Origin: Fibrobacterota bacterium
GTDB taxonomy: Bacteria > Fibrobacterota > Fibrobacteria > UBA11236
Reading direction: 5' to 3'
Length of the DNA stretch: 42,017 nt
Assembly: GCA_023249635.1 (NCBI GenBank)
Contig: JAHFCH010000028.1
Span: 1 to 42,017 of the forward strand
Shown here: positions 1 to 42,017 of the stretch, piece after piece
How the letters are laid out: each line of letters opens with the position of its first letter
Position numbering within the stretch: position 1 is the first letter of the stretch
Translations under genes and position numbers: made by a program
The notes under the pieces: model-generated
Databases searched by the model: none
What the model was told of the DNA's origin: nothing
The model's input: only the letters and a program-made list of their open reading frames with translations

Positions 1-1065
<1,065 letters not shown>

Positions 1066-1085
1066 GGGGCCCAGGGCCCCTTTTT
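1066..1085 (+). terminator. Intrinsic terminator of the thiolase gene
   Basis: GGGGC, a five-base loop and GCCCC, followed at once by TTTTT. The hairpin begins on the base after the thiolase stop codon. Confidence 0.75.
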
Positions 1086-1134
1086 CCGAACCCGGTCGAC
1101 TGAACCCGACCGGGGTTTCCGCCCCCGAATGAGC

Positions 1135-1140
1135 TATATT
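1135..1140 (+). promoter_or_regulatory. Candidate -10 element TATATT, very short leader
   Basis: TATATT ends 11 bases before the ATG at 1152. A usual start point 6-7 bases after the -10 would leave a leader of about 5 bases with no Shine-Dalgarno site. No convincing -35 is seen. The longer string TATATTTCCGG also occurs at the gapA promoter. Confidence 0.4.
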
Positions 1141-1151
1141 TCCGGACGTCC

Positions 1152-4100
1152 ATGGCCGTTCCCATCCAACCAGCCGATGCCAAGACCGTGAAGCGCCCCC
1201 GCGGCCCCATGGCCTTTCTCGCGGCGGTTTTGCTGCTCCTCGCATTCGGCCTCTGGTCCTGCAATACCAGTCCCGATGACGTCTACTCCGTTACCCTGAA
1301 GCTCGATTCGGCCCGTGTCGGGAAATTCGATAGCGTGCGCGTCGAGATCTACAACGGCCAGGCGCCCAAGGCCGGCGATACGACAAAGCCGGTGCAAACC
1401 GAAGTCATTCGCGTCAGCGCCGCCACCAAGGAAGTCACCATTACCTTGAACGCCAAGGTGAAAAAGGATTTCTCGGTCGTGGTCACGGGTTTCTCCGGTA
1501 ACGATATCACCTACCGCAACCTGCACAACGTGGAAGGATTCGTCAGTCCCGACACCAGCAAACATTCCATCCTGCTCATCACCAGCATCAAGGCGGAGGA
1601 TCTGGTTTTGAGCGTGGGGGAGACGCGCCTGCCGGTATTGACCATCACTCCCAATGATGCCGTGGACAAGAAGGTCAAATTCACCGTAGCCAATGAAGGC
1701 GTGGTCGCGGTTTCCAATGACAGCCTCAAAGGCGTCGCCGTGGGGAAGACCAAGGCCAAGGCCATTTCCCCGGACGGGGCCATCAGCATAGAATTCGGCG
1801 TCACCGTGGTGGCGGTGCGCGTTACCGCCGTGCAGGCCGATTCCGCCCTGGCCCTAAAGGTGGGGGACAGCGTGGCGGTCGCCGTGACGGTGGCCCCGGA
1901 TAACGCCACGGACAAGGAATACGCGCTGGTCTCCTTCGACTCTCTCGTAGCCCGCACCAGCGGACACTCCGTAGTGGCCGTAAAGGCCGGGGACACGAAA
2001 ATCGTGGTGGCCTCCCGGGACGGCGGCGCGGCGGACACCATTGCGCTTTCCGTGCGGCTGGCAGTCACCGGCCTGACCGCCAAGGCCCAGACCAAAGAGG
2101 TGGGGGACAAGTTCGTCCCAGTCCTGGAATTCGCTCCGGCGGATGCGACCAACAAGAAATACACCCTATCCACTCCCGACACCGCCGTCGTCCGCGTTTT
2201 CGGGGACAGCCTGGAGGCCAAGTCCGTAGGTACCGCCAAGGTTACGGCCGTCAGCGCGGACGGCTCCTTCCCGGCGCCTTTCGACGTCACCGTGGTCAAG
2301 AAGGTATTCCGGGTGAAGGGAATAACCGCCGCAGGGCTGCGCGGGTTGGTGGGGGATACGCTGGTCCCTAAACTCACGTTCGACCCGGCCAACGCCAGCG
2401 ATCAGGGTTTCACCTTGACCAGCCTGGACACGGCTTTTATCGGCATCGCGGGCACCAAGGTGGTGCTCAAGGCCTTGGGTACGGCCAAGGTTGAAATCGC
2501 CACGGTAGACGGCGGGTTGAAGACCAGCTTCGATGTCGCCATCGAAATCTCGAACTTCGTCCAGGACATCAAGCCCATCACCAGTTCCAAATGCGCCCCG
2601 TGCCACTTTCCGCCTACCTCGCCAAACTTCGATTGGACCGACTCCGCCCAACTCGTGTCCCGCGGGGTCAAGGCTCTTGATCGCATCACCCGCGACAGTG
2701 CGGTTGCCGGCAAGATGCCCATCAAAGGTGCCCCGAACGGCCCGCTCACCACCAGGGAACTTTCGGTTCTCTTTGGATGGCTCAAGCGTGTGGCGATCCC
2801 GGTGACCAGCGTGACTGTGGCGGACACCACCGTTCACCTGGGCGATACGTTGATGCCTCTGCTGGTATGGACGCCGGGTGACGCCTCTAACCGGGAATTC
2901 AACGTTACGGATTTCGATACCGCCGTAGTGGACACACTGCCGGCAACCATTGCCGGCCAAAAGCTGATCACGACCGGAACCGGAATTACCACCATCAAGC
3001 TCCAGACCAACGAGGGGTCGAAGAAACTCTCGTTCAAGGTCACGGTGCTTCCGCCCCTATTCCAGGAAAACGCGCTCCCGATCATCAAGCTGAAATGCGC
3101 GCCTTGCCACGTGCCCAGGTCGGAGTTCAATTGGCAGGATTCCGTGCTCTTGGAGGCCGATGGTTCCGAGGCCATCCGCCGCCTGGAACGCGACACCAGC
3201 CTCAAAGGCAGCATGCCCCAAGCCGGCGCGCCCAACGGCCCGTTGACGCAGCGCGAATTGAAAATCCTGCTGGCCTGGCTCAAGACCAAGGTGGTGCAGA
3301 TCAAATCGGTCACTGTGCCCGATCTCAAGATCCCGCTGGGGTCGCTAGCCGTCCCCTCCATCACCTACGATCCCGCCAACGCCTCAAACAAGGCCTACAC
3401 CCTGGCCCACGGCAGCGACACCGTTGTCCAGATAGTCGGGGATTCCATCCGGGGGCGCTCCCTGGGAACGGCCACGGTCACGGCCACATTCTTCGATGGT
3501 GGCCTGGAGAAATTCTTCCAGGTCACGGTGGAACCCGTGAAGGTGGATTCCGTGCGGGTCCGGGATACCGCCGGCACCGTGAGCGAAGCGGTGCGACCGG
3601 TGCCCCTCTTCTTCCCGGCCAACGCGACGAACCAGGGTTTCACCCTGAACCTGACCGGCGCCTCCGCCATCCTCAAGATCGACAGCGGCAAGATCATCAC
3701 CGGCCTGGCGGTAGGCAAGGACACCGTCGAGGTCGTCTCTACGGACGGCCTCAAGAAGGATTCCCTTGCGTTCACGGTGGGCCCCATCGTGCCCACCGCC
3801 ATCGCAGCGGCGGATACAAACGGATCCGGGACCCAGGTCGTGCCGGTACGGGTGACCTTCACCCCCGCCAACACCACCAACAGGGCCTATACCCTCAGCA
3901 TCCCCCCCGCCGATACCGGAATCGCCCAGGTCAAAGGCGACTCCATCCGGTGCAAGACCACCTTGGGGACCATCGCGGCGGTGACGGTAACCTCGGTCGC
4001 GAACCCCTCCATCAAGACCACCTTCAAGTTCACCGTGGGACCGGTAAAGGTGGATTCCATCAAGATGGCCCAGGCGAAATCCTACCTGGCCATCGGCTCC

Positions 4101-4595
4101 AAGGTTTCGCCCAAGATCACCTTCTTCCCGTTCAACGCCACGGATCAGACCTATACGCTCACGATGGCGGCCGCCAACACGGCAAACCTCACCGCGAACG
4201 TGGACGGATCGATCACCGGAGTGCATCTGGACAGCGCGATCGTCACGGTGAAATCCACCGACGGGAGCAAGACCGCTGCCTGGACCGTCGTGTCCACGCG
4301 GCCGGTCATGGGCTCGATCGTAGTGGGCGGAACGGTACGGGAAATCATCTGGAGGCGGTGCAGCGAGTGCCATAAGTCGGGAGTTACGTCGCCCCCCAAC
4401 TGGCAGGACTCCGTGATCGTGGTCTCACCGACCAAATCCAACCCGCCGGCCACGCCGCCGGCCTCGACCAATCCCGAGAAGATCATCAGCCGGGTATCGG
4501 TCGCAAAGGACATGCCGCCGAGCTACGCCACCGATAAGACTCCTTTGACCTCCTTGGAAATCAAGACCCTGGTGGATTGGCTCGGCATCAAATGA
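1152..4595 (+). CDS. Lipoprotein with about nine Ig-like (Big2-type) repeats and three cytochrome-c-like heme modules
   Basis: A protein of 1147 residues. The N-terminus has a hydrophobic segment ending GLWSC (Cys37), read as a lipoprotein signal. After a beta-rich region (about 40-146) come four Ig-like repeats of roughly 80 residues (about 147-465) with a VGD...PANATNK.YTL...GTA.V...DGG consensus. A module follows with C481-A-P-C-H485 and Met522. Then come one Ig-like repeat, a second module (C649-A-P-C-H653, Met688), four more repeats, and a third module (C1070-S-E-C-H1074, Met1121). Each module ends in a GPLT..E...L..WL-like helix, the pattern of short class I c-type cytochrome domains: CxxCH binds heme and the MP methionine is the likely distal ligand. 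Heme loading and a surface or periplasmic electron-transfer role are inference. ATG 1209 is an alternative start giving a tighter signal peptide. It sits alone between two terminators. Confidence 0.85.
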   Translation: MAVPIQPADAKTVKRPRGPMAFLAAVLLLLAFGLWSCNTSPDDVYSVTLKLDSARVGKFDSVRVEIYNGQAPKAGDTTKPVQTEVIRVSAATKEVTITLNAKVKKDFSVVVTGFSGNDITYRNLHNVEGFVSPDTSKHSILLITSIKAEDLVLSVGETRLPVLTITPNDAVDKKVKFTVANEGVVAVSNDSLKGVAVGKTKAKAISPDGAISIEFGVTVVAVRVTAVQADSALALKVGDSVAVAVTVAPDNATDKEYALVSFDSLVARTSGHSVVAVKAGDTKIVVASRDGGAADTIALSVRLAVTGLTAKAQTKEVGDKFVPVLEFAPADATNKKYTLSTPDTAVVRVFGDSLEAKSVGTAKVTAVSADGSFPAPFDVTVVKKVFRVKGITAAGLRGLVGDTLVPKLTFDPANASDQGFTLTSLDTAFIGIAGTKVVLKALGTAKVEIATVDGGLKTSFDVAIEISNFVQDIKPITSSKCAPCHFPPTSPNFDWTDSAQLVSRGVKALDRITRDSAVAGKMPIKGAPNGPLTTRELSVLFGWLKRVAIPVTSVTVADTTVHLGDTLMPLLVWTPGDASNREFNVTDFDTAVVDTLPATIAGQKLITTGTGITTIKLQTNEGSKKLSFKVTVLPPLFQENALPIIKLKCAPCHVPRSEFNWQDSVLLEADGSEAIRRLERDTSLKGSMPQAGAPNGPLTQRELKILLAWLKTKVVQIKSVTVPDLKIPLGSLAVPSITYDPANASNKAYTLAHGSDTVVQIVGDSIRGRSLGTATVTATFFDGGLEKFFQVTVEPVKVDSVRVRDTAGTVSEAVRPVPLFFPANATNQGFTLNLTGASAILKIDSGKIITGLAVGKDTVEVVSTDGLKKDSLAFTVGPIVPTAIAAADTNGSGTQVVPVRVTFTPANTTNRAYTLSIPPADTGIAQVKGDSIRCKTTLGTIAAVTVTSVANPSIKTTFKFTVGPVKVDSIKMAQAKSYLAIGSKVSPKITFFPFNATDQTYTLTMAAANTANLTANVDGSITGVHLDSAIVTVKSTDGSKTAAWTVVSTRPVMGSIVVGGTVREIIWRRCSECHKSGVTSPPNWQDSVIVVSPTKSNPPATPPASTNPEKIISRVSVAKDMPPSYATDKTPLTSLEIKTLVDWLGIK

Positions 4596-4631
4596 AAAAG
4601 GGGCCTCGCTCGATGTGAGCAAGACCCCTTT
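4596..4631. terminator. Bidirectional terminator between convergent genes
   Basis: An A-run, GGGG (4600-4603), an imperfect stem around GCTC/GAGC, CCCC (4625-4628) and TTT. The A and T runs on either side let it serve both the heme lipoprotein and the convergent barrel gene. Confidence 0.7.
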
Positions 4632-4690
4632 CATCCTGACGGAACGCTACGGTTCCGCGGGGCGCGCGGCCCCTGGATATCCGCTCCCGA

Positions 4691-5515
4691 TTACAGCGAG
4701 TTGTACAAGCCTTCATCCAGGGTGAAGAACAATTCCAGGCGGAAGGACTGGGTTTCCGCCTGGTTCTGCCCGGCGAGCGAGAGCGGGAATTGCATCTCGG
4801 CGCTGATGATCTTGTTGAAGGTGTAATAAGCTCCCGGCGCGACCATCAGCAGATGTCCGTTCTTATCGGTGGGATCCCCGTCCTTCAATTGGTTGAAGAA
4901 GAATTCATAGGTCATACCCAGGTTCACCCCGAGGTATTGCCCTTTGGCGGTCATAGCCTTGGCGGGGATGGGCATCTCCGGTTTCACGAACAGGCGGATG
5001 TTGTCGATTTTGTCATTGTGGTTGTCCTCGGTATTGAACGAGTATGAGGCGTTGCTCATCAGGTTCACCCGCGGAAAGTTCCGGTTGTACATGCCTCCGA
5101 AGCTCATGGTCGCGAAGTTGCCCGCGTTCATGATGTCTTCGAATCCGATGGGAAGCGCAATGGCCAGATAACCGCCGATGCCCGTCAGGGGATCGCCGTA
5201 CTTGAGGGCGAGCTTGGGGCGATCCAAACCGGTATGGCCGACTTGGTCGACAATGAGGTAATCGACCTCCATGGAGCCTTCCAGCTTGTCGAGCAGCCCG
5301 AATTTGCCCTGCATGGGAATCGTTACCGGGTTGTTCTTGTTGGCATTGCCATCGCTTTCCCAGCCATCGTTGTAGTATCCGGAAACCGAGGTCCGCTCGA
5401 TGCCCATGTTTATCTGCATGACGCGGGCCGGCACGGGATTGTATTCATCCAGGGCGAAAACTGCCGTGGCCGTGCAAAATGCGGTCAGGGCGGAAATCTT
5501 GATCGAATGGGACAT
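4691..5515 (-). CDS. Predicted outer-membrane beta-barrel protein
   Basis: A protein of 274 residues. The first ~21 residues (MSHSIKISALTAFCTATAVFA) form a Sec signal peptide. The mature part alternates polar and aromatic or hydrophobic residues in short strands (for example GVNLGMTYEFFF and FRLELFFTL), as in 12-14-stranded barrels of the transporter or phenol-degradation-meta-pathway type. I cannot assign a substrate. The start has a Shine-Dalgarno AGGAG and a promoter about 50 bases upstream. The gene is divergent from an Rrf2-type regulator, which makes it a reasonable target of that regulator; this is inferred from position only. Confidence 0.7.
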   Translation of the reverse strand: MSHSIKISALTAFCTATAVFALDEYNPVPARVMQINMGIERTSVSGYYNDGWESDGNANKNNPVTIPMQGKFGLLDKLEGSMEVDYLIVDQVGHTGLDRPKLALKYGDPLTGIGGYLAIALPIGFEDIMNAGNFATMSFGGMYNRNFPRVNLMSNASYSFNTEDNHNDKIDNIRLFVKPEMPIPAKAMTAKGQYLGVNLGMTYEFFFNQLKDGDPTDKNGHLLMVAPGAYYTFNKIISAEMQFPLSLAGQNQAETQSFRLELFFTLDEGLYNSL

Positions 5516-5562
5516 TCAGTGCTCCTGCTCTGTGTTTCCGTGGGGCCAAAAGATACACGCCT

Positions 5563-5592
5563 AGTTTAACCGTTTTTAGGCCATGATTTCAA
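5563..5592 (-). promoter_or_regulatory. Promoter of the barrel gene
   Basis: Read on the minus strand: TTGAAA (5592-5587), an 18-base spacer and TAAACT (5568-5563), about 48 bases before the start codon. Confidence 0.5.
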
Positions 5593-5640
5593 TATTTTGA
5601 TGTTGGACCGGATGGAAAAAGCCCGATCTATGGGTTAGAC

Positions 5641-5646
5641 TATATT
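5641..5646 (+). promoter_or_regulatory. Candidate -10 element of the Rrf2-type gene
   Basis: TATATT, 48 bases upstream of the ATG at 5695. No clear -35, as would fit a regulated promoter; this is suggestive only. Confidence 0.35.
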
Positions 5647-5694
5647 ACTTGGGAGCCGGTTGGCGACCCAAACCGGACGCCAAGGTTCTGAGCG

Positions 5695-6195
5695 ATGAAA
5701 TTCACCAAGAAAACCGACTACGCCTTGCGGACGATGCAATTCCTGGCGCGACAATGGTTTGCGGGTGATGAGAAAAAGTCCGGACAGCCGCACCCGGTTC
5801 CCGTACAGCAGATTTCGGAACAATCGCACCTTTCGCAACGATTCCTGCACGGCATCGTTTCGCGCCTGTCCAAGGCGAAGCTTTTACGCACCATACCTGG
5901 TGTTAAGGGCGGCATCATGCTGGCCCGGGATCCCGAGTCCATTTCCATCCTTCAGATCATCGAAGCAGTGGAAGGGCGCATCAACCTGATGGATTGCATG
6001 GAGCATCCCGAGCATTGCGCCGATTTCCAGGGTTGCTCGATCATGTCGGTTCTCCACGGCGCCCAATCCGCCTTGGTTACGAGTCTGGCCAATACGAATC
6101 TCAAGTTGATGGTGAAAGCCACCCAGGACCCATTCAACCGTATGCCCGAGAAGCATTTCCTTAAGCCGCAATTCGGCTGCCCCGTTTTGAAATAA
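5695..6195 (+). CDS. Rrf2-family transcriptional regulator, probably Fe-S binding
   Basis: A protein of 166 residues with the Rrf2 winged-helix N-terminus: MKFTKKTDYALRTMQFLA, then VPVQQISEQSHLSQRFLHGIVSRLSKAKLLRTIPGVKGGIMLA with the wing glycines. The effector region carries Cys101, Cys108 and Cys114 (C-x6-C-x5-C), close to the three-cysteine cluster ligand sets of IscR and NsrR (C-x5-C-x5-C or similar). It therefore probably senses Fe-S status, oxygen, nitric oxide or redox through a cluster, but which one cannot be told. No isc or suf genes are adjacent. The divergent barrel gene is the obvious candidate target besides autoregulation. The Shine-Dalgarno site is weak (GAGCG). The C-terminal 40 residues include a further cysteine (FGCPVLK). 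Confidence 0.85.
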   Translation: MKFTKKTDYALRTMQFLARQWFAGDEKKSGQPHPVPVQQISEQSHLSQRFLHGIVSRLSKAKLLRTIPGVKGGIMLARDPESISILQIIEAVEGRINLMDCMEHPEHCADFQGCSIMSVLHGAQSALVTSLANTNLKLMVKATQDPFNRMPEKHFLKPQFGCPVLK

Positions 6196-6204
6196 CCCTT
6201 CGCA

Positions 6205-6336
6205 GTCGGGTGCTCCGCCGTCGGGCGTACGGCGCTCCGCGCCGACTGGCTTTTAGCCGAAGGTGTCGGGCGTAAATGCAAATAAATAGCACCTCCTCAG
6301 CATTTACGCCCGACGCCCGACGCCGAACGCCCGACG
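6205..6336. repeat. GTCGGGC palindromic element, copy A (upstream of sucC)
   Basis: Central hairpin: GTCGGGCGTAAATGC (6265-6279) pairs perfectly with GCATTTACGCCCGAC (6300-6314) over a 20-base loop. To its left are two further hairpins: CGGCGC-TCC-GCGCCG (6230-6244) and GGCT-TTT-AGCC (6248-6258). The outer left arm (6205-6227, two GTCGGG motifs) pairs imperfectly with the outer right arm (about 6308-6336). It fills much of the gap between the Rrf2-type gene and sucC. Copies B and C lie at 8552 and 28628. Confidence 0.85.
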
Positions 6337-6440
6337 AGAGACCCAATTCTTCGTCCGCACAGGCCTCTTTGCCCCAAAATGATTGATCACCCGCGCGATT
6401 TTGAGCATTTTTTACCGGTCTAAACCAACAAGGACCCTCC

Positions 6441-7607
6441 ATGAAGTTGCATGAATACCAAGCCAAGGCCCTTCTGCGCCAGGCCGGTCTCCCCGTTCCC
6501 AGAGGGGAGGTCGTCTTCACGGCGGAGGAAGTGCCCGCCGCTCTCGTCAAGATGGGAACGAATTCCGGTGTCGCCAAGGCGCAAGCCTATACCGGCGGAC
6601 GCGGAAAGGCCGGCGGCATCAAGCTGTATAAATCGGCTGACGAGGCGTTGACCTATTCGAAGCAACTCATCGGTATGACCTTGGTGACCAAGCAGACCGG
6701 ACCGGACGGCGTGAAGATCGAAGCCGTGCTCCTCGAGGAGGCCAGCGTCATCAAGCGCGAGCTCTACGTGGCGGTCACCTTGGATCGCGCCCGCGCCAAC
6801 ATCGTCCTTATCCTGAGCCCCGAAGGCGGCATGGATATCGAAGAGGTGGCGGATAAGACTCCGGAGCGGATCAAGAAGCTTTATCCCGCCTGGGGCCGTA
6901 ACATCGACGCGTCGATGGCCGCAGAAGGCGCGAAGTTCCTGGGCCTCGAGGGCGAGCAGGCCAAGTCCTTCGCCGACATCCTGGAAAAGCTGTATCGGCT
7001 GTACCAGGCCAAGGATTGCAGCCTGCTGGAAATCAATCCCCTGGTCGTGAACGACAAGGGCGGCCTTTCCCTGCTCGATTGCAAATTCGATATCGACGAC
7101 AATGCCGCTTACCGCCAGAAGGATACCGGCGGCGACGAGAACGCGGGGAAGGACCCCTCCGAGGTCGAGGCGGCCAAGTACGGCCTCAGCTACATCAAGC
7201 TGGATGGCGACATCGGCTGCATGGTCAACGGCGCGGGCCTGGCCATGGCGACCATGGATACCATCGCCCATTTCGGCGCCACCCCGGCCAACTTCCTGGA
7301 CGTAGGCGGTTCGGCTTCGGAAGAAGCCGTGACCAAGGCTTTCGAAATCATCACTTCGGACAAGAACGTGAAGGCCATTCTGGTCAACATCTTCGGCGGC
7401 ATCATGCCCTGCGATCGTATCGCGCGCGGCGTGGTGGGCGCAGTGAAATCCACGGGCCTCAAGGTGCCCCTGGTGGTGCGCCTGGAAGGCACCAACGTAA
7501 AGGAAGGCAAGGAAGTGATCGAGACCTCGGGTCTCGCCCTGACCAGCGCCACGGATCTGGAAGACGGCGCGCGCAAGGTCGCGGAACTCGTGAAGGGGAT
7601 GAAGTAA
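6441..7607 (+). CDS. sucC: Succinate-CoA ligase, beta subunit
   Basis: A protein of 388 residues, the same length as the E. coli subunit. It starts with the ATP-grasp signature [22 protein letters not shown] and contains [23 protein letters not shown], the [11 protein letters not shown] segment and the [11 protein letters not shown] loop of the C-terminal ligase domain. With SucD it makes the cytoplasmic TCA-cycle enzyme that interconverts succinyl-CoA and succinate with formation of ATP or GTP. The start codon has an AGGA site about 7 bases upstream. sucD begins one base after the stop, so the two are co-translated. The upstream gap holds palindromic repeat copy A. Confidence 0.97.
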
Positions 7608-7608
7608 A

Positions 7609-8487
<879 letters not shown>

Positions 8488-8551
8488 GGAGAAGAGCGAA
8501 GCTGCCGAGAGCGGTGGCGACCCGATGCATCGGCTTTTGTGGCAACACACC

Positions 8552-9686
<1,135 letters not shown>

Positions 9687-9691
9687 AGAGA

Positions 9692-9722
9692 ACGCCAGCC
9701 CTGGTATGGGGCTGGCGTCGTT
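9692..9722 (+). terminator. Strong hairpin after mdh
   Basis: A perfect 10-bp stem, ACGCCAGCCC (9692-9701) with GGGCTGGCGT (9709-9718), and a 7-base loop. The T tract after it is poor (CGTT), so it may act as a pause or RNA-end stabiliser rather than a full terminator. Confidence 0.5.
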
Positions 9723-9803
9723 CAAGACCGGTCCTTGCGAGGCTGGGGGCCAGGGGGTTGGACCGGCCTTTTATGTGCCGGAAGGGGTTCGCAGCACAGT
9801 CAG

Positions 9804-9834
9804 GGGTTCAGGCGTCGCCGCCGGAACCCTTTTT
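9804..9834 (+). terminator. Second hairpin after mdh, with T run
   Basis: GGGTTC (9804-9809) pairs with GAACCC (9824-9829) around an inner GC-rich stem, followed by TTTTT. It lies just beyond the stop of the convergent protease gene and is oriented to stop transcription from mdh. Confidence 0.5.
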
Positions 9835-9838
9835 CATT

Positions 9839-11122
9839 TCAGGGGTTTTCAAGTACCAGGCGTGTCGCATTGCCCACGGTCTTGACCGTAAGCACGTTTG
9901 CATGGTTAAGTCCGTTGACCGCCCGGCCCATCAGGTCAAGCGATCCCGCCGATGGGCCGGCGAACAGCTGCACATGGTTCGTCTTGGGGGCGATGGAAAC
10001 CACGCCGTTCCAATTCACCTGCACGTCCACCCAACCGTCTTCGTTCCATACGCCGGTATTGATGGCCAGTACCTTGAAGGTATTGGTGCCGTACTTGTCC
10101 TGGAACGATTTGCCTACCGCCAACACCCCGTCCGATTCGTCGCCGCTGGTGCGGGAACCCGGCGTGGTATCCAGGTACCAGGAGTCCAGGTTGGTGGCAG
10201 TGCGGAATCCTTGGAACATCACCGCGGCGCCCAGGCGTGCGGTGGTGCTGATGGTGCGGTATTCGAACCAGTAGGCGTAATTGACATTGCCCGAAGGCAC
10301 CTTGAGGCCGATGACGCGATTCTTGTGCACGGCGTTGTCCGAGGCGTAAACGCGGTAGACTCCACCGGCTTTGATTTCTTTCACCTCTGCGGAATCTTCC
10401 CAGCCGATGCGCCACTTGTAGAGCACGTTGAAATGACCGGTTGACCCCCCGCGGCCCATGATGTCATAGGGATTGCCGTACTCATTGGTCTGCGAGGTGG
10501 TTCCGGGGATGCCGAACATATCGGTTCCGGCTTCCACCGAGTGGGCATGGGGCAATCCGAGCGAATGGCCGAGTTCGTGGCCGGTTACGCCGGCGCTATA
10601 ACTGCCGTTGATCCAATCGGCGTCGCGCATGTTGGAGAGGCCGGCCCAGCCTACGCTGATCTGGGGAAAGCTGGCAACGTAAACGTCGTAATCGGTCCCA
10701 CGTTTCAGTCCCTCCGCCGTCATCTGGCTGGAGATCCAGGATTGCAAGCTGCTGAAGTTGGCGCCGTAATCGGCCTTGGTGCCCGGGGCATGCAGGATAA
10801 CCGGATGTATCGACCAGGCCCACTCAAAGGTGTTCCGCGACATGGCGTGGTACAGCGTATTGATGGTGCCATTGGTCTTGTTGATCGTGCTGTCCTGGAT
10901 GGTATAAGGCGCGTCCGAGAAGCTGATCTTGATGACCAGCGCCTTGAGATTGCCCGACCAGGTCTTGGTGATCTTGGGCAGGTCGGCGGATTTCCCCAGG
11001 GCCGCGGCGACGTCTTCGGGAGTGCCACAGGTGTAATCCTCTTCCTGCGCCTGTACGCTGGAGAAGGCGAGCAGCGCCGAGATGGACGCAAAGCAGAGCT
11101 TCCGCAGGTTGACCGGTTGCAT
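9839..11122 (-). CDS. Secreted zinc metalloprotease (metzincin type)
   Basis: A protein of 427 residues with a signal peptide (cleavage expected near SSVQA-QEED, residue 25). The zinc site is HELGHSLGLPH (His182, Glu183, His186, His192), and Met222 in YGNPYDIMG is the expected Met-turn, which together define a metzincin. The C-terminal region is beta-rich and ends with LDLMGRAVNG...TRLVLENP. This resembles the short C-terminal tails with a D-L-.-G-R-.-V core found on secreted proteins in Fibrobacter and Bacteroidetes, so it may be a sorting or anchoring tail; that is inference. The start has a good AAGGGGG site. Its leader contains an ACCGCTG/CAGCGGT stem (11147-11172). It is divergent from the multicopper oxidase, with 234 bases between. 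The substrate is unknown. Confidence 0.85.
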   Translation of the reverse strand: MQPVNLRKLCFASISALLAFSSVQAQEEDYTCGTPEDVAAALGKSADLPKITKTWSGNLKALVIKISFSDAPYTIQDSTINKTNGTINTLYHAMSRNTFEWAWSIHPVILHAPGTKADYGANFSSLQSWISSQMTAEGLKRGTDYDVYVASFPQISVGWAGLSNMRDADWINGSYSAGVTGHELGHSLGLPHAHSVEAGTDMFGIPGTTSQTNEYGNPYDIMGRGGSTGHFNVLYKWRIGWEDSAEVKEIKAGGVYRVYASDNAVHKNRVIGLKVPSGNVNYAYWFEYRTISTTARLGAAVMFQGFRTATNLDSWYLDTTPGSRTSGDESDGVLAVGKSFQDKYGTNTFKVLAINTGVWNEDGWVDVQVNWNGVVSIAPKTNHVQLFAGPSAGSLDLMGRAVNGLNHANVLTVKTVGNATRLVLENP

Positions 11123-11356
11123 ATTACCCCCTTGTGATTGGAACGGACCGCTGGAACTTCCACAGCAGCGGTTCGTATGATCCTAGAGTTACTGCGAAAG
11201 ACGACTGGGGACAGGTGGAAACCCCCCGGTCCGGAAAGTTTGGTTGCCCATGGGACAACGCGCTTTCAGGATCTTGCGGGCGCATAGCACCGCCCGCCGA
11301 TATCATGATCGGGAAGCCCAAGGACATGCCAGGATTGTAAGGGATGGACAGGTAAC

Positions 11357-13735
11357 GTGACAGTAAACAAGCGGGTAAATGCCGCGCCGGAACCCCCGAA
11401 AACCGGGCCCTGGCCGCATTATTTGGGAGCCTTGGGTCTCGCCGCGATTCTGTTCGCATTTTCCGGTTGCGGCGAAAAATCCGCGACCGGGACGGATGCG
11501 AAACCGGAAGCGAAAATCCCTTTTGATTCGGGCGTAGCGGGGCTGCCTGACGCCGCGCCTACCGGCATCCTGGAGGCCAAGGACGGCGATACCGTGCATC
11601 TGAAGGTGTCCTATGTGGCGAAATGGGTATCGGGCCGCAAGGTCCGGATGCTCGCCTACAACGGCTCCGTGCCGGGGCCCACCCTCAAAGTCCCCCAAGG
11701 CGCCGAGATCGTGCTGCTGTTGGAAAACGAAACCAATCTTCCCACTTCGCTGCATTCCCATGGGGTACGCCTGGATTACCGTAACGACGGAGTTCCGGGT
11801 ATCACCCAGGTTGCGACGGGAGCGGGTCAGGCCTTCGTCTATCATATCCGGTTTCCGGATGCGGGGATTTTCTGGTACCATCCGCATTACCGCGAAGATT
11901 ACCAGATGGAACTCGGCTTATACGGGAGCTACCTGGTTACGCCGAAGGATAGCACCTATTGGCCGCCCGTACACCGCGAAGTGGTGTTGATGTTAGACGA
12001 CGTAGCGTTGCGCGGCAACGTGCTGCAACCTTTCTACAGCAATCTTCCCGATCATTCCCTGATGGGTCGTTTCGGAAACGTGATGATGGTCAATGGGGAT
12101 ACCGCCTTCACCATGCATGTGAAACGCAACGAAGTCATCCGCTTTTACGTGGTGAACGCTTCGAACGCGCGCGTTTACAACCTGCAATATTCGCGGGATA
12201 TGGATCTCAACATCCTGGGGGCGGACAATGGCCGCTTCGAATACCCATCCAGCCGCGAGAACTATATCGTGGCGCCCTCGGAACGGGCCATCTTCCAGCT
12301 CTGGTTCAACGACGGTTTGGGCGATTACGATACCCTGGATCTATGGAACGCCAATCCGGCCGGTTTGAAGGTGCTTGCGCGCTTCGTGTACGATGCCGAT
12401 ACCGCCAAACCGGATCTCAGCGGAAGCATCACGTTGCGGCAGAGCCCGCAGGTGGCGGCGTCCATTGATCCCTTCCGCTCCGCTTTCGATAAGCTCCCGG
12501 ACGAAGAGATCCTGCTCACCGGGTTCATGGACATGTCCGCGCCATTGGCGAAAGCCGCGGCCGTTCAACATGATCCCGATCCTTCCAACCGCATGGGGGT
12601 GGAGTGGAGCGACAGCGTACATGGGCCGGCTATGTTGGCCATGAACGAATTGTCGAACGCCGGCAATATGCATTGGGTCATCCGGGACATGAAGACCGGA
12701 AAGGAGAACCACGACATCAATTGGGTTTTCCAGCGCGGCTCAAAGGTATTGATCCGGGTGCGGAACGATACCACCCTCTTCAGTTCCGATCCGAAGATCA
12801 TGAACCATCCCATGCCGCATCCCCTGCATTTCCATGGGCAGCGATTCCTGGTGGTGCGCGAGAATGGTAAAGCGCCCTTGGAGGGGCTGGCCTGGCGCGA
12901 CAGCTACCTCATCGGCCGCGGTTTCACGGTCGACTTGCTCCTGGACGCGGACAATCCCGGCGATTGGATGTTTCATTGCCATATCGCCGAACACCTGGAA
13001 GACGATATGATGGGCCACTTCCACGTCGTTGATTCGGTACTCGGGAAACCCGATTTCGAATGGACCTTGAGCCTGGGCTTGGCAGCGCGCCTCGATTCCC
13101 TTCGCCGCGACACCAGCGTCGCCATGGAAGTGCCGGCTACCGTTACCGGCTCGGTCAATGCCCGCCCCTCAGCGGCGCCCGCCACCACGGCTTCCGCCCT
13201 CGATGGTTCCCTGTACGTGATCCCTCCCGGAGGTTCCGTACCTATCGCGGCGGCCCTGGGGGCCTACGGAGCGTTCACGTTCCCGTCGACGGTATTGGGT
13301 ACGGCCGAGACCGGCGTGGTGAAATTCTTCCTGAAGTCGGCGGCCTACCGTCCGGTGCCGGATACCTTGCGCCTGACCTTGGATCGCCGCGGCCGCTTCG
13401 TCTGGAGCCTTGACCTGGACTTGGCCGGCGATACCGCATTCACGGCCCTGCGGACCGAGACCGGGGCCGTCAGCCATATGCAAGGAGAGGTTTCCGGCAA
13501 GGTGAACGGGTACGATGGGTCCAGCTTGCGTGATACGCTATATTTCCGGAATATGATCTATCCCGAATTGTTCGTGGACGCCCCGCTGGACGCGACCGGA
13601 AACTTCCGCTTCGATGCCGCCGACATCGTGGGCTCCCTGGACGGCCTGCATGACATGAAGATTTTCCTCAAGCCCCGCAGTGGTCAGCGTCAGTTCGATC
13701 CGGATACCCTGCGCTTGCACGTGAGCATTCCTTGA
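11357..13735 (+). CDS. Multicopper oxidase lipoprotein with C-terminal extension
   Basis: A protein of 792 residues from a GTG start. A hydrophobic segment ending FAFSGC suggests a lipoprotein. The four copper motifs of a three-cupredoxin oxidase are all present: HSHG (His133, His135), WYHPH (His175, His177), HPLHFHG (His488, 491, 493) and HCHIAEHLEDDM (His540, Cys541, His542, His546, with Met551 as type 1 axial ligand). It should reduce oxygen to water while oxidising a metal ion or organic donor; the donor cannot be told. Residues from about 575 to 792 are an extra beta-rich region of about 220 residues that ordinary CueO or laccase-type enzymes lack. Its TGA stop overlaps the likely TTG start of the next gene. 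Confidence 0.92.
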   Translation: MTVNKRVNAAPEPPKTGPWPHYLGALGLAAILFAFSGCGEKSATGTDAKPEAKIPFDSGVAGLPDAAPTGILEAKDGDTVHLKVSYVAKWVSGRKVRMLAYNGSVPGPTLKVPQGAEIVLLLENETNLPTSLHSHGVRLDYRNDGVPGITQVATGAGQAFVYHIRFPDAGIFWYHPHYREDYQMELGLYGSYLVTPKDSTYWPPVHREVVLMLDDVALRGNVLQPFYSNLPDHSLMGRFGNVMMVNGDTAFTMHVKRNEVIRFYVVNASNARVYNLQYSRDMDLNILGADNGRFEYPSSRENYIVAPSERAIFQLWFNDGLGDYDTLDLWNANPAGLKVLARFVYDADTAKPDLSGSITLRQSPQVAASIDPFRSAFDKLPDEEILLTGFMDMSAPLAKAAAVQHDPDPSNRMGVEWSDSVHGPAMLAMNELSNAGNMHWVIRDMKTGKENHDINWVFQRGSKVLIRVRNDTTLFSSDPKIMNHPMPHPLHFHGQRFLVVRENGKAPLEGLAWRDSYLIGRGFTVDLLLDADNPGDWMFHCHIAEHLEDDMMGHFHVVDSVLGKPDFEWTLSLGLAARLDSLRRDTSVAMEVPATVTGSVNARPSAAPATTASALDGSLYVIPPGGSVPIAAALGAYGAFTFPSTVLGTAETGVVKFFLKSAAYRPVPDTLRLTLDRRGRFVWSLDLDLAGDTAFTALRTETGAVSHMQGEVSGKVNGYDGSSLRDTLYFRNMIYPELFVDAPLDATGNFRFDAADIVGSLDGLHDMKIFLKPRSGQRQFDPDTLRLHVSIP

Positions 13736-14448
13736 GCCCGGCCCCCGCTGGTCCGGTCGGCATCCTGGGCGCCATGGATGCCGAGATCGCCGCTTTCCTG
13801 GCCCATGCGGAATCCATCACGACGGAATCCTGGCACGGATTCGAATTCCATTCGGCGCGCATGGAAGGCCGCGACGTGGTCCTGGTCAAATGCGGTATCG
13901 GCAAGGTATTCGCGGCCCTGGTCAGCCAACGGCTCATCGACGTCTACGCGCCCTCCCGCCTCATTTTCACCGGCGTGGCGGGGTCCCTCAATCCCGCATA
14001 CGCTATCGGAGACGTAGTGGTTTCCGGCGATTGCGCGCAGCATGATGTGGATGGCGGCGCATTGGGATTCGAGCGCGGGAATCTGCTGTATACCGATCTC
14101 CGGTTTTTCACCGCCGACCCGGAGTTGGCGCGCCTGGCCCTGGCGGCTCCGGCGAATGGCCATCGCATCCATTCGGGACGCATACTAACCGGGGATCAAT
14201 TCATGACCCGGGACGAGATCAACCATCACCGTTACCTGATGGAGGAACTGGCAGGGGATGCGGTGGAAATGGAAGGCGCCGCCCTGGCCCAGGTCTGCGC
14301 GGTCAACAAGCTGCCGTTCGTAGTCGTGCGCACCATCTCCGACAAGGCGGACGGCGATGCCGTCCATGACTTCACGAAATTCCTGCCGGTGATCGTGAAT
14401 AACTCCTACGCCATCGTCCGCCATATCCTGGCGAACCTGGGTTCTTAG
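13732..14448 (+). CDS. mtnN: 5'-Methylthioadenosine/S-adenosylhomocysteine nucleosidase
   Basis: A protein of 238 residues (family about 230). The N-terminal GILGAMDAEI carries the catalytic acid (Glu18). VEMEGAALAQVC carries Met180/Glu181 for ribose binding, and RTISDKADGDA carries the second catalytic acid (Asp204). It hydrolyses methylthioadenosine and SAH to free adenine, recycling methionine and feeding AI-2-type products. The only start ahead of the GAMDAE motif is TTG at 13732, which lies inside the TTGA formed with the multicopper oxidase stop; the next ATG (13774) would remove the active site. This implies translational coupling to an unrelated gene. Confidence 0.93.
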   Translation: MSPAPAGPVGILGAMDAEIAAFLAHAESITTESWHGFEFHSARMEGRDVVLVKCGIGKVFAALVSQRLIDVYAPSRLIFTGVAGSLNPAYAIGDVVVSGDCAQHDVDGGALGFERGNLLYTDLRFFTADPELARLALAAPANGHRIHSGRILTGDQFMTRDEINHHRYLMEELAGDAVEMEGAALAQVCAVNKLPFVVVRTISDKADGDAVHDFTKFLPVIVNNSYAIVRHILANLGS

Positions 14449-14458
14449 CGGTTTCGGC

Positions 14459-15112
14459 TCAGCGACCCTGCCACAGGCGCGGGCCGGGCAGGGAATTGCG
14501 GGGAGCGCTGCCCGGGATGGGTCCCGCGCCTTCGCGCAAGATCTCCGGGGTTTCACCCACCAGGGAAATGACCGTAGTGGGGGTGATGGGGAGCGGTCCC
14601 AGGTCCACGATCAAATCAACCAGGTGGCCGTAGGTCTCCTCGATATCCGCGGGATCGATAAAGCTGTCCTCTTCCTTGATCTTGGCGGCGGTTGTCAGGA
14701 TGACGGCCTCGGGATGCATGGCGAAGAGGGTATTGGTGAACGGGCTCTCGGGCATGCGCACGCCGACCTCGGGACGATTCACGTCGAGTATCTTGCGGGC
14801 GCGCACCGTGGCGGGCAGAACGAAGGTATACGGCCCGGGCACCACCGCCTTCATATAACGGAAGGCCGAGGTTTCCACTTTGGCGAACTCGGACAGGGCG
14901 CCGAAGTCCCGAACCATAATCGCCATCAGGTACTTCTTCATGGCCCGCTTCATATGGTACAGCTTGTTGACGCCTTTTTTCGAGAGGGCGTCGCAACCCA
15001 TGGAATAGCCGGAATCGGTGGGGTAGACCACCACTTGTCCGTCGGCGAAGGCCTCCAATACCTTTCGCATCAGGCGGACTTCCGGATTCCGGGGATGAAG
15101 CTCTAAGCGCAT
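14459..15112 (-). CDS. YrdC/Sua5-fold protein, YciO-like
   Basis: A protein of 217 residues. It has the YrdC-fold core: VVVYPTDSGYSMGCDALSKKGVNKLYHMKRA (nucleotide-binding KxR/SxN region), AIMVRDF, PGPYTFVLPAT, VGVRMPESP and PTTVISL. In the family these proteins make threonylcarbamoyl-AMP for the t6A37 modification of tRNA. The spacing and the LEL-HP-NP N-terminus look closer to YciO than to TsaC or Sua5, so a role in t6A synthesis is plausible but not certain. It is the last gene of a leftward group after the kinase and yraN, 36 bases downstream of yraN. Confidence 0.85.
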   Translation of the reverse strand: MRLELHPRNPEVRLMRKVLEAFADGQVVVYPTDSGYSMGCDALSKKGVNKLYHMKRAMKKYLMAIMVRDFGALSEFAKVETSAFRYMKAVVPGPYTFVLPATVRARKILDVNRPEVGVRMPESPFTNTLFAMHPEAVILTTAAKIKEEDSFIDPADIEETYGHLVDLIVDLGPLPITPTTVISLVGETPEILREGAGPIPGSAPRNSLPGPRLWQGR

Positions 15113-15148
15113 GCAGCGAAGATAGTTATTTGGCCTAAGCCATGGCCG

Positions 15149-15541
15149 CTACAGGTAGCCGGACCCATCGGGTATGAAAGCCGCCTCGATATGCTCGATA
15201 TCCGGCTTTCCCTGATCGCGCAACTCCACGCCCACCACGTCGAAACGCATGTCGCGGTTCTCCTGGCCATGTTGCCAGCAATAGCGTTGGGCCAGCCGTT
15301 GCAGGCGCCGGATCTTGCGGGCGTCGATGCGTTCCAGGGGACGTCCCGCGCCGGAGACGCGATTCGCTTTGACTTCCACGAAGACGAGAGCCCCGTTGGG
15401 CGCATCGACCACGAGATCGATTTCACCGCGGCCGAACCGGTAGTTGCGGCGCACCAGGCGATAACCCTTGGCGAGCAGGTGATCGAGGGCGTGATCTTCG
15501 CCGCGGCGGCCGGCGCCGCAGTGGCTTTCCGGGAGGGACAT
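15149..15541 (-). CDS. UPF0102 family protein, YraN-like nuclease fold
   Basis: A protein of 130 residues (family about 120). Its GEDHALDHLLAKGYRLVRRNYRFGRGEIDLVV...LVFVEVKANR is the hallmark of the YraN family: a restriction-endonuclease-like PD-(D/E)xK core with Glu and Asp in GEIDLV and E-x-K in VEVKA. Its biological role is poorly established; a Holliday-junction-resolvase-like function has been suggested from the fold. The frame is open further upstream, but that part is antisense-like overlap with the kinase. The ATG at 15541 shares one base with the kinase stop (TGATG), so the two are coupled. Confidence 0.88.
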   Translation of the reverse strand: MSLPESHCGAGRRGEDHALDHLLAKGYRLVRRNYRFGRGEIDLVVDAPNGALVFVEVKANRVSGAGRPLERIDARKIRRLQRLAQRYCWQHGQENRDMRFDVVGVELRDQGKPDIEHIEAAFIPDGSGYL

Positions 15542-17043
15542 CAATCGTAGGGGAGGCCCACGAAACGGACTTCGCGCACGGCCATGGGCTTGGCGGCCGC
15601 GCCGTTCGCGGCACCGGAAAAGAAGCGCAGCTTGGCTTTTTCCAGAATGGTCCCCGGCACGGCCAGGAATTGCGGAGCGTCGGTTTCGCCCAAGGCGAAG
15701 CGCAACGGTTTCCGTCCTTCTACTTCCAGGCTCACCGCGCGCGGGGCCGCGTACCCGGGCGTGGATCCGTCCGGAGATTGGAATCCCGCTTCGATGACGA
15801 AGCCCGTCACCAATTGCTTTTGCGCGAAGGCGATTTCGATCTCGGCTTCCTCGCGTCCGGCGGGAGCGGCCCAGGCGGTCGAGCGCTTGCCGTCGGCCAG
15901 GTTTTCCGCGACCGCGGAGCCGTTCGGGCCGCTGCCGGCCGCGGGTCCGGAGACGGAAACGGGGGAGACCCAATGTTGGCCGGCCGCGCCCGCTGATGAG
16001 GGCCGCAAGATAAGATATGCCATGCCCGCCACGATGATGGCGAACAAGGCCAGGATGCCCCACAGGTAACCGCGCGAGACGGCCATCGCATCAGGCAGAT
16101 AACGGCGCTCGCGACCGCGGCGATCGGTGATGCGTAAATCGCTGGGCATGTTCGCCTTGGCATCCGGCAGCGCGGGAGAAGCGAGATCCACGTAATCCAG
16201 ATGCGCCGAATCGAGATCCTTCAGCAATTCATCGGCGTTGAGGTAGCGCTCGCCCTTCGACTTCTTGAGGCATTTGGCCACGATCAATTCCAAGCGGGGC
16301 GGCACGTCCGGGCATTTCTTGGAAAGCAGGGGAGGCGTCTCATGCACCTGCTTGTAAGCCACCGCCAGGGGAGTATCGGCCAGGAAGGGCGGACGTCCTG
16401 TGATCATCTCGAACATGATGACGCCCAGCCCGTATATATCGCTTTGGCCATCCACCATGCCGCCTTCGCATTGTTCCGGGGCCATGTATTCGGGAGTACC
16501 CATGGCCATGCCCGTGGTCGTGATGCTGGGCGCGTCCACCACCTTGGCGATACCGAAATCGGAGATGAAGACCTTGTCCCCGGGTTCCACCATGATGTTG
16601 CCGCTCTTGATGTCACGATGCACGATCTCGTTCTGGTGGGCGTATTTCAAACCGCGGCAGATCTGTTTGGCGATGGAAATGATGCGCGCGTATTCCAGCC
16701 GCTTCTCTTGCTGGATGAGCTTGCTCAGCGTGGTGCCCTGGATGTACTGCATGGCGATGAACTTCTGGCCGTCCACGTCGCCGTAATCATAGATGGTAAC
16801 GATGTTCTGATGCTGCAGGCGGGAAATGGCGTAGGCTTCGGTAAGGAAGCGTTCGGAGAATTCCGAGTTACGCGCCAGCAGGCTGGGAAGGATCTTCAGG
16901 GCCACCACGCGTTCCAGGCCCGGTTGCACGGCCTTGTACACGTCCCCCATGCCACCTTTGCCCAGGTGCTCGAGCATGGTATAACCGCCGAAGCGTTTTT
17001 CCGCGATGGCATCGGATTCGGTTGGGTTGAGCGCCGCTTCCAT
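15541..17043 (-). CDS. Membrane Ser/Thr protein kinase with extracytoplasmic discoidin-like domain
   Basis: A protein of 500 residues. Hanks-type kinase domain (about 18-280): P-loop GKGGMGDVYKA, VALK Lys50, C-helix Glu69, HRDIKSGN (Asp144, Asn149), DFG (162-164) and GTPEYMAPE; all catalytic residues are intact. A juxtamembrane stretch with RRGRERR is followed by one transmembrane helix (327-346). The C-terminal part (about 357-500) is predicted outside the cytoplasm. Its VAENLADGKRSTAWAA..., VTGFVIEAG and VREVRFVG look like a discoidin or NADase-type glycan-binding sandwich. It probably senses a wall or surface ligand and phosphorylates cytoplasmic proteins. The gene is divergent from a second kinase across about 300 bases and is followed by yraN. 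Confidence 0.9.
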   Translation of the reverse strand: MEAALNPTESDAIAEKRFGGYTMLEHLGKGGMGDVYKAVQPGLERVVALKILPSLLARNSEFSERFLTEAYAISRLQHQNIVTIYDYGDVDGQKFIAMQYIQGTTLSKLIQQEKRLEYARIISIAKQICRGLKYAHQNEIVHRDIKSGNIMVEPGDKVFISDFGIAKVVDAPSITTTGMAMGTPEYMAPEQCEGGMVDGQSDIYGLGVIMFEMITGRPPFLADTPLAVAYKQVHETPPLLSKKCPDVPPRLELIVAKCLKKSKGERYLNADELLKDLDSAHLDYVDLASPALPDAKANMPSDLRITDRRGRERRYLPDAMAVSRGYLWGILALFAIIVAGMAYLILRPSSAGAAGQHWVSPVSVSGPAAGSGPNGSAVAENLADGKRSTAWAAPAGREEAEIEIAFAQKQLVTGFVIEAGFQSPDGSTPGYAAPRAVSLEVEGRKPLRFALGETDAPQFLAVPGTILEKAKLRFFSGAANGAAAKPMAVREVRFVGLPYD

Positions 17044-17133
17044 GGAAATCCCTTTCCGCTAGGAAGCCTAACGCCCGGGAGGCCCGTAGTTACAGGGCCT
17101 GGGACGGAAAGCTTCCTGCCCGAATTTACAGAA

Positions 17134-17139
17134 ATTATA
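17134..17139 (-). promoter_or_regulatory. Candidate -10 (TATAAT) of the leftward kinase, in the 297-base divergent gap
   Basis: A perfect TATAAT on the minus strand, about 91 bases upstream of the kinase start, with no good -35 at 16-18 bases. The rest of the gap (17044-17340) shows no convincing gene or repeat. Confidence 0.4.
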
Positions 17140-17340
17140 GGAAAAAAGTGTGGCCGTAGTCCCTATAAACCGGTGCGGACTGCAAGCGGATCCGGGGCCT
17201 GTCCGGATCGGATCAGCAGCACGGGAGAAGCTCGCTAGCGATCCCGGTCTGAGCGGAAGCGGCGTTATTCCCGGCATATCAATGGCTTGGCCACTACTAC
17301 GCCTTCGGTAAGCCGGCGCGTGTTATTACCTTCCCCAGTA

Positions 17341-19029
17341 ATGGTCGTCCGTTACGGTCGTTACGAAGTGCTGTACAAATTGGGCCAAGGCGCCATGGCA
17401 CAGGTATTCCTGGCCAAGGATCCCGTGTTGTCCCGTTTCGTCGCCATCAAGGTCCTGCATACCGATGTGGCGGCGCGCAAGGACGTGTTGCAACGCTTCT
17501 TCAACGAAGCCCGCACCGTGGCCGTGGTGCGCAATCCCCATGTGGTGGAGGTTTTCGATTTCGGACAGGAGGGGAAGGACCTCTACCTGGTGATGGAATT
17601 CGTCGACGGCCTGAGCCTGCATGGTCTGCTCCGGCAATTGGGGGATCCCCATCACGAAGCTTCCGCGGGCGCTCTGGTAACGGAGCATCCCCGCTCCCAG
17701 GAACCGATTTACGCTCCGCTCGATTCCACCGTGGCCGCGGCCCTCATGTGCCAGGCCGCCGAAGGTCTCACCCTTGCGGCCCAGCATGGAGTGGTCCATC
17801 GCGATATCAAGCCCGAGAACCTGATGATCAATTCCCAGGGATATCTCAAGATATCGGATTTCGGAATAGCGCATGTCCAGGACGACAGTCTCACCAAGAC
17901 CGGCGCCGTGCTGGGATCCCCGCTCTACATGTCCCCGGAACAGGCCCGCGGGCAGAAGCCCATCACCTCCCAGGCCGATATGTTCTCCCTGGGCGCCGTA
18001 TTCTATGCCTGCCTGGTAGGGCATCCGCCTTTCAAAGGGCGGAGTATCACCGATCTGTTCCGGAAGATAGCCAGCGAGCCCCATGCGCCGCTGTGGCGTC
18101 TGCGGCCCGACCTTGACCCTGCCCTGGGTAACCTGGTCGATACCCTGCTGCAGAAGCATCCCGGCGATAGGGGGGGCGGTCCGCGCTGGCTGCATCGCCA
18201 ACTCAAAGGCTACCTGATGGCGCTGGGCGTCATGGACCCGGCGGAGCTCATCGGCGGCTACGTCAAGGAATTGTCGGCCCGGGGCATCCAGACCACCTGG
18301 AAGCTCGATGGCCGTGGGGGCACCTTGCCCATGGGTCCCCGTTCCACGGTGCGCTCGCGGGCGGCTTCCATCTATACCGCGGGGACCCTACCTGCCGAAT
18401 CCTTGCCGGTGGGCACCGTCGGGGAGCGGCCGCAACGGGAAAGCGTACGGCGCCGTCCTGCCCTGTCCCTGTACGCCTCCATGGCGGCGCTGGCCCTGGG
18501 GGTCGGTGCCGGCGTCTGGGAATGGAGCCGAAGGGACCCGGACCTGTCTCGGGACCATTTACCTGCCCCGTCGCGCGAAGCTTTGCGGGGGACGGGGAGC
18601 AAATCGGCCATCGCGGGAGGCGTCGCGGAAGGCGGACTTCACTCGCGGGTCGCGGCCGCTCCCGAAGGCCCTGCATCGGTTTCCGAGCCGGGTAACACCG
18701 CGGAGAATGCCCCCGAAGCTGCGGAAGAAACCGCGATCCCGTCCGCGGGCAACCCCAGTAGCACGCAAATTACCTCGGGTCAGGCGGTAGCCGTGCTCTT
18801 GCTTAAAAGCTCTCCGCCCTTCTCGGAGGCCTACGTGGACGGGCGATTCGTGGGCGTGACGCCCGTGCGAATCGATCCCCTGGAACCGGGACGGCACCGG
18901 GTCATCCTGCGAGCGAAGGGCGTCGCCCTGCTCGATACCATACTGGCCCTGCCTCCGGGCTCCCATGCCCTGAAATTCCATCTGGAATCTGGCGCGCCGA
19001 CCCGGGTCGCCGTTTACCCCGAAGACTGA
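17341..19029 (+). CDS. Membrane Ser/Thr protein kinase with C-terminal PEGA domain
   Basis: A protein of 562 residues from ATG 17341. A TTG at 17287 would add 18 residues, but the added stretch contains TTA-TTA and is unlike coding sequence here. Kinase domain: LGQGAMAQVFLA, VAIK Lys37, HRDIKPEN (Asp155), DFG (173-175) and GSPLYMSPEQ. A roughly 30-residue insertion precedes the catalytic loop (GDPHHEASAG...EPIYAP). One transmembrane helix is near 375-395, then an Ala/Glu/Ser-rich linker, then a PEGA domain (about 483-550: VDGRFVGVTPVRI.PLEPGRHRV). PEGA domains are surface-structure-associated beta modules. Ligand and substrates are unknown; the FHA-lytic-transglycosylase protein about 8 kb away is one possible partner by inference. 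It is convergent with the aminotransferase gene. Confidence 0.9.
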   Translation: MVVRYGRYEVLYKLGQGAMAQVFLAKDPVLSRFVAIKVLHTDVAARKDVLQRFFNEARTVAVVRNPHVVEVFDFGQEGKDLYLVMEFVDGLSLHGLLRQLGDPHHEASAGALVTEHPRSQEPIYAPLDSTVAAALMCQAAEGLTLAAQHGVVHRDIKPENLMINSQGYLKISDFGIAHVQDDSLTKTGAVLGSPLYMSPEQARGQKPITSQADMFSLGAVFYACLVGHPPFKGRSITDLFRKIASEPHAPLWRLRPDLDPALGNLVDTLLQKHPGDRGGGPRWLHRQLKGYLMALGVMDPAELIGGYVKELSARGIQTTWKLDGRGGTLPMGPRSTVRSRAASIYTAGTLPAESLPVGTVGERPQRESVRRRPALSLYASMAALALGVGAGVWEWSRRDPDLSRDHLPAPSREALRGTGSKSAIAGGVAEGGLHSRVAAAPEGPASVSEPGNTAENAPEAAEETAIPSAGNPSSTQITSGQAVAVLLLKSSPPFSEAYVDGRFVGVTPVRIDPLEPGRHRVILRAKGVALLDTILALPPGSHALKFHLESGAPTRVAVYPED

Positions 19030-19052
19030 CTTAATCCGGATTCGATCGGAGA

Positions 19053-20249
19053 TTAGCGGAGAGCGGCCAGGCCGGCCGCCAGGCGATCGAGGGCCAGCCC
19101 CAGGGTATCCAAGGCGTTGGCGAAGGAGATGCGCATGAAGCCCTCGAGGCCGAAGGCGCTGCCCGGCACCGTCGCGAGCAATTGCGTATCCAGCAGGTAC
19201 TCGCACAATTCCATGGAAGTGCCTACGGTTTTCCCGGCGTGCGATTTCCCCAGATAGGCTTGCACGTTGAAGAAGGCGTAGAACGCCCCCAGGGGAGGAA
19301 ATACTTCCAGGCCCGGGATGGCGGCCAGGCGTTCCAGGGTCAGGGTACGGCATTCATCCAGATGCTTACGCAGTTCCGTAGGGAAGCCCTGGTCTTCCAG
19401 GAGCGCGGCGGCCGCGGCGAATTGCGAGGCATTGGCGGGATGATGGGTGCCGTGGCTTTGGATGGCTCCAATGGCGGCCGCCAGGGCCGGAGGGGCGCCG
19501 GTGTAGCCGATGCGCCATCCCGTCATGGCGAAAGCCTTGGACATGCCGTTCACGGTAATCGTCCGTGCGAAGATGTCCGGGCTCAGGGACGCGATGCTTA
19601 CGTGCCGGGCTCCCGCATACACGATATGCTCGTAGATCTCGTCGGACAGGCAATACAGATCATGTTTGACGATGACCTGGGCCAAGGTCTTGAGCTCGGC
19701 CTCGGAATAGACGGCGCCTGTGGGATTGCCGGGCGAATTCAGGATCACGAGTTTGGTTTTCGGAGTCACCGCGTGTTCCAATTGCATCGCCGTGGCTTTG
19801 AATCCGGACTCCATCGGGGTCGGGATCAGGACGGGAACCCCGCCCAGAAAGCGCACCAGCTCGGGATAGGTTACCCAGCAGGGGGATGGGATGATCACCT
19901 CATCGCCCTCTTGCACCAGCGCCAGCAAAGCATTGAACACAGCATGCTTGGCGCCGCTGGAGATGATGATATCCGTGGAGGAATAGGCCAGCCCGTTCTC
20001 GCGCGCGAACTTGCTGCTTACCGCATCCTTGAGAGCGGGAAGACCCGTCACCGCCGAATACTTGGTGTGTCCGGCTTCAATGGATTTGATGGCCGCCTGC
20101 TTGGCATGCGGAGGGGTGTCCAAATCGGGCTCACCCGCGCCTAGGCTCAGAACGTCCTTACCTTCGGCCTTAAGGCGCTTGTACTTGGCATCGATGGCGA
20201 CGGTCTGGGACGTGGAGATGCGTCCGGTACGCGCTGCAAGCGGTTTCAT
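19053..20249 (-). CDS. Class I pyridoxal-phosphate aminotransferase (aspartate aminotransferase-like)
   Basis: A protein of 398 residues of fold type I, subgroup I-gamma. The substrate and cofactor residues are in place: LGAGEPDLDTP, SSGAKHAVFN, NSPGNPTGAVY (Asn175), LSDEIYEHIVY (Asp203, Tyr206), Schiff-base Lys238 in NGMSKAFAMTGWRIGY, and the C-terminal carboxylate-binding Arg in FMRISFA. The family includes aspartate aminotransferases and some enzymes with broader or prephenate activity. It begins 3 bases after ilvD, so the two form a leftward pair; this leaves open a role in nitrogen transfer linked to branched-chain amino acid synthesis. Confidence 0.92.
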   Translation of the reverse strand: MKPLAARTGRISTSQTVAIDAKYKRLKAEGKDVLSLGAGEPDLDTPPHAKQAAIKSIEAGHTKYSAVTGLPALKDAVSSKFARENGLAYSSTDIIISSGAKHAVFNALLALVQEGDEVIIPSPCWVTYPELVRFLGGVPVLIPTPMESGFKATAMQLEHAVTPKTKLVILNSPGNPTGAVYSEAELKTLAQVIVKHDLYCLSDEIYEHIVYAGARHVSIASLSPDIFARTITVNGMSKAFAMTGWRIGYTGAPPALAAAIGAIQSHGTHHPANASQFAAAAALLEDQGFPTELRKHLDECRTLTLERLAAIPGLEVFPPLGAFYAFFNVQAYLGKSHAGKTVGTSMELCEYLLDTQLLATVPGSAFGLEGFMRISFANALDTLGLALDRLAAGLAALR

Positions 20250-20252
20250 GCT

Positions 20253-21926
20253 TCAGGCGTCGGTGACGCAGCCTTCCGAAGCCGTGCTTACCGTCTTGAT
20301 GTACTTATAGAGGGTCCCCTGATCGACCTTGTAGGGCGGTGGCGCCCAGCCCTGGAATCGCTTGGCGATTTCCGCATCGGTGAGGTCCGCATCCAGGGAA
20401 TTCTTTTCGGCGTCGATGGTAATCACGTCTCCGGTCCGGATGACGGCGAGCAGGCCGCCCGCCTGGGCCTCGGGGGTGATATGTCCGACCACGAAGCCAT
20501 GGGTGCCGCCGGAAAAGCGTCCGTCCGTGATCAATGCCACGCTCTTTCCCAATCCGGCGCCCATGATGGCGGCGGTCACGGTGAGCATTTCGCTCATCCC
20601 CGGTCCGCCCTTGGGGCCTTCGTAGCGGATTACCACCACGTCGCCGGCCTTGATTTCCTTGCGCTCCAGCGCGTGCAGGGTCTCTTCTTCGGAATCGTAG
20701 ACCTTGGCCGGTCCCGTGAAGGAAAGCCCTTCCTTGCCGGTGATTTTGGCGACCGCGCCTTCCTTGGCCAGGTTGCCGTACAGGATGCGGATGTGGCCGC
20801 TCTTCTTTAGGGGTTGGGAAACCGGGAAGATGATCTTCTGGCCCTCCTTCAAGCCGGGCAGATCGGCGACATTCTCGGCAAGCGTCTTGCCGGTTACCGT
20901 CATGCAAGAGCCATCGATAAGGCCTTCCTTGATGAGCAGCTTGGTCACCGCGGGTACGCCGCCGACCCCATGCAAATCTTCCATTACGTATTGGCCGCTC
21001 GGTTTCAGGTCGGCCAGGTAGGGCCGCTTGTCGCTGATGCGCTGGAAATCGTCAATCGTCAGGGGTACGCGCGCGGCTTTGGCCATGGCGATGAGGTGTA
21101 GCACGGCGTTGGTGGAACCGCCCAGGGCGATGACCATAGTGATGGCGTTCTCGAAGGCCTTACGGGTCATGATGTCCCGGGGCTTGAGATCCAGTTCCAG
21201 GAGACGTTTGATGGCTACGCCGACCGTGAGGCATTCGCGGAACTTCTCGTCCGAAACCGCGGGGGAAGAGGAGTCGTAGGGCAGGGACATGCCCAGGGTT
21301 TCGATGGCCGAAGCCATGGTATTGGCCGTGTACATGCCTCCGCAGGCGCCCTGGCCGGGGCAGGCTTTCTTGATGACTTCATTCATGCCGGCTTCGTCCA
21401 TCTTATTGTTGACGAAGGCGCCGTAGGCCTCGAAGGCCGAGACCACGTCGAGCTTTTTACCGTCATGGTAGCCGGGAAGGATGGTGCCGCCGTAGACCAT
21501 GATGGAAGGCCGGTTGAAGCGCGCCATGGCCATCACCGAACCGGGCATGTTCTTGTCGCATCCCACTACCGAGATGTTGGCGTCGTACCATTGGGCACAC
21601 GTGACGGTCTCGATGGAATCGGCGATGAGATCACGGGATTGCAGGGAGAAATTCATCCCCTCCGTGCCCATTGAGATACCGTCGCTGACGCCAATGGTGT
21701 GGAAGCGCAGGCCGATCATGCCCGCCTCGTTCACCACCTTGCGGATGTGCGTCGCCAAATCGTTCAGATGCATGTTGCAAGGATTCCCGTCGAATCCCGT
21801 GCTCGCGATGCCTACCTGGGCTTTGCCCATATCCTCATCGGTGAGCCCGATGGCGTGCAGCATGGCTTTGGAGCCGGGTTGGGAAATGGTCTGGGTAAGG
21901 CGGGAGGAGAATTTGTTGAGCTTCAT
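20253..21926 (-). CDS. ilvD: Dihydroxy-acid dehydratase
   Basis: A protein of 557 residues, the usual length of the shorter IlvD group. Cluster cysteines: Cys50 (NPCNMH), Cys123 (VGCDKNMPG) and Cys194 ([11 protein letters not shown]). Lys125 next to Asp124 is the carbamylated metal-binding lysine. [10 protein letters not shown] and [16 protein letters not shown] are further signatures. It converts 2,3-dihydroxy acids to 2-oxo acids, the third common step of valine and isoleucine synthesis, and needs a labile [2Fe-2S] or [4Fe-4S] cluster and Mg. No other ilv genes are in the window. A GGTTTAA inverted repeat lies just upstream of the start codon. Confidence 0.96.
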
Positions 21927-21950
21927 GGGGTCCTGTGTGGCATGAAAAAA

Positions 21951-22014
21951 AAGGTTTAAGGTTTAAGGTCTAAGGGGCGGGGAGAATGCCCCCTAAACCT
22001 TAGACCTTAAACCT
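21951..22014. repeat. GGTTTAA/GGTCTAA heptamer inverted repeat, copy D (upstream of ilvD)
   Basis: The left arm is three tandem heptamers (GGTTTAA, GGTTTAA, GGTCTAA). The right arm is their complement. GGTTTAAGGTCTAAGG (21960-21975) pairs perfectly with CCTTAGACCTTAAACC (21998-22013). The apex is a G-run/C-run hairpin (GGGGCGGGG with CCCCC). It lies between two leftward genes and starts 25 bases from the ilvD start codon, so the transcript of the ilvD leader would contain it. Confidence 0.85.
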
Positions 22015-22074
22015 ATTCCCGTTGCACGGGGCACTCCGAATATTAGCAATCCTCCGGCGATTCCCCCTGTTGAC

Positions 22075-25000
22075 TCACCGCTTGGAAATCTGCAGCTTAA
22101 GCCCCGACCGTGCCAGGATAGGGTCCCATTCGCCTTGGATCTTGGCATATTCCTCCGGGGTGGCCACGAAGGGGTCGATGCGCCAGTTCTGCTTGATGAC
22201 GATGGATTCCGGGGTGCCCTGGTTGATGGAGAGCAGCCAATGCAGGTAATGTTCCGATAGCTCCCGGTCCAGGTTCAGCGACTTCCACCCGTATCCCTCG
22301 GGGATGTTATAGACCCATTGGGAATTGATCTGGATCTCATGGGGGAAGTATACGGGAGCCTTGCGCGAGGTGGCGCGGGGGAAGCGGAGAAAGCTCAGTT
22401 CCAGTTTGGGGAAGTGCTCGAACTCCTGCAGGGAGTTGTGGAAGGGGAACTTGGCGCGGTAGCGGAAGACCATCACCAGGGGCAGATCCGGATCGTCTTC
22501 GTTGAGTACGCGGAAACGCTCGTCGGCGAAGGCGGGATAGCTCTGGGCCAGCCAACTGAGCAGGTTCTCGTATTTGGTGTTGGGGTTCCAGGCGCGCATA
22601 TGCGCGCGGAACTCGGAGGCGACCTTGCCGGTAAGAATCAAGCTGTCCGAACCGGAGGCGGTCTGGGTCGGCTCCACTTTCAGATTGTGGAATACCTGTA
22701 CCTTATGCTCGCCGGCGCTGTCCAATTCCGGGATGGTGGCCATGCGGGAATTCTCATCGTCGATGATGAGTACGTTCTTGCCTTCCAGGGCCAGCGGCGC
22801 GCGGCGGAAGGCGTAGGACTTCTCGGTGGCATCCAGGAAATACTGGGGCAGGCCTTTCTGGGCCGGAACATGCACGATCATGTGGTTGAATTGGTGCAGG
22901 CTGGGCTGATCGAGATCGCCGGCATGGTTCAGGCTCACCAGGCAAAGATGGGCTTCCAGTCCGCGCGCCTTGAGCAATTGCATCAGCAGCAGGGCGTGGC
23001 CTTTACAGTCGGAATAACCGTTGGTCAATACCGATTCGCAACGTTCCGGCACCAGTGCGTGCAAGCTGAACTCGTAATTGTTGTAGCGGATGGAATCGCG
23101 AACCAGGCGGAACAGCGTCTGTACCGGATTGGCGTTGCGATTCCGATCCACGGCTTCGGAGGCGCGCTCCTGCACGGGCACCGGCACCGAATCCATACGG
23201 ATGCCTTCCTTCTCCAGGAACTTCTGGTAATTGCGTCCCACCTCGCGCCAGGTCGTGAATGGCGTGGCCGAAAATCCGGTCCCGAATTCGTCGTTGTAGG
23301 GGCGGAAATTCTCTTCGAAGGCCGGGGTCGGCTCGTCCATCCTGATCAGCAATCGATCCGGCAGGCTATCGACCCGGGCTTCACCGAAGGTGCTGACCAG
23401 CAAATGCTTGGGCGGCCGGAGGATCTCGTACTGGGATTGCAGCACCGGAAAGGGATAGGCATTATCGTAGCGTAGATAGGGGAAATCCGCGGAGGGCAAT
23501 TGCGCCTCTTCCGTCGTGATCGATTCCAGGTATTGCGCGCCCGGCTTGGCCTTGATGGGCAGATGCACCAGCAGGTTCTCCGGGTGCAAAGTCGTGTTAT
23601 GGCTCTTGGTCACGTAGAAGTCAGCGACCTTTTCGTCTTCCACGGTTTTCAGGTTTGCGTCCAGCAGGCGGAACTCGTTCACGTAGAAGCGCGAATACCC
23701 GGGATTCAATTCATAGGTCAATTCCGAAAGCCGGATGAGCTTGCGTGCGTCGCGGATATGGTAGATCTGGTGGCGGGTCTTTTTCCATCGGGACTTCGGC
23801 GACCAGGAGTACACCACGCTCTGCAGCGCCAAGGTCAACGGGTATTGGCCGGCGAGCTTCTGGTTCTCCGGTTTCAGCAGCAGGGCTTTGGCGTCGGCCA
23901 GGGTGGCCCGGGTCTTTAGCGGGACGATGGGGGTACGCAGGATCAGGTTACTGCGGTTGCCCACCAGGGCCGCGACCTGGGTGGCCAATTGCTGGGCTTC
24001 GCGGTTGGCCGGATCCACTTCCAGGGATGTCTTGGCCGACTGCCCCGCCAAGCGGTAAAGCTTGAGGTTGAATTCGCAATTCCCCTTCAGGAGGAAATTG
24101 TTCGAGGTGCGGGGGAAACCGGCGCCCAGTTCCCGCGCGTAGTCCAAGGCGCCTTCGTAGTCCTTGAGCCCTGCCAGGGCCCGCAGGTAGTATTCGACCG
24201 ACTTGTCGGTCGGCACCGCGTCGGCGTGGGCCTGCACCAGCACCAGGCGCGCGTTCTCGTACTCTTCCAGACCCAGATAGGTTTGCGCCAAGTATACCGA
24301 CAGCCGGAAGGTAGGTTGCTCCGCATAGCGCCGCAGCAGCACATTCTTGGAATGCACGCGTTCGCCCAATCCCCACAAGGCATCGGAAAGATTGATCAGC
24401 CATTCCGTATTGGCGGGGTCGAGTTCCAAGGCCTTGAGGGCCCAATCCTTGGCCTCTTGCCACTTGCCGAGTTCTTCGAACAACGCGCCCATGATGCCGG
24501 CCAGTTCCGGAGAGGTCCCCAATAGGCGCGGATGCCGGGAGAGGAAATCCAGTCCTTCCAGATTCTCCTTCTGCACCTGGAAGATGGCCGCGCAATTGAC
24601 CAGATAGGCGGCATTGTCGGTGTCGAGTTCCAACGCCGTCTGGAAGTGCCGAAGGGCCTGGGCCCAAGCCGAGTCCTCCACCGCTTTTAGCCCCAAGGTG
24701 TTTTCGATCGCGCCCCGGAAAGTTCGCAGGCAGGAATCCGGCGGCTTGCCCGCCTTTTGCGGTTCGTGATCCATGCGGATATCCGCTAACACCCCGAGCC
24801 GCTCGCCCGGAATGGGTTCCTTCGACTCGACGCTTACGTAGAGGAGGAGTGAATCCACCTTCATCAGCAGGCCCCAGTTTTTCAGGGTATCCTGGGGAGG
24901 TCGGAAAAGCCAGATGCGGGCCTGGGGCGGTTCGATATTCTCCGCTGAGGAATCGGGATCGGCCTTGAAGAGGTAGGCGAGGGCTGCCCGCATCTGCTTA

Positions 25001-25434
25001 TCCTTGGCCCGACCCTTGGGTAGCACGGTTTCAAAAATGGAGATGCGGACTTTTCGATCCTGATCGCGCACCAGGGTCCTTACCGGGATGCCCTGTTCGG
25101 TGCGGGTGCCGGGGATTTCGATCCAGGCGGGCGAAATGGCCGTAAAGGACCAGCCGGTGGGGCTATGGTATTCCTGGAAGAACCGGTCCGCGGGGCTTTT
25201 CGCCGCGACGGTCGCGGGTACATGGAAGACGGTGGAATCGATGGAGGCCGGGTTCGCTCCCGAGCCGGGCCGGTTTCCGGCGCACCCCCCCGCAAACGCC
25301 AAGGTCAACGCGGCTGTTATAGCCCACAAGATTGGCGGTATGGTCGCCCGCATACTCGCCGAAATCGCCGCGAGTCTCCGCCTGGGGGGGCGGAACGCGG
25401 CAATGGACGATGGAGGCGGGCTTTCTTGCATCAT
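22075..25434 (-). CDS. Large lipoprotein with TPR region and transglutaminase-like domain
   Basis: A protein of 1119 residues from ATG 25434; the frame is open back to 25509, but that is upstream of the promoter. A hydrophobic segment ends AFAGGC (Cys51), a good lipobox. Residues about 250-500 are TPR-like helical repeats (ALRHFQTALELDTDNAAYLVN, EWLINLSDALWGLGE and similar). Residues about 580-760 are beta-rich. A transglutaminase-like core follows with Cys810 (NGYSDCKGHALLL), His851 (QFNHMIVHV) and Asp868 (FLDATE), the correct order and spacing of a papain-like triad. The layout recalls DUF3857-transglutaminase proteins. Whether it cross-links, cleaves or only binds is unknown. Its role is probably in envelope or surface processing on the periplasmic side. 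Confidence 0.82.
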   Translation of the reverse strand: MMQESPPPSSIAAFRPPRRRLAAISASMRATIPPILWAITAALTLAFAGGCAGNRPGSGANPASIDSTVFHVPATVAAKSPADRFFQEYHSPTGWSFTAISPAWIEIPGTRTEQGIPVRTLVRDQDRKVRISIFETVLPKGRAKDKQMRAALAYLFKADPDSSAENIEPPQARIWLFRPPQDTLKNWGLLMKVDSLLLYVSVESKEPIPGERLGVLADIRMDHEPQKAGKPPDSCLRTFRGAIENTLGLKAVEDSAWAQALRHFQTALELDTDNAAYLVNCAAIFQVQKENLEGLDFLSRHPRLLGTSPELAGIMGALFEELGKWQEAKDWALKALELDPANTEWLINLSDALWGLGERVHSKNVLLRRYAEQPTFRLSVYLAQTYLGLEEYENARLVLVQAHADAVPTDKSVEYYLRALAGLKDYEGALDYARELGAGFPRTSNNFLLKGNCEFNLKLYRLAGQSAKTSLEVDPANREAQQLATQVAALVGNRSNLILRTPIVPLKTRATLADAKALLLKPENQKLAGQYPLTLALQSVVYSWSPKSRWKKTRHQIYHIRDARKLIRLSELTYELNPGYSRFYVNEFRLLDANLKTVEDEKVADFYVTKSHNTTLHPENLLVHLPIKAKPGAQYLESITTEEAQLPSADFPYLRYDNAYPFPVLQSQYEILRPPKHLLVSTFGEARVDSLPDRLLIRMDEPTPAFEENFRPYNDEFGTGFSATPFTTWREVGRNYQKFLEKEGIRMDSVPVPVQERASEAVDRNRNANPVQTLFRLVRDSIRYNNYEFSLHALVPERCESVLTNGYSDCKGHALLLMQLLKARGLEAHLCLVSLNHAGDLDQPSLHQFNHMIVHVPAQKGLPQYFLDATEKSYAFRRAPLALEGKNVLIIDDENSRMATIPELDSAGEHKVQVFHNLKVEPTQTASGSDSLILTGKVASEFRAHMRAWNPNTKYENLLSWLAQSYPAFADERFRVLNEDDPDLPLVMVFRYRAKFPFHNSLQEFEHFPKLELSFLRFPRATSRKAPVYFPHEIQINSQWVYNIPEGYGWKSLNLDRELSEHYLHWLLSINQGTPESIVIKQNWRIDPFVATPEEYAKIQGEWDPILARSGLKLQISKR

Positions 25435-25462
25435 CGTTGGGGAACCATATGGCGTTCCTTGG

Positions 25463-25471
25463 ATTATAGCA
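25463..25471 (-). promoter_or_regulatory. Extended -10 promoter of the TPR/transglutaminase gene
   Basis: TGCTATAAT on the minus strand, a consensus extended -10. It lies about 29 bases upstream of ATG 25434, which is why that start is chosen over the open frame back to 25509. Confidence 0.6.
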
Positions 25472-25520
25472 TTCTGCCAATTTACGAAGAGGATTCGGGC
25501 GCGGAACACCCGGGACGAAT

Positions 25521-25526
25521 TATATT
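25521..25526 (+). promoter_or_regulatory. Candidate -10 TATATT placing the start point at a GTG codon
   Basis: TATATT, with the in-frame GTG at 25534 only 8 bases on. A normal start point would fall at about 25533, giving a leaderless message. It lies about 50 bases from the divergent promoter. Confidence 0.4.
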
Positions 25527-25533
25527 TGCGATT

Positions 25534-26910
25534 GTGGCAGGCGACGTCAAGGGTATCGGCGACTTCAGCGTCTCAGCGGGGAAGGATCTTTCCGGAAATC
25601 GGGGCGACCGGTCCCGATCCCCGCAACCATCCTCTTCGGAACGGGTTCCCGGCCGCGGAAACTCCCATTACATTGTCCTGCTCAAGCGGGAATGGGCGCA
25701 GGATGCGCCCCTCAAGTTCCATAACGGCTACCTGGACGAACTCCGCAATCGCTTCCGCCTCACCGCCCAGGTTCCGCTCCCGGATATGCCGCATTTTTTC
25801 CCGGCAGGGGCTGCCGGCGAAATGGTGTTCGAAGGCAAGGACGTACTGCACGTCGATTCCGCACTGCGCGGCCAACGCCTTTTCTCCCATCTCGAAAGCC
25901 TTCGGGTACTGGTGGAGCGCGTCGCCGATCGCAAGCTCACCTTCCCCGATTTCCTGAAAGGCCTCAACGCCCTTTCCCTGCCGGCGGACTGGCGTAATGA
26001 AATCGTCAACGGCCTGTTCTCGCATGCCGATAACACGCCTGTGGCCCCGGTATCCAAGGCCCCCGGTCTTTCCAGCGACATCGACCGATTGATGGGTTTG
26101 CTGCAACAAGAGAGTTCCGGCGGATCCAAACTCAGCCCCAGCCTCAGTGCGTTCCTCGACGAGGTAGGCCGCGACAGCACCGGCTTCATTCTGCGCGACG
26201 GAGCGGCGCGCGAATTGCACGCCGACCTGGTCAAGACCCTGGAGGCCCTGCGGGGTAGCCTTCTCAACCATGGTGCGCTGGCCGCGGCCTTGGGATTCCT
26301 CTTCTCTCTGCAACGTATGGCCCGCTTGGCCAAAGGGCGTGAGCGGCAACTGGTGCATCTCTGGTCCGACATCCCGGAGGATCCGGCTTCCCTGCTGGTA
26401 GGGGAGAACGCCGACGAAGGCGGGGATCATACCGTGGCGATTCTATTACTCGACCCGCAAGAGCGGGATCCTGCCTTCCTCGGACGCGTCGCCAACCTCG
26501 CGGCTTCCCTGCAATGCGATCTGCTCCTGCAAGCGCCGGGCGAAGGCATTCCCGAGGGAAACGCCATTGCGCGGTTGGCGGAATCGGCCCGGCGTTCCCG
26601 GACTTATTTCTTTTCCGGAGGCGTCGCCTCCCGCGTAGAGGGCGACAATTGCGTTTTCCGGGCCGCGGCCCTGGCCTTTCTGGAAGGCCTGGTAGGCTCA
26701 CGCGAGAACGTCGACTATTACCAGCACAGGGCCATGGTCCTGGAAGATCAGGATTTGATCACCGAGAAGGGCCAGGCCCGGGCCACGGATAAGCTGCTTG
26801 ACAACGTGCAATGGCAGGCCTCGACCGCGGCGCGGGTCAATCGCGTCAACGGCGCCCGCAACAAGACCGAAGCCTCCTTTCCGCTGCTGACCCCCTGGTC
26901 CGATTCCTGA
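25534..26910 (+). CDS. Hypothetical protein, upstream partner of the FHA-transglycosylase gene
   Basis: I do not recognise this protein (458 residues if the GTG at 25534 is used). The frame is open back to 25165, but that part overlaps the signal region of the divergent lipoprotein and reads as antisense. There is no signal peptide or transmembrane segment, so it should be cytoplasmic. The N-terminal 45 residues are Ser/Gly/Arg-rich. The rest is a mixed helical and beta protein, with a helical middle (RLMGLLQQES..., TLEALRGSLLNHGALAAALGFLFSLQRMARL) and an alpha/beta part (VAILLLDPQERDPAFLGRVANLAASLQCDLLLQA). It ends 12 bases before the FHA gene, so the two are almost certainly co-transcribed and may act together. 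The start is uncertain. Confidence 0.6.
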   Translation: MAGDVKGIGDFSVSAGKDLSGNRGDRSRSPQPSSSERVPGRGNSHYIVLLKREWAQDAPLKFHNGYLDELRNRFRLTAQVPLPDMPHFFPAGAAGEMVFEGKDVLHVDSALRGQRLFSHLESLRVLVERVADRKLTFPDFLKGLNALSLPADWRNEIVNGLFSHADNTPVAPVSKAPGLSSDIDRLMGLLQQESSGGSKLSPSLSAFLDEVGRDSTGFILRDGAARELHADLVKTLEALRGSLLNHGALAAALGFLFSLQRMARLAKGRERQLVHLWSDIPEDPASLLVGENADEGGDHTVAILLLDPQERDPAFLGRVANLAASLQCDLLLQAPGEGIPEGNAIARLAESARRSRTYFFSGGVASRVEGDNCVFRAAALAFLEGLVGSRENVDYYQHRAMVLEDQDLITEKGQARATDKLLDNVQWQASTAARVNRVNGARNKTEASFPLLTPWSDS

Positions 26911-26922
26911 ACGATTCCCCCC

Positions 26923-28560
26923 ATGGCTGACTATTTCCTCCAGATCATCTCCGGCGTCCAGGTCGGCCGCAAGATCCGCATCGCCAACGGCATCACCTTG
27001 GGACGTAACCCCGAGAATACCGTATGCTTCTCCGGCCCGGATGGTACCTTGGTCTCGGGCAACCACGCGATAATCGAAAAGCGCGGCGAGATCCTGATGC
27101 TGCGCGATCTCGGCAGCACCAACGGCACCTTCATCAACGGCGGGCAAATCGCCGAGCATGCGCTCGGTATCGACGAAGTGGTCAGCCTCGGTGTCTCCGG
27201 TCCCAAGATGCGCCTGGTTGAGCGCTCCAATTCGGCCACCGACTCGACCCAGATGCGCCCAGTAGGCCCGGCCCTGGGGGTTTCCTCCTCAGAGCCCCGC
27301 CAATTGCGCACCGAGTACGAAGGCAAGCGCACGCCGGGCAAAGCCGCGGCCCCTCCGGGATTCTTCAAGAGCAAAGGCAAGGGACCGGGCAAGGGCGGCA
27401 AGGGCGGAGGGGATTTCGGTGGCCCTCCACCCGACGATGAGAACGCCGGCAATTACACCATGGGCCTGGCCCAGCGGTTCAAGGACGACGAAGCCGGCAA
27501 AGACGAAATGCAGGATCTCATCAAGGACAAGGGCCGCGCGGATCGCTTGGTCAAGAGCGGCGTGCTCAGCAAACGTGACGCCATGATGATCCACAACGCG
27601 GCTTCCATGCATTCGTCGCAGAAGAAGCGCGCCCTCATCATCGTCGGCTCCATCTCCAGCGTGGCCTTCGTCATCGTCAGCATCCTCCTGTACCAGAACA
27701 TGGGATATCGGGGTAAGGTCAAGCAGCAAGAGGTCCTGCTTTCCGAGGCCAAGAACCTGGAAACCAAGTTGGCCGAGGAATCCAGCCAAGGCGTGCCGGC
27801 CGGGGACGATCATGAGAAGCAAGCCCTGGTCGCCAAGCTGCGCGCCGCCGAACGCCAGTTGATGACCGTCCGCTCCAACCTCAAGTCCACGGACGTGATC
27901 AACACCTACAAGAATCCTCTCGGCCGCGAAATCCACGTGATCCTGGAAGGCTTCGGCAAACGCGATTATATCGTGCCCGACATCTTCATCAAGCAGGTCG
28001 AGAAGCACATCTACACCTTCACCAAGACTTCGACGCGTTCCATCATGGATCGTTCTTTCGCCAACAGCCACAAGTACAAGGACATCATCGAAGAGGAGCT
28101 TAATCGGCAGGGGATGCCGCTGGCATTCTTCTACCTCTCCATGCACGAGAGTCTGCTCGATGCCCAGATCATCAGCCGGGTAGGCGCGCGTGGTCTCTGG
28201 CAGTTCATGCCGGCCACGGCCCGAGACTATGGCCTGCGCGTTCCGGAGGGCTGGGAGAACCTTCCGCCCGAATCGGATCAGCGCACCGATCCGCGCCTCG
28301 CCACCCAAGCCGGCGTCAAATACGTGAAGACCTTGTATGCCGAGTTCGGTGACGTGGCCCTGGCCATGGCGGCCTATAATGCCGGCGAAGGCCGCATCCG
28401 CAAGGCCCTGCGCAGCATCGACGACCCGATCAACAACCGCGACTTCTGGTACATCTACCGGATGGGCCTGCTTGCGGATGAAACGAACGAGTACGTGCCG
28501 AAGATTATCGCGACGATGATAATCGATAAGAACCGGGCGAGGTACGGGTTCCCGCCGTAA
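26923..28560 (+). CDS. FHA domain-transmembrane-lytic transglycosylase fusion
   Basis: A protein of 545 residues. FHA domain at residues 1-98 with the phosphothreonine-binding residues Gly27-Arg28, Ser45-Gly-Asn-His48 and STNGT (65-69). A Gly/Lys/Pro-rich linker (about 130-175) and a charged helical region lead to one transmembrane helix (236-257). Then come a coiled-coil-like stretch (260-320) and a C-terminal SLT domain (about 385-540). The SLT domain has catalytic Glu409 in MHESLLD, GARGLWQFMPATA and AYNAGEGR, as in MltD or Slt-type enzymes that cleave peptidoglycan with 1,6-anhydro products. The order puts FHA in the cytoplasm and the wall enzyme in the periplasm. It could couple Ser/Thr phosphorylation to wall cutting, which is inference. 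It is co-transcribed with the unrecognised gene upstream. Confidence 0.9.
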   Translation: MADYFLQIISGVQVGRKIRIANGITLGRNPENTVCFSGPDGTLVSGNHAIIEKRGEILMLRDLGSTNGTFINGGQIAEHALGIDEVVSLGVSGPKMRLVERSNSATDSTQMRPVGPALGVSSSEPRQLRTEYEGKRTPGKAAAPPGFFKSKGKGPGKGGKGGGDFGGPPPDDENAGNYTMGLAQRFKDDEAGKDEMQDLIKDKGRADRLVKSGVLSKRDAMMIHNAASMHSSQKKRALIIVGSISSVAFVIVSILLYQNMGYRGKVKQQEVLLSEAKNLETKLAEESSQGVPAGDDHEKQALVAKLRAAERQLMTVRSNLKSTDVINTYKNPLGREIHVILEGFGKRDYIVPDIFIKQVEKHIYTFTKTSTRSIMDRSFANSHKYKDIIEEELNRQGMPLAFFYLSMHESLLDAQIISRVGARGLWQFMPATARDYGLRVPEGWENLPPESDQRTDPRLATQAGVKYVKTLYAEFGDVALAMAAYNAGEGRIRKALRSIDDPINNRDFWYIYRMGLLADETNEYVPKIIATMIIDKNRARYGFPP

Positions 28561-28627
28561 GACCGAGATCCCGTTGAAAAAGCGGAGTTGGTTGAACGCC
28601 TAGCGCGATTAATCGGCACATCGTTTG

Positions 28628-28735
28628 GCGTCGGGCGTACGCCGCTCCGCGGCTAGGCGTTAAGAAATGCGAACCGCATTTTCTTAACGCCCGACGCCCA
28701 GGCGCGTTTCGCGCCGTACGCCCGACGCCCGACGC
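28628..28735. repeat. GTCGGGC palindromic cloverleaf element, copy C (upstream of gapA)
   Basis: Outer stem: GCGTCGGGCGTACG (28628-28641) with CGTACGCCCGACGC (28715-28728), 14 perfect pairs. Left arm: CCGC-TCC-GCGG (28642-28652). Central arm: GCGTTAAGAAATGCG (28657-28671) with 28675-28690, one bulged T. Right arm: GGCGCG-TTT-CGCGCC (28701-28715). The central and right arms differ in sequence from copy B but still pair. It occupies part of the 372-base gap 28561-28932; the rest holds the gapA promoter and no other feature I can support. Confidence 0.88.
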
Positions 28736-28857
28736 TGTCTCGCCACAAAGCTCTACCATTGATCAGTACCCTCTTCTGTCTCTCAAACAGCTCTTTCGAA
28801 CCGCTTACTTCCAGTTAACCACCGCCCCAATCGCCCGAATCCCCCCGTTTTCCCTAG

Positions 28858-29937
<1,080 letters not shown>

Positions 29938-30003
29938 GACTCGGCTTTCGCGCGGGCGGGCTCTGGGCGAAAGCCTGGACATTCCAACCGCTCGCGCGAA
30001 TCC

Positions 30004-30041
30004 GGCCAACCTTTGAAGCGGCCTGTCCGCTCCGGTTGGCC
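30004..30041 (+). promoter_or_regulatory. Hairpin in the gapA-pgk gap
   Basis: GGCCAACC (30004-30011) pairs with GGTTGGCC (30034-30041), with an inner AGCGG/CCGCT stem. The right arm runs into the terminator-like stem that follows: GGTTGGCCAACC is itself self-complementary, so alternative foldings are possible. Any regulatory role is inference. Confidence 0.5.
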
Positions 30042-30080
30042 AACCGCCGCGGCCCAGAAATGGACCGCGGCGGTTTTATT
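30042..30080 (+). terminator. Terminator-like hairpin between gapA and pgk
   Basis: AACCGCCGCGG (30042-30052) pairs perfectly with CCGCGGCGGTT (30065-30075) over a 12-base loop, followed by TTATTTTA. It is likely a partial terminator or attenuator, since pgk starts 32 bases further on. Confidence 0.65.
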
Positions 30081-30111
30081 TTAGGACGGAACTTCAACCA
30101 CGGATCGAACA

Positions 30112-31347
30112 ATGGCAAAGCTCTTCATCGAGGATCTCCAGGTTTCCGGCAAACGCGTCCTCGTCCGCGTCGACTTCAACGTCCCCATCAAGGACGGCAA
30201 GGTCGAGGACGACAAGCGCATCTCCGCGGCCCTTCCCTCCATCAAATATCTGCTGGAGAAGGGCGCCTCCGTGGTGCTCATGAGCCATCTCGGCCGTCCG
30301 GACGGCAAGGCCGTCGCCGAGTTCAGCCTCAAGCCAGTGGCGGCCGCCTTGGAAAGCCTGCTCGGCAAGCCCGTGCAATTCGTGGAAGATTGCGTCGGCC
30401 CCAAGGCCGAAGCGGCGTGCTCGGCGCTCAAGCCTGGCGGCGTCATCTTGCTCGAGAACGTCCGCTTCCATATCGAAGAAGAAGGCAAGGTCAAACTCGA
30501 AGACGGCACCAAGCTGGTCGCCGATAAGGAAAAGGTCGCCGCCTTCCGGGCCGGTCTCTCCAAGCTCGGCGACATGTATGTGAACGATGCCTTCGGTTCG
30601 GCCCACCGCGACCACTCGTCGGTCTCCGGAATCAGCCTGCCCCAGCGCGCCAGCGGTTACCTGATGAAGAAGGAACTCGATTTCCTGGGCGACACCATCC
30701 AGAATCCCAAGCGCCCCTTCGTCGCCATCATCGGCGGCGCCAAGGTGAGCGGCAAGATCGACGTGATCCAGCAGATGCTGCCCAAGGTGGATAAGCTCAT
30801 CATCGGCGGCGGCATGGCATATACCTTCGCCAAGGCCATGGGCCTGGAAATCGGCAAGAGCCTGGTCGAACTCGATCGCGTTCCCCTCGCCAAGGAATTG
30901 ATGGCCAAGTACGGCGACAAGCTGATGCTTCCCACCGATTGCTTTATCACGGATAAGTTCGATTTCAAGGCGCGTACCATCGGCCAGGGCCGCAACTGCC
31001 GCATGACCGAAATCCCCGCCGACTGGGAAGCCATCGACATCGGTCCCGAAAGCTCGGCAGCCTATGCCAAGGTCATCGGCGCCGCCAAGACCGTGCTCTG
31101 GAATGGCCCCATGGGCGTATTCGAGGTGGAAGCTTCCGCCAAGGGCACGTATGCCGTAGCCCAGGCCCTGGTGGAAGCCACCAAGAACGGCGGCACCACG
31201 GTGGTAGGCGGGGGCGATTCCGCCAGCGCCATCAAGAAGGCGGGTTTGTCGAAACAGGTTTCCCACGTATCGACGGGCGGCGGAGCGTCGCTGGAATTCC
31301 TGGAAGGGAAACCGTTGCCGGGCGTTGTGGCGTTGTCGGAGAAGTAA
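30112..31347 (+). CDS. pgk: Phosphoglycerate kinase
   Basis: A protein of 411 residues (family about 390-420). VLVRVDFNVP (substrate-binding Asp and Asn), MSHLGRPDG, LLENVRFH, VNDAFGSAHRDHSS, AIIGGAKVSGKID and GGGDSASAIKKAG (nucleotide site) are all present. It transfers the acyl phosphate of 1,3-bisphosphoglycerate to ADP. There is no good Shine-Dalgarno site ahead of the ATG. It is second in the glycolytic cluster, after the hairpins downstream of gapA and before a GGTTTAA repeat and tpiA. Confidence 0.97.
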   Translation: MAKLFIEDLQVSGKRVLVRVDFNVPIKDGKVEDDKRISAALPSIKYLLEKGASVVLMSHLGRPDGKAVAEFSLKPVAAALESLLGKPVQFVEDCVGPKAEAACSALKPGGVILLENVRFHIEEEGKVKLEDGTKLVADKEKVAAFRAGLSKLGDMYVNDAFGSAHRDHSSVSGISLPQRASGYLMKKELDFLGDTIQNPKRPFVAIIGGAKVSGKIDVIQQMLPKVDKLIIGGGMAYTFAKAMGLEIGKSLVELDRVPLAKELMAKYGDKLMLPTDCFITDKFDFKARTIGQGRNCRMTEIPADWEAIDIGPESSAAYAKVIGAAKTVLWNGPMGVFEVEASAKGTYAVAQALVEATKNGGTTVVGGGDSASAIKKAGLSKQVSHVSTGGGASLEFLEGKPLPGVVALSEK

Positions 31348-31357
31348 GCCGGAAGAA

Positions 31358-31434
31358 AAGGTTTAAGGTCTAAGGTTTAAGGTGCCCGGTCGGGCGTGTC
31401 TTTCCTTAAACCTTTAACCTTAAACCTTAAACCT
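31358..31434. repeat. GGTTTAA/GGTCTAA heptamer inverted repeat, copy E (between pgk and tpiA)
   Basis: The left arm (31359-31382) has three heptamers (GGTTTAA, GGTCTAA, GGTTTAA). The right arm (31404-31433) has four in complement (CCTTAAA, CCTTTAA, CCTTAAA, CCTTAAA). The loop contains GGTCGGGCGTGTC, that is, the GTCGGGCGT motif of the other repeat family. It starts 10 bases after the pgk stop and ends 33 bases before the tpiA start. Confidence 0.85.
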
Positions 31435-31467
31435 AACGAAGCACAGACCACACCGAGGTATTCACAC

Positions 31468-32229
31468 ATGCGCAAGAAAATCATCGTCGGAAATTGGAAG
31501 ATGAACAAGACCGTGGACGAGAGCGCCAAGCTCGCCACCGAACTGGTCGCGGCCGTCAAGGGCCAGGCTTTCGCCGAGACCGTGGAAATCGGCATCGCGC
31601 CCACCTTCCTGGCACTGGACCGGGTCGCCGCCATCGTAAAGGGATCGCCCGTCCGCCTGGTGGCCCAGGACGTCCATTTCGAGAATCAGGGAGCCTTTAC
31701 TGGGAAGGTTTCCGTGGATATGCTCAAGGCCATTGGAGTAACCCACGTGATACTGGGGCATTCCGAACCGCGCACCCTGTTCGGCGAAACCGACGCGGCC
31801 GTGAACAAGAAGACCCTGAAGGTATTGTCCGAAGGGCTCACGCCCATCGTCTGCGTGGGGGAGACCAGGGCCGAGCGTGAAGGCAATGTCACCGAAAAAG
31901 TCGTCGGCAACCAGGTGCGCGCCGCCTATCAGGGCGTATCCGCCGCCGAAGCGGCCAAGTCCGTCATTGCCTACGAACCCGTTTGGGCGATCGGCACCGG
32001 CCTCACGGCCAGCGACGACCAGGCCCAGGCCGTGCATAAATTCATCCGCGGCCTGCTTACCGAACTGTACGGTTCCGGAACCGCCGAGGCGGTCCGCATC
32101 CAATACGGAGGCAGCATGAAGGCCGAAAACGCGTCCGGATTGCTGAAACAGGGCGACATCGACGGGGGGCTGATTGGCGGCGCTTCCTTGAAAGTGGACA
32201 GCTTTTTAGGTATTATAAAAGCCGCTTAA
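31468..32229 (+). CDS. tpiA: Triosephosphate isomerase
   Basis: A protein of 253 residues starting at ATG 31468, which has a GAGGT site 8 bases upstream. The open frame back to 31396 is ignored because it runs through the repeat. Catalytic residues: Lys11 in VGNWKMN, His98 in ILGHSEPR and Glu170 in AYEPVWAIGTG; the phosphate loop YGGSMKAENA is at the C-terminus. It interconverts dihydroxyacetone phosphate and glyceraldehyde-3-phosphate. In the motif after the catalytic histidine, Pro101 stands where most family members have Arg (HSEPR instead of HSERR). The rest of the active site is normal, so I expect an active enzyme. Confidence 0.96.
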   Translation: MRKKIIVGNWKMNKTVDESAKLATELVAAVKGQAFAETVEIGIAPTFLALDRVAAIVKGSPVRLVAQDVHFENQGAFTGKVSVDMLKAIGVTHVILGHSEPRTLFGETDAAVNKKTLKVLSEGLTPIVCVGETRAEREGNVTEKVVGNQVRAAYQGVSAAEAAKSVIAYEPVWAIGTGLTASDDQAQAVHKFIRGLLTELYGSGTAEAVRIQYGGSMKAENASGLLKQGDIDGGLIGGASLKVDSFLGIIKAA

Positions 32230-32243
32230 AACGGTTGGAAATA

Positions 32244-32669
32244 ATGAATCATTGGCTATTTGTCGGCTTGGTTGTCTTACACATTTTCGTGTGTCTCATC
32301 CTCGTCTTGTTGATCCTCGTCCAGAACGATAAGGGCGGGGGATTGGCCGGGGCATTCGGGGGCATGGGCGGCAACGCGGCTTTCAGCGGCAGCTCGGCTT
32401 CGACCTTCCTGACCACTTTGACCCGTTGGATGGCCGGCGCTTCCTTCGTGATCCTCATCCTGCTCAACATCATGTCCACCAAGGGCATCGAAACGGGGCG
32501 GCGTGAATCGGAACTCAAAGGTGCGCGGCATGGTCTTTCCAGCGTTCTGCCCTCGGGCGGACTTCCTTCCGGAGTGGGTGCGCCTGCCGGACAGGGACCT
32601 GCCAATTCGATTCCCGGTCTCGGCACGGCTCCTGAAAAGGCCGCCGAAACCCCGGCCAAAGGTCAGTAA
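32244..32669 (+). CDS. secG: Preprotein translocase subunit SecG
   Basis: A protein of 141 residues from ATG 32244. Two transmembrane helices (about 5-25 and 56-76) flank the typical cytoplasmic loop QNDKGGGLAGAFGGMGGNAAFSGSSASTFLTTLTRW, then a Pro/Gly-rich C-terminal tail of about 55 residues. SecG joins SecY and SecE in the inner-membrane protein channel and assists SecA-driven export. It lies 14 bases after tpiA; the tpiA-secG link is common in bacteria. A TTG at 32235 is in frame but has nothing to recommend it. Confidence 0.94.
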   Translation: MNHWLFVGLVVLHIFVCLILVLLILVQNDKGGGLAGAFGGMGGNAAFSGSSASTFLTTLTRWMAGASFVILILLNIMSTKGIETGRRESELKGARHGLSSVLPSGGLPSGVGAPAGQGPANSIPGLGTAPEKAAETPAKGQ

Positions 32670-32686
32670 GGTTTCCGCCGCATGGC

Positions 32687-32709
32687 GTCGGGTGTTAGCA
32701 ACACCGGAC
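32687..32709. repeat. Short hairpin with a GTCGGG motif between secG and tRNA-Leu
   Basis: GTCGGGTGTT (32687-32696) pairs with AACACCGGAC (32700-32709) with one mismatch and a 3-base loop. It may be a remnant of the GTCGGGC family or simply the 3' hairpin of secG; it has no T run. Confidence 0.45.
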
Positions 32710-32733
32710 GGCAAACGGCTTATCGCGGGATTC

Positions 32734-32817
32734 GCGGTTGTGGTGAAATTGGTAGACACGCCAGCTTGAGGTGCTGGTGGGGGCAACCCCTTCGCGGTTC
32801 AAGTCCGCGCAACCGCA
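32734..32817 (+). tRNA. tRNA-Leu (anticodon GAG)
   Basis: A full cloverleaf of 84 bases: acceptor GCGGTTG/CAACCGC, D arm GTG...CAC, anticodon stem CCAGC/GCTGG with loop TTGAGGT (anticodon GAG, reads CUC/CUU), long variable arm GGGG-GCAA-CCCC as in class II tRNAs, and T arm CGCGG-TTCAAGT-CCGCG. CCA is not encoded. It lies 27 bases before psd. Confidence 0.96.
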
Positions 32818-32844
32818 GTTATCCCCTTCCTTCGTAGGCGACTC

Positions 32845-33687
32845 ATGTTCTTCCGCCTCCTCCATATCACCCCCAAGAACCTCCTCAGCCATTTCGTAGG
32901 CACGCTCGTGCATGCTCGATACCCTTTCGGACTGCATACGGTGATTCGCGATTGGTTCATCAAGGCTTACCGCATCGACACGCTGGAAGCCGAGCATCCG
33001 GTGACGGCCTATCCCACCATGGGCGCATTTTTCGTGCGGAAGCTGAAAGCCGGGGCCCGGTCTATCGCGCCGGACTCGCTTGTCTCCCCGGTAGACGGCA
33101 CTTTGACCCAGGCCGGCCGTTTCGACGCGGCCAATCCCACGCTAAAGCAAATCAAAGGCATCGACTACAAGCTGCAGGAACTGGTCGGCCCCGGTTTCGA
33201 TCTTGCGGATTACCGTGATGGCGGCTTCCTCACCATCTACCTGGCGCCGTACAATTACCATCGCATCCATGCGCCCATCTCCGGAGCCGTAACCCGCTGC
33301 GCCTACATTCCCGGGGCGCTGTGGCCCGTAAACACCTGGAGCGTTTCCCATATCCCCGGGCTCTTCGTCGTCAACGAACGCATCCTGGTCGAACTCTCCG
33401 GGACGGAAGGCAAAGCGCTGGTGGTTATGGTGGGCGCGACCAATGTCGGGCGCATTAGCCTGGATTTCCATGCCGGAATGATCGGAAACCGCATCCCGTC
33501 TCCGGGCCCTTCGCAATGGACGCCTCCGGCGCCGCTGGCTTTGGAAAAGGGGCAAGGCCTGGGTTGCTTCGAACTGGGATCGACGGTAATCCTGATCCTC
33601 TCAAAGGCCATCATGGATAAGGTCGGCGCGGGCCGGCTCGCGCCGAACAATGATGTGGTGCGCATGGGGCAGGGGCTAGGGACTTGA
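32845..33687 (+). CDS. psd: Phosphatidylserine decarboxylase
   Basis: A protein of 280 residues (family 280-320). SPVDGTL, YLAPYNYHRIHAPISG, LFVVNERILVEL, VMVGATNVGRI and the self-cleavage site LGST (Ser246, which becomes the pyruvoyl group) are all present. The mature beta and alpha chains bind the inner membrane and convert phosphatidylserine to phosphatidylethanolamine. No pssA is in the window. The Shine-Dalgarno site is weak. The TGA stop overlaps a TTG that is the likely start of the next gene. Confidence 0.96.
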   Translation: MFFRLLHITPKNLLSHFVGTLVHARYPFGLHTVIRDWFIKAYRIDTLEAEHPVTAYPTMGAFFVRKLKAGARSIAPDSLVSPVDGTLTQAGRFDAANPTLKQIKGIDYKLQELVGPGFDLADYRDGGFLTIYLAPYNYHRIHAPISGAVTRCAYIPGALWPVNTWSVSHIPGLFVVNERILVELSGTEGKALVVMVGATNVGRISLDFHAGMIGNRIPSPGPSQWTPPAPLALEKGQGLGCFELGSTVILILSKAIMDKVGAGRLAPNNDVVRMGQGLGT

Positions 33688-34532
33688 CCTGGGTCGAAAG
33701 CAATCGCGCCCACATCGAGAACATCCGTACCTACATTGCGGGCTTCCAGGCTCAGCAGCCCTCCGTCTTCGCTTGGTTCCAAGGCGGGGCCCATGGGGTA
33801 CTCCCGCTGGAACCGCAATCGGATCGCGGAACCGCGTTGCTGCTGTGCTTCTGCGCCTTGTACCAGGGCGTCACCGAGTCCCGACTCATGGGGCTGTTGG
33901 CGGCCCTCTGGCGCGAGTACGATGCGGATTTCCTGCGTCTCAACAAACTCCCTTTCGACGTCCTGCAAGCGCGCATCGAAAGCCATCCCGGTCTGGAAAA
34001 CTGGGCCATCCGAGCACAGGCCCCGGGAATCCTCCGCAGCGCCTGCGATTTCTTCTATAAGCATGGCCGCATTCTACCCTGGGCCCAATCCGTCGCCGAT
34101 GGGGAAGAGTGCGTGCGCATTCTCAGCGAAGAGGTTTTCATGATGGGGAAGACCTCCCTGTTCAAGCCCAAGGCCCGTTATTTCCTATGGCTGCTCACGC
34201 AATTGCCTGGTTCCGATCCCGTATCGTTCTGGGGCGATCGCACCCTTTTGCCCATCACTCCCGGGCATCTCCGCTTTCTTCGGGAGTTCGGGCCTTTGAA
34301 GGGGCGCAAGCGCAGTCCCTGGATCAAGCCGGAAGAAAAGATCGCCTACGTAAACCGTTTCTTCCGCCTGCTTGCGCCGCAGGCGCCCTGGACCGCGTAC
34401 GCGGCCCTGGACGCCTACCTTAAGCCGCAAGGACAGGATTCCGAAGGCAAGCAATGGGAATGCCGCACGCGACTGGGCGGTTGCCTGCAATGCCCTTTGG
34501 CGCCGCTGTGCCCCGGTAGGGAGGAAGTCTGA
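33684..34532 (+). CDS. Endonuclease III-like [4Fe-4S] protein, divergent
   Basis: A protein of 282 residues. It ends with Cys260-x6-Cys267-x2-Cys270-x5-Cys276, exactly the [4Fe-4S] loop spacing of endonuclease III and MutY, preceded by a helix (VNRFFRLLAPQAPWTAYAALDAYL) that aligns with their last helix. The N-terminal half (ALLLCFCALYQGVTESRLMGLLAALW...) fits the first helices of the HhH-GPD fold. A clear helix-hairpin-helix and the catalytic Asp of VD-T-H are not seen; ITPGHLRF stands there instead. It may be a DNA glycosylase relative with altered or no activity. The start is TTG at 33684 inside the psd stop (TTGA); no other start precedes conserved sequence. Confidence 0.7.
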   Translation: MTWVESNRAHIENIRTYIAGFQAQQPSVFAWFQGGAHGVLPLEPQSDRGTALLLCFCALYQGVTESRLMGLLAALWREYDADFLRLNKLPFDVLQARIESHPGLENWAIRAQAPGILRSACDFFYKHGRILPWAQSVADGEECVRILSEEVFMMGKTSLFKPKARYFLWLLTQLPGSDPVSFWGDRTLLPITPGHLRFLREFGPLKGRKRSPWIKPEEKIAYVNRFFRLLAPQAPWTAYAALDAYLKPQGQDSEGKQWECRTRLGGCLQCPLAPLCPGREEV

Positions 34533-35350
34533 GCAAATCGGCCTTAGGCCTGCTGCTGGCCGTTTGCTGCCTTACCGCATGTAGGGAAGCACATCAGGAG
34601 CATGCGCTTCCGATTATCCAGAGGCTCGCATGGTCGGGTCGGATTGCCGCCTCCGAATCCGATTCGCTCCCTGTCGATACCACGGCGCCCGGCGCATGCA
34701 TCCGCATCCGGATTTTCAACTTCGCGGCTCCCGACTCAGTGCGCATGACCCTGCGCGAATACCGCACCGAATATTGGGCCTATGCGGCATGGCAACGGCA
34801 TGCCGTTACGACCGCGAATCGCGACGGCTGGTTGCGATCCGGGGATCGCTGGTTTTTCCGCCGAGGCGTTTATCTGGGCGAGTTGGACAGCGCTGCCGGC
34901 CTATTTGGAGCCGAAACGAAAAAGGGAAAATTGGCATTCGCGGGCGAACCCGAATCGTTATTGCCGCCGGAATTCGAATCCTTTCCGCTGTTGGGGCGCA
35001 TTGTAGGCAGCGAGCGCATCATTGCCTCCGATTTTCTCGGTAATGCTTGGCGAGGTCCGATATTCTCTGTCGCCTATCATTGCCATGGCGACACGGCACT
35101 CGCATTCCGCGGTTTTCCGCAAGGTACGGATTCAATCAAGTCGTGGATGCGCGACTGGAAAGGCCGAACCGAAGGGGCCTATCCGGGACGGGAATGGCGC
35201 TTTATCGGGCTGGATGAGTTCCGCCGCCCGATGATTTTTTGGGTTTTTTCGGAAGGAGTGATGGGGTTTTCCGGCTGTTTCGATCCCCTGCTCGCAGGGG
35301 AGTATGCCGAAAAAATGGAGAAAACGAAGGTTTTCTGGCACAACCCTTGA
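34529..35350 (+). CDS. Hypothetical lipoprotein with probable CTG start
   Basis: The frame is open from 34520. The first residues from 34529 read (M)SKSALGLLLAVCCLTAC-RE, a textbook lipoprotein signal with lipobox LTAC. The only initiator ahead of it is CTG at 34529, overlapping the previous gene's TGA stop (CTGA), with a strong AGGGAGG site (34518-34524) 4 bases upstream. A GTG start at 34739 would remove the signal and is less likely. The mature part (about 255 residues) is unrecognised. It has beta-rich stretches (DRWFFRRGVYLGEL, IFSVAYHCHGDTALAFRGF, MIFWVFSEGVMGFSGCFDP). The C-terminus is AT-richer than its neighbours. It is third in the psd unit. Confidence 0.65.
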   Translation: MSKSALGLLLAVCCLTACREAHQEHALPIIQRLAWSGRIAASESDSLPVDTTAPGACIRIRIFNFAAPDSVRMTLREYRTEYWAYAAWQRHAVTTANRDGWLRSGDRWFFRRGVYLGELDSAAGLFGAETKKGKLAFAGEPESLLPPEFESFPLLGRIVGSERIIASDFLGNAWRGPIFSVAYHCHGDTALAFRGFPQGTDSIKSWMRDWKGRTEGAYPGREWRFIGLDEFRRPMIFWVFSEGVMGFSGCFDPLLAGEYAEKMEKTKVFWHNP

Positions 35351-35376
35351 ATTTTAAGGAAAAATCGGATTTCGAA

Positions 35377-35405
35377 TTGACATTCGGCCCTTTTTGTTGC
35401 AATTT
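35377..35405 (+). promoter_or_regulatory. Promoter of the Hc1-like gene
   Basis: A perfect -35 TTGACA (35377-35382), a 17-base spacer and CAATTT (35400-35405), with a strong GGAGGT site (35443-35448) ahead of the ATG. Confidence 0.6.
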
Positions 35406-35454
35406 ACAAGGGCATAGGGCAATTTAAGCCACTTTAAGCACCGGAGGTCGTCCA

Positions 35455-35640
35455 ATGAGCATCATTCAAGCCTTGGAAAACGAAATCGGATTACTCAAGG
35501 AAGAATACGAGAAATTCGAACGTGGGAACAAATCTGCGGGTACACGTGCCCGTAAGATCCTGCAGAACATTAAACGGCTTTCGCAAGAAATCCGCGTGAC
35601 CATTCAAACGGTCAAGAAATCCGAAGACAAGCCCGCTTAA
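35455..35640 (+). CDS. Hc1/histone H1-like small DNA-binding protein
   Basis: A protein of 61 residues, helical and basic in its second half. EKFERGNKSAGTRARKILQNIKRLSQEIR closely matches the short histone-H1-like proteins of Bacteroidetes and the N-terminal half of chlamydial Hc1, both of which share a KGNKAA.TR.R core. These proteins bind DNA without strong sequence specificity and compact the nucleoid. It has its own strong promoter, ideal ribosome site and strong terminator, so it is probably an abundant single-gene transcript. Confidence 0.8.
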   Translation: MSIIQALENEIGLLKEEYEKFERGNKSAGTRARKILQNIKRLSQEIRVTIQTVKKSEDKPA

Positions 35641-35702
35641 CGGCGGCTGTCTTTACCAATTCGTTTTCCGCGCTTCACGGTGTCCCCGTGTGGAAGGCCT
35701 TA

Positions 35703-35735
35703 ACCCGCGAATCCTCGTGATTCGCGGGTTTTTTT
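35703..35735 (+). terminator. Strong intrinsic terminator
   Basis: ACCCGCGAATC (35703-35713) pairs perfectly with GATTCGCGGGT (35719-35729), 5-base loop, followed by a run of seven T. It ends the Hc1-like transcript, 63 bases after its stop codon. Confidence 0.88.
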
Positions 35736-35762
35736 ATTGGCCGGCTTAGGCCGATGCCTCGT

Positions 35763-36635
35763 TCAGTTGATTTTGGCGGTGGGGTCCAAGGCGTCCCTTA
35801 GGCTGTCACCCAGGAAATTCATGCAGAGAAGGCATGCGGTCAGGGTCAGGCCTGGGAAAAGCAGCAGCCACCAGGCCGAATCCATGTAATCCTTGCCATC
35901 GGCGATGAGTACGCCCCAGGTGCAATTGGAGACGTTCAAGCCCAGAAAGCTCAGAAACGCCTCTTGCAGGATGACCGAGGGAACCGTCAGAGTCGCGTAA
36001 ACCACCACCACGCCCATCACGTTGGGGATGATATGCCGCAAGATGATGCGGAAATTCCCCACGCCCAGGGTGCGCGCCGCCAGGATGAATTCTTCCCGCT
36101 TGAGCGCCAATACCTGCCCGCGCACGATGCGCGCCACGGTCAACCATTGCACCAGCCCTAGAGCGATGAAGAGCACGTAGATGTTCTTACCGAATTGGAA
36201 GATGAGGATGATGACCAGGAACATGTAGGGTAGGGAATAGAGGATATCCACTACCCGCATCATGGCCAGGTCGAGCTTCTCATGGAAGAATCCCGACACG
36301 CATCCATAGAAGGTGCCGAATACCATGCTGACCAACGTGCCCAATAGGCCAATCGCCAAGGACAACTGGCCGCCCTTGAGCACCCGCGCCAATACGTCCC
36401 GGCCCAGGTGATCTGTTCCCATCAAGTGGGCCAGGCTGGGCGGGGCCAATTGCGTTTCGAGCATCTGCTTCTCGTAATGCGGCAGAAAGGAAGGGCCGAT
36501 GAAAACGGCCAGGGTAAGCGCGATGAGTACCAGGGTCGCGACGACTGCGCGTTTGTCGCGCAGCAGCTTATCCATGGCTATCGATCCCGGGGAAGGCGGA
36601 CGCGCGGGCTTGGCGGTGAGGGCGGCGGAGGTCAT
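35763..36635 (-). CDS. Oligopeptide/dipeptide ABC transporter permease, OppC/DppC type
   Basis: A protein of 290 residues. The N-terminus carries the OppC_N-type hydrophobic segment (AVVATLVLIALTLAVFIGPSFLP), then LMGTDHLGRDVLARVLKG, the signature of this subfamily. The EAA-type coupling loop is EEFILAARTLGVGNFRIILRHIIPN, and it ends with MNFLGDSLRDALDPT. With the OppB-type protein it forms the inner-membrane channel for peptide import. ATG 36635 overlaps the stop of the OppB-type gene (ATGA). No ATPase gene follows; transcription ends toward the convergent terminator region. Confidence 0.93.
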   Translation of the reverse strand: MTSAALTAKPARPPSPGSIAMDKLLRDKRAVVATLVLIALTLAVFIGPSFLPHYEKQMLETQLAPPSLAHLMGTDHLGRDVLARVLKGGQLSLAIGLLGTLVSMVFGTFYGCVSGFFHEKLDLAMMRVVDILYSLPYMFLVIILIFQFGKNIYVLFIALGLVQWLTVARIVRGQVLALKREEFILAARTLGVGNFRIILRHIIPNVMGVVVVYATLTVPSVILQEAFLSFLGLNVSNCTWGVLIADGKDYMDSAWWLLLFPGLTLTACLLCMNFLGDSLRDALDPTAKIN

Positions 36636-37552
36636 TGCAGTTGGATGCGGGGATCGACGAAAGTGAGCACGATGTCCGCCAGCAGGTTCAGGCTGAGCAG
36701 GAACACCGAGTAGATGATGATGACGCCAAGCGCCAAGGGGAAATCCCGTTGGAATACCGACTCGATGAAATAACGGCCCATGCCGGGGATATTGAAGATC
36801 TTCTCCACCACCAGGGTACCCGTAAGGATATATGCCGTCGCCGGTGCCAGGTAATTGATCACGGGAAGGATGCTGTTGCGGAGCAGATGCTTCCACAACA
36901 CCCGGAACTCCGGCAGGCCTTTGGCCCGCGCGGTGCGTATATAATCCTTATTGAGGTTTTCCAAGAAGCTGCCTCGCGCGATGCGTGTTATGTAGGCGAT
37001 GAAGGTGAGGCTCAGGGTCAGGACCGGCAGGATTTTACTATCGATGCCGTTCCAGCCGGCCACGGGCGCCATACGCCATTGCAGGGAGAAGCACAGTTGC
37101 AGCAAGGATCCCAATACGAAATTCGGTACCGCGATACCGATCATGGCGAAGGCCAGTACGAAGCCTTCGAACCACCGCCCGCGGTAGAGCGCCGAGAGCA
37201 AACCGAAAGCGAGCCCGGCCACCACCGCGATCACGAGCGCGTACCAGCCCAGCTCCAGGGAGACCGGCAACGCTTCGGCGATAATCTCAACGACGGTAGA
37301 GCTGCGATGCGAATAGGAATACCGGAAGTCCCCGTGGAAGAGGATGCCCTTGAGGTATTGGCTGTAGGTGAAATCGTACTTGCGGTGCAATTCCTCCAAC
37401 ACCTGGGGCGAAGGATTCCGCTCGGTCTGGAACGGCTTGCCGGGCGCCGCCTTCATGATCAGGAATGAAAGGGAGATGATGACGATCAACGTGAATACGT
37501 TGAGGGCCAGCCGCACGGCGATACGCCTCAAGTAAGCGGGGTTGAAGGTCAT
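36632..37552 (-). CDS. Oligopeptide/dipeptide ABC transporter permease, OppB/DppB type
   Basis: A protein of 306 residues. The N-terminal helix (VRLALNVFTLIVIISLSFLIMKAAPGKPF) and the coupling loop NKDYIRTARAKGLPEFRVLWKHLLRNSILP are typical, as are TLVVEKIFNIPGMGRYFIESVFQRDFPLALG and the C-terminal DPRIQL. It is the first permease of the peptide uptake system. Its ATG overlaps the stop of oppA by ATGA, and its stop overlaps the next start in the same way, so the three genes are translationally coupled. Confidence 0.94.
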   Translation of the reverse strand: MTFNPAYLRRIAVRLALNVFTLIVIISLSFLIMKAAPGKPFQTERNPSPQVLEELHRKYDFTYSQYLKGILFHGDFRYSYSHRSSTVVEIIAEALPVSLELGWYALVIAVVAGLAFGLLSALYRGRWFEGFVLAFAMIGIAVPNFVLGSLLQLCFSLQWRMAPVAGWNGIDSKILPVLTLSLTFIAYITRIARGSFLENLNKDYIRTARAKGLPEFRVLWKHLLRNSILPVINYLAPATAYILTGTLVVEKIFNIPGMGRYFIESVFQRDFPLALGVIIIYSVFLLSLNLLADIVLTFVDPRIQLQ

Positions 37553-39114
37553 TGCGCCAGGTGCACGTCTTTCCAGGAATACATGCCGAGGGGATTGGGA
37601 TCCGCGTCCTGCAATTTGGGATTGCGCATCTCGTTCAGGGCATAATAGTAAATCGGGATCACGGGCATGCCTTCCATCAGCCGCGCTTCAGCCTGGCGCA
37701 AGGTGGCGAGGCGTAGCCCCGCATCGGACATGGTCCAGGTGGATTTGATCAGCTTGTCGTACTCCGGATCGCTATAGCCTGCGCGATTGTTCCCATCCTC
37801 GGTGGTATACAGCTCCAGGAACGAGATCGGATCAGAGAAGTCCCCGATCCAGGAGGCCCGCGCCACGGAGCGATAGTTCAGGTTCTTGGTGTTTTCCAGA
37901 TAGACCTTCCATTCGTAGTTCACGAGCTCGGCATCCAGGCCCAAGGTCTCCTTCCACATCTGTTGGACAACCTGGGCGATATCACGATGGGACTCGGCGG
38001 TGTTGTACAGGATTTGCAGGCCGGGCGGCTGCTTGCCCGCCGAGTAGCCGGCCTTGACCAGGAATTCCTTGGCTTTGACGGGATCATAAAGTTCCATGCT
38101 TACCCCGGGATACGATGGAGTAGGGGGGACGAAACCGGTAGCCGGGGTATTGATGTTCTTCAATACCCGGTCCACGATTTTCTTCCGATCGATGGCGTAG
38201 GACAGCGCCTTGCGCAGGTTGGCATTGTCGTACCCCGGGTTCTTGCAATTGACCAGGTAGTAGTAGGTACCGAACATCGGCTTGTTGAAGAACTCGGGCA
38301 TCTTCTTGGCCGCGTCCAGCTTGCTGGTCGGCACGCTGAAGATCCAATCGGCTTCCCCGCTCAGGAACATGTTCCAGGCCGTCAGTTGGTCCTCTACGGG
38401 GAGCACCTTGACCTTGGCCTGCTTCACGTTCGCCGAGTCCCAATAGTACGGGTTCTTCTCGAGGTCGATAGCTACGTTCCGTTTCCATCCTTTCATTACA
38501 AAGGCTCCGTTACCCACGAGATGATCAGGTGTGGTCCAATGATCGCCGTACTTGGCAATGGTATCCACGGGTACGGGGAAGAAAGGCTCAAAGGCACACA
38601 AGTCCAGGAAAAAGGCGACCGGGAAATCGAGGTTCACGGTGAAGGTGGAGTCGTCCGGAGCGGCAATGCCCAGCGAGTCGGGGGGGAGCTTTTTCTCCCG
38701 GATGGCATTCGCGTTATGGATGATCTTGAGTAGGGTGGAGTACTCGCTTCCCGTGGTGGGATTGGAGAATCTGCGCCAAGAGGCCAGGAAGTCACGGGAG
38801 GTAAGCGGGGTCCCATTCGACCAGTGGTTGGGGCGAAGATGAAAGGTGTAGTTCCGCCCATCGGCCGAGACCTCCCAGGAGCGGGCCGCACCGGGGCGAA
38901 CCTGCGGGCTTTTGAGTCCGCGCAGGACCAGTCCCTCAAACAGTGCTCCGATCACCCTGATCTCAGGTTGGCCCGTTACCTGGTGCAGGTCAAGGGAGGC
39001 CGGCTCCGAAGCGTTGATGAGGACCAAGGGCTTGGGTCCGTCCCCCGCCCCCGCGCGGCAGGACCAGAAGATTAGGGAAGGCAGGAGCAGAAACACGCGG
39101 TGGGAGTGGTTCAT
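37549..39114 (-). CDS. Peptide ABC transporter substrate-binding lipoprotein, OppA type
   Basis: A protein of 521 residues from ATG 39114. The open frame extends to 39366, but that part has no signal-peptide logic. The signal is MNHSHRVFLLLPSLIFWSC (Cys19). SBP family 5 features: EPASLDLHQVTG near the N-terminus, LRGLKSPQVRPGAARSWEVSADGRNYTFHLRPNHWSNGTPLTSRDFLASWRR, LVGNGAFVMKGW, LRKALSYAIDRKKI, and YSDPEYDKLI near the end. It binds extracellular or periplasmic peptides and hands them to the permeases. The DLHQVTG and NHWSNG segments resemble OppA more than nickel- or heme-binding relatives. Confidence 0.93.
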   Translation of the reverse strand: MNHSHRVFLLLPSLIFWSCRAGAGDGPKPLVLINASEPASLDLHQVTGQPEIRVIGALFEGLVLRGLKSPQVRPGAARSWEVSADGRNYTFHLRPNHWSNGTPLTSRDFLASWRRFSNPTTGSEYSTLLKIIHNANAIREKKLPPDSLGIAAPDDSTFTVNLDFPVAFFLDLCAFEPFFPVPVDTIAKYGDHWTTPDHLVGNGAFVMKGWKRNVAIDLEKNPYYWDSANVKQAKVKVLPVEDQLTAWNMFLSGEADWIFSVPTSKLDAAKKMPEFFNKPMFGTYYYLVNCKNPGYDNANLRKALSYAIDRKKIVDRVLKNINTPATGFVPPTPSYPGVSMELYDPVKAKEFLVKAGYSAGKQPPGLQILYNTAESHRDIAQVVQQMWKETLGLDAELVNYEWKVYLENTKNLNYRSVARASWIGDFSDPISFLELYTTEDGNNRAGYSDPEYDKLIKSTWTMSDAGLRLATLRQAEARLMEGMPVIPIYYYALNEMRNPKLQDADPNPLGMYSWKDVHLAQ

Positions 39115-39309
39115 CGTGCTTATCTTTCCCGGGTAGAGTGGCTGGCGTACCGGACTGTCTTTTGCATGCCGGCCACCGTATTTTCCGATGGCTTTGAATA
39201 GAAAGAAGAGTCGAATCTGGTATTCAATCCGTCCCGATTTATGCGGGACTTTTCGCCGCGATCCGGTGAATTGAACACTGCGGAACGGCCTAAATTTATT
39301 AAAATCCAA

Positions 39310-39338
39310 TTGACTTGTCTGGATCTTGAGGATAACTT
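39310..39338 (+). promoter_or_regulatory. Promoter of the OmpA-type gene, in the 302-base divergent gap
   Basis: TTGACT (39310-39315), a 17-base spacer and TAACTT (39333-39338), about 78 bases before the ATG at 39417, which has an AGGGA site. The other half of the gap (39115-39300) is the leader of oppA; I see no clear promoter, repeat or small gene there. Confidence 0.6.
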
Positions 39339-39416
39339 GATGCAGGACGAAGATAACCACGGGCAAATTTCCTGCCGTGCGTGTGCCACTTTAGGAACCA
39401 AATAGGGACTATCCAT

Positions 39417-40898
39417 ATGCAAAGAAATTTGTACGCGGCACTGGTGTGCGGCAGTTTGCTCGCTCTTGGCTCTATCGACGCCAAGACGATACGGGTCCCC
39501 GGCGATTTTCCCAACATCAATGGCGGTCTCACCAGCGCGGATTATGGCGACACGGTTCTTGTCTCCCCCGGTCGCTACAAGGAGAATGTCACTCTCGTCC
39601 AAGGCGTCATTCTCAAGGGCACCAACCAACTCGAATGTATCATCGACGGCATGCGCAAAGGTCCCACGATTTACGCAGTGACCGGTTCGGAAGTCCAGAA
39701 CTTCACCATCACCAACGGCATCGACGGCATTCTCTGCGAAAACTCTTCTCCCTACATCCATCACAACTGGATTCTCGACAATCAAGGTGCCGGCATCGGC
39801 GCTTTCATCTCGCTTCCCCAGATCTACAACAACGTGATCTACGGCAATCGCTGGTCGGGCATTCTCGCGTGGGGCGCCAAGTCCCTCGACACCCGCATCG
39901 AAAACAACGTGGTCATGCGCAATGGTTACTCGGGATTCACCCTCAAGGGACCGTGCCGCATCGTGGTGCGCAACAACATCGTCCAAGAGAATCGCGAGTA
40001 CGGCATCTATAGCGACCCGGCATCGGGCCAATCGCAGATCGTTTACAACAACATTTACAAGAACGTCATCCCGTTCAACCGCTATACCAAGATCAACAAA
40101 ACCAACATCTCCCATGACCCGCTGTACCTCAACCCCAGCCTGAACAACGAAGCGAATTATTTCGTCGCCGCCAAGTCCCCCATGGTGCGCCGCGGCTATG
40201 GCCAGGTCGACATCGGACTGTTGGCGAAGGACGCCGTGGTCAACGTGGATGGTGACCGCGACAATGACGGCATCGTGGATTCCAAAGACGTATGCCCCGA
40301 CCTCGCCGAGGACCAGGACGGCTTCCAGGACGACGATGGTTGCCCCGACTTCGACAATGACAATGACGGCATCCAGGACGCCAAGGACAAGTGCCCGAGC
40401 GAACCCGAGGATAAGGACGGCTTTGAGGATCAGGACGGCTGCCCGGATCCGGATAATGACAAGGACGGCGTTCCCGATGCCCGCGACAATTGCCCAGACG
40501 TGGCAGGCGACGCGAACCGCAACGGTTGCCCCTTCAAGGCCCCGCCCAAGATTGAAGATAACTTCATCCTGGAAGGCGTGACCTTCCGCACCGGCTCCGC
40601 CGAAATCACCGAGGATTCCTACCAGAACCTCGACCAGGTCTACGAGCAGCTGGCCAAGTACAGCGATCGCAAATATGAAATCGCCGGCCATACGGACAAT
40701 ACCGCCAGCGACAAGATCAATATCAAGCTCTCGCTCGATCGCGCCAATGCGGTCCGGGAATATCTGATCAACCGCGGAATCGATGCGGGCCGTCTGGTCG
40801 GTAAAGGCTACGGCTCCTCGCGTCCTAAGGCGGACAATAAGACCGCCGCAGGCCGCAGCATCAACCGCCGCATCGAATTCTACCGGATTAAGAAATGA
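39417..40898 (+). CDS. OmpA-family protein with N-terminal beta-helix and thrombospondin type 3 repeats
   Basis: A protein of 493 residues. The signal peptide is cleaved near GSIDA-KTIRV (about residue 23). Residues about 24-270 form a right-handed parallel beta-helix with NosD-like short repeats (PYIHHNWILDNQGAGI, PQIYNNVIYGNRWSGI, TRIENNVVMRNGYSGF, IVVRNNIVQENREYGI). Acidic calcium-binding TSP3-type repeats follow (about 280-375; DxDxDG with CPD). The C-terminal OmpA domain (about 385-493: FRTGSAEI, IAGHTDNTASDKINIKLSLDRANAVREYL, SRPKADNKTAAGRSINRRIEF) contains the peptidoglycan-binding Asp and Arg. It probably anchors the outer membrane or a surface structure to the wall. It overlaps the next gene by ATGA. 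Confidence 0.9.
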   Translation: MQRNLYAALVCGSLLALGSIDAKTIRVPGDFPNINGGLTSADYGDTVLVSPGRYKENVTLVQGVILKGTNQLECIIDGMRKGPTIYAVTGSEVQNFTITNGIDGILCENSSPYIHHNWILDNQGAGIGAFISLPQIYNNVIYGNRWSGILAWGAKSLDTRIENNVVMRNGYSGFTLKGPCRIVVRNNIVQENREYGIYSDPASGQSQIVYNNIYKNVIPFNRYTKINKTNISHDPLYLNPSLNNEANYFVAAKSPMVRRGYGQVDIGLLAKDAVVNVDGDRDNDGIVDSKDVCPDLAEDQDGFQDDDGCPDFDNDNDGIQDAKDKCPSEPEDKDGFEDQDGCPDPDNDKDGVPDARDNCPDVAGDANRNGCPFKAPPKIEDNFILEGVTFRTGSAEITEDSYQNLDQVYEQLAKYSDRKYEIAGHTDNTASDKINIKLSLDRANAVREYLINRGIDAGRLVGKGYGSSRPKADNKTAAGRSINRRIEFYRIKK

Positions 40899-42017
40899 AC
40901 AAGGGAGTGGCAGCTTTGAACACCAAAATCCTGACCCTTACGACGCTCGCCGCCGCATCCCTGGTCTTGGCGGAGAGCCCTTATAAGCCCCACGCCTACC
41001 AGCAGAACGACTGGTTCTCCGAGTATGGCGACAACACCGCGCTTTACGTGAACCCGGCGTCCATCGCCGAGAACGATCAGATCGAAGTCGCGGTCGGCCT
41101 GTTCCAGACCATCTCCGGCAAGGCCGGCCAGGAATTCATCAGCGCCGTGCATCCGTTCGACTACAACCACTCGATCGGCCTTTCGGTTTTCGAGAACGGT
41201 TCGGCCATCGACGGCAGCAACGCCGTGTACCTGGAAAACGCCTACACCCTGGGATACGCCTATCGCTTGGGGTTCTTCATGCCCAGCGGTTTGGCGAACA
41301 AGATTGCCCTGGGTATCGACGCCACGGTCATCCAGTTCAACGCTTTCAACGCGGTCAAGAGCTTCGGCTTGGGTGTGGACGTGGGTATCGGTTATAACCC
41401 GTTCAGCACCTCGCGTTATGGCCATCTGCAGTTGGGCGTGTCTTTGCAGAATGCGTTGCAGCCCGAAGTGAAACTGCCGGACGACAACCCCAGCCTCATC
41501 AAGGGTAAGTACAAGATCCCCCGCAACCTGAACACCAGCTTCTTCTGGCGTGGATTCAACAACAGCCTGGAATTGGCCGGTTCGGTCAGCGTGATCGACG
41601 TGACCCATGACGCGGCTGAAGGCCCGGGTGGCAATGAAATCGTGCCTTCCGCGCGCGCCACCTACTTCCTGAGCCCTTTGCTCGGAATCAAGGCAAAGTT
41701 CACCAAGCTGGGCTACCCTGTCATCGGCGCCACGGTCAACGTGAAGCGCGTGAACCTGTTCCGCTACCTTCAACTGGATTTGGACATGTCGCATGACAAG
41801 CTCTCAGTCAAGGACGAAGGCCGCGGATTCGTATGGAACTTCAAGGCCATCACCCGCGTCGGTCCCACCCGCGAGGAGCGCATCGGCGAAGCCCGCTACC
41901 GCCGCCTCAAGATCGAGCCGGAGGATGCCTATCGTGAAGCCATGCGCTTGTACCTGGCCCGCAAGTTCCTGTTGGCCTCCTACGCCTTTGGTAAGGTCAT
42001 CACCAAGTACCCGTCTT
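40895..42017 (+). CDS. Outer-membrane barrel protein with C-terminal TPR start (3' truncated)
   Basis: The frame is open from ATG 40895 to the window edge (374 residues). A signal peptide ends near LVLA-ESPYK. The body alternates beta strands with loops (LYVNPASIAENDQIEVAVGLFQ, IGLSVFENG, LGVDVGIGYNP, YGHLQLGVSLQNAL), like PorV/PorQ or UPF0164-type barrels that open with an NPA motif. The last residues (DAYREAMRLYLARKFLLASYAFGKVITKYP) look like the first TPR of a YbgF- or BamD-like repeat. The ATG overlaps the OmpA-type stop (ATGA). A TTG at 40916 has a better Shine-Dalgarno (AGGGAG) and would give a shorter signal peptide. Together with the OmpA-type protein it probably forms an envelope complex; its function is unknown. 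Confidence 0.78.
   Translation, partial: MNKGVAALNTKILTLTTLAAASLVLAESPYKPHAYQQNDWFSEYGDNTALYVNPASIAENDQIEVAVGLFQTISGKAGQEFISAVHPFDYNHSIGLSVFENGSAIDGSNAVYLENAYTLGYAYRLGFFMPSGLANKIALGIDATVIQFNAFNAVKSFGLGVDVGIGYNPFSTSRYGHLQLGVSLQNALQPEVKLPDDNPSLIKGKYKIPRNLNTSFFWRGFNNSLELAGSVSVIDVTHDAAEGPGGNEIVPSARATYFLSPLLGIKAKFTKLGYPVIGATVNVKRVNLFRYLQLDLDMSHDKLSVKDEGRGFVWNFKAITRVGPTREERIGEARYRRLKIEPEDAYREAMRLYLARKFLLASYAFGKVITKYPS

Follow-up and report, generated by a model that had tools for sequence, protein, structure and literature searches.

PgcA of Geobacter sulfurreducens carries three tethered monohaem domains joined by flexible linkers, with a reach of up to 18 nm (PMC11520253). Its domains I and II recharge the divergent domain III, which is the terminal reductase, and in 2024 PgcA was put forward as the first example of proteins that move electrons by tethered diffusion (PMC11520253). 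Cytochrome c domains also occur in one polypeptide with Big_2 domains, in the PSCyt/PSD proteins of Planctomycetes and Verrucomicrobia (PMC5615132).

Here, we describe a 1147-aa predicted lipoprotein of a Fibrobacterota bacterium (UBA11236), encoded at 1152..4595 on the forward strand of the window, that is, the whole 42,017-nucleotide stretch of DNA that was analysed. All parts of the gene given below lie on this strand. PgcA is the closest characterised analogue of this protein. Both have a predicted lipid attachment site, and in both, repeats separate three monohaem domains with CxxCH, of which the first two are alike (53% identical in PgcA, 49% here) and the third is divergent (PMC11520253, PMC5732950). 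They also share His/Met ligation in domains I and II, predicted in our case, and haems that are nanometres apart, as judged here from domain size. However, the linkers of PgcA are disordered (PT)x repeats, whereas the spacers here are folded Ig-like domains and no (PT)x or (PA)x linkers are present. In addition, domain III of PgcA is bis-His while Met is conserved in all three modules here, and PgcA, whose type is extracellular and reduces Fe(III) oxides, belongs to a metal-respiring host while the genome studied here encodes oxygen respiration. PgcA chains were absent among the PDB sequence matches listed, and the likeness described here is one of design. The PSCyt/PSD proteins likewise combine cytochrome c domains with Big_2-type Ig domains, but the layout reported for them is not that of an alternating Ig/haem lipoprotein; PSCyt Pfam models gave no match to our protein up to an E value of 1, and no PSD domains were found. 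A search of open-licence papers yielded no report of Ig and cytochrome modules alternating in a lipoprotein. The preliminary description of this DNA had regarded the architecture as unfamiliar among characterised proteins, which holds for this version of it in the papers searched but overlooks PgcA as a characterised analogue. Cytochrome-Big_2 fusions and tethered haems were known already, and what appears to be new is the use of folded Ig spacers in a tethered-haem design.

Results

Architecture and predicted location of the lipoprotein

The protein consists of an N-terminal domain, four Ig-like repeats, cytochrome module 1, one Ig-like repeat, module 2, four further Ig-like repeats and module 3. 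It starts with a signal peptide whose lipobox, LWS-Cys37, ends at the predicted lipidation site (1152..1262), in agreement with the earlier prediction of a lipoprotein. The N-terminal beta domain (residues 38-142, 1263..1577) is a tenth beta domain, at the base of the stalk, without similarity to the Ig repeats; a Pfam search of residues 39-143 gave no match. Its mean identity between orthologues, 65%, is the highest of all segments. Scans for promoters and terminators gave signals no greater than in shuffled sequences.

In Escherichia coli, Asn at position +2 after the lipobox Cys leads to sorting to the outer membrane. Based on the Asn that follows Cys37, we infer that the protein is anchored in the outer membrane, from which the haem-bearing stalk could face either the periplasm or the outside. 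An acidic pair follows Cys37 in all orthologues (CNTSPDD, CNTNSPDD, CNTAPADE, CNTNSAEDE, CNTGNTDD). This pair only loosely recalls the lipoprotein export signal (LES) of Bacteroidota, in which a polar or basic residue and then acidic ones come directly after Cys+1, although it falls within positions +5 to +8, later than in the known signals, and LES is not established for this phylum.

Ig-like repeats 1-4 (1578..2543) are of the Big_2 type (Pfam E value 2e-8), and the protein scores above the Big_2 gathering cut-off (34.5 bits compared to 22.8, in three stretches). Repeat 5 (2796..3047) alone separates the first haem from the second, and repeats 6-9 (3288..4298) together separate the second from the third. 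In line with the count of about nine repeats in the preliminary description, leave-one-out HMMs recovered all nine, with scores of 36-82 bits for the copies in the window compared to at most 7.7 for composition shuffles. Where no haem module interrupts, a P-x-N-A-T-x-K-like signature recurs about every 80 residues. An AlphaFold2 (AF2) model of the whole protein folded the Ig domains, with pLDDT mostly 60-86 for repeats 1-4, and Foldseek matched the Ig part to arrays in S-layer proteins (EA1, Sap), cadherin and contactin. The cytochrome modules in this model have a pLDDT of about 40 and its pTM is 0.28; because of these values we drew no haem-haem distances from it, and those given below come from domain size. 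A separate 1201-aa Ig-array lipoprotein without CxxCH is encoded at L081:8148-11750, and similar Ig-array proteins are found in congeners.

Three haem modules, probably class-I-like

Three CxxCH motifs are present in the protein, compared to 0.0004 expected from its composition. Module 1 (2550..2786) has CAPCH at residue 481, Met522 and WL543; module 2 (3048..3287) has CAPCH at 649, Met688 and WL709; and module 3, at the C-terminal tip (4299..4592), has CSECH at 1070, Met1121 and WL1143. The MP methionines lie 39-51 residues past the first Cys of each CxxCH, and a fourth MP, at residue 568, falls inside an Ig domain. The CxxCH positions, the spacing to the MP methionines and the WL-ended helices agree with the preliminary description, and both the HMMs and the conserved order of the parts support its placement of cytochrome-c-like modules between Ig-like repeats.

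Among 15 module sequences, the two Cys and the His of CxxCH, one Trp, and the Met, Pro, Trp and Leu of the later motifs are invariant. Relatives of the module outside the genus are mainly stand-alone lipoproteins of about 110 aa from Chitinophagaceae. The group from Chitinophagaceae and relatives (L036, L038-L042) shares the homologous module, with KCAPCHxP, Met-Pro and a C-terminal Trp helix, but its members carry a single haem and no Ig domains. The residues C, C, H, M, P and W are common to modules and stand-alone cytochromes, and the Met is invariant across all 21 sequences. Modules 1 and 2 are closer to each other (49%) than to module 3 (27-30%). Between orthologues, mean identity is 63-64% for modules 1 and 2, 40-58% for the Ig repeats and 37% for module 3, which is the most divergent between species yet keeps its motifs. 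Leave-one-out HMMs gave 84 bits for each of modules 1 and 2, compared to at most 17.6 for shuffles that preserve CxxCH; module 3 scored lower, at 26 bits compared to 13.5, and one of its orthologues failed to beat its own shuffles.

None of the haem modules scored above a Pfam gathering cut-off. A profile of the 21 sequences nevertheless matched CcoP (1.4e-5) and cytochrome c6 (about 4e-4) in the PDB, and its Met-Pro aligns on the axial Met-Pro of both. The modules thus resemble class I cytochromes, such as cytochrome c6 and the C-terminal domain of CcoP, in CxxCH and in the aligned distal Met-Pro, but those proteins are soluble or oxidase subunits and have no Ig stalk. The AF2 model of module 1 (pLDDT 87.5) has helices at 5-16, 18-21, 34-39, 41-48 and 70-83, which lie on both sides of the haem motif and at the C-terminal end. 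Foldseek found no significant PDB match to the module model, the best being cytochrome c-554 (E value 4.1), and in a VIA structural comparison the best row was PgcA domain III, a weak match at Z 2.5 over 59 residues. Taken as sequence evidence, the case for cytochrome modules is good. They are probably class-I-like monohaem domains with His/Met ligation, and the third haem, too, looks His/Met rather than bis-His. The alignment to known axial Met residues also speaks, at the level of sequence, against the concern that the CxxCH His and the Met might be unable to bind the same haem.

Conservation of the gene and its locus

The gene is present in five of the six genomes of the genus, namely the window genome and four others whose orthologues are 48-53% identical over the full length. 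All five retain the three CxxCH and three MP motifs, with the modules in the same order. One orthologue (L014/L020, G003 contig 2) is interrupted by a frameshift near residue 917, which is either genuine or an artefact of assembly. The conserved locus comprises a thiolase, this gene, a convergent outer-membrane-like protein and an Rrf2 regulator, and continues with sucC, sucD and mdh where the contig reaches. The convergent protein (window 4691-5515) has no Pfam match and is kept at the locus in all six congeneric genomes. These neighbours also occur in the sixth genome, but there they flank a site without the gene, with a lipocalin-like lipoprotein on the opposite strand; a one-gene gain or loss, not missing sequence, accounts for this arrangement. 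Further along the window, at 11357-13735, a multicopper oxidase (Cu-oxidase_2, Cu-oxidase_3) with a lipobox-like leader is encoded.

Named matches in the genome collection were MAGs of Fibrobacteria/Fibrobacteres. The preliminary description had proposed a search for homologues with variable module number. None emerged: the 15-sequence module profile matched only this orthologue group among 126 Fibrobacteria genomes, with three modules in each member. Among 168 genomes of the phylum, matches to the region from module 1 through module 2 that lie outside the orthologue group cover the Ig part of the profile. The protein had no match in a plasmid collection.

Redox context in the genome

The c-type cytochrome maturation genes, whose absence the preliminary description would have counted against its interpretation, are present: ResB and CcsA-type genes of System II are adjacent on contig 329. 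The genome also encodes two haem-copper oxidases, one of the caa3 type (COX1, plus a COX2 fused to a cytochrome c) and one of the cbb3 type, in which CcoN and FixO are fused. It further contains a member of the diheme oxidoreductase family and several other cytochrome c proteins. This relative of Fibrobacter is predicted to be aerobic, in the sense that it encodes oxygen respiration.

The GSDH family (PF07995) is greatly expanded in the window genome (G000) and its five congeners, with 73 matching places in the former and 16-50 in the latter. The congener that lacks the gene has the fewest matches (16), while G004, which has the gene, has 20; a correlation would need more than six genomes. Another open reading frame of the window genome, of at least 2095 aa (L083:914-7198, contig 319) combines fn3 repeats, CBM6, a ricin-type lectin, a GSDH domain and two CxxCH, and 20 other GSDH frames sampled in the window genome contained no CxxCH. 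An LPMO was considered as a partner and dropped, as LPMO_10 occurs in only one of the six genomes of the genus, which is not the window genome.

Discussion

CxxCH motifs in a predicted exported protein, together with maturation genes, make this protein a predicted c-type cytochrome. We favour, with moderate confidence, the interpretation that it is a lipid-anchored tri-haem cytochrome whose three independent monohaem domains probably resemble class I cytochromes, with His/Met ligation, are strung along an Ig stalk and act as a tethered carrier. System II would attach haem covalently to the three modules. Separated by one Ig domain, modules 1 and 2 would act as a proximal pair, with module 3 as a divergent tip where the stalk ends. 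A folded Ig domain is about 4 nm long. Judging from this size, a distance of at least 4 nm probably separates haems 1 and 2, and one of up to about 16 nm haems 2 and 3, while several tens of nm would lie between the tip and the lipid anchor. Electrons would pass as the domains move, or from one molecule to its neighbour, rather than by fixed tunnelling. Counting against this interpretation are the lack of a Pfam score above the cut-off for any haem module, the weak structural matches and the poor conservation of module 3 outside its motifs. In addition, the stretch of four Ig domains that separates haems 2 and 3 may be too stiff to let these haems meet within a single chain, and exchange between them may require bending of the stalk or contact of neighbouring molecules. 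The most likely, though unproven, task of such a tethered protein would be to carry electrons, linking the respiratory chain with an oxidoreductase that is either periplasmic or extracellular. None of the neighbouring genes, including those for the thiolase and the outer-membrane-like protein, is an evident redox partner.

The tethered carrier has to be weighed against the extended electron conduit of the preliminary description, in which rigid Ig spacers hold the haems in line and electrons move outward along a single fixed molecule at the surface. The alternation of haem modules with Ig domains, and an order and spacing conserved in all orthologues, speak for such a conduit. However, electron tunnelling is limited to about 15 Å (PMC11520253). 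With one folded Ig domain separating the first two haems and four separating the second from the third, ordinary Ig dimensions would place the haems well beyond that limit. The multihaem families tested also gave a single match in the genome, a Paired_CXXCH protein (L131:1440-4247, contig 96; 936-aa frame with eight CxxCH). The fixed conduit is therefore very unlikely. The sensor that was suggested alongside it, or a surface protein with a structural or adhesive role whose haem modules only report or bind, draws on the frequency of Ig/Big_2 arrays in adhesins and S-layer proteins, on the Foldseek matches to EA1, Sap and cadherins, and on the presence in the genus of an Ig-array lipoprotein without haem motifs. 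We consider this improbable, because no output or transmembrane signalling domain was found, the haem ligands are invariant in all copies, and a low-spin His/Met haem fits electron transfer better than ligand sensing. A role in haem storage or delivery, instead of electron transfer, is suggested by the genes beside two of the stand-alone relatives, as both L036 and L041 adjoin hemJ and hemN and L041 also adjoins hemH (ferrochelatase). Yet CxxCH and CcsA/ResB imply covalent haem, which is not released, and the full Met-containing motif is retained, making this the least probable of the explanations considered.

One concrete choice of partner for the tethered carrier is that the haems accept electrons from PQQ-type dehydrogenases of the GSDH family and pass them to the caa3 or cbb3 oxidase, with the stalk bridging the envelope. 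The GSDH expansion is the most suggestive partner lead that we have: matches are most numerous in the window genome and fewest in the congener without the gene, another protein joins a GSDH domain to CxxCH motifs, and two oxidases are available downstream. Nonetheless, the gene is not physically linked to any GSDH gene, G004 carries it with few GSDH matches in a comparison of only six genomes, and family membership is no proof of PQQ binding. We regard this particular partnership as a lead of low probability.

It is tempting, if speculative, to place the protein in a distinct class of Ig-spaced tethered carriers in an aerobic host, in which three haems spread over tens of nm would connect sugar dehydrogenases of the envelope or the extracellular space to terminal oxidases. 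The use of folded spacers by a conserved three-haem protein of an oxygen-respiring lineage would suggest that tethering had a separate origin and is not limited to metal reducers. As Ig domains can be counted and altered, such a protein could also provide a test of how the stiffness of the spacer affects electron transfer.
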